From the IMG/VR virus record IMGVR_UViG_3300034522_000071, positions 1 through 46,053 of that record: DNA of 46,053 nucleotides; one strand, given 5' to 3'. The translations under genes and the position numbers were made by a program. The notes under the pieces were generated by a model that did no database searches, was not told where the DNA came from, and saw only the letters and a list, made by a program, of their open reading frames with translations. Below are positions 1 through 46,053 of this stretch, piece after piece (the stretch's first letter is position 1; the number at the start of each line of letters is the position of its first letter). Origin of the DNA: a virus.

Positions 1-2122
1 TGGCGTCACCATCCTCGACTACGACGCCCAGGACAACCTGACCAAGGTGACTGACCCACGCAGCGTCGTCACCGAGTACAAGTACGACGGCCTGGGCAAC
101 CTGAAGCAGCTGATCAGCAAGGACAGCGGCACCACCACCTACACCCACGATGACGCCGGCAACGTACTGAGCAAGACCGATGCACTGGGTGTGGTAACCA
201 CCTACAGCTACGACTCGCTGAACCGCCTGAAGACCAAGCAGTACCCGGCCAACCCGGCGCTCAACGTGCAGTACCACTACGACATGACCGCAGACGGCAA
301 TCACGGCGTTGGTCGCCTGACGGCTGTACAGGATGCCAGCGGGGTACTTGGCTACCACTACGATGCGCGCGGCAATCTGGTCGAGCAGATCCGCTCCTTC
401 GAGGTGGCGGGGACCGATACCTACGACTCGCTGGAGTACGGCTATGACAATGCCAACCAGCTGACGCGCATCGGCTACCCAGGCGGTTTTGCCGTGGAGT
501 ACCAGCGCAATGCCGCGGGGCAAGTCAGCGAAGTGGACATCGTCATCGGCAATCATCAGCCTGCAGCCTTTGTCGCGGGCCTGAGCTACATGCCCTTTGG
601 TCCGCTGAAGAGTCTGACCTGGGCTAACGGCCTGACCCTCTCGCGTAGCTACGACGAGGACTATCGCCTGCGTCAGCAGAGTGTCGGCCCGTGGCAAGCC
701 ACCTATGGTTACGATGCCAACAGCAACATCGAGAGCCTGCAGAACGGCCTGTTTGGTTATCTGCAGTACAACTACGACGAGCTCGATCGCCTGACCCAGG
801 AAGCGCAGGCCGATCTGCGTAAAGAGTATGGCTACGATGCCGTCGGCAACCGTACCCGTAAGACCACCACCCCGCTGGACAATGGCCAGGCGCAGAACAG
901 CACCACCTCTACGCTGACCTATGCCAGCGCCAGCAACCGCCTGACCCAGATCGATGACCAGTCGGTGATCAGCGACGCTGCCGGCAACCTCACCCAGGAC
1001 CGCGCCAACCGCGAGCTCGAATATGACGCGCAAGGCCGCCTGAGCAAGGTCAAGATCGGCGGCAACGTCGTCGGCGAGTACCGCTACAACGCCCTCGGCC
1101 AGCGGACCCACAAGATCACCGAGCTCTCGGTGGTGACCTTCCTGTACGGTCCGGACGGCCAACTGCTCGGCCAAACCCGCTACAACAGCGCTGGCACCAA
1201 GCTGATCAGCCAGTATTACCTGTGGCTGGACAGCATGCCCATCGGCGGCCTGACCCTGCACTTCAACCCGAACGGCTCAGTTGCCAGCAGCACCGCCTTT
1301 TACCTGCACGCCGACCACCTCAATACCCCGCGCCTGGCCACCAACCAGAATGGCCAGGAGGTCTGGCGCTGGAAGTCTGATGCCTTTGGTGATGGTTTTG
1401 CCATCAGCCAATCGAACAGCGGCCTGGATGAGATCAACCTGCGTTTCCCAGGGCAGTACTACGACAGCGAGAGTGGCCTCAGCTACAACTACTTCAGGGA
1501 TTACGACCCGGAGACCGGGCGGTACGTGGAAAGCGACCCAATTGGGCTCAAGGGTGGGCTGAATACCTTTGTGTATGTGGAGGGAAATCCTACAGACTCG
1601 GCCGACCCTGATGGTCTCAGCCGACGTAGGGGCGGCACTGCCACTGGCCAGCCCCTGATCAATCTTCAAGTGAACTCACTCCTTCGCCAGATAAAGAGCA
1701 TTGATCCTGCTTTTACATATATAACCGTCCGACCAATTGGCCCACAAGGCAGATACAGTCAGTCGGACATTAATACCCTGCAAGGCTTTTTAAGTGGCGC
1801 TCAAAGCGCAGGATTTTGTGGCCCTGGCGCGGCTCGTGCACCTGTAATGCCCAGCACTCCATCTCAACTTGGTCATATATTCAGATCTGGCGACGGGCAC
1901 GTTAATCCGTTATCTCCGGCATCACAGAATAGATTTTCCAACTTATTTAGGAGTGTTGCCGGAAACCCTGCAAATCAAAATAATACCGGCGCAGGGGTTC
2001 GACCTCACGCAGTACAGTACGGTGGTGTGACCGGATATACAATGACCTACAAAAATGGAACCGTCTGGGTTCAAGTCGGCGGCAATGGTGTAATCCAAAA
2101 TGCCGGAGTCAACAGGGACTAA
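1..2122 (+). CDS. Rhs/YD-repeat polymorphic toxin, 3' part
   Basis: The frame is open from the left edge, so the true start lies upstream. The visible part carries many YD-type repeats (YDxxGNL, YDSLNRL, YDAVGNRT), which in Rhs proteins build a beta-cage around the toxin. The conserved core end is present: RDYDPETGRYVESDPIGL, then a PxxxxDPxGL autocleavage motif (PTDSADPDGL) about 169 residues before the stop. After this motif the base composition turns AT-richer and the sequence no longer resembles the core, as expected of an exchangeable toxic tip. The tip ends with HIFRSGDGH, then YKNGTVWVQVGGNGVIQNAGVNR. This recalls the C-terminal tips of some CDI/Rhs toxins thought to be RNases of the BECR fold, but that assignment is a weak inference from pattern. 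Delivery would normally be by type VI secretion; no VgrG or PAAR gene is in view. Confidence 0.93.
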   Translation, partial: GVTILDYDAQDNLTKVTDPRSVVTEYKYDGLGNLKQLISKDSGTTTYTHDDAGNVLSKTDALGVVTTYSYDSLNRLKTKQYPANPALNVQYHYDMTADGNHGVGRLTAVQDASGVLGYHYDARGNLVEQIRSFEVAGTDTYDSLEYGYDNANQLTRIGYPGGFAVEYQRNAAGQVSEVDIVIGNHQPAAFVAGLSYMPFGPLKSLTWANGLTLSRSYDEDYRLRQQSVGPWQATYGYDANSNIESLQNGLFGYLQYNYDELDRLTQEAQADLRKEYGYDAVGNRTRKTTTPLDNGQAQNSTTSTLTYASASNRLTQIDDQSVISDAAGNLTQDRANRELEYDAQGRLSKVKIGGNVVGEYRYNALGQRTHKITELSVVTFLYGPDGQLLGQTRYNSAGTKLISQYYLWLDSMPIGGLTLHFNPNGSVASSTAFYLHADHLNTPRLATNQNGQEVWRWKSDAFGDGFAISQSNSGLDEINLRFPGQYYDSESGLSYNYFRDYDPETGRYVESDPIGLKGGLNTFVYVEGNPTDSADPDGLSRRRGGTATGQPLINLQVNSLLRQIKSIDPAFTYITVRPIGPQGRYSQSDINTLQGFLSGAQSAGFCGPGAARAPVMPSTPSQLGHIFRSGDGHVNPLSPASQNRFSNLFRSVAGNPANQNNTGAGVRPHAVQYGGVTGYTMTYKNGTVWVQVGGNGVIQNAGVNRD

Positions 2123-2125
2123 ACC

Positions 2126-2539
2126 ATGTCATCAAAGATAGAACTGGCCCGAGAGCTGGATATAAATGGGCAATCAGAGGATGCCCTGAACACATACCTC
2201 GACGCATTTTCGCAAGAAGACTGCGAACCTATTGATTATATAAATGCATCCTTTCTGTGTTTCATTTTTCAAGATTTTGGGTTTACGAACAAAAAAAGAA
2301 TTAGCCCAGAAGCCATAGATAAGGCTGCAGCGGAGATGATACGGCTGTTAGACGTATGCGATGCCCTATTTGGCCCCAGCAAGGACACCAGTTTCTGGAG
2401 AAAGTATTATGCTCTTATCTTGAATAACGAAATTGAGCATGATTATTTCTGTCAGGATTTTCTATCTAAGATCGCCACACCCCAGCCACCAATGAATGAA
2501 AGGGAAAGGTATATAAACTCCATCAAACAGAGTCATTGA
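2126..2539 (+). CDS. Probable immunity protein to the Rhs tip
   Basis: This 137-residue acidic protein begins 3 bases after the Rhs stop codon and has the same low-GC composition as the Rhs tip. It has no signal peptide or membrane segment, which fits a cytoplasmic antidote. I do not recognise a family. The call rests on position: a small gene directly following the variable tip of an Rhs toxin is normally its cognate immunity gene. The sequence is rich in Asp/Glu and aromatic residues (for example CFIFQDFGF), common in immunity proteins but not diagnostic. Confidence 0.72.
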   Translation: MSSKIELARELDINGQSEDALNTYLDAFSQEDCEPIDYINASFLCFIFQDFGFTNKKRISPEAIDKAAAEMIRLLDVCDALFGPSKDTSFWRKYYALILNNEIEHDYFCQDFLSKIATPQPPMNERERYINSIKQSH

Positions 2540-2909
2540 CTCACATGCCCAACACTTTCTCCGTGCCAATGAAACTATGTGGCGGTGCCACATAGCTTGG
2601 TCCGACAGTGCAGCACCGTAGAGAGGGTTATGCATTAGGCCAGCCCTCCCTATGACCCATATCAACTCCCCCAGCAGGCTGTTCAGGCCTTTCCGGTTCA
2701 AGGTGTCAGGTTGGGCCGGCACAGCGTTCAAGTTGGCGCAGCGCCTACGGCTATGCCCCCGAGCGTTAGCCTTTGGCCGAACTCTATTAAACGCCCCCGG
2801 CTTAGGTGCTCTGCCTGAACGTCTGGCCGGTTAAGTGGGGGCTGCAATACCCAGAGAAGCACCCATTCAGTTCGATTACTCAAGGTCAGGATTGCTTAGA
2901 TTTATCGAG
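2540..2909. other. Intergenic gap between Rhs locus and prophage
   Basis: About 370 bases separate the immunity gene from the first prophage gene. Short open frames exist on both strands (for example 2652-2834 and 2462-2731), but they lack convincing ribosome binding sites and overlap each other. The left attachment site of the prophage should lie here or just inside the neighbouring gene. I cannot identify it because the right attachment site is not in the window. Confidence 0.5.
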
Positions 2910-3116
2910 TTAGGCTGCCTTGTGTTGTGACCACCCGGTAGGATTGTTCAGCCAGGTGTTGATTTCTGATGCACGCCAGCCAACACGGCCGGGAGAGAGG
3001 CGTACTTGCCTAGGGAAGCGGCCAGCTTTGATCTCCCGCCACAGGGTCGCATGAGACAGCGTAGTTACCTCCAGCACCTGCTCCTCCCGCAGGTAGCGTT
3101 CCAACTGAATCGTCAT
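2910..3116 (-). CDS. AlpA-family excisionase/regulator
   Basis: This 68-residue protein has the AlpA/MerR-like winged-helix layout: ERYLREEQVLEVTTLSHATLWREIKAGRFPRQVRLSPGRVGWRASEINTW, the usual order of an HTH followed by the R-GRVGWRxSEI-W signature of the family (quoted here only as separate motifs along residues 6-55). AlpA-type proteins act as excisionases or as activators of integrase genes in prophages. Its start overlaps the stop of the upstream gene by 4 bases, so it is the last gene of the leftward early operon, at the prophage edge where an excisionase would be expected. No integrase gene is adjacent. Confidence 0.8.
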   Translation of the reverse strand: MTIQLERYLREEQVLEVTTLSHATLWREIKAGRFPRQVRLSPGRVGWRASEINTWLNNPTGWSQHKAA

Positions 3117-3571
3117 GCTGCCTCCTTGGTTGGCCAGGCGCCGGCTGCGTCGTAGATACGCGCCGCCTGGGCTTCGTCCAGGGTCACGCTGTTGGGGATG
3201 GCGATCCAGGCTGATGCCTGGATGTGGTTGGGGTTGCAGCCGGCCAGGTGCTCCCGGTAGAAGGCCTCGATCACGTCGGTCAGCTGGGCGGCGAGGTAAA
3301 CGCCTTGCGGCGCTACCTCGGTGCTCTTGATGTAGCGCTGGCCGAACTGGTCAGTGCACAGGGCGCTGATGTAGATGCACCAGTGGTGGGCGAAGTCGCA
3401 CACCGCGTCGACCATGGGACGCGACTTGATCAGCCTGCCGGTCTTCCAGTTCACCAGGTGCTGGCCGCCGGCCGGATCCATGTTGAGCACGGCGGCGTGG
3501 TTGGTGCGCACCAGGGCCCGGTAGTTGCGCTCCAGGCGGGCGCGCATGTTGTGCGGCTTACGCTTGCCCAT
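3113..3571 (-). CDS. Phage protein of unknown function
   Basis: The protein is about 152 residues long, starting with MGKRKPHNMRARLER. I chose the ATG at 3571 rather than the GTG at 3580, because a GGTG stretch lies about 7 bases in front of it. The N-terminus is strongly basic and the middle contains aromatic and Cys/His residues (CDFAHHWCIYISALC) without a clear metal-site spacing. It overlaps the AlpA-like gene by four bases and belongs to the leftward early operon. I do not recognise a domain. Confidence 0.75.
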   Translation of the reverse strand: MGKRKPHNMRARLERNYRALVRTNHAAVLNMDPAGGQHLVNWKTGRLIKSRPMVDAVCDFAHHWCIYISALCTDQFGQRYIKSTEVAPQGVYLAAQLTDVIEAFYREHLAGCNPNHIQASAWIAIPNSVTLDEAQAARIYDAAGAWPTKEAA

Positions 3572-3641
3572 GATGATCACCGTGGACTGGGGGGAGAGCC
3601 CCGGGCAAGCTTGCGTAAATCAGACTTAGCGAGAAGTAAGC

Positions 3642-4226
3642 ATGTTTGAAGAGATCAAAGTTAGCTTCAGCATCCGCCCCAAGCATTTGCTGCTTTCCCC
3701 GCTTGGCATTCTGCTGGCGTTTGGAGTTTATAAGCTCCCTTGGTCTGACAGTAACGCTCCTGCTTGGGTACAAGCTGTTGGATCTATAGCAGCAATCTTC
3801 GCGGCGATATGGATTGCGAACATTCAGGAGCGTCAGCGAGAGGCTCAAGAAAAGGCGAGAGCTCGGCAAGATGCAGAGAAAATTGCGTCTCTGGCCTCTT
3901 TTATCGGGGCTAGGGTGCTGAACGCCTGCCAGTTCTTGACCACCCCATTTCGTGAAAACCGAGAGATCATCCTTAGATTTGTCGATGAGGTGGATGAGTG
4001 TCTGTCCCTCGCCCAGCGAGTGGACCTTGCCCATATCCCCGGTGCTGATCTGACGAGGGAGTGGTTCTTTTTTGTTAATTGGATATCGACAGTTTCTGAT
4101 CAGTATCACTGGCGATCTGGAAAAAGAGAGCAGGGCAGTCTCGATAACCTCATGCCTCCTGAGAGTTTCATCCAACAGGGGACCATTTTTCTTCAAGCTG
4201 TAGTTAGAGCCGCTAGCAAGCAGTGA
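3642..4226 (+). CDS. Membrane protein, candidate prophage moron
   Basis: A 194-residue protein lies on the strand opposite to all its neighbours. It has two hydrophobic segments (about residues 18-32 and 43-61), then a charged, probably coiled-coil stretch (QERQREAQEKARARQDAEK), and a soluble C-terminal half. Its base composition is AT-richer than the flanking phage genes. A lone, oppositely oriented gene with its own expression signals inside an early operon is typical of a moron expressed from the lysogen, for example for superinfection exclusion or phage defence. That role is inference from position and topology; I recognise no family. The start is preceded by GAGAAG at a suitable distance. 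Confidence 0.7.
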   Translation: MFEEIKVSFSIRPKHLLLSPLGILLAFGVYKLPWSDSNAPAWVQAVGSIAAIFAAIWIANIQERQREAQEKARARQDAEKIASLASFIGARVLNACQFLTTPFRENREIILRFVDEVDECLSLAQRVDLAHIPGADLTREWFFFVNWISTVSDQYHWRSGKREQGSLDNLMPPESFIQQGTIFLQAVVRAASKQ

Positions 4227-4228
4227 GC

Positions 4229-5314
4229 TCATGCTGCACCACCGTGCTCTGTGGCCAGAGCAGCGTCGATATCGGCATGGTCTGCGAGGGCGTAGGCGTA
4301 GTAGATGGCCTGCGGTGCATCAGGCCACTCCCGGCGTAGAGTCTCGAAGTCGCCTTCGTTCCAGCAGCGCAGGAAACTCAGCGGCTCTTCGCGGTGGCCG
4401 TCGTGCAGCATGTAGTCGATTACTGCGTTGAAGGCTGCTTCCGCTCGGGGCACATCGGGTCCGGTGACCAGCTCGTGATCGAACGGCACCTTGAAGCCGG
4501 CCGCGTTGCGGTGGCCGCCGCCGCCGTACTGCTTGGCGATCTCGCCTACGTCCAGGCCATCGTTGCTGCTGCGCAGGGAGAAGTAGCGGTGCTCGGAGGT
4601 GTCCTGATAGCAGGCGGCGAAAGGTTCGCCCTGGGCCATCAGGTGGCCGGCGTCGCTGGAATGGATGTAGGGCATGTTCGCCACGGGCACATCATGGCCG
4701 GCGATGAGCATGCGGCGCTTGCTGCCGGCCACCAGCTCGGCCACGTCTTTGTGGTGCTTGCGCTCGATGGCGGTACCGGCAGCGATGGCGGCGCAGATCG
4801 GCTGCTGCATCAGCGCATCCCACATTTCGAAGTCATAGGGGTAGCTGAACAGGTTGGCCTGAATCTCGCGGGTGCCTTCCAGCTTGAAGCGCCAGAGGTC
4901 GCGGTCTTCGATGTGGTTGATCAGAGCGGGGCGTGGCTGGCCAGGGTTGAAGTAGTCCCAGGTCAGGCCAGCGCCAGAGCGCTCCATGTCGAAGACAGTG
5001 CCGACGCGCTGGGTGGAAGTGGCCCACTCGCGGAAGTTGGCAGGTGCTGGTTGCAGGCGTGCCAGTGCCTCGGCCGCTGTCTTGTGGTGGTCGATGATCA
5101 GGATCGAGCGCGCCTGGTGGCCGAGCAGGACCAGCAGCTCATAGGGGTAGGAGAAGTCCACGATGATGACGTCGCGGCCTTCAACGTCCGGCGCTGGGGT
5201 GCCGTAGTGGCCGGCGTGGAACTCGACGTTCTCGGCACCCAGCGCCTGGCGAACCACCCAGGCGGCACCGAAGCCATCGGCGCAATTGGCGTGATAGATG
5301 GAAAGCGTCTTCAT
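4229..5314 (-). CDS. DHH/DHHA1-family phosphoesterase
   Basis: This 361-residue protein has the DHH superfamily motifs in order: HANCADGFGA near residue 8 (motif I), IIVDFSYP near residue 50 (motif II), IIDHHKTA at residues 73-80 (the DHH signature), and a C-terminal GGGGHRNAAGF glycine-rich motif of the DHHA1 domain near residue 265. Relatives are Mn-dependent phosphodiesterases acting on short oligonucleotides (NrnA), cyclic dinucleotides or single-stranded DNA (RecJ). The length fits NrnA/GdpP-like enzymes without membrane domains. A role in nanoRNA clearance or cyclic-dinucleotide removal is possible but not shown by the sequence. It overlaps its upstream neighbour by 4 bases. Confidence 0.88.
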   Translation of the reverse strand: MKTLSIYHANCADGFGAAWVVRQALGAENVEFHAGHYGTPAPDVEGRDVIIVDFSYPYELLVLLGHQARSILIIDHHKTAAEALARLQPAPANFREWATSTQRVGTVFDMERSGAGLTWDYFNPGQPRPALINHIEDRDLWRFKLEGTREIQANLFSYPYDFEMWDALMQQPICAAIAAGTAIERKHHKDVAELVAGSKRRMLIAGHDVPVANMPYIHSSDAGHLMAQGEPFAACYQDTSEHRYFSLRSSNDGLDVGEIAKQYGGGGHRNAAGFKVPFDHELVTGPDVPRAEAAFNAVIDYMLHDGHREEPLSFLRCWNEGDFETLRREWPDAPQAIYYAYALADHADIDAALATEHGGAA

Positions 5315-5799
5315 GCTGCCTTCCCCTGTTCTGCGGTTTCAGAGGCGGGCAGGGTGGCCACCAGGCGGCGGTCCATGTCCTGGACCAGGCCCATCAGGTC
5401 GCGTGCGCGCACGGCAGAGTCGTTGGCCTGCAGGCCGGAGAAAGTGGCGACGGCCAGCTTCAGCATGGCGTTGACGTCGGCGAGGACCAGGCGATCGGCA
5501 ATACCGAACGGCGAGGCGCGGCGGGCATAGATGGCGATTCGCTCGTCGCAGTCCTGCATGATCGCTTCGAGCTGGTGGCCGTGCTCCATGCGGGCAGCGG
5601 CGGCCTGTTCCTGCAGGCGGGCGATGTCCTGGTTCAAGGCGGTGATGCGCTGGCCCTGTTCGAGCAGAGCGGCCTCGTAGCCTTGGTCATAGCCGTTGGA
5701 GTGGGCGGTACCGGCGGTGCGGCGGTAGTAGACGGCAAAGCCGATCAGGGCCAGCACCAGGCCGGCGATGATCAGGGTGAGCAGAGTGTTGGTTTGCAT
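5311..5799 (-). CDS. Membrane-anchored coiled-coil phage protein
   Basis: The 162-residue protein has one N-terminal transmembrane segment (LLTLIIAGLVLALIGFAVYY, residues 6-25), followed by a predicted coiled coil (GQRITALNQDIARLQEQAAAARMEH) and a helical C-terminal domain. The arrangement suggests a cytoplasmic domain tethered to the inner membrane. It shares a four-base overlap with the downstream DHH phosphoesterase gene, so the two are translationally coupled and may act together. GAGGA lies about 9 bases before the ATG, and a stem-loop with a CTCTGAC loop lies upstream of it. I recognise no family. Confidence 0.75.
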   Translation of the reverse strand: MQTNTLLTLIIAGLVLALIGFAVYYRRTAGTAHSNGYDQGYEAALLEQGQRITALNQDIARLQEQAAAARMEHGHQLEAIMQDCDERIAIYARRASPFGIADRLVLADVNAMLKLAVATFSGLQANDSAVRARDLMGLVQDMDRRLVATLPASETAEQGKAA

Positions 5800-5822
5800 G
5801 TGCTGTGTCCTCGTAGAGCCCG

Positions 5823-5852
5823 CCGCCGGGAATTGCTGTCAGAGTCCGGCGG
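5823..5852 (-). repeat. Stem-loop with CTCTGAC loop, intercistronic
   Basis: Read on the minus strand, a 7-bp perfect stem (CCGCCGG / CCGGCGG) encloses a loop that starts A-CTCTGAC. It lies in the 62-base gap between the PrtN-like gene and the membrane coiled-coil gene, about 20 bases upstream of the latter's SD. It shares its loop word with the five tandem hairpins at 8612-8888 and the hairpin at 7535-7571. Confidence 0.6.
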
Positions 5853-5861
5853 TGGGGTGGG

Positions 5862-6098
5862 TTAAGCCGCCTGCTCGGCTCGGGAGTCGAGGTAGGCGGC
5901 CAGGTCCGTCAGGCGCACGTACAGCGGCGCCAGGCGGGAATCGGTGTGCTTGAAGGTGGGGAGGGCGACCTCTCCGTTGCGGATCAGGGCGCGTAGGCGC
6001 TTCTCCGTTTTGATGTGCGGGAAGTAGTGCTCGCGCACGTGCTCCAGCGCCAGGCTGTTGGCCTTCCAGCGCTGCTGCAGTAGCTCCAGCGTTGTCAT
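5862..6098 (-). CDS. PrtN-like pyocin-activator family regulator
   Basis: The 78-residue product matches the PrtN/pyocin activator family pattern: a leading helix LELLQQRW, then YFPHIKTEKRLRALIRNGEVALP, a segment with S-LAP, and the terminal LTDLAAYLDSR helix. PrtN activates pyocin operons in Pseudomonas; short homologues are widespread in Pseudomonas prophages as regulators. I chose the ATG at 6098 because the longer open frame upstream (to 6347) has a composition typical of a shadow and overlaps the upstream gene extensively. The ATG overlaps the upstream stop by four bases. Confidence 0.82.
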   Translation of the reverse strand: MTTLELLQQRWKANSLALEHVREHYFPHIKTEKRLRALIRNGEVALPTFKHTDSRLAPLYVRLTDLAAYLDSRAEQAA

Positions 6099-6460
6099 GC
6101 CGCCTCCCCGCGCCCCGCCGGGAGCCGTAGCCGCACCAGCTCGACAAGACTGTCGACAGTCTTGCCGCGTGCGTGGGTGGCGATGTTGCCGGCCTCGGCG
6201 GTGACCACCACGCCGAAGGGGCGCACCTGGTCGGTGGTGAGGGTGACGTGGGGCAGCCAGCCGCGGGGCATGAGAGCCAGCAGGGCGGTGTACAGGCCGA
6301 CCAGCTCCAGCGCCTGCTCCGGGATGCCCTCCAGGCGCTGGATGCACTCGGCGGCGGCGTCGCGCACGGTGGCTGCGTCCACGGCGGTGGGGTTCTGGAA
6401 GTGCATGCCGGCCAGCTTGACCACGCCGATGGCGTCGGTGATGGGGTTGGGCTTGCTCAT
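6095..6460 (-). CDS. Phage protein of unknown function
   Basis: A 121-residue protein in the leftward early operon, with ATGA-type overlaps to both neighbours. It is mainly helical in its first half (TVRDAAAECIQRLEGIPEQ) and has a beta-rich stretch with an exposed basic C-terminus. No motif that I recognise is present. Its consistent operon packing supports that it is real. Confidence 0.72.
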   Translation of the reverse strand: MSKPNPITDAIGVVKLAGMHFQNPTAVDAATVRDAAAECIQRLEGIPEQALELVGLYTALLALMPRGWLPHVTLTTDQVRPFGVVVTAEAGNIATHARGKTVDSLVELVRLRLPAGRGEAA

Positions 6461-6741
6461 GCGGCGGTGTCCTTCTGCGGGATTTCCTTGATCTCGATGC
6501 GCATCTGCTTGGCCAGCCAGTCGATGCCCTGCTCGGTGACCTTGAGCACGGCGTAGTGCTTGCGGTGGCCGAGGTGCTTGGGCTGGGTGACGCGCGGCTC
6601 CATGAACAGGTTGCCGCCGCCGATGTGCTTGGCCGCGAGGGTGCCGTCCTTGTTCAGGTGGCCCTTCTCGCGCAGCCAGGCGCGCAGCGCGTTCTCGCGG
6701 ATGCCCAGCACCTGGGCTGCTTCGTTGAGGGTGCGGTTCAT
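6457..6741 (-). CDS. KilAC-type (ANT) DNA-binding phage protein
   Basis: The 94 residues cover essentially one phage antirepressor KilAC domain: LNEAAQVLGI, then LRAWLREKGHL, an intermediate G-Gx-N segment, and HRKHYAVLKVTEQGIDWL near residue 62. In larger antirepressors this domain follows a Bro-N or Rha domain; here it stands alone, so the gene is probably a small regulator rather than a full antirepressor. It overlaps the downstream gene by four bases and is 11 bases after the stop of the upstream gene. Confidence 0.8.
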   Translation of the reverse strand: MNRTLNEAAQVLGIRENALRAWLREKGHLNKDGTLAAKHIGGGNLFMEPRVTQPKHLGHRKHYAVLKVTEQGIDWLAKQMRIEIKEIPQKDTAA

Positions 6742-6752
6742 GGCGGCGGGCC

Positions 6753-7286
6753 TCAGGCGGCGAGGAGTTCTTCAGCGTGCGAGGCTAGGGATGCGTACAC
6801 ATCCCCGCGACTGCCTGAGCACACGCGGGTGTTCGAGCCCTTTCCGACGATGCCTGTTGCCTTGTTGCTGTCCGGCGAAAGGTGCACGGTGACGTGAAGG
6901 CATCCAGCGACAGTGGCTTGGCCGCCTGTGCGGGTTACGGTGCGCAGGGCGCGCTCGTCCAGCTCGGACAGGGTTTGAGGCACATGAGGTTCTTCGAGAG
7001 GGCGCGGCTCCACCTCGCGTGCGGATTCGACCTGACCGTTCGCAATCTCCTCGATGAAGTCGCGCAGGTGCAGGTGGTTAGCGCGGTCGCGGCGCTTGAG
7101 GGTGAGGCGGTCAGAGCGGCCGCCGATCTCGATAGCAATCAATGCGGAGGCATCGGTCAGCTCGACGCTGAAGTCGGCTCGCAAGGTCTGCTCGGGACGA
7201 GATAGCTCAACTGTCGCAGCGCCGCCAACCTGCAGCATGTGGTGCAGCAGTTCTTGGCGGGCCAGGGGAATTCGGTAAGCGCTCAT
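6753..7286 (-). CDS. Phage protein of unknown function
   Basis: This 177-residue protein is the second gene of the leftward early operon. Its ATG overlaps the stop of the first gene. The N-terminal half alternates strands and helices and contains an acidic segment (EVEPRPLEEPHVPQTLSELD), followed by a beta-rich tail. I recognise no family. A CTCTGACC word occurs inside its coding strand near 7107 but lies partly in a weak stem, so I do not count it with the stem-loop set. Confidence 0.7.
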   Translation of the reverse strand: MSAYRIPLARQELLHHMLQVGGAATVELSRPEQTLRADFSVELTDASALIAIEIGGRSDRLTLKRRDRANHLHLRDFIEEIANGQVESAREVEPRPLEEPHVPQTLSELDERALRTVTRTGGQATVAGCLHVTVHLSPDSNKATGIVGKGSNTRVCSGSRGDVYASLASHAEELLAA

Positions 7287-7534
7287 GCTGCGTCACCTCC
7301 GAACGGGCCGGTGGACTCATCAGCAACCTGGTAGCGGCGCGCCTGAGTGCTTGCCGGGAAGGGATCGGCGGCGCCAGTGGTGAAGTAGAAGGTGGGTTTG
7401 TGGAGCTGGGGCTTGCCGCCGTTGAGCACCACCAGCTGGCCGGTGGCCTGCTGTACGGCGCGCACTGCGTCAGGGTTGGTGGTGCAGGCCGGGTGCAGGA
7501 GCACCGGGCAGCGGGCGTGCTGTGTCGTTTGCAT
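7283..7534 (-). CDS. First gene of leftward operon, small phage protein
   Basis: I place the start at the ATG at 7534 (MQTTQHARCPVLLHP), giving 83 residues, rather than at an in-frame start further upstream at 7573. The downstream start has a GGAG about 8 bases before it, whereas the upstream one would lie inside the promoter region. The protein has no recognised domain. Its SD and initiation region are embedded in a strong stem-loop (7535-7571), so translation initiation may be controlled by RNA structure or a bound protein. Confidence 0.65.
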   Translation of the reverse strand: MQTTQHARCPVLLHPACTTNPDAVRAVQQATGQLVVLNGGKPQLHKPTFYFTTGAADPFPASTQARRYQVADESTGPFGGDAA

Positions 7535-7571
7535 GTCGCGTACTCCAGAGGTCAGAGAGTGGGTACGCGAC
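7535..7571 (-). repeat. Stem-loop with CTCTGACC loop abutting a start codon
   Basis: On the minus strand a perfect 9-bp stem (GTCGCGTAC / GTACGCGAC) encloses a further CCA/TGG pair with a bulged A, and a loop containing CTCTGACC (7557 to 7550). The 3' arm ends on the base immediately before the ATG at 7534, and the GGAG SD lies partly in the stem. If the promoter proposed at 7573-7602 is right, transcription starts near 7566, inside the 5' arm. The RNA stem would then be shorter than the DNA palindrome. Confidence 0.65.
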
Positions 7572-7572
7572 A

Positions 7573-7616
7573 AAAATACGACTATGAATTCATTCTAGTC
7601 AATACGTGTATGAATT
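7573..7616 (-). promoter_or_regulatory. Leftward early promoter and operator candidates
   Basis: On the minus strand TTGACT (7602-7597) and TATTTT (7578-7573) are separated by 18 bases, forming a plausible promoter for the operon starting at 7534. The spacer holds an approximate palindrome at 7580-7600, outer arms GACTA/TAGTC, centre ATGAATTCAT. A second related half-palindrome with GTATGAATTTTTA lies at 7608-7620. The GAATTC core recurs at the rightward promoter, which suggests that both are bound by the repressor. Confidence 0.55.
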
Positions 7617-7617
7617 T

Positions 7618-8280
7618 TTAATTTGTCCGGCGGCGGCGATTCATCCATGAGCCTGTCACAACACCGCAAATTTCAGTGCCGTCAGGGACGGTGATGATGC
7701 GATTGGGGAACTCTGGATTGAGCGCCAGCAGGTAGGTTCCGTCCTCAGTGATCTGCAGTCGTTTGAACGTCGCCTGGCCATCTGGTGTGCGAGCAACGAT
7801 GTCATCGTCGTGCAACGGCTCAATATTCGGCTCGACCAGAATGAGTTCGCCTGGGCGGTAGTCTGGGAACATGCTTGTGCCTCTGACCTCCAGGCAAAAG
7901 GCACCATTGCTATGAGGGAAGGGGCAGTCCAGCCATTCCTCGGCATAACCTGGTTCGAACAAATCAATAGCCTCGCTTAGGGCGCCAGCCTGCACCCAAG
8001 ATATCCGAGGTACCCTTCCCTTGATGTCAGGGCCGGCAACCACGTTCTCGTCAAAATCCGTCTGAAGCTGTCCTGCCAGCAATGCGGCAGAATCCAGGCC
8101 GAGTGCCCTGGCCAGCTTGTTCACATTGTCTATTCGAGGGTTGTTTGACTCACCGCCGAGAATGCGGTGAGTCGTCGGCTGAGCCACTCCAGCGCGGCGC
8201 GCAAGCTCGGTCTCATTCCACCCGAGCTCCTTCAGCCTCTCGGTGAGCAGACGGCCTATCAGCTGTCCAGAAAACGCCAT
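7618..8280 (-). CDS. CI-like prophage repressor with S24 peptidase domain
   Basis: The 220-residue protein has an N-terminal HTH (LKELGWNETELARRAGVAQP, residues 17-36, recognition helix following) and a LexA/CI-type S24 autoprotease domain. The cleavage dipeptide is Ala98-Gly99 in SWVQAGALSE. The catalytic Ser136 is in VRGTSMFPDYRPGE and Lys173 in ATFKRL. It should repress the lytic promoters and be inactivated by RecA-stimulated self-cleavage after DNA damage. It is transcribed leftward, divergently from the Cro-like gene, and is separated from the operon at 7534 by that operon's own promoter. Confidence 0.93.
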   Translation of the reverse strand: MAFSGQLIGRLLTERLKELGWNETELARRAGVAQPTTHRILGGESNNPRIDNVNKLARALGLDSAALLAGQLQTDFDENVVAGPDIKGRVPRISWVQAGALSEAIDLFEPGYAEEWLDCPFPHSNGAFCLEVRGTSMFPDYRPGELILVEPNIEPLHDDDIVARTPDGQATFKRLQITEDGTYLLALNPEFPNRIITVPDGTEICGVVTGSWMNRRRRTN

Positions 8281-8324
8281 CCGGGGTTGCTCCAGATTTC
8301 TTAGATGAATAATCCGAGAGTGTA

Positions 8325-8376
8325 TTGCTCCAGAGAATTCTCCTGGGTATTATCGTGAGAATTCATCAGTGAATTT
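8325..8376 (+). promoter_or_regulatory. Rightward early promoter with operator candidates
   Basis: TTGCTC (8325-8330), a 17-base spacer and TATTAT (8348-8353) make a good sigma70-type promoter facing the Cro-like gene. The spacer contains the perfect palindrome GAGAATTCTC (8333-8342). A related site, GAGAATTCA, lies at 8357-8365, around the expected start of transcription, and GTGAATTTTTGG follows at 8369. Sites sharing the GAATTC core lie over the leftward promoter too, so these are likely repressor/Cro operators. Confidence 0.62.
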
Positions 8377-8388
8377 TTGGTGTCCGTG

Positions 8389-8577
8389 ATGACTATTCAA
8401 CAGATGCTCGAAGCGCTCCTGGGAGCAGGGCTAAGTCAGCAGGAAATTGCGGGGCTGACAGGGGTTAGTCAGCCAACAATCTGCAGGGCACACCGAGGCG
8501 CTGAGGTTCTCTACAAAAGTGGCAAGCAAATCGAGCGGCTGTACCAGGAACGCCTGGGAGACAAGGCAGCTGCTTAA
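8389..8577 (+). CDS. Cro-like helix-turn-helix protein
   Basis: The 62-residue product from the ATG at 8389 (TIQQMLEALLGAGLSQQEIA, then GLTGVSQPTICRAHRGA) is almost entirely one HTH domain with a short C-terminal helix. An alternative TTG start at 8377 would add four residues. It lies divergent from the repressor and is the first gene of the rightward early transcript, the standard position of Cro. It would compete with the repressor for the operators at 8333-8365. A GC-rich hairpin (GGCCCC cgaa GGGGCC, 8585-8600) follows the stop codon. Confidence 0.82.
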   Translation: MTIQQMLEALLGAGLSQQEIAGLTGVSQPTICRAHRGAEVLYKSGKQIERLYQERLGDKAAA

Positions 8578-8611
8578 GGGTGCCGGCCCCCGAAGGGGCC
8601 AGCGGGGTGCT

Positions 8612-8888
8612 GCTCTGGACTCTGACCTCCAGAGCGGCGGGTGGCGCGGGACTCTGACCTCCCGCGCCTTGCCTGACGAGGCTCTGACCCCTCGGCAGGC
8701 GCACGACGCCTGATGCGGACACAGCACATGTGGGGAGCATCAGGTCGCCGTAGCCGGAATAGTAGGGGAAGCCCTGCTGGCTGGCTATGTCGTTAAACGG
8801 CGGCTTTCGGTAGTAACCCGCGCAGGGACTCTGACCCCTTGCGCGGTTTAGGCCCCGGGCGGTGCGTTCTCTGACTCGCGCCGCCCGG
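8612..8888 (+). repeat. Five tandem stem-loops with a shared CTCTGAC loop
   Basis: This is a non-coding stretch of 361 bases between the Cro-like and CII-like genes. It contains five hairpins with unrelated stems. (1) GCTCTGGA 8612-8619 / TCCAGAGC 8628-8635, loop CTCTGACC. (2) GGCGCGGGA 8643-8651 / TCCCGCGCC 8660-8668, loop CTCTGACC. (3) 8671-8681 / 8690-8700, 10 of 11 pairs, loop CTCTGACC. (4) CCGCGCAGGG 8818-8827 / CCTTGCGCGG 8837-8846 with one G-U, loop ACTCTGACC. (5) 8855-8866 / 8877-8888, 12 pairs with one G-U, loop TTCTCTGACT. Stem sequences differ while pairing and loop are kept, which points to selection on a folded RNA or cruciform. Between hairpins 3 and 4, 8701-8817 holds nothing that I recognise. 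Confidence 0.8.
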
Positions 8889-8938
8889 ATCAAGCACAGC
8901 ACGCTGCCGGCCCCGCCTGGGGCCGGCTTGGGGTAAGC

Positions 8939-9427
8939 ATGAGCCGACTTGACCTTTTGCCGGACGCTGGTCCGGTTCTCTCCATCCGCCAGGCGCTGTA
9001 CCGCGCCGGGCGCGACTACCGCGGCGGGGTTACTGGCCTCGCACTCGACCTGGGCATGGATCTGGATGCCCTGCAGAAGAAGCTGAAGTTCGACTTCGAG
9101 GCCCGCTGGCCCACGCCGGACGAGCTGGAAGAGATCATCGAAGCCACTCAAGACCCGCGTCTGTTGGATGCCCTGATGCGACCGGCCGGTGCGGTTTGGT
9201 ATCGCCCTGAGCCGGTTGCGGCTACCGCCGAAGCCCTGAAAGGGGTAGGGCTGTTGCTGCGGAAGGAAGGCGAGTTCGTTTACAGCCTGCACGAAGGGGC
9301 GGCGGACAATGTGTGGCAGCCCCACGAGGTGGCACTGCTCGAGCACCATGGCAATGAGGTTATCCGCGCTGTGCTCGGCATCATGGCCGGCGCCCGCGCC
9401 GCGATGGAGGGCCGCCAGGATGGATGA
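8939..9427 (+). CDS. CII-like phage regulatory protein (CP76 family)
   Basis: The 162-residue protein matches the CP76-type phage regulatory CII family in size and layout: an N-terminal segment (SIRQALYRAGRDYRGGVTGLA), a central LDALQKKLKF motif, and a helical C-terminal half with DELEEIIEATQDPRLLDAL. Such proteins in P2- and D3-type phages are HTH regulators acting in the lysis-lysogeny decision. The start has GGGG about 6 bases upstream, immediately after the stem-loop array, so the array forms the leader of this gene on the rightward transcript. Confidence 0.78.
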   Translation: MSRLDLLPDAGPVLSIRQALYRAGRDYRGGVTGLALDLGMDLDALQKKLKFDFEARWPTPDELEEIIEATQDPRLLDALMRPAGAVWYRPEPVAATAEALKGVGLLLRKEGEFVYSLHEGAADNVWQPHEVALLEHHGNEVIRAVLGIMAGARAAMEGRQDG

Positions 9428-9629
9428 GGCCCAATTCGAGCAGGCACAGCGGCTGCAGGACGAGCGCCTGCAGCATGCCATCGCCAACCGAGTGCAGTAC
9501 CAGGGCGAGAGCGCCCTGGAGTGCGAGTCCTGCGGTATCGACATCCCCGAGGCCCGGCGTCGGGCTGTACCGGGGTGCCGATATTGCGTGGATTGTCAGG
9601 GGATTCGAGAGGGAAAGCGCGAATGCTAG
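9420..9629 (+). CDS. TraR/DksA-family zinc-finger protein
   Basis: A 69-residue protein whose ATG at 9420 overlaps the end of the CII-like gene. It carries a DksA/TraR-type zinc finger, Cys35-x2-Cys38 and Cys53-x2-Cys56, with a third nearby Cys59, after a short helix. Small TraR-type proteins bind in the RNA polymerase secondary channel and mimic DksA plus ppGpp, shifting host transcription. Phage copies of this family are common next to early regulators. The longer upstream open frame (to 9309) is a shadow of the CII-like gene. Confidence 0.85.
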   Translation: MDEAQFEQAQRLQDERLQHAIANRVQYQGESALECESCGIDIPEARRRAVPGCRYCVDCQGIREGKREC

Positions 9630-10090
9630 CTTCTTACTTCTTTCGCCGCTTTGGGGGACTTCTCCCCTACCTTGATCACCTTCACTTGAGTTGCTTCGAG
9701 CTTCTTGGCACCCCTTCTGGCTGCGACGGTGACAGCCAGAGGCCTGGAAGTGCGATTGCGAACAGCCTTAGCCAAAACACCTTCGAAGCTTGCAAAAGAA
9801 CTCTCAAAATTTTTCGTGAGCAGTTCTTGTTGCTTGGCAACCGCAAGCAAGAGATCAGTCATCGAGTGAAGCTCATTGATGCTGACCTCAAGCTTCTCTT
9901 CTTTATCGTTGAGAAGAGCTTTTCTGAGAAGGCTATTGATCAGGGTTTGGTAGCCAATACCTTCCGCATCCGCTCGCTCTCTAGCTGCATTGAGAACTTT
10001 ATCGTCGAGCATGATAGTGATGCGCGATTTGCCCTTGCTGGGAGCAACTGGGCCCCGCTTTGCTTCGCTGAAGTCGTAACTGTCTTTCAT
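9626..10090 (-). CDS. brnA: BrnA-type antitoxin
   Basis: This 154-residue protein has a ribbon-helix-helix-like region near residue 22 (RITIMLDDKVLNAARERADAEG), followed by IGYQTLINSLLRKAL, the usual BrnA pattern of a strand followed by two helices. The C-terminal part is longer than in typical BrnA proteins and ends in a Lys/Arg-rich tail. It lies directly downstream of a BrnT-type toxin gene, in the order toxin then antitoxin that is normal for brnTA. It neutralises BrnT and represses the pair's promoter. Confidence 0.85.
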   Translation of the reverse strand: MKDSYDFSEAKRGPVAPSKGKSRITIMLDDKVLNAARERADAEGIGYQTLINSLLRKALLNDKEEKLEVSINELHSMTDLLLAVAKQQELLTKNFESSFASFEGVLAKAVRNRTSRPLAVTVAARRGAKKLEATQVKVIKVGEKSPKAAKEVRS

Positions 10091-10093
10091 GAT

Positions 10094-10372
10094 TCACCCT
10101 GCCAAGTATTCATCGATCTCGTGGGGTTCAGCCTTACGGGTCGAAATCAAGCGCACAAAGTCTGGATCGCGATAGGTGTACGAGACCACCAATATTCTGC
10201 CGGTTCCATCGTTGCCGATGGTCACCCAGCGCTGCTCATCAGGGTTCTCGTCTTCCATGGTCAATGCGAGCGGGTCATAGAACGGGCCTTCGCCATCGGC
10301 CAAGTGCACTTTGTGTTTTCGAAAATTTTCCTTTGCTTTCTTGGGATCGAACTGAACTCTGAATTCTTTCAT
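10094..10372 (-). CDS. brnT: BrnT-type toxin
   Basis: The 92 residues fit BrnT in length and motifs: VQFDPKKAKENFRKHKVHLADG near the N-terminus (the F-D-xxKAxxNxxKHxV signature), DPLALTMED, RWVTIGNDGTGRILVVSYT and the terminal VRLISTRKAEPHEIDEY. BrnT is a RelE-fold ribonuclease that stops translation. The pair is encoded against the rightward early operon, so it has its own promoter and can be expressed in the lysogen, where it may stabilise the prophage. Confidence 0.88.
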   Translation of the reverse strand: MKEFRVQFDPKKAKENFRKHKVHLADGEGPFYDPLALTMEDENPDEQRWVTIGNDGTGRILVVSYTYRDPDFVRLISTRKAEPHEIDEYLAG

Positions 10373-10376
10373 TATG

Positions 10377-10389
10377 CATACTTTGTATG
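10377..10389 (-). promoter_or_regulatory. Palindromic operator candidate for brnTA
   Basis: CATAC-TTT-GTATG is a perfect 13-base palindrome 4 bases upstream of the brnT start codon. Type II modules of this kind are repressed by antitoxin or by the complex binding such a site. Confidence 0.5.
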
Positions 10390-10412
10390 TATTTGTTATG
10401 AGTCAGGGCAGT

Positions 10413-10426
10413 CTTCTGGACAGAAG
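10413..10426 (+). promoter_or_regulatory. Hairpin with GGA-type loop before the primase gene
   Basis: CTTCT-GGAC-AGAAG can form a short hairpin exposing GGA about 12 bases before the ATG at 10438. This resembles a CsrA/RsmA-type site. With only five to six pairs it could be coincidence; it is noted because the phage encodes an RsmN-like protein. Confidence 0.25.
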
Positions 10427-10437
10427 GGCTTGCGAGT

Positions 10438-12960
10438 ATGAGCGCCCCGGCAAGTCATGCCAAATTGGCGAGGCGCTATATCGAGAAATTCGGCATGGCG
10501 CTGGTATCCATCGACCCGGGCCAGAAGGCGCCCAAGGGCAACGGCTGGAACAAGCCGGGCGGCTACTTCACCGATGCTGACCAGGCCGAGGCCTGGTGGA
10601 CCAAGCACCCGAAGCACAACATGGGCGTGGTGCTGGGCCCGAGCGGTCTGTGCTCGCTGGACGTGGACCATGTTGACTACTGCCGCCAGGTGTTCAGCGA
10701 CGTGCTGGGCATCAACCTGGATGACATGGCGGTGGTTTACCCGACGCTGGTGGGCAACCCGGCGCGCTTTCGCATTCTGTTCAAGGTGCCGGAGGGCCTG
10801 GAGTTCAGCCGTCACTCGCTGAGCTGGCCGAACCCGCTGGACCCGGACGGCAGCAAGCACAAGCTGGCCACGGCGGCGCTGAAACAGGCGCGGGACACTA
10901 ACGACAAGGCGCAGATCGAGGCCATGCAGGCGCGGCAGAAGGAGTTCGCGCCGGTGACGGTGTTCGAGCTGCGGGCCGGGGCGGTGCAGGACGTGCTGCC
11001 GCCCTCGATCCACCCGGACACTGGCGCGCCGTACGTCTGGCGCAACCCGCCGGCTGATGGCCTGATCGAATTGCCCAGCGACCTGGTGAAGACCTGGCAG
11101 AACTGGGACATCTTCAAGCGCACGGCGCTGGAATGTTGCCCGTGGGCGCCGGCCGAGACCAAACCGCCGGCCAAGGTGAAGAAGAGTTCGCCGCCACGGT
11201 TGCCGGCTGGTGAGCACCCTTCGGTGATCGACAGCTTCAACCGGGCCACCGATATCGAGAGCCTGCTGCAGCGGCATGGCTACATCAAGCGCGGGCGCAA
11301 GTGGCTCGCGCCGCAGAGCTCCACCGGCCTGCCAGGGGTGAATGTGGTGGATGAGCAGGGCGAGCAGCGCCTGTATTCGCACCATGGCTCCGACCCGCTG
11401 GCCAATGGGCACATGAACGACGCCTTCGATGTGTTCTGCATCCTGGAGCACAACGGCGATACCTCGGCGGCGATCAAGGCTGCTGCGCGATCGCTGGGCC
11501 TGGAGCACAAGCGCTCCGGCCCGAGGCCGCCTGAGCCGCCACCGGCTGAATATTCCCACGTCCCTCTGGATGAGCCTGAACCAATGACTGACAGGGATGC
11601 CTTGACCCCAAGCAACCTCCCCGGCGCCCCCACCGTTGCGAGCGGTGAAGCAGGGCCGGACTCGGCCGGTGCACACACACCGGGGGGCGAGGGGGGCTTT
11701 CGCATTGGTGAGCAGGAGCTGCTGAAGGACTTCGTGCTGATCTACGGCACTGACTTGGTGTGGGACTGCAATCGCCGGCGGATGGTGAAGCTGGCGGCGC
11801 TGCGCGAAGTGGTCGGGCGGGAGCGAATCAAGCTGTGGCAGGAGAGCCCCTATCGTCGGGTGGCCGAGGATGTGCTGTTCGACCCGACCGAGCAGTGCGG
11901 GCCGACGATGTTGAACCTGTACGACGGGTTCAAGATGGCCCCAGCGCCAGTGGGGCAGGAGGGCTGCCGCAAAATCCTGGCTCACCTCGGGCGGCTGTGT
12001 GGAAACCGGAAGGACGAGTATCTGTTTGTGCTGCGCTGGATCGCATACCCCCTGCAGAACCCCGGAGCGAAGATGGCCACCTCCATCGTGATGTTTGGTG
12101 CGGAGGGGCCTGGTAAATCGCTGGTGTGGGAGAAGGTGGTCAAACGCATCTATGGCGAGTACGGCGTGACCATCGGCCAGGCGCAGCTGGAGAGCCAGTT
12201 CACCGGTTGGCAGAGCCGCAAGCTGTATGCGCTGGCCGAAGAGGTGGTGAGCCGTCAGGAGATGCGCCACTACAAGGGGCTGCTGAAGCACCTGGTGACG
12301 GGCGAGACGCTGCAGATCAACGAGAAGATGCAGAGCCTGCGGGAGGAGCGGAACCACCTGAACTTCGTGTTCCTCTCGAACTCGACGGTGCCGCTGGAGC
12401 TGGACGATGGCGACCGGCGATATCTGGTGCTGTACGTGGACCAGGTGCCGCCGAAGGAGTACTTCACCGAGCTTGTGCATGAGATCGAGAACGGCGGGGT
12501 GGAGGCGTTCTATCAGTACATGCTGACCCTGCCCATGGATGGCTTCAACGAGCACACGAAGCCGCCGCTGAACGAGGAAAAACAGGCGCTCATCGAGGGC
12601 AGCCTGAGCCCGGCGCGCTACTTCCTGAGGGTGTGGCAACGGGGCGAGCTGGATCTGCCCTATGGGGCGGCGGTGGCGGGCGATCTGTACCGGGCGTTCT
12701 GCCGATGGTGCGAGCGGGCCAATGAGTTCAAGCGACGTGAGCGGGAGTTCTATCAGGAAATCCAGCGTGACCTGGTGCAGGTGCGCAAGGACATCAAGTT
12801 TCCTGATCAGCATGCTGACTTCAAGACGTGCCGTATCTACATGCCCAAGGCACTAGAGGCGCGACGAGATGAGCCGGACTGGCTGAAGGATGTGGCGCTG
12901 CAGTGCCGGGCTTTCCACGGGGCGCTGAGTGATCGCTACAAGCTGGCCGAGGCGGCGTGA
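10438..12960 (+). CDS. Phage DNA primase-helicase
   Basis: The 840-residue protein combines two replication domains. The N-terminal about 250 residues fit the bifunctional primase-polymerase type: KFGMALVSIDPGQKAPKGNGW, then MGVVLGPSGLCSLDVDH with the acidic metal-binding pair, and NPARFRILFK. The C-terminal half is an SF3/D5-like helicase of the DUF5906 type with a Walker A FGAEGPGKS at about residues 553-561, Walker B-like KLYALAEEV, and an NHLNFVFLSNS sensor segment. A proline-rich linker at about residues 360-420 joins them. It should prime and unwind DNA at the phage origin; the iteron cluster immediately 3' of it is the probable target. No separate DnaB or DnaC homologue is present. Confidence 0.9.
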   Translation: MSAPASHAKLARRYIEKFGMALVSIDPGQKAPKGNGWNKPGGYFTDADQAEAWWTKHPKHNMGVVLGPSGLCSLDVDHVDYCRQVFSDVLGINLDDMAVVYPTLVGNPARFRILFKVPEGLEFSRHSLSWPNPLDPDGSKHKLATAALKQARDTNDKAQIEAMQARQKEFAPVTVFELRAGAVQDVLPPSIHPDTGAPYVWRNPPADGLIELPSDLVKTWQNWDIFKRTALECCPWAPAETKPPAKVKKSSPPRLPAGEHPSVIDSFNRATDIESLLQRHGYIKRGRKWLAPQSSTGLPGVNVVDEQGEQRLYSHHGSDPLANGHMNDAFDVFCILEHNGDTSAAIKAAARSLGLEHKRSGPRPPEPPPAEYSHVPLDEPEPMTDRDALTPSNLPGAPTVASGEAGPDSAGAHTPGGEGGFRIGEQELLKDFVLIYGTDLVWDCNRRRMVKLAALREVVGRERIKLWQESPYRRVAEDVLFDPTEQCGPTMLNLYDGFKMAPAPVGQEGCRKILAHLGRLCGNRKDEYLFVLRWIAYPLQNPGAKMATSIVMFGAEGPGKSLVWEKVVKRIYGEYGVTIGQAQLESQFTGWQSRKLYALAEEVVSRQEMRHYKGLLKHLVTGETLQINEKMQSLREERNHLNFVFLSNSTVPLELDDGDRRYLVLYVDQVPPKEYFTELVHEIENGGVEAFYQYMLTLPMDGFNEHTKPPLNEEKQALIEGSLSPARYFLRVWQRGELDLPYGAAVAGDLYRAFCRWCERANEFKRREREFYQEIQRDLVQVRKDIKFPDQHADFKTCRIYMPKALEARRDEPDWLKDVALQCRAFHGALSDRYKLAEAA

Positions 12961-12962
12961 TG

Positions 12963-13183
12963 TTCCGACATTCCGACACATATCAGACAGATATTCCGAC
13001 AGGACGCAGGCGCTCTAGATCGCTGGTTTCCTACGTTCCGACGCATATCTGAGAAAGAGACATCGCGCGTGCGCGCATGTATGGTTTTTATCGATTCTGC
13101 TGTCGGACTGTCTGAACTTTAATTAACTGCATGTTTTTTAAAGAAAAATCATTCAGACAGATATTCCGACACGAATCAGACAG
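12963..13183. repeat. Iteron cluster, candidate phage replication origin
   Basis: Directly after the primase-helicase stop, TTCCGACA occurs at 12963, 12971, 12994 and 13164, with TTCCGACG at 13036 and the reverse complement TGTCGGA at 13101. A second word, TCAGACAG, occurs at 12983, 13153 and 13176. The 19-base unit TCAGACAGATATTCCGACA is repeated exactly at 12983-13001 and 13153-13171. The stretch between them is AT-rich (AATTAACTGCATG, runs of T and A at 13132-13150). Iterons plus an AT-rich segment next to a replication gene are the classic form of an origin. Confidence 0.65.
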
Positions 13184-13210
13184 AAGTTTTTAACCGTAGG
13201 AGTACATGGA

Positions 13211-13588
13211 ATGGCTGTTTACAAGGTTGAGAAGGGTGAGCTGGTCAAGGTGGGCGATACGCTGGAGGGCTTGGTGCGCGAGGACTGGGCCGAGTGGGAG
13301 AACTTCGAGAGCGGTTTTCTGGGCGACTTGCTGAAGTTTCGGCTGTATGACGAAGCAGATGATGTGTACCTGCTTTATCGCCGCGAGGATGCTGCCAGGC
13401 CAGAGGGCGAGCTGCCTGGGGTGAAGTATCTGTTCGACGTGAACATCGACGAGTCGAACATGGATTTCATCCTGGTCGAGGACTCGCTTCCGCAGTTCCT
13501 GACTGTGCTGAAGCTGCTTGAGCCGTTGGCTACCCGCAAGGTGCGGTTGGATGCGGAGTTTGAGAAGGCTGCGCAGGCGCGTCGCTGA
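13211..13588 (+). CDS. Phage protein of unknown function
   Basis: An acidic 125-residue protein (for example LYDEADDVYLLYRREDAARPEGE), beginning after a good SD (AGGAG at 13198-13202). It lies between the candidate origin and the gene in the Q position. It contains no motif that I recognise. Confidence 0.75.
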   Translation: MAVYKVEKGELVKVGDTLEGLVREDWAEWENFESGFLGDLLKFRLYDEADDVYLLYRREDAARPEGELPGVKYLFDVNIDESNMDFILVEDSLPQFLTVLKLLEPLATRKVRLDAEFEKAAQARR

Positions 13589-13610
13589 TTACTGCAGGGG
13601 AAGGCACAGC

Positions 13611-14255
13611 ATGATCGAAGCAATCGAAACCGTGATGAGGCACTGGGGCGAGGCTGTGCGCTGCGGCGTGCCCAGCGGTGGCCTGGGTAGCCCGGCCGGG
13701 ACTCTGGTGGAGTGGAAGGGCTGCCCGCCGCGCACTGGGGCCGCAGGCTCGCGGATGCTGCTGGCAGGGGCTGGGCCTGATTACCTGGTGAGCGAGGTGA
13801 GTGCAGCGCTGGCTGCGGTTGAGCGGACCGAGGGAGGCGAGCTGCTGCGCCGCCTGGCGTATCGCCGGTACACCTTCGCGCCAGCGCTGACGGTGGAGGA
13901 GCAGGTGCGCGACCTCGATCTGGGCCGGGGTGATGCCGGGCGCCGGGCGTACACGCGCCTGGTGGGGCGCCTACATCAGCTGGTTGAGGCCGAGTTAAAA
14001 GCGCGTCTTGCGCGGACAGAAAGCCAGCAGCGTGAATCAAAGCGGGAGGGTGAGCGGATGCGTAAGGCCTCATTGCGGCAAGCCGCCAGAGCGCACCGTG
14101 GGCGTGGGCTTGAGTTCGAAGAGGCCCAGGGCGGGCAGGGAGCGATCGCCGCTCACAAGGCGCGAAAGGCTTCGCGCTGTGACCGTTCGTCGGGCGACTC
14201 GGCGCCAGTCGGCGCCGTAGCGCCCCGGCAAGCCCCCGTCAGGAACAACCGTTAA
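13611..14255 (+). CDS. Phage protein in the antiterminator Q position
   Basis: I start this gene at the ATG at 13611 (MIEAIETVMRHWGEAVRCG), preceded by GGGGAAGG, giving 214 residues. The upstream in-frame extension to 13518 overlaps the preceding gene and is ignored. The protein is rich in Arg and contains EEQVRDLDLGRGDAGRRAY and a long basic helix (ARLARTESQQRESKREGERM). It lies directly upstream of a strong terminator and the lysis/packaging operon, the place where lambdoid phages encode the late antiterminator Q. Sequence similarity to known Q families is not evident to me, so the role is inferred from position. Confidence 0.65.
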   Translation: MIEAIETVMRHWGEAVRCGVPSGGLGSPAGTLVEWKGCPPRTGAAGSRMLLAGAGPDYLVSEVSAALAAVERTEGGELLRRLAYRRYTFAPALTVEEQVRDLDLGRGDAGRRAYTRLVGRLHQLVEAELKARLARTESQQRESKREGERMRKASLRQAARAHRGRGLEFEEAQGGQGAIAAHKARKASRCDRSSGDSAPVGAVAPRQAPVRNNR

Positions 14256-14381
14256 TAGGGGGTTTTCGGTTTGTCCTTTCGCCGGTACAAAGTCCCCACG
14301 ATTCGATAGGTCCGCCTACCGAGCAACCGAGCGCACAGTGCTGTGCCGACAAGCCCCAGGCCACCCCGCCTGGGCACCTGC

Positions 14382-14412
14382 AAAACCCCGCTCCGGCGGG
14401 GTTTTCTTTTTC
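14382..14412 (+). terminator. Rho-independent terminator before late operon
   Basis: AAAACCCCGC (14382-14391), loop TCCG, GCGGGGTTTT (14396-14405), then CTTTTTC. It stands between the Q-position gene and the first holin gene, as the lambda tR' terminator does. It predicts an antitermination-controlled late transcript. Confidence 0.88.
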
Positions 14413-14439
14413 TGGCCCATGGCCGCAAGGGAGGTAGTG

Positions 14440-14808
14440 ATGGGCGAGCCGGTTTCCACTGGTGCTGGAGCCATGGTCGTTGCCGGCGCTGCTGGCCTGG
14501 GCCTGGCTGGTTTTATCGCGGGCATCAACGGCGAGGCCCTGACCGGGGCGCTGCTGGGGGCCCTGATCTACTTCACCACCACCCGCGAACTGGGCCTGGC
14601 CCTGCGGGTGTTGTTCTTCATGGTGTCGTTCGTGATGGGGTACCTGTTCGCCCCGGCCATCGTGGAGTTCGAGGTGTGGGGCATGCATCCCTTCGCCTAT
14701 CCGGCTCCTGCTGGCTTCGCCGCCTCGCTGCTGGTGGTCACGATTTCCCTCGGACTGATCAAGAAATTTGGTGACCCGGCTTCGCTGGAGCGCCAAGGGG
14801 AGCGGTGA
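14440..14808 (+). CDS. Putative holin, four membrane segments
   Basis: The 122-residue protein is strongly hydrophobic, with segments at about residues 7-28, 31-46, 50-73 and 91-106, and a charged C-terminal tail (KKFGDPASLERQGER). The ATG at 14440 follows GGGAGG at 5 bases; an in-frame ATG at 14419 has a poorer site. Small multi-pass proteins at this place in Pseudomonas prophages are usually annotated as holins. The endolysin lies 25 kb away at 39275, so the lysis genes are split in this phage. Confidence 0.7.
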   Translation: MGEPVSTGAGAMVVAGAAGLGLAGFIAGINGEALTGALLGALIYFTTTRELGLALRVLFFMVSFVMGYLFAPAIVEFEVWGMHPFAYPAPAGFAASLLVVTISLGLIKKFGDPASLERQGER

Positions 14809-15137
14809 TGCTGAGCTATCTGCTGACGCAGGCGACGTTCTGGTTGTGCGTGGTGGTGTTCGTCCGCCTGTTCACCTTCCAGCGCGGTGGCGCTCGCTTC
14901 CGCCGTGGTATCTCGTGCCTGGCGGTGGCGGTGATGTTCAGCGCCGGGGTGACGATCATCCACATCCTCAAGGGTGACCTGGTGTTGCCCGAGGCTGCCT
15001 GGCCCCTGGTGGTGCTGCTGGCGGTGTTCGCCGTTTCTGTATTGCGCACGGCCGGCAACCTGGCCGGCGTGTTGCGGCCAGAGTCTGTGGCGTACTCAGG
15101 CCCTGATCGCCGGCAGGCGCAGCAGCACATCCAATGA
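14808..15137 (+). CDS. Holin family protein, three membrane segments
   Basis: A 109-residue protein with hydrophobic segments near residues 3-20, 33-52 and 58-78 and a charged tail ending in PDRRQAQQHIQ. Topology and size fit the 3-TM putative phage holin family (PF05449-like). Its ATG overlaps the stop of the preceding holin candidate, and its own end overlaps the next gene, showing a tightly packed operon. The pair may work as holin and antiholin, but the sequence does not say which is which. Confidence 0.75.
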   Translation: MLSYLLTQATFWLCVVVFVRLFTFQRGGARFRRGISCLAVAVMFSAGVTIIHILKGDLVLPEAAWPLVVLLAVFAVSVLRTAGNLAGVLRPESVAYSGPDRRQAQQHIQ

Positions 15138-15886
15138 GGGGCACGATCAACGCGCTGAACCAGGAGGATGCCGTTGCAGAGTTGCAGGCGCTGGGGAGTG
15201 ATGTGGCCGGCGAGGTGTTGGCCGATGCGCTCAACCACACGGGCAACCAGGCGCGGCAGCTGCTGCGGGCAGGGATGGATCAGGCCTTCGACCGGCCATC
15301 GTCCTGGGTGAAGAACTCGATCTACATGCAGAACGCCACGCCGACTGAGCCTGTGGTTGCGTTGTGGATCAAGGACGGGAAGCTGGGCGGCAAGGGCCGC
15401 GGCTTCGACGAGTGGTTCAACCCGCAGGTGGAAGGCGGCGAGCGCCTGAACAAGGGCTCAGAGAAGATGCTGCGTGAGATTGGCGTGCTGCCGGCCGGGC
15501 GCTTCATCGTGCCTGCAGCCGGCGCGCGGCTCGACGGCAATGGCGGCATCAGCCGTGGGCACATGACGCAGATCCTCTCAGGCCTGCGGGCATTCGGTAT
15601 GGCTGGGTCAGATCACAACGCCACTGGCAGTCGGCGGTCTTCGCGCCAGGGGCACGCGAATGCCTTCTTCGTGATGAAGCGAGGACGCACGCCCATCGGC
15701 ATCGCCGAGCGGCGGGGGCAGCGGGTGCAGATGGTGTTGGCATTCGTGCGTCAGCCGCAGTACCGCGAGCGCTTCCGCTTCTACGACATCGTCCGGCGAG
15801 TGGCCGAGGATGACGCGCTGATCGAAACCAACATCGACCTCGCGGTGGTCAAAGCCCTGAGCAAGCGCCGCGGGCGGGGCCGGTAG
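15134..15886 (+). CDS. Minor tail protein Z-like (tail completion)
   Basis: The 250-residue protein starts with a helical segment and NHTGNQARQLLRAGMDQAF. This is followed by a beta-rich middle with basic surface stretches and ends in KALSKRRGRGR. The layout (helix with an Arg-rich segment, then strands containing GRFIVPAAGARLDGNGG and GHANAFFVMKRGRTPIGIAERRGQ) recalls lambda gpZ/minor tail Z proteins that complete the tail. Its placement before the terminase genes differs from lambda, where Z is between FII and U. I consider the family call likely but unproven. Confidence 0.55.
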   Translation: MRGTINALNQEDAVAELQALGSDVAGEVLADALNHTGNQARQLLRAGMDQAFDRPSSWVKNSIYMQNATPTEPVVALWIKDGKLGGKGRGFDEWFNPQVEGGERLNKGSEKMLREIGVLPAGRFIVPAAGARLDGNGGISRGHMTQILSGLRAFGMAGSDHNATGSRRSSRQGHANAFFVMKRGRTPIGIAERRGQRVQMVLAFVRQPQYRERFRFYDIVRRVAEDDALIETNIDLAVVKALSKRRGRGR

Positions 15887-16037
15887 CTGTGGCACCTGCC
15901 CGGGGGCCCCTGAGAACTCGGGGGGCGCAAGGGTAATTCGAGCCCCGTTTTCGCACTAGTGGCTGGGCCTGGAAGTTAGTTAACAGGGGTTAATCGGGTT
16001 AACCCTCGTGGTTCATCGTGGTTAACAGGTATCCCCA
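15887..16037. other. Candidate cos/packaging region
   Basis: The 151 bases before the terminase small subunit gene contain no coding frame. GTTAACAGG is repeated at 15979-15987 and 16021-16029, with a further GTTAAC at 15998-16003 and GGTTAATC between. A GC-rich segment, CGGGGGCCCC, lies at 15901-15910. In cos phages the DNA end and the binding repeats for the Nu1-type subunit lie exactly here. The cut site itself cannot be assigned from sequence alone. Confidence 0.45.
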
Positions 16038-16616
16038 ATGACTCTAATGGCCAAGGCTGAGTACGCGGATCGGCGCGGCTGGTCTCGCGCCTACGTGTCC
16101 AAGCTGGTGAAGCAAGGCCGCTTGGTGCTCACCGCCGAAGGGAAGGTGGACGCAGAGGCAAGCGATGCGGCACTCGCTGCCAGTGCCGACCCCAGCAAGG
16201 TGGGTGTCGCTGAGCGGCATCACCAGGACCGGGTAGAAAAAGGGGTATACGCCCACATTGCTCCAGCGGCCGACCCCAGCCCAGCGCTGCCACCACCTGC
16301 ATTAGGCGGCGCCTCGCCGGATTATCAGAAAGCCCGGGCGCGTCGTGAGTACGCCCTGGCACTGCTGGCCGAGGATGAGCACCGCAAAAGCCGCGGTGAG
16401 TTGGTCGAGCAGGCCCTTGTTGACTCCGCAGCATTCACTGCCGCTCGAACCTTGCGCGACCTGATGTTGGGAATCCCGCCGAAGATCGCGGGCGAGCTGG
16501 TGACCTTGACCGACCCGTGGGAGATCGAGCGGCGCCTGGTGCAGGCGATTCGCCGTGCCCTGGAAGATGCCGACCGGCAGCTGTCGTTCAGCCCGGCCAG
16601 CGACGAACCGGACTGA
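16038..16616 (+). CDS. Terminase small subunit (Nu1-like)
   Basis: The 192-residue protein begins with a winged-helix DNA-binding segment (AKAEYADRRGWSRAYVSKLV then KQGRLVLTAEGKVD), as in Nu1-type small subunits that recognise cos. A Pro/Ala-rich linker follows. The C-terminal half is helical (KARARREYALALLAEDEHRK) and probably binds the large subunit. It lies 3 bases before the GpA-type large subunit gene. An alternative start is the ATG at 16047. Confidence 0.85.
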   Translation: MTLMAKAEYADRRGWSRAYVSKLVKQGRLVLTAEGKVDAEASDAALAASADPSKVGVAERHHQDRVEKGVYAHIAPAADPSPALPPPALGGASPDYQKARARREYALALLAEDEHRKSRGELVEQALVDSAAFTAARTLRDLMLGIPPKIAGELVTLTDPWEIERRLVQAIRRALEDADRQLSFSPASDEPD

Positions 16617-16619
16617 GAC

Positions 16620-18614
16620 ATGGAACAACCGTATGCCAACGGTGCCGCCGCGTACCTGGCGGCATACCGCAGAGGGCTGATGCCCGACCCTGAGCTGTGG
16701 ATCGACGAGTGGGCCGATGAGTACCAGATGATCCCGCCGGACACCGGCGCGGCTGAGCCTGGCAAGTACCACACCGACCGCACGCCGTTTGCCCGAGAAG
16801 TGCAGCGTTGCCTCTCGCCGATGCATCCGGCCAAGCGGGTGGTGACCATGATCGCCTCCCAGCTTATGAAGACCCAGGTGGCGCTCAACTGGATCGGCGG
16901 CAGCATCCACATGGCGCCCGCCAACTTCCTGGTGTTACTGCCCACGGAGAAGCTGAGCAAGCGTGTTTCCGGCCGGATCGACAAGACGATCAAGGCTGTG
17001 CCGGTGCTGACCCAGCGTGTCGCCAAGCCTCGCTCGCGTGATGCCCGCAACACCCTGGACACCAAGGAGTTCGAGGGGGGCGCGCTGTACTGCGCGACCG
17101 CCGCATCGGCCTCCAACCTGGCCGAGTTGTCGGCCCGCTATGTGTACGGCGACGAGGTCGACCGCTGGGAACTGGACGTCGACAACGATGGCGACCCGGT
17201 CAAGCAGGCCGAGGCCCGCGGCTCCACGTTCGGCCGGCGCGCGAAGTTCTACTACTCCAGCTCACCAACGCTGAAGGGTGTCTCGCGCATCTTCGACCTG
17301 TTCGAGCAGGGTGATCAGCGGCACTTCTATGTGCCTTGCCCACACTGCGGTACCTACCAGGTGCTGGAGTGGGAGGGCTTGAAGTACACAGACGATTACC
17401 GCCTCGTGCAGTACCAGTGCTGCACACCGGGCTGCGCATTGATCGAGGAGCACCACAAGGCTGCGATGCTGGAAGCTGGTGAATGGCGCGCCCATGCCGC
17501 CGGTGATGGCGAGACGGTCAGTTTCACGCTCAGCGCGCTCTATGCCCCGCCCGGCTGGCTCAGCTGGACAGATATGGCCAAGGAGTACGACGAGGCGAAG
17601 AAGCTGCAGGAGAAGGGCGACCCCGGCTCCATGCAGGTGTTTTACAACACCCGCCTGGCCAAGGTGTGGGACAGCGCCGAGGAAATGACCAAGGCCGATG
17701 AGCTGCGGCAGCGCGCCGAGGCCGAAGGGCACCGACTCGGCCTGGTCCCGGCCGGCGCCTTGATCCTCACTGCCGCGGTGGATACCCAGCACAACCGGCT
17801 TGAACTGTTGGTGATGGGCTGGGGCGAGGGCATGGAACGCTGGACGGTGGACTTCCAGGTGATCCCCGGTGACCCTGCAGACGAGCGTACCTGGGCGCTG
17901 CTCGACGAGAAGCTGAAGGAGCGGTATCGCCATGTCAGCGGTGTCGACCTTTCGATCTGCGCGGCGTGCATCGACTCCGGTGGTCACCACACGGACGAGG
18001 TGTACCAGTTCACCCGCCTGCGGCGTTGGCGCAATGTCCTGGCGGTGAAGGGCTCCAGCAAGCGAGGCCGCCCGGTACTGGCTCAGCGACCCTCGAAGGT
18101 CGACGTCACCTGGCGCGGCAACACCGAAAAACAAGGTGCTGAGCTGTGGATGATCGGTACCGACACCGCGAAGGACTGGATCTACAACCGTTACCCACTG
18201 GAGCAAGGCCCAGGTGCTCTGCACTTTTCGGCAGACCTTCCGGCTGAGTTCTTCGACCAGTGCGTTGCGGAGCGCAAAGTCACCCGCTACGTGAAGGGCT
18301 TCAAGCGCATCGAGTGGGTGAAGGCCAAGTCGGAGCGCAACGAAGCCCTCGACCTCATGGTGTACAACCTGGCTGCTGCCCAGTTCTTGGGGCTGCACCG
18401 GTACCACGAGCCGCAGTGGAGCAACCTGCGCGCCGCGGTGGGCCAAGGCAACCTGTTTGCAGCACCCACAGCGCCGGCCCCAAGTGCAGCGGATGAGGAC
18501 GAGCCCGCTTCGGTGATGCCTCCAAGGACTCAACCGGCAGCGCCTGCTGCCCCACAACAGCCCAAGCCAACTGGCCGGCGTACCTCGCGCAGCGGGTATC
18601 TGAGCCGTCGATAA
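16620..18614 (+). CDS. Terminase large subunit, GpA family
   Basis: The 664-residue protein has the lambda GpA layout. It opens with the motif region MIPPDTGAAEPGKYHTDRTP. A deviant Walker A (ASQLMKTQVALNW, about residue 80) is followed by Walker B YVYGDEVDRWELD near residue 174. A CPHCG zinc-like motif (with a further CC-x4-C) lies near residue 240, and a C-terminal nuclease domain starts at TAAVDTQHNRLELLVMGWG. It drives ATP-dependent DNA packaging and cuts cos ends. The C-terminal tail is Pro/Ala-rich and probably contacts the portal. Confidence 0.95.
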   Translation: MEQPYANGAAAYLAAYRRGLMPDPELWIDEWADEYQMIPPDTGAAEPGKYHTDRTPFAREVQRCLSPMHPAKRVVTMIASQLMKTQVALNWIGGSIHMAPANFLVLLPTEKLSKRVSGRIDKTIKAVPVLTQRVAKPRSRDARNTLDTKEFEGGALYCATAASASNLAELSARYVYGDEVDRWELDVDNDGDPVKQAEARGSTFGRRAKFYYSSSPTLKGVSRIFDLFEQGDQRHFYVPCPHCGTYQVLEWEGLKYTDDYRLVQYQCCTPGCALIEEHHKAAMLEAGEWRAHAAGDGETVSFTLSALYAPPGWLSWTDMAKEYDEAKKLQEKGDPGSMQVFYNTRLAKVWDSAEEMTKADELRQRAEAEGHRLGLVPAGALILTAAVDTQHNRLELLVMGWGEGMERWTVDFQVIPGDPADERTWALLDEKLKERYRHVSGVDLSICAACIDSGGHHTDEVYQFTRLRRWRNVLAVKGSSKRGRPVLAQRPSKVDVTWRGNTEKQGAELWMIGTDTAKDWIYNRYPLEQGPGALHFSADLPAEFFDQCVAERKVTRYVKGFKRIEWVKAKSERNEALDLMVYNLAAAQFLGLHRYHEPQWSNLRAAVGQGNLFAAPTAPAPSAADEDEPASVMPPRTQPAAPAAPQQPKPTGRRTSRSGYLSRR

Positions 18615-18626
18615 GCCGAGGTCAGC

Positions 18627-18845
18627 ATGAGCACTGCACAGCAGCGCCTGGATGAAGTCCGGGCGGCGATCAAGGTCATCCTGGAGAAAGGCCAGAGCGT
18701 GCGAAAGGCAGACCGCCATATCGAACGCGCCGAACTGGCCAGCCTGCGGATGTTGGAACAACAGTACGCCGCTGATGCTGCGAGAGAGGCCCGAGCAGGG
18801 CGCCCGCGCCAGGTGCGTGTTTACAGTCGCGGCAAGGGGGCATGA
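18627..18845 (+). CDS. gpW-like head-tail joining protein
   Basis: A 72-residue, mostly helical, basic protein (QQRLDEVRAAIKVILEKGQS, then LRMLEQQYAADAARE) located between terminase and portal, the place of lambda gpW. Length and helix-loop-helix character fit gpW, which closes the portal before tail attachment. The end overlaps the portal start. Confidence 0.75.
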   Translation: MSTAQQRLDEVRAAIKVILEKGQSVRKADRHIERAELASLRMLEQQYAADAAREARAGRPRQVRVYSRGKGA

Positions 18846-20299
18846 TGGCTCGGAGAGTTCGCGGCTCCGGCCGTCTACGCAACAGCTACGAGGGCGCTGG
18901 TCAGGGTCGGCGTGCCCAGGGATGGGATGCCCCTGACGCCGCGTTGAATGCGGTCGCCATCCCGGCACTGCCAACCCTGCGTCGTCGCTCTCGCGCTGCG
19001 GTGCGCAATGACCCGTACGCCTTCAGCGCCATCGACAGGCGCGTCAGCAGCCTGATCGGCACGGGCATCACCCCGCGAGCCAGAATTACCGACCCAGATA
19101 TCCGCTCGGCTCTCAACCTGCTGTGGGATGACTGGACGGACGAAGCGGACGCCGACAACCGGACGGACTTCTACGGCCTGCAGGCCGTGATTGCCCGCGT
19201 GGTGGAGGAGAGCGGCGAGTGCTTCGTGCGGCTTCGCCAGCGCAAGCTGGAGGATGGTCTGGCGGTGCCCCTGCAGCTGCAGGTACTGGCCCCGGAGTTC
19301 TGCCCAGTCGACCGTAACTTCACCACTCGCCGCGGCAACATTGTGCGGGCTGGCATCGAGTTCGATCCGGTTGGCCGGCGCGTGGCGTACTGGATGTACA
19401 AGAGCCACCCGGGCGATTACCGAGCAGCCGGCGCAACCTACAACGAGCTGCACCGCATCCCTGCCGACCAGGTGTTGCACATCTTCGAGCCACTGGAAGG
19501 TGGGCAGCTGCGCGGCGTTCCGCGTCTTGCACCGGTGCTGCTGCGCTTGAAGTCGCTCGACAGCTACGACGACGCGGTGCTGTTCCGGCAGGAGGTGAGC
19601 AACCTGTTCGCCGGCTTCATCACCAAGCCGCGTCAGGAAGGTGGGCCGCCGGTGCTGGATCCGCTCACGGGCCAGCCAGTTCAGGCCGACCGCGACGGCA
19701 CGCCCATGGCGGCAATGGAGCCCGGCACGCTGCAGGAGCTGCTGGAGGGCGAGGAGATCGAGTTCTCCGACCCGCCAGACGCTGGCAACACCTATGTCGA
19801 CTTCATGCGCCAACAGCTACAGGCCGTCGCCGCCGGGGTGGGCCTGCCCTATGAGCTGCTGACGGGGGACATGGCCGATATCAGCGACCGTGTCCTGCGC
19901 GTGCTGCTCAACGAGTTCCGCCGCCGCATCGAACAACTGCAGTTCTCCGTGTACGTGTTCCAGCTGTGCCGCCCGGTTCGGGCCGCGTGGCTGGATGCGG
20001 CGGTGCTCTCGGGCGCCATTGATCTGCCGGACTACGCGGCAAAGCGTCGTGAATACCTGCGCACTCGTTGGGTGCCGCAGGGCTGGGCCTACATCCATCC
20101 GGTGCAGGACGTGCAGGGCAAGTTGCTGGAGATCGGTGGCGGTCTCGCCAGCCGCAGCGAGCACGTGCTGCGAACCGGCTACGACGCCGAGCAGATCGAT
20201 CAAGAAAACGCCGACGACAACGCCCGGGCCAAGCGCCTGGGGCTCGACTACACCACCGACACTGCCATCGAGACTGACGGCAAAGAGGAAGAAAAATGA
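18842..20299 (+). CDS. Portal protein, lambda gpB family
   Basis: The 485-residue protein has the lambda-family portal features: RNDPYAFSAIDRRVSSLIGTG near residue 55, RVVEESGECFVRLRQRK, the segment GVPRLAPVLLRLKSLDSYDD with the helical stem following, and LPYELLTGDMADISDRVLRV near residue 335. It forms the dodecameric channel at one capsid vertex. It starts at the ATG at 18842 (or 18845), overlapping the gpW-like stop, and ends overlapping the protease start by four bases. Confidence 0.95.
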   Translation: MMARRVRGSGRLRNSYEGAGQGRRAQGWDAPDAALNAVAIPALPTLRRRSRAAVRNDPYAFSAIDRRVSSLIGTGITPRARITDPDIRSALNLLWDDWTDEADADNRTDFYGLQAVIARVVEESGECFVRLRQRKLEDGLAVPLQLQVLAPEFCPVDRNFTTRRGNIVRAGIEFDPVGRRVAYWMYKSHPGDYRAAGATYNELHRIPADQVLHIFEPLEGGQLRGVPRLAPVLLRLKSLDSYDDAVLFRQEVSNLFAGFITKPRQEGGPPVLDPLTGQPVQADRDGTPMAAMEPGTLQELLEGEEIEFSDPPDAGNTYVDFMRQQLQAVAAGVGLPYELLTGDMADISDRVLRVLLNEFRRRIEQLQFSVYVFQLCRPVRAAWLDAAVLSGAIDLPDYAAKRREYLRTRWVPQGWAYIHPVQDVQGKLLEIGGGLASRSEHVLRTGYDAEQIDQENADDNARAKRLGLDYTTDTAIETDGKEEEK

Positions 20300-21342
20300 T
20301 CAAGCACAAGCATCTGGCGCTGGCTCTCTCCATCGCTCTTGCCGCGCCGGGCTTCGCCTGCTCGGCGCTGCCGCGCATCTTCAACAAGGTTGCGGGCATT
20401 CCCGACCTGCAGGACGAACACTGGTACAGCATCCGCAATCTGGGCGAGGGCGAGGCCAAGGTCATCGAGGTCTTCATCTACGGCGAGATCGGCTACTGGG
20501 GCGTCACCTCGGGTGACTTCATCCGCGACCTGCAGGCTCAGGATGATGGTGTATCGCCGGTGCTGGTTCACTTCGACACCATCGGTGGCGACCTCTTCGA
20601 CGGCATAGCCATCCACAACACCCTGCGCGCCCTGGGTGAGCGCTGCACCGGGCGCATCGACGGCGCCTGTTTCAGCGCAGGCAGCGTCGCCGTCTGCGGG
20701 GCCCATCGCGTCGAGATGGCCGACAACGCTCTGATGATGCTCCATAACCCCTGGACCTGGATGGCCGGTGACAGCGAGGAGCTGCGCAAGATGGCCGACA
20801 TGATGGACAAGGCCCGGGAGGGAATCGTTGCCAGCTTCCTTCACCGCGAGCTGACTGTGGACGAGGCAGAGCTCAGTCGGATGATAGCCGACGAGACTTG
20901 GCTCACCCCGGCTGAGGCAAAGGCGTTCGGTTTCGTCGACGAAATCCTGGGCGCCGGCAAGCCGCTGTCCCGCAACGCGACGATGGGCAAGATCCTCAAC
21001 CGCTATCGCAACGTGCCTGAGGCAGCGCGGCAACTGCTAGCCGTGGTCGAGGCGGAGCCCGCGCCGGAACCAGCGCCGGAGCCGGAACCCGAACCAACTC
21101 CGGAGCCGCAGTCGCCGGAGGCCGCAGCCCTGGCTGCTCAGCTCGCTGTTGACTGCGCCGCCGCAGGCCTTTCGGCTTGCCTGCCAGCGCTGATCAAGTC
21201 CAGCGGGCTCAAGAGCGCGGAAGCGGTGAAGGTTGAGCTGGAGCGGGCGAAGGCCATTCACGCGGCCTGCGTGGTTGCCAAGCTGCCGGATGAAGCGCCT
21301 GGCCTGGTCCAGTCGGGTGCCAGCGCCGTGAGGCACGACTGA
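20296..21342 (+). CDS. ClpP/S49-type capsid protease, C-terminus cut by frameshift
   Basis: The 348-residue protein belongs to the ClpP-fold head maturation proteases (lambda gpC type). It shows VHFDTIGGDLFDGIAIHNTL, a catalytic Ser in DGACFSAGSVAVCGA (about residue 125) and His in MLHNPWTW (about residue 149). A Pro/Glu repeat region (EPAPEPEPEPTPEP) leads to a scaffold-like helical tail. Two features are odd. The first about 28 residues look like a signal peptide (HLALALSIALAAPGFACSA) instead of starting at the usual LPRI. The reading frame also ends early at VRHD, although the next frame continues a plausible family C-terminus (see 21339-21503). Confidence 0.9.
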   Translation: MIKHKHLALALSIALAAPGFACSALPRIFNKVAGIPDLQDEHWYSIRNLGEGEAKVIEVFIYGEIGYWGVTSGDFIRDLQAQDDGVSPVLVHFDTIGGDLFDGIAIHNTLRALGERCTGRIDGACFSAGSVAVCGAHRVEMADNALMMLHNPWTWMAGDSEELRKMADMMDKAREGIVASFLHRELTVDEAELSRMIADETWLTPAEAKAFGFVDEILGAGKPLSRNATMGKILNRYRNVPEAARQLLAVVEAEPAPEPAPEPEPEPTPEPQSPEAAALAAQLAVDCAAAGLSACLPALIKSSGLKSAEAVKVELERAKAIHAACVVAKLPDEAPGLVQSGASAVRHD

Positions 21343-21503
21343 AGCTGTGGGACAAGCTGGCCAGCAACAGCGGCGCAGTTGAGATCAGCAGCCTGCCGCC
21401 GCTGGACGATCTGCCACAGAACTCTGTTCACCAACCCCCGGTGCCAAGCGAAGTGTATGCGCGGCGCCGTAATCAAGCCTCGAAAGGAGGAAAACAAGCA
21501 TGA
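21339..21503 (+). pseudogene. Out-of-frame remainder of capsid protease C-terminus
   Basis: In the minus-one frame relative to the protease, 54 codons run from CTG at 21339 to a TGA at 21501-21503 that overlaps the start of the decoration protein gene. They read LKLWDKLASNSGAVEISSLP, with EVYARRRNQASKGGKQA at the end. This has the form of the ends of S49-type head proteases, which typically finish with an IYAxR motif. A missing C in GAC(C)TGAAG would explain it. No slippery heptamer is visible, so a real deletion or a base-calling error is more likely than programmed frameshifting. Confidence 0.7.
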
Positions 21504-22135
21504 CCATCAAAACCGAAGGCGTGTACGCCGGCGAGTTCCTCCTTTCGGAGGCCAACGGCACCCGCAGCCGCGAGGAGGTGGTCATTGCCGCCGGCTCCGG
21601 CATTCTCAAGGCCGGCACGCTGATCGCGCTGATCACCGCTGCCAACGCCCTGACCCCCGCTGCCGATGGCGGCAACACTGGTAACGGCACCATCGGCTCG
21701 GTGACGGTCACCAGCATGGCCATCACCGGCAACTACATCCTGACCATCACTGAAGCTGCAGCCAATGGCGGCAAGTTCGAACTGGTGGACCCGACCGGCG
21801 CTCTGGTTGGCGAGGGCACTGTGGGCCAGGCGTTCACTGGTGGTGGGCTGACCTTCACCCTGAGCGATGGCGCTACCGACTTCGCAGTCGACGACAGTTT
21901 CACCCTCGTCGTGCGGGCCAACCTGGGCGAGTACGTGCCCTACGACGATGACGGTACCGACGATGGCCGCCGTGCTGCCAGCGGCATCCTGTTCGCATCG
22001 GTGGATGCCTCGCTGAACGATGTGCGCGCCGTAGGTGTGATGCGCGATGCCGAGGTGATCGAGCGACTGCTCACCGGTCTCGACTCCAATGGCCGCGCCG
22101 ACCTGCTCGCGAAAGGCATCATCATCCGCCCCTGA
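21500..22135 (+). CDS. Head decoration protein (gpD-like) with inserted domain
   Basis: The N-terminal part (KTEGVYAGEFLLSEANGTRSRE then VVIAAGSGILKAGTLIALI) and C-terminal part (EYVPYDDDGTDDGRRAASGI, then LLAKGIIIRP) match lambda gpD-type decoration proteins. They are split by about 85 residues of Gly/Thr-rich, beta-type sequence (GSVTVTSMAITGNYILTITE, then GGLTFTLSDGATDFAVDDSF). This insert resembles a surface-displayed beta domain found in other long decoration proteins. The gene begins after AAGGAGG and precedes a terminator-like hairpin and the capsid gene. Confidence 0.88.
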   Translation: MTIKTEGVYAGEFLLSEANGTRSREEVVIAAGSGILKAGTLIALITAANALTPAADGGNTGNGTIGSVTVTSMAITGNYILTITEAAANGGKFELVDPTGALVGEGTVGQAFTGGGLTFTLSDGATDFAVDDSFTLVVRANLGEYVPYDDDGTDDGRRAASGILFASVDASLNDVRAVGVMRDAEVIERLLTGLDSNGRADLLAKGIIIRP

Positions 22136-22164
22136 TCGCTACCTGTAGCAACCACCAACACCCC

Positions 22165-22186
22165 AAGCCCCGCACCTGCGGGGCTT
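22165..22186 (+). terminator. Terminator-like hairpin before the capsid gene
   Basis: AAGCCCCGC (22165-22173), loop ACCT, GCGGGGCTT (22178-22186), followed by a weak T-rich stretch (cgcatttct). It lies between decoration and capsid genes, directly ahead of the SD TAGGAG. Confidence 0.65.
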
Positions 22187-22206
22187 CGCATTTCTAGGAG
22201 CCCAAC

Positions 22207-23205
22207 ATGGCCGAGATTACGATTTTTCAGGACGAGGCATTCGGCGTTGACGCGCTGCTGGCCGTCATCAACGAAGACCACGTGCTGCCGGGGCAGATCG
22301 CTGCAGCTGGCCTGTTCGAAGAGCAAGGCGTACCGGGCACCGTGGTGCAGATCGAAAAGGACGGCATGACCCTCGCTCTGGTCAAGGCCGCCGCCCGCGG
22401 TAGCGCTGGCCAGGCGGTGACCGGTGACAAGCGCAGCCTGATCCCGTTCAACACCGTTCACCTGCCGCAGACCTTCAAGATCCTCGCCGACGAGATCCAA
22501 GGCATCCGCGCGGTCGGTAGCCTCACCGAACTGATGCAGGTGCAGGCCTACGTTGCTCGCCGTATCGAGAAGGCGCGCCGCCAGCTCGACCTCACCCATG
22601 AATACCAGCGCATCGGCGCGATCATGGGCAAGGTAGTGGATGCGGATGGCCAAAGCGTGCTGTTCGACATCTTCCAGCGCTTCGATATCAAGCGCCCGAA
22701 AGCCTTCAGCATGGAACTGGGCAATGACGACACGGACGTGAGTGCCAAGTGCGTCGAGGTACTGGATACCCAAGAGGACGCCTTGGGTGCCACTACCAGC
22801 ACTGGTGCTCATGCCTATTGTGGCAAGGAGTACTGGAAGAAGCTGATCGGCCACCCGAAAGTCCGTGAGGCCTACTTGGGTTGGGAGCGCGCCGCACAGC
22901 TGCTGGGTGACCGTCGCCAGCCGTTCGAGTTCGGTGGCATCACTTGGGAGCGTTACAAGGGCCAACTGGGTGGCACGGCCTTCGTGCCGGCTGACCGCGC
23001 ATTCGTCGTGCCGACTGGTGTGCCGGAGCTGTTCATCAGCGCCTTCGCCCCGGCCGACTACATCGAGACGGTCAACACCGAGGGCATGCCGTACTACTCC
23101 AAGTTGGAGATGATGAAGTTCGGCAAGGGCGTGGAGGGCGAGGCGCAGTCCAACCCGCTGCACCTGTGCACCCGCCCGGCCTCCGTCCGTGAGCTGACCA
23201 TCTAG
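22207..23205 (+). CDS. Major capsid protein, lambda gpE family
   Basis: The 332-residue protein matches phage capsid E family features throughout: an N-terminal TIFQDEAFGVDALLAVINE, the E-loop region with TVVQIEKDGMTLALV, LIPFNTVHLPQTFKILADEI, RRQLDLTHEYQRIGAIMG, the insertion-domain segment FELGGITWERYKG-type (here EFGGITWERYKGQLGGTAF), and VPTGVPELFISAFAPADYIE near the C-terminus. It builds the icosahedral shell. A strong SD TAGGAG precedes the ATG. Confidence 0.95.
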   Translation: MAEITIFQDEAFGVDALLAVINEDHVLPGQIAAAGLFEEQGVPGTVVQIEKDGMTLALVKAAARGSAGQAVTGDKRSLIPFNTVHLPQTFKILADEIQGIRAVGSLTELMQVQAYVARRIEKARRQLDLTHEYQRIGAIMGKVVDADGQSVLFDIFQRFDIKRPKAFSMELGNDDTDVSAKCVEVLDTQEDALGATTSTGAHAYCGKEYWKKLIGHPKVREAYLGWERAAQLLGDRRQPFEFGGITWERYKGQLGGTAFVPADRAFVVPTGVPELFISAFAPADYIETVNTEGMPYYSKLEMMKFGKGVEGEAQSNPLHLCTRPASVRELTI

Positions 23206-23207
23206 CC

Positions 23208-23519
23208 ATGGGCGGCTTCGGCGACCTGGTCGACGACCTCGACGACCAGGTGATGGCGAGTCTCAGTGACGAGCTGGTCGACTACCTCTCCCGTGGGGGA
23301 GAGGTAGTGGCGCAAGCGGTGCCGGTGATCATTGAGCACAACGTTGCTCGCGAAGACCGCGTTGATGCGCTCACCCTGGTTCGCACCGTCTGCGCACAGA
23401 AGTCTCTGCTGCAGCCCTATGACCGCAAGGGCGCCTTTCGCATGGCGGATGGCGTCTGGCAGATCGACGGCATCCATTCCGACGATGGCTCGCTGATCAC
23501 CTTCTACGTGGTGCCCTGA
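23208..23519 (+). CDS. gpFII-like head-tail joining protein
   Basis: A 103-residue protein directly after the capsid gene. The position and strand-rich C-terminal half (AFRMADGVWQIDGIHSDDGS, then TFYVVP) match lambda gpFII-type attachment proteins, which join the head to the tail. It ends one base before the next start codon. Confidence 0.75.
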   Translation: MGGFGDLVDDLDDQVMASLSDELVDYLSRGGEVVAQAVPVIIEHNVAREDRVDALTLVRTVCAQKSLLQPYDRKGAFRMADGVWQIDGIHSDDGSLITFYVVP

Positions 23520-23520
23520 C

Positions 23521-23958
23521 ATGGCTGACGACACTCAATCGCTGCTCATCGACGAGCTGCTCAACAAGCTGCGTGCCGTGCCGGTGTTCGGGGCTTCTGT
23601 AGAAGAGGACTTCGTCCAGCGCGTGCTGGATGCCGATGATACAGAGCTGCCGGATACCCTGATCGTTGTCCAGTCCGGGGACACCGAGGAGCTTGAGCGA
23701 GTGGGCAGCGGGAGCGTGAAGGAGCGGGTGACGCTCAACATCGCGCTGGCCACTCGCGCGCGCAACTTCGGGCCAGTCCTGCGTGCCGGCCGGCTTGCTA
23801 TCAAGACGGCGCTGCCAGGCACAAAGGCTGGGCTATCGGGCAAGGGCCTCGTGACCGGCGGCTTCCTCGCCGACTCGCTGCTGCCGGCTGGTGAGGGTCG
23901 GCGCTGGTCGGTGCGCGTCATGCCGCTGCAGCTCACCTACATCCAACAATTCAACTGA
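23521..23958 (+). CDS. Tail terminator protein (gpU-like)
   Basis: A 145-residue protein with the typical pattern of tail terminators: an N-terminal helix LLIDELLNKLRAVPVF, a strand LPDTLIVVQSGD, a central RVTLNIALATRAR, and a final strand RRWSVRVMPLQLTYIQQF. Position between the FII-like protein and the tail tube matches lambda gpU, which stops tail-tube growth. Confidence 0.72.
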   Translation: MADDTQSLLIDELLNKLRAVPVFGASVEEDFVQRVLDADDTELPDTLIVVQSGDTEELERVGSGSVKERVTLNIALATRARNFGPVLRAGRLAIKTALPGTKAGLSGKGLVTGGFLADSLLPAGEGRRWSVRVMPLQLTYIQQFN

Positions 23959-23969
23959 CAGGAGGCCCC

Positions 23970-24185
23970 ATGGCCAAGCTGAAAGTCTCTGCGCCCTTCA
24001 ACTACCGCGAGGGCGCGAAAACCTTCCACTACCAGCCGGGTGACTACGAAGTGACCGAGCGCTGTTCCGATAAGACCGTCAGTGCGGCTGCCGCTGCTCA
24101 TGGCGTGAAGATCAAGGCCGCAGCGTTGCCCGAGGAAAAACCCTCTGCCAAGCCCGCTGCGAAACCGACCACCCCCGCTGAGTAA
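23970..24185 (+). CDS. Small virion-operon protein, Ala/Lys/Pro-rich tail
   Basis: A 71-residue protein with a compact N-terminal part (FNYREGAKTFHYQPGDYEVTE) and a low-complexity C-terminus (EKPSAKPAAKPTTPAE). It lies between the terminator and tail tube genes. The start is supported by AGGAGG upstream. I recognise no family, although small proteins with a similar beginning are common at this site in Pseudomonas phages. Confidence 0.75.
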   Translation: MAKLKVSAPFNYREGAKTFHYQPGDYEVTERCSDKTVSAAAAAHGVKIKAAALPEEKPSAKPAAKPTTPAE

Positions 24186-24244
24186 GCTGCGCCAGCCGGT
24201 GCGAGCTGCTCCAGACCCGCTTCTTCTCCTCGAGGATTTCCACT

Positions 24245-24997
24245 ATGTCTCAAATCGTTGACCGCTCCTTCATTGGTGAAGGGCTGATCTGGGGGCGCGC
24301 CTACCAGAGCCAGGATGCGCTGCTGCCGTTCGGCAACTGCGATTCTTTCAACCTGCGCTACGCGACTGATCGCAAGGCGCTGCCCAACTTCATGGGTGGC
24401 GGCGGTAATCGCAACGTGCGTGAACGGCCCACTGATGTGACAGCCAGCATCGGCATGTATGACCTCACCAGCACCAATATTGCCCGTGTCACTCGCTCGA
24501 CGATCAAGGATGTGGCAGCCGGTGCGGTGGTAAATGAGGTAATTGCCTGTGAGGGCATCGAGGGTGAGTTGATCCCCTTCAAGCACATCCCTGACCTGAG
24601 CGTCCCGCCGACGCTCAAGACCGCTGCTGACGTTGACCTGGTGGCCGGTACTGATTACATCCTGAGTCCGCATGGTGTGATCGTCACTTCGGGTACCTCG
24701 ATCACCTCCGCCGGCATCAAGGCCAGCTACACCCGCAAGGCAACCAGCGAAGTACACATGTTGAACGGCTCCCAGGTGGAGCTGGAGCTGTTCATCGCTG
24801 GCCTGAACGATGCCCAGTCGGGCCAGCCGTTCAGCCTCAAGGTGAACCGCGCGAAGTTCGGGATGCTGCAGGAGTTCCCGGTGCTGGGCCAGGACTACGT
24901 CAAGCTGGATGGCCCCTGCGAGATCCTGGCTGACCCGCTGGTGACCGCCACCGACCTGTCGAAGTTCTGCACGCTGACCCAATTGAAGGCGGCATAA
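24245..24997 (+). CDS. Major tail tube protein
   Basis: The 250-residue protein is beta-rich and lies at the place of lambda gpV. It contains repeated strand motifs such as TDVTASIGMYDLTSTNIARV, a loop DYILSPHGVIVTSGTSI typical of tube proteins, and SEVHMLNGSQVELELFI. It should form the stacked hexameric rings of the tail tube. It is the last rightward virion gene before the reversed accessory genes. Confidence 0.82.
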   Translation: MSQIVDRSFIGEGLIWGRAYQSQDALLPFGNCDSFNLRYATDRKALPNFMGGGGNRNVRERPTDVTASIGMYDLTSTNIARVTRSTIKDVAAGAVVNEVIACEGIEGELIPFKHIPDLSVPPTLKTAADVDLVAGTDYILSPHGVIVTSGTSITSAGIKASYTRKATSEVHMLNGSQVELELFIAGLNDAQSGQPFSLKVNRAKFGMLQEFPVLGQDYVKLDGPCEILADPLVTATDLSKFCTLTQLKAA

Positions 24998-25017
24998 CAG
25001 CGGCGGCCAGGGACGGC

Positions 25018-25635
25018 CTACTCGGCCTTGGCGAAGCGCTGGGCCATATAGTCCAGCGCTTCCTGCTCGCCCGGAGTGACCTTTTTCTGGGTAGCAATAA
25101 TCGTTCGGCTTGCAGCCAACAGCTTGCGTTTGACTGTCTCATCACCCAGTTTATTGATCCGCCCAACGGCGACTTTGAAGCTGTGCAGACTCAGCGTGGC
25201 CGTGCGGCTCAGGACATTGTCTACCTGCTCTTGTGTGATCCTCAGGTCGTGTGTGAACGCCTTGCAGGCTGCGGCGATAACCGCCCGTTCGGGAGCCATC
25301 ATTTTCCCGTCTGCCTTGGCGATAAAGACGAGGATGTCGAGCACAGGAGCATCAGGATTCAGCAGGCTGTCGAGTGTGTACCTGCTGGTCTTCTTGTACA
25401 GGCGGTCCAGATATGCCGGGAGGTTGTCATTCTCTACCACCTCCCCTGTGGCAGTGTCATGGCAATGCCGAATGTCGAATATCCGAAAAGTGCGGTACTG
25501 CTCTCTGAGATGGCAGTGCCCGGAGATTGAGTGTGGGGTGAAGTCAGTGACAGAGACATCCCGCATCGTTGCTTCGTCCATTCCTCGTTGGAAGTGGATG
25601 TGCAGCTTGGCGATCACATCGGCGGGGTTAGGCAT
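25018..25635 (-). CDS. TerB-like domain protein with WYL-like N-terminal segment
   Basis: The product is about 205 residues from the ATG at 25635, preceded by AAGGA; a GTG at 25641 is the alternative. Residues about 35-70 (SGHCHLREQYRTFRIFDIRH) have the C/H-L-x-R/FR-DRI pattern of WYL or related beta domains. Residues about 95-205 (VFIAKADGKMMAPERAVI, then ITQEQVDNVLSRTATLS, then TPGEQEALDYMAQRF) fit a TerB-like helical domain with acidic positions. Proteins with WYL and TerB domains are often stress or defence regulators. It reads against the tail operon and is probably lysogen-expressed cargo. Its upstream neighbour is separated by a hairpin GGGAGG-TTG-CCTCCC (25654-25668). Confidence 0.65.
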   Translation of the reverse strand: MPNPADVIAKLHIHFQRGMDEATMRDVSVTDFTPHSISGHCHLREQYRTFRIFDIRHCHDTATGEVVENDNLPAYLDRLYKKTSRYTLDSLLNPDAPVLDILVFIAKADGKMMAPERAVIAAACKAFTHDLRITQEQVDNVLSRTATLSLHSFKVAVGRINKLGDETVKRKLLAASRTIIATQKKVTPGEQEALDYMAQRFAKAE

Positions 25636-25676
25636 CGTCACCGTCCTTGGCTAGGGAGGTTGCCTCCCTGTGGCTG

Positions 25677-26186
25677 TCAGTTGTCTTTGTTCTCTGCCGC
25701 TTTCAGTGCTTCCAACTCGGCCTGGTCCATCCCCAAAGGGCGGCCTGTTTTGCGCAGAGGGCGTTTGGCTGTAGGGGAGGGGGTGGCACGGTGCAGCTCG
25801 TAATCGATTACCCCGAGCTCTATTTCTCCTGCCGTTTCTGGATCGTCCTTCTGAGGGAATGAGTCCGTCAGGAACTGCAGGCTTCGGGCAATGGTATGCC
25901 GAAGGTTTTTGGCCGCGCGCTCTTCGTGCTCCAGCTCCACCTGTTCCATCGCGGTGGGCTTTCTGATCGCTCTCAGCTCGGCCAGGCGAGCGGCGCTCTC
26001 TTCGTGAAGTTTGCGCAGCATCTGCAGAGCCGGTGTGACGGGCGTCTCTGCCTGGCGAAAGCTGGCCTGCAGGCGAGCAATGATCTCGGCAGTTGCTGAT
26101 CGGTTATTGAGCCGAGATGCCTCTTCGATCTGCGTTTTCAGATCGGCAGGGATGCGGAGGTTGAATTGCGGGTCGGCTCTGCTCAT
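25677..26186 (-). CDS. Arc/Mnt-type repressor with extended C-terminus
   Basis: From the ATG at 26186 the protein has 169 residues. It starts with an Arc-family ribbon-helix-helix domain: DPQFNLRIPADLKTQIEEAS, then RLNNRSATAEIIARLQASF. A helical, charged middle region (LHEESAARLAELRAIRK) and a Pro-rich basic C-terminus follow. The opposite-strand neighbour 26292-26441 has a related RHH, and an antirepressor follows that, so this gene takes the place of P22 mnt. A longer start at 26213 is possible but would cover the operator-like palindrome at 26194-26212. Confidence 0.8.
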   Translation of the reverse strand: MSRADPQFNLRIPADLKTQIEEASRLNNRSATAEIIARLQASFRQAETPVTPALQMLRKLHEESAARLAELRAIRKPTAMEQVELEHEERAAKNLRHTIARSLQFLTDSFPQKDDPETAGEIELGVIDYELHRATPSPTAKRPLRKTGRPLGMDQAELEALKAAENKDN

Positions 26187-26193
26187 TCGTGAC

Positions 26194-26281
26194 TGTTCCG
26201 GTGAACGGAACATGAGGATGCATCACCGTGCTATTGACGGCAATGAATCACCGTTATATATCTATCACTGTCATATAACGG
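26194..26281. promoter_or_regulatory. Divergent promoter with two palindromic operators
   Basis: Two perfect inverted repeats lie between the divergent Arc-like genes: TGTTCCG-gtgaa-CGGAACA (26194-26212) and CCGTTATAT / ATATAACGG (26251-26259 and 26273-26281). A rightward promoter, TTGACG (26234-26239), 17 bases, TATATC (26257-26262), overlaps the second repeat. This is the arrangement expected if one or both ribbon-helix-helix proteins repress antirepressor synthesis, as Mnt and Arc do in P22. Confidence 0.68.
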
Positions 26282-26291
26282 AGGTGTGCTT

Positions 26292-26441
26292 ATGAGTCGG
26301 CAGGATCCGCAGGTAGTGGTCAGGTTGCCTGAGCAATTGAAGGAATGGTTGAAGGCGCAGGCCACAGCAAATCGGCGCAGTCAGAACGCAGAGATCGTAT
26401 TCCGGTTGGAGCAGGCCAAGCGGCAGCAGGAAGCGGCATGA
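26292..26441 (+). CDS. Arc-like ribbon-helix-helix repressor
   Basis: This 49-residue protein consists of a single Arc domain: DPQVVVRLPEQLKEWLKAQA, then TANRRSQNAEIVFRLEQAK. It is the size of P22 Arc (53 residues) and, like Arc, is encoded directly upstream of and in the same direction as an antirepressor gene. GGAGG stands a few bases before the ATG. A hairpin with arms AAGCCC/GGGCTT follows in the 67-base gap before the antirepressor gene. Confidence 0.85.
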   Translation: MSRQDPQVVVRLPEQLKEWLKAQATANRRSQNAEIVFRLEQAKRQQEAA

Positions 26442-26508
26442 TTGCCAAAAAGAAAAGCCCCGGCGGGCAGGCCAGGGCTTCGGTGTAAATCATTTCGAGG
26501 CGATTCAC

Positions 26509-27429
26509 ATGGGAAATACTACGGCGGTACAGGGTGGTGCGCAACAGTTGGTGCGCGTCTTTGATGGCGTTATTGGTGGGATGCCCGCGCAGGTGTGCGA
26601 TGGGCGTGAGCTGCATCTGTTCCTGAAGAACGGTAAGCAATTCTCAGACTGGATCAAGCAGCGCATCGGTCAGTACGGATTCGAGGAGAATCAGGACTTC
26701 GTTATTGCTTCACCGAAAAGTGAAGCAAAGCGTGGCGGGCATAACCGCACCGACTACCATCTCACCCTCGACATGGCCAAAGAGCTGTCGATGGTGGAGA
26801 ACAACGACCAGGGGCGGCAGGCTCGGCGTTACTTTATTGAGATGGAGCGCCGCGCCCATGCTCAGCCACAACAAGCAGAAGATGAGCCTGCAATAGAGCA
26901 ACTGGGCTTGCGGGGCTGCAATGTACTGGTCGCGCACTACGGTGAGCAGATGTGGTTCAGTGCTGGCAACCTGAGCACGGCGCTCGGACTGGGTAGCTCT
27001 GATCGCCTCGTCCGCAGTTTGACTGAGCGGCACAAGCGCAAGCTGAAACGCGGGACTCGCGAGCTGTGGATGATCGACGTGGTTGGTGCCGACCGAGCGG
27101 CGGATTACTGCAAGCCCGATGTAGCCACTGAGTACAAGGCTTGGCTGCAGCGAGTGACTGGCCCCACCGCACAGACCCTTGCGGGCTCGCCGGTTGAGCG
27201 CTTTGGCTTGGAGCAGTTGCTGGATATGCGGCTGCTGGTGAGCTTCGATGAGCGTGGTACCTACCAGGCCAAGCCAATCCCGCCTGGTGCGCTGCTGGTG
27301 AGTCCCTCCCGCCTGGCTAGTGTGTTGAGCGACCCATTCACCGTGCCGACTGAGTTCTTGCCTGAGATTCTCCAGGCGGTGGCCGCTCGCATGGGGGCTG
27401 CAATGCGGCCTGGTTTGCCAGCGGCCTAG
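26509..27429 (+). CDS. AntA-type phage antirepressor
   Basis: The 306-residue protein has an N-terminal AntA/AntB antirepressor domain: DGRELHLFLKNGKQFSDWIK, GFEENQDFVI, then DYHLTLDMAKELSMVENNDQ followed by GRQARRYFIEMERR. The second half (residues about 135-215) begins with VLVAHYGEQMWFSAGNLSTA and contains a Rha/KilA-like regulatory segment. Antirepressors of this family bind and inactivate the CI-type repressor. Preceded by two Arc-like genes, it completes an immI-like switch within the late operon. A strong terminator follows. Confidence 0.88.
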   Translation: MGNTTAVQGGAQQLVRVFDGVIGGMPAQVCDGRELHLFLKNGKQFSDWIKQRIGQYGFEENQDFVIASPKSEAKRGGHNRTDYHLTLDMAKELSMVENNDQGRQARRYFIEMERRAHAQPQQAEDEPAIEQLGLRGCNVLVAHYGEQMWFSAGNLSTALGLGSSDRLVRSLTERHKRKLKRGTRELWMIDVVGADRAADYCKPDVATEYKAWLQRVTGPTAQTLAGSPVERFGLEQLLDMRLLVSFDERGTYQAKPIPPGALLVSPSRLASVLSDPFTVPTEFLPEILQAVAARMGAAMRPGLPAA

Positions 27430-27448
27430 GCCGCTTCCCTCACAGATG

Positions 27449-27470
27449 AACCCGCTTCGGCGGGTTTTTT
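27449..27470 (+). terminator. Rho-independent terminator before tape measure gene
   Basis: AACCCGC (27449-27455), loop TTCG, GCGGGTT (27460-27466) followed by TTTTA. It ends the antirepressor transcript and lies 18 bases before the tape measure start codon. Confidence 0.88.
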
Positions 27471-27488
27471 ATTGCCCGGAGAAAATGA

Positions 27489-30400
27489 ATGGCTGGTATC
27501 AAGGATCGCCTGATTCAGTTCATCCTGCGTGGCAAGGACGAACTGTCTCCGGCGGCGAAGACCTCGGCTGAGGCTCTAGACGCCGTATCTCAGGAGGCTG
27601 CTCGACTTGGCCAGGCGCTTGATGATGCCAAGGGGGCGCAAGGGCTTGGCAAGGCTCTGGAGCGCACCGTGCGCGATGTGGCCCTGGCGCAGCGGAATCT
27701 GAGCCAGGCTGAGCAGCAGGTGGTTGATCTGCGCGAGGCGCTCAACAAGGAGCCTGAGGCTGCTGGTCTGCAGCAGTCGCTCAAGGATGCCGAACGCGCT
27801 GCAGGCCGTGCTCGTCGCCAGCTCAATGCTCTGGATGCTGAGCTTGCCGATACCGAGAAGGCCGCCCAGGCTGCCGGCATCGACACCCATAACCTGGGCG
27901 ACGAGCAGCAGCGCCTCGCGGCTCAGGTGACCCGGGCGCAGCAAGCGCTGGCGGCGAACAATCAGGAGCTGAAAGAAGCGCAGCGCGCCCATGCCGCCGC
28001 CGCCCGCTCTGCCGCCGAGCACACGTCCCGGGTTGATGCGGTGCGGGCTGGCATGACCAGTGGCGCCAAGCAAGTTCTCGGTTTCGCTGCGGCCTTCGTT
28101 TCGCTGAATGCCATCATGGGCCTTGTTCAGAAAGGCCTGAACCTGGTGCGCGATGGCATCTACGCGATGCTGGGTACTGGTGATCAGTACGAACTGCTGG
28201 GCAAGCGCATGGCTTCCCTGATGGGCGGCATTGCCCAGGGGGAGCAGGCTACCGCCTGGATTAAGGACTTTGCCAAAAGCACCCCGCTGGAGGTCAAGGA
28301 CGTCACCGAGGCCTTCGCGCTGCTCAAGTCCTACGGGCTCGACCCAATGGACGGAAGCCTGCAGGCCATCGTCGACAAGAACGAGCAGCTCGGCGGCGGA
28401 ATGGAGCGGCTGCAGGGAATCAGCTCTGCCCTTGGCCAAGCGTACGCCAAGCAGAAGCTGCAGACCGAGGAGATCCTGCAGCTCGTGGAACGTGGCGTGC
28501 CGGCCTGGACGCTACTGGAGAAGGTCACGGGCAAGAACGCTGCCCAGCTCGCCGAACTCGCCAGCAAGGGCAAGCTCGGTCGTGATGTGATCGCCGGGTT
28601 GATCGATGAAATGGGCCGCAGCGCCGAGGGAGCCGCGGCGGACAATATGAGCACGCTGACCGGCCTGGTCAGCAATCTGTCTGACACCTGGTCCGACTTC
28701 CTCAACCGCATCGCCAAGAGCGGGGCCCTCGACTACGCGAAGGAGCAGCTCAAGGGCGTAGCCGACTACATCGACCAGATGGACAAGGACGGCCGGTTGG
28801 ACAAGCTGGCCACGTCCCTCAGCAACGCCTTCCAGCAGGGCGCGGAGAAGTTGAAGGAGTTTGCCGCCAGGCTAGTCGATACGGATTTCGAGAAGCTGCT
28901 CGACGACTCCAGTGCTTGGTTGGACAACTTTGGCAGCCACTTGGAGTCCGCTGCTCAGAGTGTCCAGCTGTTCATTGCGCCGTTCCGTACTCTGGTTAAT
29001 GGTGTGACTTCCGGCCTTTCGCTGGCCGGTGCCGGCTTGGCGCAGTTCGTGGATTTCGCGCTTGCGCGCCTGGAAGTGCTGGCCAAGGCCGTGCCTGCGT
29101 CGATTGGCGGCGATGAGTTGCGAGCGTCGATTGCCGAAGCGCGTGGCTTGATGGCCAGCCTGACCGATGGCTTCCTCGCTCAGGTTGAGCAGGACGGAAA
29201 GGACATCCAGGCCGCATGGGATGTCACGTCCAAGTCCGCAGCTGAAAGTGCCAAGGAGCAGACTGAGGCGGTGCGCCGCGAGTCGTCTGAGCAGATGCTG
29301 CTCGGGCAGGCTGCCGCAGACCACTTCGTTGCCAACCAGAAGCGCAGCAGGGATGCAGCCATTGAGGCTGCTGCGACGGGCCGGCAAGCCATCGAGGGTA
29401 TGGCCCAAGCCCTGCAGCTGCTCGACTCTGCCTCCACCGTGCAGCAACTGGAGAGCCTGCGTGGCGCCCTGCTCGATGCATTCCAGACTGGCAAGCTCAG
29501 CCAGGAAGAGTATGCCCAGGCCACTGGCGTGCTGTCGGGTCGCATCAAGGACCTGCAGGGCGCCGCATCTGGCGCGGCCGATGGCGTGTCCGACCTGGAG
29601 GAAAAGCTGGGCGACCTCAAGTCGGTGCAGGCTGCGATCAGCAGTGCCAAGACGGACGTGGACATCAACAACATCCGCACCGCCCTGCGCAAGCTGTACA
29701 ACGATGGAGAGATCACCGCCAGCCAGTACAACCAGGCGCTGAAGGAAACCAGCGAGCGGCAGAAGGAACTCAAGGGGGCGGTCCAGCAGGGCACCAAGGC
29801 CCAGCAGGATAAGAACAAGGCCGACGAGGATGCCATCGTCACCTCCGAGCAGCTGCGCCGCGAGAGCGGCAAGCGCATGGAGGCCGAGCGCCAGGCAGGC
29901 GATGCAGCGATGCAGGCTCGGCGCAAGGGCAGCGAGGAAGCCAAACGCGACATGAGCGCCATGGAGGGCTTCTTTGGCGGCGTACTGAGTCGAGCACGTG
30001 AGCCTCTGGCTGGGCTGAGCAAGGCTGCCCTAGACGCCTATGACAAGTTGCGTGGCATCAAGTCGGCCGACTTGGAACTTGATACCAGCAGCCTCGAAGC
30101 CACCTCTCGATCTTTGGAGAAAGTAAGCAAACAGCTCGGTGCGGTCGGCTCAGCAATGGTTGACCCGCTGACCTCGCGTTTGGGCAAGTGGGCGCTCAGC
30201 GCCCAGCGGGCAAGCCTGGAAACACAGCAGGCTTACCTGGGCCAGAAAGCCTCTCTGCAGTCGCTGATGGAACGGTACGAGAGCGGCCAGATGACGCTGG
30301 CTGGCTTTGCGAATGCGGCTGCCTCTGCAAAGAGCCGGCTTGGCCTCCTCGATGACTCTGACTTGAGTGGGCTTGAATCCGCCATCAAGTCTGCAAAGGA

Positions 30401-30830
30401 GCAGATGAAACAGCTCGGTGAGTCCACCCGGGGCACCCTGGAGAGTTTGCAGGATGAGCTGGACGGGCTGGAGGGGCGTGAGGCAGACATCCAGCGCCGA
30501 CGCTTCGCTGCCCGGCAGCGTGAGCTGCAGGCGCAGCTCGCAGAGGCTCAGGCCAGTGGCGATGCCAATGCGGTCAGCAATGCCGCGCGTGCTCTCGGTG
30601 TGCTGCGTCAGATCGAGGCGGCTACTGAGCAGCAAAGGGTGCGCGAAGAGCAGAAGAAGCGCATAGAAGGAGAGCAGCGGCCGGGCGGCGAGGGAGCCCA
30701 AGCACAGATGCCCAGCAAGGTCATCCGTCTTGAGGTGAAAGAGCGATCGGTCGATGTTGCCGTTAACGACGCAGCTGATGAAACCAAGTTGCTCAGCCTC
30801 CTCGAGGATGCTGGTTTAAGGAGCCTTTGA
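27489..30830 (+). CDS. Tail tape measure protein
   Basis: The 1113-residue protein has a long N-terminal coiled coil (about residues 25-185), then a hydrophobic segment (VLGFAAAFVSLNAIMGLVQK, about residue 197). A tape-measure domain follows (FAKSTPLEVKDVTEAFALLK, then YGLDPMDGSLQAIVDKNEQL, then ILQLVERGVPAWTLLEKVTG). The C-terminal half holds further coiled-coil repeats with many Ala, Gln and Lys residues. It determines tail length and is ejected through the membrane during infection. A two-gene chaperone pair (G/GT) expected just upstream is absent. Confidence 0.93.
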   Translation: MAGIKDRLIQFILRGKDELSPAAKTSAEALDAVSQEAARLGQALDDAKGAQGLGKALERTVRDVALAQRNLSQAEQQVVDLREALNKEPEAAGLQQSLKDAERAAGRARRQLNALDAELADTEKAAQAAGIDTHNLGDEQQRLAAQVTRAQQALAANNQELKEAQRAHAAAARSAAEHTSRVDAVRAGMTSGAKQVLGFAAAFVSLNAIMGLVQKGLNLVRDGIYAMLGTGDQYELLGKRMASLMGGIAQGEQATAWIKDFAKSTPLEVKDVTEAFALLKSYGLDPMDGSLQAIVDKNEQLGGGMERLQGISSALGQAYAKQKLQTEEILQLVERGVPAWTLLEKVTGKNAAQLAELASKGKLGRDVIAGLIDEMGRSAEGAAADNMSTLTGLVSNLSDTWSDFLNRIAKSGALDYAKEQLKGVADYIDQMDKDGRLDKLATSLSNAFQQGAEKLKEFAARLVDTDFEKLLDDSSAWLDNFGSHLESAAQSVQLFIAPFRTLVNGVTSGLSLAGAGLAQFVDFALARLEVLAKAVPASIGGDELRASIAEARGLMASLTDGFLAQVEQDGKDIQAAWDVTSKSAAESAKEQTEAVRRESSEQMLLGQAAADHFVANQKRSRDAAIEAAATGRQAIEGMAQALQLLDSASTVQQLESLRGALLDAFQTGKLSQEEYAQATGVLSGRIKDLQGAASGAADGVSDLEEKLGDLKSVQAAISSAKTDVDINNIRTALRKLYNDGEITASQYNQALKETSERQKELKGAVQQGTKAQQDKNKADEDAIVTSEQLRRESGKRMEAERQAGDAAMQARRKGSEEAKRDMSAMEGFFGGVLSRAREPLAGLSKAALDAYDKLRGIKSADLELDTSSLEATSRSLEKVSKQLGAVGSAMVDPLTSRLGKWALSAQRASLETQQAYLGQKASLQSLMERYESGQMTLAGFANAAASAKSRLGLLDDSDLSGLESAIKSAKEQMKQLGESTRGTLESLQDELDGLEGREADIQRRRFAARQRELQAQLAEAQASGDANAVSNAARALGVLRQIEAATEQQRVREEQKKRIEGEQRPGGEGAQAQMPSKVIRLEVKERSVDVAVNDAADETKLLSLLEDAGLRSL

Positions 30831-31264
30831 TGCCATACACCCTGACCTTGGACTCGATCGACCTGGCGGCCGACCCCGAGCTGGGCGGCGAGCAGCTGCA
30901 GTGGACGGATGAGCACGAGTGGGATCCGGTGGAGCAGAACCAGGACCGCTCACTGGGCGGGGCGCTGATGGTGCAGGAGGGCGCCAAGCTATACGGGCGC
31001 CCGATTACCCTGGCCAGCAATGACGGAGCCTGGTTCACCAAGGCGACTATCGACGCCCTGCAGGCGCTGCGCGATCAGCCTGGCATCGTGATGTTGTTGA
31101 CCCTCCCCGGCGGGCAGCAGCATCACGTGACTTGGAATCGTGTGGCTGGGTACCCGGTTGAAGCTGTCCCGCTGTTCCGCCAGGTGGTTTACAGCCCCGG
31201 CGACCTGTTCCTGCTCACCCTTCGCCTCATCACCGTGGCGCCGCCGGCTGCGCCGACGCCCTGA
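30830..31264 (+). CDS. Tail protein after tape measure, possibly distal tail
   Basis: A 144-residue beta-rich protein starting at the ATG at 30830, which overlaps the tape measure stop (SD AAGGAG). It contains HEWDPVEQNQDRSLGGALMV and a final strand LFLLTLRLITV. The position directly after the tape measure matches distal tail or lambda gpM-type proteins, but I do not recognise the sequence family with certainty. Confidence 0.7.
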   Translation: MPYTLTLDSIDLAADPELGGEQLQWTDEHEWDPVEQNQDRSLGGALMVQEGAKLYGRPITLASNDGAWFTKATIDALQALRDQPGIVMLLTLPGGQQHHVTWNRVAGYPVEAVPLFRQVVYSPGDLFLLTLRLITVAPPAAPTP

Positions 31265-31281
31265 CCTGAACCATCCCGACC

Positions 31282-31306
31282 AAGCCCGCCCCGTGCGGGC
31301 TTTTTT
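31282..31306 (+). terminator. Rho-independent terminator before the large tail gene
   Basis: AAGCCCGC (31282-31289), five-base loop, GCGGGCTT (31295-31302) and a T run through 31306. It lies 19 bases before the ATG of the 1193-residue tail protein, with the SD CGGAG directly after it. Confidence 0.88.
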
Positions 31307-31324
31307 GTGCCCGGAGAATCCTGA

Positions 31325-34300
31325 ATGTCCATCGCCACCACCGATGTGAAGTTGCTCAAGAGTGAACGTCTGACCGATGAGGCTGACGGCGGCGGCCGCG
31401 CCACTGGCGTTGCTGTCGTGGACGGCGAGGTGAACAACGTCTTCACTGATCTGTCGCGCCTGGACCGCACGGTGGGCCGCATCAGCCTGCGCAAGCTGTT
31501 TGCCGGGGTGATGACCACCAATGCCGATGCCTACCTGGGCGCCCATGCCATCGTCACCGAGGGGCCGGCGGATCCGCGTGTCAGCGTGCTGCTATTCAAC
31601 ACCGGCAGCCAGACCGATGTGCGCCGAAACGCCCGCGATGCCATCGAAAGCTATGTGGCGGCGGCGTCGAGTGCTGCTTTCGAGCTGCTGGGAACCCAGC
31701 TCAGCGGCCAGCGTGCCATCGCCTGCGTGCAGCGCGAGGAGCAGCGTGTGCCCGAGGTGGGCGAGGTGTTCCAGCTGAACGGCGTGAACGGCACCCAGTA
31801 CGTGCGCCTGATGTCGGTCGATCAGCGCCTGGAACAGTTCACCTATGAATACAGCGCAGGTAATTTCCTCAACTTCACCCGCCGCCGTCTCGACCTGGGG
31901 CTGAGTGGCCCGCTGTTGTTTACCTTCCCGGGCGGCCAGGTGACCCCTGCAGGCACCACAGGTACGTCGCTGGATGGCCTCAACAAGGCTCGGGTGCTCA
32001 GCACCCAGGTGGCAGACGCCGCCCGCTATTTCGGCATCAGCAGGCTGGCCCAGGCCTGCGCTGTGGGTGACCTGAGCCTGCGGGTGGATTCTGTCTACAG
32101 CCAGTTGGTGCCGAGCACCACCAAGGAAAGCGCGCTGGTGGACCTGCTGGCTGGCTACCAGCGGCAGGTGTATCTGGCCTCTGGCCCGGCGCGGTCGCTG
32201 AACCTCAACATCGCGGCCGGCGCCGTGGCTGGCGAGTCGCGCACCTTCCTGGGTACTGGCTGCGCGCCGGGCTCGCTGACGCTGACTGTGAACGGCGGCA
32301 CCTTCACCGATGACCGTAAGGGCGCCCTGCGCTTTGCGTCCGGTGCCAACTGGCTCAGCAGCGGGCGCATCGACTACCAGACCGGCGAGATTACTCTGGT
32401 TCGCTCCGGCTCCAGTTGGACTGGTGCTGGCACGGTGAGCTATCAGCCCGGTGCGGCCGCCACGGGCGAAACTATCACCGGCGAGGTCGAGATCACCCTT
32501 GGCAGCCGCGGCTACGTATATACCTTGAACCTGGCCGGGGCCATCCCGCGTCGGGGTACGCTGTCAGTCAGCTACATGGCCCTGGGCAAGTGGTACGAGC
32601 TGCGCGACTACGGCGACGGCCTGCTGACGGGTGAGGGCGCGGGCACCATCAGCCTGGCCACCGGCAGCGTGTCGATCACGCTGAATGCGCTGCCCGATGT
32701 GGGCAGCTCGCTGGTGTACAGCTACATCAGTTCGGCCGACAACGCGGTGACCCAGCGTGCCGGCGGCAGTGTCGTGCCCAGCCTGGAGGTGCGTTTCACC
32801 CTGCCGCACAAGGGCATCCGCCCTGGCTCGCTGGTGGTCACCTACCTGGCCGGCAGCAGCACCAAGACCCTGACCGACAATGGGAACGGCGGCCTGGCCG
32901 GCTCAGGTGGCCTTGGCGCAATCACCTACGCCAGCGGCGAGCTGACCATGGTGCTGAGTACCACGCCATCAGGCGGCCTCACGTATACCTACGAGCAGGG
33001 TACGGTGGGCGGTAACGTACTGACGGTGACGAGCGATAGCAGTGGCATGGCGACCTTCACCATCCCCGGTGCACCGCTCAAGCCCGGCAGCGTGCGCGCT
33101 TCGTGGGTCACCAGCCGGCGCCAAGCGGCTCCTGCGCTGAACTGGGATGCGGTGCAGAGCGGAAACGCTTTGCCCGTTTTTGATGGTGTGGTGGATGTAT
33201 CCAAGGTTGCCGCAGACAACGGATCTGGCGGCTGGCAGGGAGGGGTGCTGGGTTCAATCAACTACAGCACGGGCGCCTGCACTCTGCAGGTGGCCTCGCT
33301 CTACAACTACAACGAGCACACCTACACCAATCGCCGGAAGGTGATGGACAACGGTGCGGTGACCCAGCCGGTACTGGTGACCACTCCGGTGGCCACGCGT
33401 GAGACCTTCGGCGGGGCGCTTTCGGTTGATAGCCAGTCGGCCGGTGTAACCGTGGTGGCGCAGACGGCGACCCAGGCGCAGCCGCCGATCACCCTCGATC
33501 TGCTGCCGGGTGTGGGCGAGGCAATCGTGCCGGGCTCGCTGCTGTTCAGCTGGAACGGATCTACCTACTGCGACCGTTCGGGGATTCTCTACCGCGATAT
33601 CGCCAGCAACACCAACGGCGGCACGGCGGTGGGCTCGGTTGACTATGCAGCTGCCCGCGCGACGCTCAACAGCTATGCCGGTAACGTGGCGGCGCCGGTC
33701 ACTATTCTGGCCTGCCTCACGGCCTCGGTCGGCTTCAGTGTCACCGCGCTCACCTTCCGCACGCCTGGTGCGCCATTGCGGCCGGGTAGCCTGCAGATTT
33801 CGGTAGTGCGTACCGACACCGGGGCGGTGGTCACCGGCACGGCGAATGCGAGCGGCGTGATTGATGCCGGCATTATCCAGGGCTCGGTCGATATCGCCAC
33901 AGGCATCGCCCGGGTGGTGTTCACCACCAACGTGGCGGATGAGACCGGCGCAAGTGACGTGCCGGTGATCCCGATCCTGGCGCGCTACAACGCGGTGGTG
34001 CAGACCCAGCTGCCGCTTGATGCGGGCCTGCTGGGCCTTGATCCGGTACGCCTGCCGGCCGACGGGCGAGTGCCAATCTTCCGCGAGGGCGGGGTGCTGG
34101 TGATTCACCACACCGCTGAAACGGTGGTTGCCAGCCCGGCGCCAGGCGGCACCGTGTCGCTTGCGCGACAGCAGCAGGCGGTCATCGCGGTGGTGGATGC
34201 CAACGGCCTGGCGCTGCGGGCGGCGTCCTACAGTGCCGACCGCGATGCAGGGAGCGTCACCTGGGCCAACCCACTGGTGCTGCAAGCCGAGGACGGATCA

Positions 34301-34906
34301 CCGCTGACCTTGCCGCTGAGGATCCGCGACCGGGTGGAGCACATGACTATGTGCACTGAGGTGCAGATTACCGGCGAGATCGGCATCAGCTCTCCGGTGC
34401 CATGGGCCCTGCCAGCTGGCGAGGCGAAGGTCTCCAGTGCCGTTGCTTGGGGCGATCTGCAGTCGCGGATTCACGGCTGGTTTACCCAGCAGACGTGGAG
34501 CCAGGGCGCGCCGAACTGGACCGATGCGCCGATCGGCAACACCACCACCGCGCAATACAACAGCCTGGGCTATCCGCAGGTCATCACCAACAAGGGCGCC
34601 ATCGACGGTAAGTGGGCGCTGGTCTTCACAAGTGCTTCGGCTTTCCAGGTGGTGGAGGAAAAGCTCGGCGTCATCACCACCGGCAACATCACCAGCGATT
34701 GCGCTCCGATCAACCCGCTGACCGGTGAGCCCTACTTCCTGATTAAAAAGGAAGGATGGGGCAGCGGCTGGGCAGCATCCAATGCGGTGCGCTTCAACAC
34801 GGACGCCGCCCTGGGCCCGTTGTGGGTGATCCGCACGGTGATCAGCGGGCAGGGCACGGTGGATGACGACGAGTTCAAGCTGCAGATCAGAGGAGATGCG
34901 GACTGA
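31325..34906 (+). CDS. Large tail protein with repeated beta modules
   Basis: The 1193-residue protein has an N-terminal domain of about 290 residues (LTDEADGGGRATGVAVVDGE, RRNARDAIESYVAAASSAAF). Six modules of about 85-90 residues follow, each with a start such as PGSLTLTV, RGTLSVSYMA, PGSLVVTYLA, PGSVRASWV, PGSLLFSW or PGSLQISV, at about residues 313, 405, 497, 585, 732 and 816. Most continue with a DNGxG or equivalent turn and a GxIxYxTG strand. The C-terminal part contains VITNKGAIDGKWALVFTSAS and FQVVEEKLGVITTGNITSD. The modules look like stacked Ig-like or related sandwich domains, typical for tail-surface and host-binding structures. It is not lambda gpJ-like. Confidence 0.75.
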   Translation: MSIATTDVKLLKSERLTDEADGGGRATGVAVVDGEVNNVFTDLSRLDRTVGRISLRKLFAGVMTTNADAYLGAHAIVTEGPADPRVSVLLFNTGSQTDVRRNARDAIESYVAAASSAAFELLGTQLSGQRAIACVQREEQRVPEVGEVFQLNGVNGTQYVRLMSVDQRLEQFTYEYSAGNFLNFTRRRLDLGLSGPLLFTFPGGQVTPAGTTGTSLDGLNKARVLSTQVADAARYFGISRLAQACAVGDLSLRVDSVYSQLVPSTTKESALVDLLAGYQRQVYLASGPARSLNLNIAAGAVAGESRTFLGTGCAPGSLTLTVNGGTFTDDRKGALRFASGANWLSSGRIDYQTGEITLVRSGSSWTGAGTVSYQPGAAATGETITGEVEITLGSRGYVYTLNLAGAIPRRGTLSVSYMALGKWYELRDYGDGLLTGEGAGTISLATGSVSITLNALPDVGSSLVYSYISSADNAVTQRAGGSVVPSLEVRFTLPHKGIRPGSLVVTYLAGSSTKTLTDNGNGGLAGSGGLGAITYASGELTMVLSTTPSGGLTYTYEQGTVGGNVLTVTSDSSGMATFTIPGAPLKPGSVRASWVTSRRQAAPALNWDAVQSGNALPVFDGVVDVSKVAADNGSGGWQGGVLGSINYSTGACTLQVASLYNYNEHTYTNRRKVMDNGAVTQPVLVTTPVATRETFGGALSVDSQSAGVTVVAQTATQAQPPITLDLLPGVGEAIVPGSLLFSWNGSTYCDRSGILYRDIASNTNGGTAVGSVDYAAARATLNSYAGNVAAPVTILACLTASVGFSVTALTFRTPGAPLRPGSLQISVVRTDTGAVVTGTANASGVIDAGIIQGSVDIATGIARVVFTTNVADETGASDVPVIPILARYNAVVQTQLPLDAGLLGLDPVRLPADGRVPIFREGGVLVIHHTAETVVASPAPGGTVSLARQQQAVIAVVDANGLALRAASYSADRDAGSVTWANPLVLQAEDGSPLTLPLRIRDRVEHMTMCTEVQITGEIGISSPVPWALPAGEAKVSSAVAWGDLQSRIHGWFTQQTWSQGAPNWTDAPIGNTTTAQYNSLGYPQVITNKGAIDGKWALVFTSASAFQVVEEKLGVITTGNITSDCAPINPLTGEPYFLIKKEGWGSGWAASNAVRFNTDAALGPLWVIRTVISGQGTVDDDEFKLQIRGDAD

Positions 34907-35910
34907 TGGCAAGGGTTTATCACCGTGATCAGGCCGGCGCGCCAGCGCTGGTCTTTAGCACTGGCACCGGCCACGCCAATCACTGGGCCTCGCTCAAGGC
35001 CATCATCAAGGGGGCGTTGGTGAGCGGCTACGGCAGCGTGCCGGGGGCGGGCTGGGAGCTGATTGCCGAGGGGGCCAACTACCTGGTTCTGAGGAATGGC
35101 AGCCACTCGGGGTACATCTGCTTTACCTATGACACCCGGGCCAGCGCCACCAGTGGCCGGGTTGAGGTATGGCTGGCAGAGACCTTCACCGGTATGAGCG
35201 GTGACTGGATGACTGGGGATGGCCTTCGTTCCGGCGTGGCGGCTAACAATGGCGTGCCGCACACGCTGGGGCTGAGCTATGCCTTCTACGCTTCGGCGGT
35301 TGTGTCATGGGTGATCATTGCCGACGAAAAATCGGCAGTGCTGAGTATCTCCACCTCGACCTCAACAACTGTGCCGAATGATGGCATCGCCTCTTTGCCA
35401 AGCGAGTCGCGGCCTGTGCTGTTGGCATTTGGGGAGGATACCGAGGGAATCTTCCTGGCGCTGGGTGGGGAAAACACTGCGCCCGGTGTCCTGGGGCCGT
35501 CCATCAGGAACTACTTCGCCGTCAATGGTTTCACGACGCTACGTGATCCGAAAACCAATCTGCTCGTGGGAAGTTCTGCGCTGGGCGCCGGCACCCCCGG
35601 CTTGAGTACTCGGAACGCAAGCCACACTGCCATAACGCTGATCAAGGCAGTTGATCAGGTGCGCGTCTCATGGGCCGGGGCGGTGTCGGGAGAGCATGCG
35701 CAGGGCGGATATATTCGCGGCGTGACTATCCCTGGGCTTCTTCATGCACACGTGTGCGGTGCGGTTGCGGGCAGCCTGGGGCATACGAGCTACAACTCCA
35801 GAAGCATCCATGTCCCAGTGCAGCTTGCCGGCTCCGATTACTACGCAGCTTTCCAGTCGCAGGCCTCTGTCGCAATCCTTTTGTCGGCTAACCCGGTGCT
35901 TTGGGCATGA
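34906..35910 (+). CDS. Tail protein of unknown function
   Basis: A 334-residue, glycine- and serine-rich beta protein whose ATG overlaps the preceding stop and whose end overlaps the next start. It begins ARVYHRDQAGAPALVFSTGT and includes YLVLRNGSHSGYICFTYDTR. It lies in the tail tip block, downstream of the large tail protein. I recognise no family. Confidence 0.75.
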   Translation: MARVYHRDQAGAPALVFSTGTGHANHWASLKAIIKGALVSGYGSVPGAGWELIAEGANYLVLRNGSHSGYICFTYDTRASATSGRVEVWLAETFTGMSGDWMTGDGLRSGVAANNGVPHTLGLSYAFYASAVVSWVIIADEKSAVLSISTSTSTTVPNDGIASLPSESRPVLLAFGEDTEGIFLALGGENTAPGVLGPSIRNYFAVNGFTTLRDPKTNLLVGSSALGAGTPGLSTRNASHTAITLIKAVDQVRVSWAGAVSGEHAQGGYIRGVTIPGLLHAHVCGAVAGSLGHTSYNSRSIHVPVQLAGSDYYAAFQSQASVAILLSANPVLWA

Positions 35911-36689
35911 TCACAACCTCCCTGCTGTCCGTTGGTGTAGATGCCTGGGCTCCCATTCCGATGGTGGTCTTGCGCTTTCGTTTGCTTCGCGAGGGTGAGG
36001 TCACGCCAGCCACAAAGACGCTGAGGCTCTATCGCAGCTGGGCATCGGCGTGGGATATCTGCTTATCCTTCCAGGCCGAGGCCGGCAATGGAGGGGAGTA
36101 CACCCAGGCCACCAGGGTCAGCCTGGCCACGCTGTTGGAGCAGGGTGAGTGGTTGGTAGGCGGCAATGATCCGACACCGCCGCGCAAGACACGAGCCGCC
36201 TACCTCGCTTTCACCCAGGGTGGTGACTACACCTTCAACATCACCAGCGGTGAGGGCGCCCAGCAGGGTGATCCCGCCCAGGTGGATGGACTGGTGCGTG
36301 TTGATGGGCAGTCCGCAAGCCGGGAGATCGTGCTGGTGGAGCGTCCCGCTGATGGGCAGTGGCGTTTGGCTGGCTACGGTTCTACCCCTGGGGGAGCGGG
36401 CAAAATTGATGTGCGCGTGACCGGCGGTGAGCTTTACGCGCTGAGCATCGATGACGTTGGGGTGGCCTTTGCTCCCTATCTTGTTGTTGCGGTTGGGCAG
36501 CGCATCCGGCCTTCAGTCTTCACCGGAGTGCTCTACCAGGTCACCGAGCCTGGTGTGCTGCCGGCGACTGAGCCAGCCTGGTGGCCGATCACCAGCGAGG
36601 GCTCGCGCGAGCTGGGCACGGCCCGCGCCGAGGCGGTGCGCTACTACCGACCACTGGCCCATGGGCCTGTCACTGCGGAGCCAAGTTGA
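35907..36689 (+). CDS. Tail protein of unknown function
   Basis: About 260 residues from the ATG at 35907 (MITTSLLSVGVDAWAPIPMV); a TTG two codons upstream is possible. The protein is beta-rich and includes an Ig-like stretch (AGKIDVRVTGGELYALSIDD). The last part, FTGVLYQVTEPGVLPATEPA, resembles carbohydrate-binding or tail-tip appendage segments seen in phage proteins. The ATG overlaps the upstream stop and the stop overlaps the next ATG. Confidence 0.72.
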   Translation: MITTSLLSVGVDAWAPIPMVVLRFRLLREGEVTPATKTLRLYRSWASAWDICLSFQAEAGNGGEYTQATRVSLATLLEQGEWLVGGNDPTPPRKTRAAYLAFTQGGDYTFNITSGEGAQQGDPAQVDGLVRVDGQSASREIVLVERPADGQWRLAGYGSTPGGAGKIDVRVTGGELYALSIDDVGVAFAPYLVVAVGQRIRPSVFTGVLYQVTEPGVLPATEPAWWPITSEGSRELGTARAEAVRYYRPLAHGPVTAEPS

Positions 36690-38473
36690 TGCTGACGGTT
36701 GAAGTGGGTGGTGGTTGGAGCGCAGCGCGCCGAGCCGACCGCCAGGGCGCCGGCTTGCCCTGGAATGCCCTAGCCAGGCGTGATGCCCAGCCGCGCCTGC
36801 CATGGGGCGATGGCCAGCGCCGTGACCAGGCCGCCATGGCGATGCCCTGGGATGCGGTGCCGCAGCTCGACACGGCCACCGCTGCGGTCTGGGGTATCGC
36901 CATGGCGCTGAGCGGCCAGCAGAGCGCGCAGCCGTGGAGCTGGGTGCCGAGCAAGGACATGGCGCTGGTGGCGGGCTGGGACCGCACCTTGCGTGCGCTC
37001 GATCTGCGCCTGGTGCTGATCTACAACCCGGTGCCGGCCACCAAGGATGTGGCCAACCGCATCCGGGCGCGGCGCTCCAATGAATACGGCCCGCGCTTCG
37101 ACTCAGCCCGCGCCATCGAGGCCAGCCTGTATGTGCCAGGCACTGAGGCGCTGGGGTTCAGCTTCGGCGGCCAAGCCTACGTGCCGAGCACCACGCCGCT
37201 GGTGTTCTTCGACTTCCGCTACGTGCCGGCAACGCCCGCCATCCAGCCGACCGACACAGGCGGCGTGGGTGTGCGGTGGCAGGATGCGCGGCGGGTCAAC
37301 CTGGCCATGCGTGTGCCCTGGGGCAGGGCGCGGCGCCTGGATGGGCCGCTCACCGGCTTGCCCTATGTGGACTACCCCGGCCCGGTGAAGCCCTTGCCCG
37401 AGCCGCCGCCTGATCCCGAGATTCTGGACACCTACATGATCGCCAACATCGTTAACGTGGTGGTGCTGCCGTCGCGCACGCCCATCGAGGTCAAGAATGT
37501 CCGCGTCGGCCTGGACAAGGACAGCTTCAGCTGGAAATTCAGCTGCGACATTTTCACCCGCGCGGCCCTCGAACTGGTCAAGCCGGGCGAGGAGGGCGGC
37601 AAGGAGATCGAAGTCAGCATCAATGGCTGGGTCTGGGTCATCCTGGTGGAGCGCTACACGCGCAGCCGCAAGTTCGCCAGCGAGGCCTACGCCATCAACG
37701 GCTCCAGCCGCACCCAGCTGCTGGCCGCGCCCTACGCGCCGCTGCGCACGGCCCTCAACAATGCACCGATCAACGCCCGCCAGGCGGCCCAGGCCGAGCT
37801 GCTGAATACGGGCTTCACCCTGGAATGGGATGCCGAGAATGTGGGGCCGCCCGACTGGACCTTCCCGCCCGGCGCATTCAGCTACCAGAGCCAGACGCCC
37901 ATGCAGGTGATCGCGCGCATCGCCGAGACTGTGGGCGCCTTCGTGCGGCCGGCGCGGGACTCCGACACCCTGGAGGTGCGACCGACCTACGAGGCGGCGC
38001 CCTGGGCCTGGGGCGACCCGGATGCCCCCATCGAGCGGATCATCCCGCCGATCATGATGACCAGCCTGGATGGCGAATGGACCCCGCAGCCGGCGTGGAA
38101 TGCCTGCTACACCTCGGGCACCTCGCACGGCTGCTCGATGCTGGTCCGCCGAGCCGGCACGGCCGGCGACAACCCGACAGCGGATGTGCATGACGACTGG
38201 CTGACGGATCAGCCGGCCAACCGCCAGCGCGGGCTGCACGAGCTGAGCAAGGGCGGGAACGTGGAGATCGTCGGCACCACGATCCCGCTGTTCCACACCA
38301 GTGACGACAAAGGGGTGGGGCTGGTCCTGCCCGGCATGCTCTGCAAGGTGCCGGAGGAGACGGGCGCTTGGGTTGGGCTGTGCCTCTCGGTCGAGATCTC
38401 GGCGAGCGGCAGCGGGGCATCCAAGGTGGAACAACAACTCAAGCTGGAGCGGCACCACTCATGGCCACAGTGA
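36689..38473 (+). CDS. Tail-tip hub-like protein
   Basis: I place the start at the ATG at 36689, overlapping the upstream TGA, giving 594 residues; the longer frame to 36581 lies inside the upstream gene. The first 270 residues are rich in Trp, Arg and Ala. From about residue 290, IVNVVVLPSRTPIEVKNVRV and FSWKFSCDIFTRAALELVKP begin a part with the layout of baseplate or tail-tip hub proteins. The end (LPGMLCKVPEETGAWVGLCL) resembles the beta segments of such hubs. I propose it as the hub protein that closes the tail tube. Confidence 0.65.
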   Translation: MLTVEVGGGWSAARRADRQGAGLPWNALARRDAQPRLPWGDGQRRDQAAMAMPWDAVPQLDTATAAVWGIAMALSGQQSAQPWSWVPSKDMALVAGWDRTLRALDLRLVLIYNPVPATKDVANRIRARRSNEYGPRFDSARAIEASLYVPGTEALGFSFGGQAYVPSTTPLVFFDFRYVPATPAIQPTDTGGVGVRWQDARRVNLAMRVPWGRARRLDGPLTGLPYVDYPGPVKPLPEPPPDPEILDTYMIANIVNVVVLPSRTPIEVKNVRVGLDKDSFSWKFSCDIFTRAALELVKPGEEGGKEIEVSINGWVWVILVERYTRSRKFASEAYAINGSSRTQLLAAPYAPLRTALNNAPINARQAAQAELLNTGFTLEWDAENVGPPDWTFPPGAFSYQSQTPMQVIARIAETVGAFVRPARDSDTLEVRPTYEAAPWAWGDPDAPIERIIPPIMMTSLDGEWTPQPAWNACYTSGTSHGCSMLVRRAGTAGDNPTADVHDDWLTDQPANRQRGLHELSKGGNVEIVGTTIPLFHTSDDKGVGLVLPGMLCKVPEETGAWVGLCLSVEISASGSGASKVEQQLKLERHHSWPQ

Positions 38474-38697
38474 ACCCGTGGAAGCGATTCATCGGCCTGC
38501 TGCCCGGCGGCGTGCGCACCGTGGGTACGGTCAAGGCCATCAACACGGGCGCCGGTATCAGCGAGGTGGAGCTGCGCACCGGCACCCGCGTGAGCGTGCG
38601 TGGTGTGGACGTGCCCTTGAACAACAAGGCCTACATAGCGGACGGGCTGATCACCGGGCCGGCGCCGAGCCTGCCGCACTTCGATGTGGATGTTTAG
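38461..38697 (+). CDS. Small tail-tip protein
   Basis: A 78-residue protein starting at the ATG at 38461, inside the end of the hub-like gene. It reads NPWKRFIGLLPGGVRTVGTV followed by strands (EVELRTGTRVSVRGVDVPL) resembling an OB-like barrel. It is the last rightward gene of the tail block. I recognise no named family. Confidence 0.72.
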   Translation: MATVNPWKRFIGLLPGGVRTVGTVKAINTGAGISEVELRTGTRVSVRGVDVPLNNKAYIADGLITGPAPSLPHFDVDV

Positions 38698-38903
38698 TCG
38701 AGGTCGGCTTCCACAAGCTCCTCGCGGGCTATGCACAGGAGCTGGGGCACATTGAAGTCCAGTCTGGCCCTGGTGTTCTGTGAGGCCACCAGACGTACGG
38801 AGATGCCGCCCTGCAGTGCTTCCCACAGCTCCTGTGGGGTGGTGCCTTCGGCGACTTCGAGAACAACGGATTCGCCAACGCGGCGGGTTACGGTGAGCCC
38901 CAT
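38694..38903 (-). CDS. Phage-encoded CsrA-family protein, RsmN/RsmF-like
   Basis: From the ATG at 38903 (SD AGAGG) the protein has 69 residues. It opens with LTVTRRVGESVVL, matching the first strand of CsrA (LILTRRVGE). It ends with RARLDFNVPQLLCIAREELV, matching the RIGVNAPKEVxVHREEI strand and helix, including the RNA-contacting Arg of REEI. Between them, about 15 extra residues (AEGTTPQELWEALQG) form a probable helix. The same kind of inserted helix marks Pseudomonas RsmN/RsmF, so I place it nearer to RsmN than to RsmA. It would bind GGA-containing RNA loops and could redirect host translation or regulate phage messages. It is transcribed against the late operon with 38976-39179. Confidence 0.82.
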   Translation of the reverse strand: MGLTVTRRVGESVVLEVAEGTTPQELWEALQGGISVRLVASQNTRARLDFNVPQLLCIAREELVEADLD

Positions 38904-38975
38904 TTGAACCTCTGTGCGAGAGCCACCTTCCGTGGCGACCGTCGAAGCGTAGACCAATTCGCGCCGGCGTGTGGC

Positions 38976-39179
38976 TCAGCCGGGGTGGTCTTCAGTGTTC
39001 GGGCCGATAAGCGCGCTGGCTATCCGGCGCAACTCGGCATGGGCCGCCAGTCGCTCCTCGGCCGTCAGCGCCTCTTCGGCGAACGCTTCGGCCGCCGCCT
39101 CGGCATCGAGGACCTGCGCCGCTGCGAACTGCCGCGCTACCCGCCTGGCCAGGCCCTGACGTACCAGCTTGTTACCCAT
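38976..39179 (-). CDS. Small phage protein upstream of the RsmN-like gene
   Basis: A 67-residue, Ala-rich helical protein (GNKLVRQGLARRVARQFAAA, then EEALTAEERLAAHAELRR). I prefer the ATG at 39179, with GAGAGG 5 bases ahead, over the GTG at 39185. It precedes the RsmN-like gene on the same strand by 72 bases, so they probably share a transcript. I recognise no family. Confidence 0.65.
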   Translation of the reverse strand: MGNKLVRQGLARRVARQFAAAQVLDAEAAAEAFAEEALTAEERLAAHAELRRIASALIGPNTEDHPG

Positions 39180-39236
39180 AACCACCTCTCAACTTGTGCC
39201 GGCGGATTGAACCCCGCCTGCCGCGCCAATTCAACC

Positions 39237-39259
39237 GCCCGCCTTGTGCGGGCTTTTTT
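39237..39259 (+). terminator. Rho-independent terminator before the lysin gene
   Basis: GCCCGC (39237-39242), loop CTTGT, GCGGGC (39248-39253) and six T. It is very similar to the terminator at 31282, including the following TGTGCC and SD. Confidence 0.85.
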
Positions 39260-39274
39260 GTGCCTGGAGGATTC

Positions 39275-39790
39275 ATGACCCCAAGAGAAGCTCGCAACGG
39301 CCCGGTGGCCGATGCGCTGTTGCTGCTGCCCGCCAAGATGACCAGTCCGCAGGCCGAGCTGATGTTGCTGGCGATCGGTCTGCAGGAATCAGAACTCAAG
39401 CACCGCCGCCAACACGGCAATGGCCCGGCGCGCTCCCTGTGGCAGGCCGAGCAGGGCGGCGGGATGGTCGCCGGCCTGCTCGGCTTCCATAACCAGGGCG
39501 TGCAGGATCTGGCGCGCGGGCTGTGCGCCGTGCGTGGCGTGCCGGCGCAGCCGCGTGCTGTCTGGGAAGCGATCGAGCACGACGACGTGCTGGCCGCCGG
39601 CCTGGCGCGGCTGCTGCTCTACACCGATCCAGCCAGGCTGCCGGGCCTCGATGACGAAGAGGGCGCCTGGCAGCTGTACCTGCGCACCTGGCGCCCCGGC
39701 GCCTTCACCCGCGGCGCTGCGCCGAAGCGCGCAGAGCTGCGCCAGAAGTGGGCGAGGAACTACACCCAGGCGCTGGAGGTGGTGCGGTGA
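39275..39790 (+). CDS. Endolysin-like protein, lysozyme/transglycosylase type
   Basis: From the ATG at 39275 (SD TGGAGG, spacing 4) the product has 171 residues. The first part, LMLLAIGLQESELKHRRQHG, has the helix-Glu pattern of the lysozyme/lytic transglycosylase fold (catalytic Glu in LQES), followed by GNGPARSLWQAEQGGG. It precedes the i-spanin and o-spanin genes directly, the standard order of a lysis cassette. There is no signal peptide, so release would need the holins. The upstream extension of the frame to 39194 crosses the terminator and is rejected. Confidence 0.75.
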   Translation: MTPREARNGPVADALLLLPAKMTSPQAELMLLAIGLQESELKHRRQHGNGPARSLWQAEQGGGMVAGLLGFHNQGVQDLARGLCAVRGVPAQPRAVWEAIEHDDVLAAGLARLLLYTDPARLPGLDDEEGAWQLYLRTWRPGAFTRGAAPKRAELRQKWARNYTQALEVVR

Positions 39791-40188
39791 GCGGCTTGTT
39801 GAAACTGGTGCCCGCCTGGGTGTGGGCTGCCCTTGCTGGCTTGCTGCTGGCCACCCTGGTGGGCGGCGCACAGGAGATCCGCGTCAGTCTGCTGTACAAG
39901 CAGCTGCAGGCCGAGCAGGGCGGGCGCTTGGAGGATGCTGGCAAGCTCGGCGCATGCCGTGAAACGCGCGGCACTCTTCTGGTCCAACTGAGCGAGCAGA
40001 ACCAGGCCATGGCCAGCCTGCGGCAGGCTGCCGCCGCCCGCGCGGCGCTGGCCGAGCAGGCGCAGCAGCAAGCCAGACGGGCTGCTGAGCATGACTACCA
40101 GGCTGCCAACCGCCTGCAGCGGGAGCGCACCGGCGGAGATGCCTGCGTCGCCTCAGAAGCGGTGATCAACCAGGAGCTGGGTCTATGA
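39787..40188 (+). CDS. i-spanin (Rz-like)
   Basis: From the GTG at 39787, overlapping the lysin stop, the protein has 133 residues. One N-terminal transmembrane segment (VWAALAGLLLATLVGG) is followed by a long periplasmic coiled coil rich in Gln, Ala and Arg (ALAEQAQQQARRAAEHDYQA). That is the topology of Rz-type inner-membrane spanins. The end overlaps the o-spanin start by 4 bases. Confidence 0.85.
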   Translation: MSGLLKLVPAWVWAALAGLLLATLVGGAQEIRVSLLYKQLQAEQGGRLEDAGKLGACRETRGTLLVQLSEQNQAMASLRQAAAARAALAEQAQQQARRAAEHDYQAANRLQRERTGGDACVASEAVINQELGL

Positions 40189-40451
40189 AACGAATGCTGC
40201 TGATGGTGTTGTTTGCACTGGCAGGTTGCGCCGGCCAGCCCGTTGCCGAGCCCGAGCCGCGCATTGTGCGCGTGGAGGTGCCGGTGCAGGTGCCATGCAA
40301 GGCGCCTCAGATTGCGGCACCTGCCTGGGCTGCTGCCGAGCTGAAGGCGGCTGATAGCCTGGAGGTCAAGGTGCGCGCCCTATTGGCTGAGCGCCGTCAG
40401 CGAATCGGCTACGAGCGCGAGCTGCTGGCGGCGAACAGCGCCTGCCAGTAG
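40185..40451 (+). CDS. o-spanin lipoprotein (Rz1-like)
   Basis: The 88-residue protein starts with a lipoprotein signal peptide with lipobox LAGC (MKRMLLMVLFALAGC, modified Cys15). A Pro/Glu/Val-rich stretch and a helical tail follow. It works with the i-spanin to fuse inner and outer membranes at lysis. It is the last gene that I assign to the prophage on this side. Confidence 0.87.
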   Translation: MKRMLLMVLFALAGCAGQPVAEPEPRIVRVEVPVQVPCKAPQIAAPAWAAAELKAADSLEVKVRALLAERRQRIGYERELLAANSACQ

Positions 40452-40460
40452 TCGCCTGCC

Positions 40461-40919
40461 TCAGTCATTGCGCAGCTCTCCCCAGCTTGGCGACGACTCT
40501 TCCTCGATCGCCACTGGCCAGCGGTCGTGGGCCCAGGCGAAGTTGGCTGGCGCTGGGCCTGTGACCAGGTAGACGCGGCGCTGCGAATCCTCACCCACCA
40601 CCAGCGCCTCCAGGCGTGCGCCGCCGGCCGATTCGAACCAATGCGAGACCTTCTCCTCGTCCTTCTCCATGAAGGCCTCGACCGGAACGGCGGCGGGCTG
40701 AGGGTTGTACTTCTGCCAGCGGCCCTCGGTTATCGACTCCGTGCGCGCCCAGCCTCCAGCCGGGCCGTGGCCTGGCTCTTCTCTTCGGCGCCCCCAGGGC
40801 AGCCACTCCACGCCGCTTTCGGTCAGCACCGGCAGCGCCGCCTTCGGATTGGGGAAGTAGATCCTTATCGGCTTCCCGTCGCGGGTGTACTCGCCCGCAA
40901 TCCTCACCCCTCCGCACAT
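40461..40919 (-). CDS. Short SRAP-family (HMCES/YedK-like) protein
   Basis: From the ATG at 40919 (SD AGGAGG) the protein has 152 residues. It starts MCGG, so Cys2 becomes the new N-terminus after Met removal, as in SRAP proteins that crosslink abasic sites. EWLPWGRR, then GWARTESI and PAAVPVEAFMEK parallel the WGL, NARSET and PADGFYEW motifs; the Glu of AFMEK lies at the catalytic position. It is shorter than YedK (about 220). It is divergent from umuD with a LexA box in between, so both are SOS-induced. Confidence 0.75.
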   Translation of the reverse strand: MCGGVRIAGEYTRDGKPIRIYFPNPKAALPVLTESGVEWLPWGRRREEPGHGPAGGWARTESITEGRWQKYNPQPAAVPVEAFMEKDEEKVSHWFESAGGARLEALVVGEDSQRRVYLVTGPAPANFAWAHDRWPVAIEEESSPSWGELRND

Positions 40920-40962
40920 CGCATTCCCTCCTGATTCCGTTGACGGCTGCCTGCTTGCCAAA

Positions 40963-40982
40963 TACTGTATTTATATACAGTT
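40963..40982. promoter_or_regulatory. LexA (SOS) box
   Basis: TACTGTATTTATATACAGTT fits the consensus CTG-N10-CAG with the AT-rich centre almost perfectly. It lies between the divergent SRAP-type gene and umuD, and can control both. Confidence 0.93.
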
Positions 40983-40999
40983 AATTCAGGCATTCAACC

Positions 41000-41437
41000 G
41001 TGGACAGCGTTACCATCCTCGGCCCCGTCGCAACCTCGTCGGTCACCATTCCCTTCTTTCTGCCGTCCGTCCCGGCCGGTTTCCCAAGCCCCGCCCAGGA
41101 CCACCTCGAGCAGCGCATCTCGCTGGACGAGCTGTTCGGTCTGCATCGCCCGCAGATCTACCTGGTGCGCGTGGCCGGCAACAGCCTGCAGGGGCTGGGC
41201 ATCCATGACGCCGACCTGGTACTAGTCGACAAGGCGCTCACGCCACGCCGCGGCGATGTCGTGGTGGCCTGCGTGAACGGCGAGCCCCTGCTGAAGATCC
41301 TCGGCGGCGACAAGCACCAGGTCATCCTGCTGTCCGCTAACCCGCAGTATTCGCCGCGCTACATCATGGAGTCCGAGGAGTTCCAGATCTGGGGCGTATA
41401 CATCGGCCTGTGCCGGGTAGGGCGCGCCAGTGGCTGA
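41000..41437 (+). CDS. umuD: UmuD/RulA, SOS mutagenesis protein
   Basis: From the GTG at 41000 the protein has 145 residues with the UmuD layout. The cleavage dipeptide Ala26-Gly27 is in VPAGFPSP, the catalytic Ser62 in VAGNSLQG and Lys99 in PLLKIL. After RecA-stimulated self-cleavage, UmuD' joins UmuC to form the translesion polymerase Pol V. The Met usual after the catalytic Ser is replaced by Leu. Because the partner umuC is interrupted here, this UmuD has no intact cognate subunit in the window. Confidence 0.93.
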
Positions 41438-41564
41438 GCGCGCCTTCGCCCTGATCGACTGCAACTCGTTCTACTGTAGCTGCGAGCGGGTCTTTCGACC
41501 GGAGCTGGCTCGCACGCCCATCGTGGTGCTGAGCAATAACGATCTGAGGGATTGCTTCCGTTAG
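41430..41564 (+). pseudogene. umuC: umuC (rulB) 5' fragment, interrupted
   Basis: Starting at the GTG at 41430 in overlap with umuD, the frame reads [19 protein letters not shown] and PIVVLSNND, the conserved start of UmuC with the first catalytic Asp and YCSCE motif. UmuC normally continues NNDGCVIARS; here the sequence changes right after AATAACGAT (about 41541-41543) and reads LRDCFR before a stop at 41562. The remainder, including the rest of the polymerase domain, is presumably beyond the mobile element to the right. Confidence 0.9.
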
Positions 41565-41661
41565 TAAATGAATTACAGTCCGCACCACCTTGATAGAAGC
41601 CTGAGAAATTACATTCCAGCCTCTGAAGGGGAGTCATCTGGATGGTGTTTAAGGCTGTGAA

Positions 41662-42819
41662 ATGAGGCTGGTGTTCGCAACAAAAGACCTTGCTGTAGCG
41701 GGTCGATCATTCGAAGGTTTCCCTCTGTTGGTTGGCGCCGACGGTTGGCCAGTGGAGCCGGCGCAATCTTTCCTTTGGCACACGCTAGTCGAGTCAGGTG
41801 AGGCACTCAGTGCTCTGACGTGGGAGGCCTATGGACGCCGTCTGTTCGACTACTTCGCCTTCCTCGAGGCCAATGGTCTGGCCTGGAATGAGGAGAGTCA
41901 GGCAGATGGCCTGAGCGTCCTGTCGCGGTATAGAGACTGGTCGAGCGGTGAGTTGGAACTAGATCCCAGCACTCTGAACAAGCGACTGAACCTAATTGTG
42001 AGGTTCTACCAATGGGCCAAGCAGCGTGATCTGATCGCAGCGCTGCCCTTTGGCGAGCGAAGGGTCAGAGCGACTCCGCATTCCGGCTTCCTCAGTCACG
42101 TAGCTCGTCCTAACGCCGAGAGTACGAAGCCCTCAGTGATGGTGCGAGAGCGTAAGCGATTGACCAAATTCCTGACCAAAGATCAGGCTAAGGTTTGCCT
42201 CGCCCTCGATGCCGATCCAAGTCACCGGATCTTGTTCCATCTGATGGTTCGCACTGGTCTTCGCTCCTGCGAGGCGCGCACTTTCCCTTTCAAGTACGTC
42301 TTTAATCCTCGGCTGAAGAAGGGCCTCCGCCCTGGGCAAATGATCAGCGTGGCTCTCGAGCCATCGGACATGCATCTCAAGTACGGCCGCCCTCGAACAA
42401 TTGACGTGCCTTGGTCGCTGATGGAGGAAATGTGGTCGTACACGCTTCATGAGCGCGAAGTACGGAAAGCGGCCGGCAACGGGCGCGCCACGGCCTTGGT
42501 GCTGACAAGGGAGGGGCGGCAGTACACGAAAGACTCCATCGTCGACGTGATGAAGGCGTATGAGCGCAAGTGCGGATTTTATGTTAGGGCCCACATGCTT
42601 CGTCATACCTATGGGACTTATACCCTTCTTGCCCTGAGGAAAAGCCGAGACTTTAAAGGAGAGCCATTGCTCTATGTCCGAGACAGGATGGGACACTCCG
42701 ACGTTCAAACAACGATGGTGTACCTGCATCTCATTAATCAGCTAGAGGCTCAGTCTGTCCTTGCTCATGAAGACGAGATAGACATGATGTTTATGGCCGT
42801 CTCTACTCCAAGCATCTGA
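41662..42819 (+). CDS. ginA: Tyrosine recombinase, GinA-like
   Basis: The 385-residue protein has a SAM-like N-terminal core-binding region (residues about 35-125, YGRRLFDYFAFLEANGLAWN) and a catalytic domain. It carries the Arg of MVRTGLRSCEART, the HxxR of HMLRHTYGTY, and the His and Tyr of MGHSDVQTTMVYLHL; all key residues are present. The ATG at 41662 has only a weak SD. It is the first recombinase of a trio, with 10 bases to the next gene. Confidence 0.9.
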   Translation: MRLVFATKDLAVAGRSFEGFPLLVGADGWPVEPAQSFLWHTLVESGEALSALTWEAYGRRLFDYFAFLEANGLAWNEESQADGLSVLSRYRDWSSGELELDPSTLNKRLNLIVRFYQWAKQRDLIAALPFGERRVRATPHSGFLSHVARPNAESTKPSVMVRERKRLTKFLTKDQAKVCLALDADPSHRILFHLMVRTGLRSCEARTFPFKYVFNPRLKKGLRPGQMISVALEPSDMHLKYGRPRTIDVPWSLMEEMWSYTLHEREVRKAAGNGRATALVLTREGRQYTKDSIVDVMKAYERKCGFYVRAHMLRHTYGTYTLLALRKSRDFKGEPLLYVRDRMGHSDVQTTMVYLHLINQLEAQSVLAHEDEIDMMFMAVSTPSI

Positions 42820-42829
42820 GGTACTACTG

Positions 42830-44446
42830 TTGGCCCGAAAGAAAAACTATAAAGCTGAAATGCAATCGGTCACTAAAGGATTCGAGACCGTAGAGAATGA
42901 GCTTAGAATCGATCTTCCGAAAAATCCCCGGAATGTAACTAAGATTGATCACTCTCAGTACATTGGGTTTGGCTTTGACGCATGGGCTATTCAGAGTATT
43001 CATGTAATCAGAGCACTGGTCAATGGAGGGAATTTCTCCCTGGCCACTCTTGTAGGGTACTCCAGCAATGGCCTTCGATATTTCATGGCCTTCCTGAAAA
43101 GCGGAACGATTGATTCTCCGCCGTCAACCCCGAACAGCCTGACCAAGCGGCATCTTGAGCGATATGTTTCGTGGCTTAAGCTCAAGTATCCAAACGGGTC
43201 AACTGCGAAGAACTATTACACGTCGCTGAAGTCATTGATCATCAGCCTAATTGAATACGGATTCGTTGAGGCGGATAAAGATGATCTACTTCCAGCCGTT
43301 CCTTTCCCCCATACCGCGAAATCGACCAATGACGCGAAGCCGCTCAGTCTCTCGGAAATGCAGGGGCTCATCACTGCGCTAAAGTCAGATTTAGTAGCCA
43401 TTCATAAGGGCTTATTCTCTGGAAATGACGCCGAAGCAATGACGGTCTTATTGCTGATTACTGCGGCCAGATCTGGAATTAACACTACGCCGCTTCTGGA
43501 AATGTCTAGAGATGCACTCCAGCCGCATCCATTCATCCCCAATCTTCGGCTCTTGAACACCGTAAAAAGACGCGGCAAGGGTGCTCAGAGCAAAACCATT
43601 CGACAAACTGAACTGCATGACGGATATAACCCAATTCCTTTAGATGGGGTGGCTGTTGTAAATAAGGCTTTGGCAATTTCTGAGCCACTGGTTGGGTTTG
43701 CGCCTGAAAAGCTTAAGTCGCATGTTTGGCTTTACCGCGCCGGACAGAATGGGCATGGTCATAGGGTAGTCGCGCTGGCTTCCAGTACGCTATTTCAATC
43801 AACAAAGAGTATCTGTGCGCGGCATGCTTTGAAGGACGATCAGGGCCAACCGTTGATCGTTAATCTCAGTCGTCTTCGAAAGACTATGGAAAGTAGGCTT
43901 TGGAAGCTCAGCGGCGGCGACCTACTGGAGGTGTCCGCTGTGATGGGCCATTCCCCTAGCGTTGCTGATAACCACTATTTGAAGATAAATGACGAGATCA
44001 AGGTTGAGGGTGCCACCTTCGTAGGGGAAGCATTCACCGATCAGCTGCGTGGCATCAACGTCACACCGACACCCCCAGGAGGTTGCAAAGATAGCCTCTA
44101 TGGAAGCCTGGCACCCAAAGATGGCGTTACCCATTGTTCCGAGTTCATTCATTGCTTGACATGTCCTAGTTACGCAATTGTAGGGACTCTCGGAGACTTG
44201 TATCGACTGTTCAGCTATCAGCAGTTTTTGCACGCTGAGATGGAGTATTTTTTAACGGATGAGTGGGCGGCATGGCGGAAACGCCAGGGCGATTTCATCA
44301 GGCTTATTGACGAGTTTACGTCTCGAAAATTCAAGATTGAACTGATCGAAGCGGCCAAAGCCAAAGCGAAAGCGTCCCCTCATCCGTTCTGGGGATGCAA
44401 GATTGAGTTTATGAGGAAAGTTCGAGGTGACGCTCTTGTCGGCTAA
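42830..44446 (+). CDS. ginB: Tyrosine recombinase, GinB-like
   Basis: The 538-residue protein starts at TTG 42830 (TGAGG nearby); an ATG at 42859 is an alternative. A core-binding N-terminal domain (GLRYFMAFLKSGTIDSPPST) is followed by a catalytic domain with the first Arg in ARSGINTTPLLE, then LSRLRKTMESRLW, MGHSPSVADNHYLKI with His and Tyr. The His of the HxxR box appears to be Ser here, a point to check for activity. A C-terminal Cys-rich stretch (HCSEFIHCLTC) could bind zinc. The stop overlaps the third recombinase. Confidence 0.87.
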   Translation: MARKKNYKAEMQSVTKGFETVENELRIDLPKNPRNVTKIDHSQYIGFGFDAWAIQSIHVIRALVNGGNFSLATLVGYSSNGLRYFMAFLKSGTIDSPPSTPNSLTKRHLERYVSWLKLKYPNGSTAKNYYTSLKSLIISLIEYGFVEADKDDLLPAVPFPHTAKSTNDAKPLSLSEMQGLITALKSDLVAIHKGLFSGNDAEAMTVLLLITAARSGINTTPLLEMSRDALQPHPFIPNLRLLNTVKRRGKGAQSKTIRQTELHDGYNPIPLDGVAVVNKALAISEPLVGFAPEKLKSHVWLYRAGQNGHGHRVVALASSTLFQSTKSICARHALKDDQGQPLIVNLSRLRKTMESRLWKLSGGDLLEVSAVMGHSPSVADNHYLKINDEIKVEGATFVGEAFTDQLRGINVTPTPPGGCKDSLYGSLAPKDGVTHCSEFIHCLTCPSYAIVGTLGDLYRLFSYQQFLHAEMEYFLTDEWAAWRKRQGDFIRLIDEFTSRKFKIELIEAAKAKAKASPHPFWGCKIEFMRKVRGDALVG

Positions 44447-46053
44447 TCGGAACTCTAGGGCCGCCCTTAAGGCCTATGATGTGCTATTCGCGCAACCTGT
44501 AACTGCCTCGGGCCTCAGCAAGGCTGAGCGTGATGCGATAGTTATTAGTGCCATTGTTAATGATCGTGGCGAAACTCTTGTATTAAGCCGCTTTGGCGAT
44601 GCTCGCTGGGATCTTCGACCTTTCTTTGATCAATCTAACGTAAACGAGGGGCACAAGTACGTCAGTTGGGATTTTAATCTCCCACCTGAGATGATTGATG
44701 ACTGCAAAGCAGTTGCGTATGCATGGTTCAAGAGAGGGCTTCCAGGGTCAAAGCCACCTGTCGCACGGGGTATTACAACTCTCGTCAGTGCCAGTGTCAT
44801 TCCATTTATTCGTTGGCTTAGCGATTTAGAGCTTGAACGATTTTCCGATGTTCGGCCCATACACATTAGTAATTATATTCACCATTGCAAGTCAGAGTCG
44901 TTAAGACCAATGCCTCTTTATTCCAGGCTGCGGATAATTGACTTTTTATGGATATTCTCTGCCGAAACCCTTTCCCCTCTTCAGTGTTTTCCGTGGGGGG
45001 ACTCGTCCCTGTGGCGAGTCAGCGGAATTGGAGAAGCAAGGGGTACTTCGGCTGCCAATAAGAATACGGGTAGAACGGATATAATTCCGCCAGATGATCA
45101 GGCGAAGATCTTCAACTATTGCGAGCAGATCGTTCATAAGACGAAAGAAGATCTGAAAGCCACCGGAATTGACACTTTCACTCGCCGCAGCCCCAAAATG
45201 ATTCGTTGCCGCGATGCTGTTTTGTACATTGCATCCATTACCAGTGGCATGCGTAACGAAGAGGTCATCGGGATTGAAGTCGGTGCGTGGCGAAAAGAGG
45301 TAGTGGATGGCGTTACTTACTGCTGGGTAACCACGACCGAGCATAAAACGGGAAAGGGACGAGTCGACTATCTTGTCCCTGAGCTTACGCTGGATGCGTT
45401 GAATCTCTTCGCCATGTGCTCAACCCCCATGAGAAGGGAGCTCGAGGCGGAGTTGAGTGACCTTGAACTGTCATGCAATTCAGTTGACTCCGCTGATCTT
45501 TTGCTTCGATTGGAGAAAGCCAGAAAGGACTCGAAGAGACTGTTCCTCTGCTTGAATGGGTACGGCAACAAAGCCGAACGTGTTGGACACATCGAAGTGC
45601 TCAGCGCCGCAGGTTCCAATGAAGCCTTCAAGCGCGTCGCAAAAGCGGCTGGAAGTGATTGGCCATTGCGGACTCACCAGTGCCGTCGCACCTATGCCCG
45701 GTGCTTCGTTGAGTCTCGCATGGGGCGTACCTCGCTCGTCTTCCTCAAGTGGCAGTTCAAACACAGCAGTATGAGCATGACTCAGCTCTATGCCTCCAAC
45801 CCCCTACAGGATCTCACCCTGTTCGATGAAATCCTCCAACAGATGACGGAATTCAAGATCGATCTCATCGAGTCGTGGTTGGATGATCAGCCACTTGCTG
45901 GAGGGGCGGGTGAGAGGATCATGGAGCTACGTGCCATTCCGATCAAAGATCGGAGTGCCTTGCTGGCCCAGACAGCCCCCCATGCAAACATTCGAGCGAC
46001 TGGTCATGGCTGGTGCATCGCGACAGAACGGGGCTGTGGTGGGGCTGGTTTGT
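44427..46053 (+). CDS. ginC: Tyrosine recombinase, GinC-like, 3' end outside window
   Basis: The frame is open from the GTG at 44427, overlapping the end of the second recombinase (a TTG at 44436 is an alternative), to the right edge, at least 542 codons. The catalytic residues are the Arg of SGMRNEEVIG, the HxxR of LRTHQCRRTYARCF, and the His and Tyr of FKHSSMSMTQLYA. The segment after the Tyr continues for about 85 codons and includes ELRAIPIKDRSALLAQTAPH, so the C-terminus is longer than in phage integrases. The end of the gene and any ginD are beyond the window. Confidence 0.88.
   Translation, partial: MTLLSANRNSRAALKAYDVLFAQPVTASGLSKAERDAIVISAIVNDRGETLVLSRFGDARWDLRPFFDQSNVNEGHKYVSWDFNLPPEMIDDCKAVAYAWFKRGLPGSKPPVARGITTLVSASVIPFIRWLSDLELERFSDVRPIHISNYIHHCKSESLRPMPLYSRLRIIDFLWIFSAETLSPLQCFPWGDSSLWRVSGIGEARGTSAANKNTGRTDIIPPDDQAKIFNYCEQIVHKTKEDLKATGIDTFTRRSPKMIRCRDAVLYIASITSGMRNEEVIGIEVGAWRKEVVDGVTYCWVTTTEHKTGKGRVDYLVPELTLDALNLFAMCSTPMRRELEAELSDLELSCNSVDSADLLLRLEKARKDSKRLFLCLNGYGNKAERVGHIEVLSAAGSNEAFKRVAKAAGSDWPLRTHQCRRTYARCFVESRMGRTSLVFLKWQFKHSSMSMTQLYASNPLQDLTLFDEILQQMTEFKIDLIESWLDDQPLAGGAGERIMELRAIPIKDRSALLAQTAPHANIRATGHGWCIATERGCGGAGL

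Follow-up and report, generated by a model that had tools for sequence, protein, structure and literature searches.

Putative two-part RNA sites with a phage-specific loop word in both early operons of lambda-like Pseudomonas phages

How lambda-like phages of Pseudomonas pass through their early operons with no homologue of N is the question raised by the immunity region of the virus record considered here, and the repeated sites found in it may offer an answer that is both precise and testable. The window is the whole of this record, 46,053 bases. In its lambda-like layout it resembles the P. aeruginosa phage YA3, in which no N homologue was found by its authors, who suggest that another gene behind pL replaces N; a difference is that no nut-like RNA is described in the accessible portion of the YA3 report (PMC7326022).

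The immunity centre of the window is made up of a cI-like repressor gene (7618-8280, minus strand) and a small HTH gene in the position of cro (8389-8577, plus strand). A CII-family gene (Phage_CP76; 8939-9427, plus strand) follows immediately 3′ of the right arm and opens the rightward replication operon. In the position of lambda N, the first left gene (7283-7534, minus strand) encodes an 83 amino acid protein of phrog_13491, whose function is unknown, and ahead of this operon is a promoter-like sequence with a -10-like hexamer ending at 7573. The early right operon ends, before the late genes, at a strong intrinsic terminator (14382-14405, plus strand), and most of the relatives printed have a terminator at a similar place, some 4.3-5.8 kb past the CII start.

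Hairpins and a second box in the window

Hairpin loops with the sequence CTCTGAC(C) number five in the rightward leader (8608-8888, plus strand) and two in the leftward operon on the minus strand. An earlier note had drawn attention to a leader hairpin, a hairpin in an intercistronic gap and a rightward array, and each is borne out; the observation is real and larger than was first reported. The left leader hairpin (7535-7571, minus strand) has a perfect 9-bp stem with arms at 7563-7571 and 7535-7543, and is apparent from folding and from covariation in 46 related leaders. Its loop carries CTCTGACC, with the word at 7551-7557, its 3′ arm abuts the ATG at 7534, and the Shine-Dalgarno of the first left gene is within its 3′ half. 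The internal left hairpin (5823-5852, minus strand), just past a PrtN-family gene, has a 7-bp stem and the word CTCTGAC at 5838-5844. The right array consists of hairpins at 8608-8639 (word from 8620), 8643-8668 (word from 8652), 8677-8694 (word from 8682, with the outer stem resuming beyond a mismatch), 8818-8846 (word from 8829) and 8855-8888 (word from 8869), all on the plus strand.

Counted over the seven early copies, the perfect stems are of 10 and 7 bp on the left and 8, 9, 5, 7 and 3 bp on the right, the last-mentioned length becoming 12 bp once G-T pairs are allowed; perfect stems of at least 7 bp occur at 0.8% of window positions. RNA folding gave z scores of -3.7 for the leader, -2.3 for the internal left site and -4.5 to -4.9 for the right arrays.

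Each hairpin group is followed 3′ by a second box, with the consensus [AG]CACAGCAC (8719 and 8894 on the plus strand, 7525 and 5808 on the minus strand). For the left leader it is ACACAGCAC at 7517-7525 (minus strand), within the first left gene (codons 4-6), and for the internal left site it is the same ACACAGCAC at 5800-5808 (minus strand), between the Shine-Dalgarno and the ATG of the ORF at 5311-5799. The right arm has ACACAGCAC at 8719-8727 and then GCACAGCAC at 8894-8902, both on the plus strand. There are five boxes in the window, four of which are these downstream boxes.

CTCTGAC itself occurs 13 times in the window, against a mean of 6.8 in shuffled sequence (13 or more in one of 100 shuffles), and all seven early-region copies are in the sense of their operon. 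Two others count slightly against a clean picture. One at 7881 (plus strand) is in the cI coding sequence, in antisense orientation, and one at 7110 (minus strand) is within an ORF and has a perfect stem of just 4 bp; both are without a downstream box.

Strand and loop word among related phages

A search with the first left protein yielded 21 loci, 20 with a site directly in front of the gene (L144 is unrelated at the site, and the sites of L142 and L143 were read by eye). A search with CII contributed viral loci (the best 80 of 163) and 65 loci in named genomes, with Pseudomonas accounting for nearly all, and named phages were added. In all 155 loci were examined, of which 42 were unscorable and 113 scorable on both arms; collapsing 11 with identical right arms left 102.

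Most relatives have, on the right, one to five hairpins with CTCTNAC loops and then a box before cII, and on the left a hairpin where the first left gene begins and a box within the first codons of that gene, together with at least one internal left site that is typically past the PrtN-family gene. The loops are mostly 8-20 nt long. Under a strict cut-off, 190 of 208 right copies and 157 of 227 left ones are in hairpins, compared with 296 of 3454 background words, and a box is within 120 nt of 403 of 793 CTCT[GC]AC copies as against 40 of 1012 control words. At three loci (G018:C15:172456, G021:C5:123598 and G022:C33:260994) there is a further kind of internal left site, with the class word and box but apparently without a hairpin.

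In eight whole host genomes, 25 of 27 combined-pattern matches, among the matches listed, are in prophage. The combined pattern matched in 78 of 298 genomes of the genus, a sample with possible overlap with the 65 named genome loci; by eye, 27 genomes have at least two matches within 10 kb, and none of these mixes letters (26 have C and one has G). Scanning viral contigs for three close CTCTGACY copies gave at least 119 stretches. Among loci from the matches listed, the window-type array recurs in L030, L046 and L110, besides the window's own L001 and L002; most other triple stretches look like chance or simple repeats.

The sense of the word follows transcription almost without exception, so that the orientation which the earlier note likened to that of nutL and nutR, far from being random in related phages, holds across them. 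The GAC class was found 61 times sense and never antisense on the right, and 52 times sense against four antisense on the left; the corresponding figures for the CAC class are 210 against nine and 268 against four (135 classed loci, with near-copies uncollapsed and 'right' taken as everything downstream of -950). The four antisense GAC copies on the left are the cI-region copy, that at 7881 in the window, in related phages.

Which word is present depends on the phage: CTCTGAC, CTCTCAC or CTCTA.., and by eye also ACTTACC, ACTCACC, ACTGACC and CCCACC. Across the 102 non-redundant loci, the left-site word was of the right-arm class at 182 of 184 left sites, in a count that used a loose cut-off for hairpins (11, which half of the background words pass), took in only the listed words (and so passed over CTCTGCC, the exceptional leader word of L156) and lumped, as the A class, leader CTCTACC/T with right-arm CTCTACACC or CTCTAAC. 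Exchanging the left sets between loci gave a mean of 126 and a maximum of 147 in 10,000 shuffles, a control that ignores kinship. Both mismatches are in one phage, a Pseudomonas panipatensis prophage (L271) whose right arm is mixed (CTCTGAACC and CTCTACT) and whose left sites have CTCTACC. A cruder count that took the last CTCT before the box, now superseded by the hairpin-based one, had 82 of 102 loci identical; its 20 mixed loci are mostly due to a CTCTAC that intervenes between hairpin and box at the internal left site, or to the A class being spelled either ACC or ACA. The words agreeing between arms by eye are ACTTACC in PG1, ACTCACC in pAN and L142, ACTGACC in L143 and CCCACC in Halomonas phage H4907. 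In H4907 (L334:3780-3890, plus strand, and 2590-2630, minus strand) the second box is also replaced, by CAAACCAATGC, and this too is matched in both arms. T after CTCT was considered as a further class and rejected, since its 54 matches in viral contigs are about the estimated chance number and none has a second copy near a box.

The leader, internal-left and right hairpins of different phages can be otherwise the same with G or C swapped in the loop, at all sites together, and such a single-letter change everywhere at once is a stronger argument than shuffling for a phage-specific tag. The P. aeruginosa phages Lodos (CAC) and LPPA56 (ACAC) are 97% identical over 30 kb, and their PrtN-family, KilAC-like and primase proteins reach 99-100% identity, yet leader, internal-left and right sites all differ in class between the two. 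Because such near-identical phages differ, host species is rejected as the setter of class; P. aeruginosa phages carry both CAC (Meadow, Turba, Lodos and Presto) and ACAC (LPPA56). The locus L147 (at 109, minus strand) has an internal left CTCTGAC with no scored hairpin, while its leader and right arm have CTCTCAC, and it is probably a recent recombinant because the proteins by this internal site share 97-100% identity with their counterparts in a GAC phage. Independent class-switch events are few, since a CII tree of 101 rows has eight class changes on the best tree, at least two of them forced on well supported branches; both of the two independent pairs on such branches agree between arms.

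What the sites may do

Anatomy, strand rule and within-phage agreement of the word are evident at the level of sequence. Our preferred reading of them, to which we assign a probability of about one half, is a nut-like, two-part early-operon RNA site that would be read by a phage-specific factor and would modify the expression of both early operons. This two-part site is placed at the start of both operons and repeated inside the left one, and consists of one to five hairpins with a phage-specific loop word (mostly CTCTNAC, where N is G, C or A) and then a nearly constant box. The loop word would be read on nascent early transcripts by the phage-specific factor and the box by a second, less variable factor, and both together would alter expression, most likely by making RNA polymerase termination-resistant as lambda N does at nutL and nutR. 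An antitermination-like site fits best with the placement, the strand, the combination of variable hairpin and nearly constant box, and the repetition along the operon. A point against it is that the window showed no strong intrinsic terminator from the sites to the early right operon end (14382), nor in the left operon before 2598; antitermination would then have to act at the end of the right operon or on Rho.

Tentatively, the sites may belong to a so far undescribed system of Pseudomonas and Halomonas phages in which every early site would bear the phage's own loop word and a dedicated small protein, of phrog_13491 or another early protein, would free RNA polymerase from termination; the literature searched held no description of these two-part sites. 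If true, this would be an N/nut analogue made from different parts, with separate early programmes for closely related prophages in one host. The sites point to particular bases that would matter, to natural variants worth comparing and to a handful of candidate readers. Concerted change of the loop word at distant sites would be a natural test case for the switching of RNA-protein specificity, and the words are a possible source of new orthogonal RNA tags.

The lambda boxA is CGCTCTTTA-like, boxB is a short stem with a small GNRA-like loop, and N is a small, arginine-rich protein. As in lambda, one site closely follows the putative pL and another separates the cro-position gene from cII; they are on the sense strand only, with a hairpin plus a linear box, a phage-specific loop matched in both arms and the small first gene of the left operon adjoining. 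Unlike lambda, the hairpin precedes the box rather than following it, the loops are about 8-20 nt with a CTCTNAC word in contrast to the small boxB loop, up to five hairpins are arrayed and there are extra internal left sites. Sequences within one mismatch of boxA number four in the window, below chance, and none is at a site; boxB-type small GNRA-like loops were not found at the sites, and comparison of the first left gene with phrog, Pfam and NCBIfam revealed no N homologue. The lambda likeness proposed in the earlier note thus stands for nutL/nutR-like placement, and the anatomy appears N/nut-like, but membership of the N/nut family fails on three defining features, boxA, boxB and the N protein. 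Covariance models of Rfam had no match at sites up to E = 1 in window positions 4000-14000 or in five relatives.

In HK022, antitermination is mediated by put, an RNA structure with which both early operons begin. The present sites share that placement with put, as known by description, and are set apart from it, also by description, by a loop word that varies between phages and matches within each, which suggests a separate reader. The N/nut variants of P22 and epsilon34, with other boxB specificities, are comparable to the phage-specific loops here. For epsilon34, a new BoxB specificity is inferred by the authors from its divergent N in the available part of their paper (PMC2629481).

Unlikely as a general explanation, though it accounts for some features of the left arm, is a translational operator, in which a phage RNA-binding protein on the loop hairpins would repress or activate translation of the next gene. 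Coat proteins of RNA phages bind an operator hairpin over the Shine-Dalgarno, and the left leader hairpin is similar in covering that of the first gene and touching its ATG, while most sites here differ in being clear of ribosome binding sites. The internal left box, between a Shine-Dalgarno and an ATG, is also in keeping with translational control. So is a conserved hairpin in the last 40 nt before CII, present in many of L145-L224, with a Shine-Dalgarno-like loop (ACCGTAAA..GGAG..TTTACGGT-TATG); it is likely a separate translational element. The right arrays do not cover a ribosome binding site, their hairpins being from about 330 to about 50 nt before the CII start with, in relatives, several more structures between. 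Moreover the box is after the ATG in the left leader, before it at the internal site and at no gene start on the right, and in H4907 it is a different sequence in both arms. Translational control, which the earlier note considered possible at 7534 with the Shine-Dalgarno in the stem, lacks support as a general role.

Binding as duplex DNA, with inverted repeats plus word serving near the early promoters as, for example, an operator, is quite unlikely, and what speaks for it is the leftward start. The leader palindrome overlaps the promoter, and the caution in the earlier note about the start holds: in a transcript from the predicted start at 7566 the remaining stem is weak (-6.5 kcal/mol, z 0). 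Among 61 related leaders examined, 42 had promoter-like sequence, and in 25 of these 42 the predicted +1 is at the inner part of the 5′ arm, on the C or the G of CGTA. With the start falling in the hairpin arm, the outer pairs of the left leader, and with them much of its covariation, may be untranscribed and exist in DNA alone, or the start may be further upstream than predicted. In the 46 left leaders 85% of cells pair and changes on both sides are seen in five of nine pairs, with a covariation score of 0.211, where slid structures score no higher than 0.073. Against a DNA site are the distances: the right arrays are about 220-500 nt downstream of where the cro-position gene starts, and 1.7 kb separates the internal left site from the leader in the window (up to about 3.4 kb in relatives). 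The fixed strand relative to transcription is also against it, as is the constancy of the loop word while stems change: 205 of 208 right-arm copies are in a hairpin under the loose cut-off, with 76 distinct apical stems.

Candidate readers of the loop word

The earlier note suggested that a protein encoded by the phage could be the ligand, and a loop word that varies from phage to phage while being matched in the two arms lends support to this, with the ligand itself only a candidate. The leading candidate, obvious because its gene is directly 3′ of the left site, is the small protein that the first left gene encodes, and we name it with reserve. Its sole match is phrog_13491, with nothing in Pfam, NCBIfam or PDB sequences, and two AlphaFold runs gave models of low confidence, too weak to use (mean pLDDT 60 and 66). 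Alignments of A, C, D, PrtN, CII, TraR and primase contain no column that sets GAC apart from CAC. For the first left gene, the class purity of nearest neighbours is 10 of 15 for GAC and seven of eight for the A class; for both this gene and CII the best GAC/CAC pairs are about 92% identical and no identical pair was found, though CII is 99% identical between the AAC phage and an ACAC phage. Both genes adjoin sites and may simply travel with them. The PrtN-family, KilAC-like, TraR-like, primase and after-primase genes are unlikely class setters, each being 98-100% identical across classes in some pair, and cI, which exchanges freely, is rejected on nearest-neighbour class purities of two of 15 (GAC) and none of eight (A class). 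As far as sequence comparison goes, no universal early protein tracks class cleanly.

Very unlikely is a host factor that would read only the constant part (such as ACC), with the variable letter neutral and agreement between arms due to co-inheritance of early regions. The small number of class switches forced would suit it, as would the closeness of left leader, cI and right arm and the travelling of the first left gene with the leader, but agreement extends to the internal left site, which is separated from the rest by genes with 92-100% identity across classes, and hairpins that are otherwise identical have one and the same letter changed at every site. Least likely is an antisense or guide RNA of the phage carrying the complement of the loop word, the two changing together: it would explain agreement between arms with no class-tracking protein, and the cI mRNA of the window does bear a complement (word at 7881, plus strand), but the complement is unconserved, the cI copy being restricted to four related GAC phages and the antisense word being nearly absent from the early region of the 135 classed loci, and the whole Lodos genome, on both strands, has just five CTCTCAC copies, four of which are sites.

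Some other features of these early regions merit mention. The left operon of LPPA56 (L123:817-1007, minus strand; 27878-28068 of the record) has a strong match to the Rfam RT-15 RNA (172 bits, E 9.5e-42) near two long ORFs of unknown function. Two small leftward ORFs in the window (9626-10372, minus strand), between the TraR-like gene and primase, are, we presume, possibly a toxin-antitoxin pair of the BrnT/BrnA kind. The protein encoded after primase (13599-14255, plus strand) has a relative in all 14 phage genomes compared and matches the PA0613 family below threshold, and in Halomonas phage H4907 the gene at this position is annotated as an antitermination protein.

Follow-up and report, generated by a model that had tools for sequence, protein, structure and literature searches.

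Five hairpins that display the loop word CTCTGAC lie at 8609-8888 of a 46,053-base virus record (the whole stretch analysed, called the window below), between a cro-like gene and cII. They are the largest copy of an element that recurs in the early operons of related Pseudomonas phages. Fold and loop are under selection and the sequence of the stems is free, a conclusion strongly supported by covariation among relatives. The word, CUCUNAC in its general form, is accompanied by a second word, CACAGCAC, reads in the direction of transcription in both divergent early operons, and contains one base, N, that differs between phages and changes in concert at the sites of a single phage.

The hairpin array in the cII leader

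The leader and its neighbouring genes are arranged as follows.

8389..8577, + strand: Cro-like HTH gene
8609..8638, + strand: HP1, 11-bp stem, loop CTCTGACC at 8620-8627
8643..8668, + strand: HP2, 9-bp stem, loop CTCTGACC at 8652-8659 (covariance model E 5e-7)
8671..8700, + strand: HP3, stem of 5+5 bp with one mismatch, loop CTCTGACC at 8682-8689
8703..8752, + strand: hairpin with CACAGCAC in its loop (8720-8727), followed at once by ATG 8728-8730
8818..8846, + strand: HP4, 10-bp stem, loop ACTCTGACC, word at 8829-8835
8855..8888, + strand: HP5, 12-bp stem, loop TTCTCTGACT, word at 8869-8875
8895..8902, + strand: second CACAGCAC of the leader
8939..9427, + strand: CII-like gene (PF06892, Phage_CP76)

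A preliminary description of this DNA had reported five hairpins with these loops in the leader between the Cro-like and CII-like genes, and folding and shuffling confirm it. The 301-nt array segment folds at -169.2 kcal/mol (z = -5.7), a value that no shuffle reached, and CTCTGAC within 8-bp stems (at most one mismatch) occurs five times in the window versus a maximum of one over 3000 dinucleotide shuffles. The accompanying statement that the stems are unrelated holds for HP3 and HP5, which share one base in nine, and fails for HP1, HP2 and HP4, whose arms have 5-6 of nine bases in common. HP4, HP5 and the further CACAGCAC look like a second copy of a module made of HP1-HP3 and CACAGCAC. The ATG at 8728-8730, directly 3' of the first CACAGCAC, opens a reading frame of 22 codons. 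Among the relatives, L014 carries two complete hairpin pairs, at about 2250-2290 and 2855-2895, with a small gene inserted between them, which suggests duplication of the module there.

Relatives and covariation of the stems

Scans with the CII protein yielded 80 viral loci and 43 from bacteria; all but one of the bacterial loci are named Pseudomonas, the exception being an unplaced gammaproteobacterial bin. One to five CUCUNAC-loop hairpins are present in nearly all of about 115 distinct related cII leaders from Pseudomonas phages, so that the earlier expectation of many phages with the same loop on different stems agrees with what the relatives contain. Two loop styles occur: one has 8 nt (CUCUNACC) and the other is longer (CCUCUCACCACAAGAAUC). 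In the short-loop loci (n=30), 73 of 83 leader words sit in strict stems and the remaining ten are mostly near misses, compared with one of 46 words elsewhere, on the opposite strand.

Covariation was measured on 24 verified distinct hairpins; they had been picked as hairpins, which biases upward the share of paired cells (91%, versus 58% when shuffled) and affects covariation much less. Cells altered on both sides number 76 versus 26 in the shuffled set, two-sided change is found in nine of nine pairs, and the covariation score is 0.88 versus 0.26 shuffled and at most 0.24 slid. The original reading of a selected loop and fold on free stems is thus borne out. The opposite pattern, in which stems would hold their sequence and lose their pairing or the loop word would vanish, did not occur: the stems keep pairing and change sequence, and the word is retained. 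The asymmetry between G-T and A-C pairs (16 versus 10) does not distinguish RNA from DNA.

In DNA-pattern scans of viral contigs, nearly every GC-rich hairpin stands upstream of a CII gene. Two loci, L128 and L130, have a CII homologue and no recognisable word in a leader hairpin. In unrelated viral contigs, for example L191, L211, L181 and L168, CTCTCACCACAAGAG lies within 6-7 bp stems of differing sequence that are not near CII and may be coding. Most relatives also possess a hairpin ACCGTAAA-GGAG-TTTACGGT (in L017 at about 2970-3000) with the Shine-Dalgarno sequence of cII in its loop; the window is without it and has GCCGGCCCC/GGGGCCGGC in its place.

A covariance-model check, proposed at the outset, was run as a blind search of 299 Pseudomonas genomes and matched eight: three from the training set, three new prophages and two sharing one hairpin without CII nearby. 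The hairpins stand upstream of CII in all three untrained prophages, one of which holds a five-hairpin array in which every word is CTCTGAC, left site included. Against 369 genomes of the class, the sole match was the query genome itself, a Pseudomonas; the model detects the short-loop style only, and absence elsewhere is not proof. No family of Rfam 15 came near its gathering score in the window leader, nor did any reach it in 11 related loci, and a phrase-based literature search found no such Pseudomonas element.

The left operon and the second word

Strong model matches in whole phage contigs are confined to the cII leader, and a weak match in the left operon revealed that the element extends further. 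The relevant features of the window are the following.

7573..7602, - strand: pL-like promoter, TTGACT-18-TATTTT (similar TTGAC..TAAT blocks in relatives)
7534..7572, - strand: left site 1, hairpin with which the presumed pL transcript starts (5' end), CTCTGAC 7557-7551 in the loop
7517..7524, - strand: CACAGCAC within codons 4-6 of the first left gene
7283-7534, - strand: first left gene (MQTTQH, phrog_13491)
5819..5856, - strand: left site 2, hairpin with CTCTGAC at 5844-5838
5800..5807, - strand: CACAGCAC adjoining the ATG of gene 5311-5799

CTCTGAC in this operon usually lies 20-40 nt upstream of CACAGCAC, and the Shine-Dalgarno sequence GGAG is within the 3' arm of the site 1 hairpin. The first left leader of the relatives begins right after the pL-like promoter and shows the word on a GCGTAC/GTACGC hairpin; the gene opens ATG CAA ACG ACA CAG CAC. 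Its fourth codon indicates that the RNA word is kept, not the protein: Thr-4 is ACA in 51 of 58 genes, compared with 28 of 366 Thr codons (8%) elsewhere in these genes (p 2e-49, kinship ignored), and Ala-4 is GCA in 25 of 25.

Across 18 phages, a scan of site geometry collected 65 sites with both words. A stem of at least 5 bp surrounds word 1 in 50 of them, and 15 have no clear stem; persistence of the word at the stemless sites fits a word that is exposed single-stranded. At 38 of the 65 sites CACAGCAC abuts an ATG, and at 13 it occupies codons 4-6 of the first left gene. Words in the cII leader are 70-330 nt from the cII start.

A base that differs between phages

The window and its close kin have G at N, most phages have C and one has A; other spellings are CCUCUAC in another group and CUCACC and CUUACC in two Stutzerimonas phages. 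The class of the right operon equals that of the left operon in 83 of 85 distinct loci, versus a permutation maximum of 67 (10,000 permutations, kinship ignored), and in the two discordant loci an extra word on the right is the only difference. In a set of 19 phages, nearly all sites of a given phage share one spelling. Some phages carry an odd word, as at the third site of L009, at one site of L024 and in L114. On the CII tree the N class has switched on several occasions. Linked sites are inherited together, which explains some of the left/right concordance, and not this repeated joint change. The stems differ within a phage while N is common to the divergent operons; this is most simply explained by one trans-acting reader serving both, and we infer that something phage-specific reads N.

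The preliminary description was therefore right about the array in the cII leader, the shared CTCTGAC loop and the hairpin fold, and too narrow in several respects: the word also occurs outside that leader, in the left operon, it has CACAGCAC as a companion (the 65 two-word sites), 15 of those sites show no clear stem, and one base varies between phages and is concerted within one phage.

Candidate readers and the late leader

Residues tracking N were sought in CII, the TraR-like protein, CI, the left gene and the KilAC-like protein, and none stands out clearly. Two other candidates, phrog_8889 and the primase, are unlikely readers, because the versions in a G phage and a C phage are 97% identical. 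The first left gene (phrog_13491) is universal and its product is not basic (KR 6, DE 5); the AlphaFold model of the product is of low confidence (pLDDT 57), and a search for a solved structural relative found none. An antisense RNA with an exact 7-nt complement was also considered and rejected: the L009 contig has no spare CTCTCAC, and the L020 contig has only one in 40 kb, which is not conserved. A tRNA anticodon-loop mimic does not fit the long-loop relatives. The three kinds of role first offered for the array fared differently, in that the small-RNA sponge is weakened by the failure to find a phage RNA with an exact 7-nt complement, while the other two, nut-like sites and a set of translational operators, remain in contention.

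Ahead of the lysis genes, the window contains a stretch that we tentatively connect with the second word.

13608-14255, + strand: gene phrog_4300, just before the late leader, weakly PA0613-family-like (below cut-off), possibly a late regulator
14284-14405, + strand: late leader with a promoter-like block, GTGCTGTG, a hairpin and a strong intrinsic terminator, followed by the holin gene
14338..14345, + strand: GTGCTGTG of the presumed late leader, the complement of CACAGCAC and its tentative partner
14382-14405: intrinsic terminator ending the presumed late leader

GTGCTGTG and the terminator occur in 15 of 16 late leaders, in phages located by the promoter block alone. The energies of seed duplexes between the late leader and CACAGCAC sites are not exceptional in this GC-rich genome, and we treat a late-leader RNA as partner of CACAGCAC as a tentative lead. 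The closest known counterpart is the pR'-tR' leader RNA of phage lambda, 6S. The stretch at 14284-14405, a candidate 6S-like RNA, resembles it in that a promoter-like block and a terminator precede the lysis genes, and differs in its conserved GTGCTGTG, complementary to an early word.

Comparison with known systems

Put sites of phage HK022 are pairs of hairpins on early transcripts that RNA polymerase reads directly. The Pseudomonas element is likewise made of hairpins on early phage transcripts, but put has two hairpins one nucleotide apart, compared with one to five per Pseudomonas leader at variable spacing, and put is not known to have a loop base that varies between phages. The nearest known kind is the SAS/ESAS of cluster K mycobacteriophages, in which a short word recurs beside many start codons, an inverted repeat precedes roughly half of its copies, the repeat consensus varies with the subcluster and the function is unexplained (PMC3203893, PMC12699233). 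The Pseudomonas element shares the start-associated repeated word, the upstream inverted repeat and the consensus specific to a phage group. It is not a member, because the words and the logic differ: the repeat arms of ESAS hold the consensus, whereas in the Pseudomonas element it is the loop word that stays constant, on varying stems. Upstream of starts in the window, the SAS consensus GGGATAGGAGCCC has one match with two mismatches versus 1.3 expected, which is chance.

Interpretation and rival explanations

We tentatively favour, at a little less than an even chance, a two-word post-transcriptional operator regulon on early transcripts that is read by a phage-specific trans-acting factor. 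The array would be the largest copy of a repeated RNA operator marking the early transcripts of this phage family. Within the 5' untranslated region, word 1 (CUCUNAC) would be displayed single-stranded, most often by the loop of a strong hairpin, with word 2 (CACAGCAC) downstream in the ribosome-binding window. A phage-specific factor, probably an RNA-binding protein of the phage given that no exact antisense RNA was found, would read word 1 and control the early messages as a single regulon, through their translation or their stability, and the extra hairpins before cII could provide higher occupancy at the lysogeny-decision gene. Speculatively, word 2 may be the contact for a step that blocks ribosomes, possibly by a late-leader RNA bearing GUGCUGUG. 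Post-transcriptional action is favoured because the sites hug translation starts, the word occurs without a stem and CACAGCAC lies in the ribosome-binding window. Several observations weigh on the other side: any intergenic element in a phage will be near a start, the words of the cII leader are distant from the cII start (70-330 nt), no residue of neighbouring proteins clearly tracks N, seed-site duplex energies are not exceptional, and odd words exist in L009 (third site), L024 (one site) and L114. A more specific version, an early-to-late switch in which a phage protein reads CUCUNAC with its drifting base and the late-leader GUGCUGUG pairs with CACAGCAC and shuts early genes off, is improbable as a whole.

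In the main rival, the sites are nut-like: an N-like antiterminator peculiar to the phage would load at these boxB-type hairpins and modify RNA polymerase while it makes the pL and pR transcripts. We regard it as unlikely, though it deserves to be taken seriously because the sites lie where lambda has nutL (right behind the pL-like promoter) and nutR (in the interval from cro to cII) and the loop core CUNACC is similar to boxB of phage 21. Phage-specific loops are typical of N/boxB pairs, as they are here. The core C-UNAC-C matches the phage 21 hexaloop CUAACC (PDB 1NYB, UMAC fold, PMC12550061), L024 carries CUCUAACC itself, and three nut sites in one phage have a precedent in mEp021 (PMC11893012). 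Against this, the Pseudomonas loop has 8 nt with a CU extension, up to five hairpins stand in one leader, 15 of 65 sites have no stem, and two to five sites lie at individual gene starts. A boxA-like GCTCTT is within 80 nt upstream at one of 65 sites, the gene in the position of N encodes a protein that is not basic (KR 6, DE 5) with no N-like protein recognised, and intrinsic terminators are not in excess in the early region. Nor does CUCUNAC itself serve as boxA, since N is never U at CACAGCAC-adjacent sites and an upstream boxA is missing.

The remaining explanations each meet part of the evidence. Words at gene boundaries, with the cro and CI modules between sites swapped, would suit conserved DNA linkers for modular recombination between phages, or DNA-binding sites; such linkers should look the same from phage to phage, yet N is constant inside a phage and changes from one phage to another, the words point along transcription in each of the two operons, and the stems retain pairing despite sequence change, all of which makes this reading very unlikely. 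Several exposed loops per leader could form a sponge that titrates a small RNA or an RNA-binding protein of the host (GGUNAGAG-type or Rsm/Hfq type). That is highly improbable, as phages of one host group would share any such partner, yet even close relatives have different N, and the words also occur singly at gene starts. A purely cis-acting structure for cII alone, an attenuator or leader-peptide device, draws on the 22-codon frame after the first CACAGCAC of the window and on the hairpin that sequesters the Shine-Dalgarno sequence just before cII in relatives, but the small frame is not conserved and the same words with the same N precede unrelated genes of the other operon, so we give it little credence.

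If the operator regulon is correct, it would supply a layer of early control so far missing for a large family of temperate Pseudomonas phages. A single loop base that varies between phages and is common to divergent operons amounts to a particularly clean natural experiment, and a single-base swap could find the reader. The element would also offer a genetically tractable relative of the unexplained SAS/ESAS sites of mycobacteriophages.
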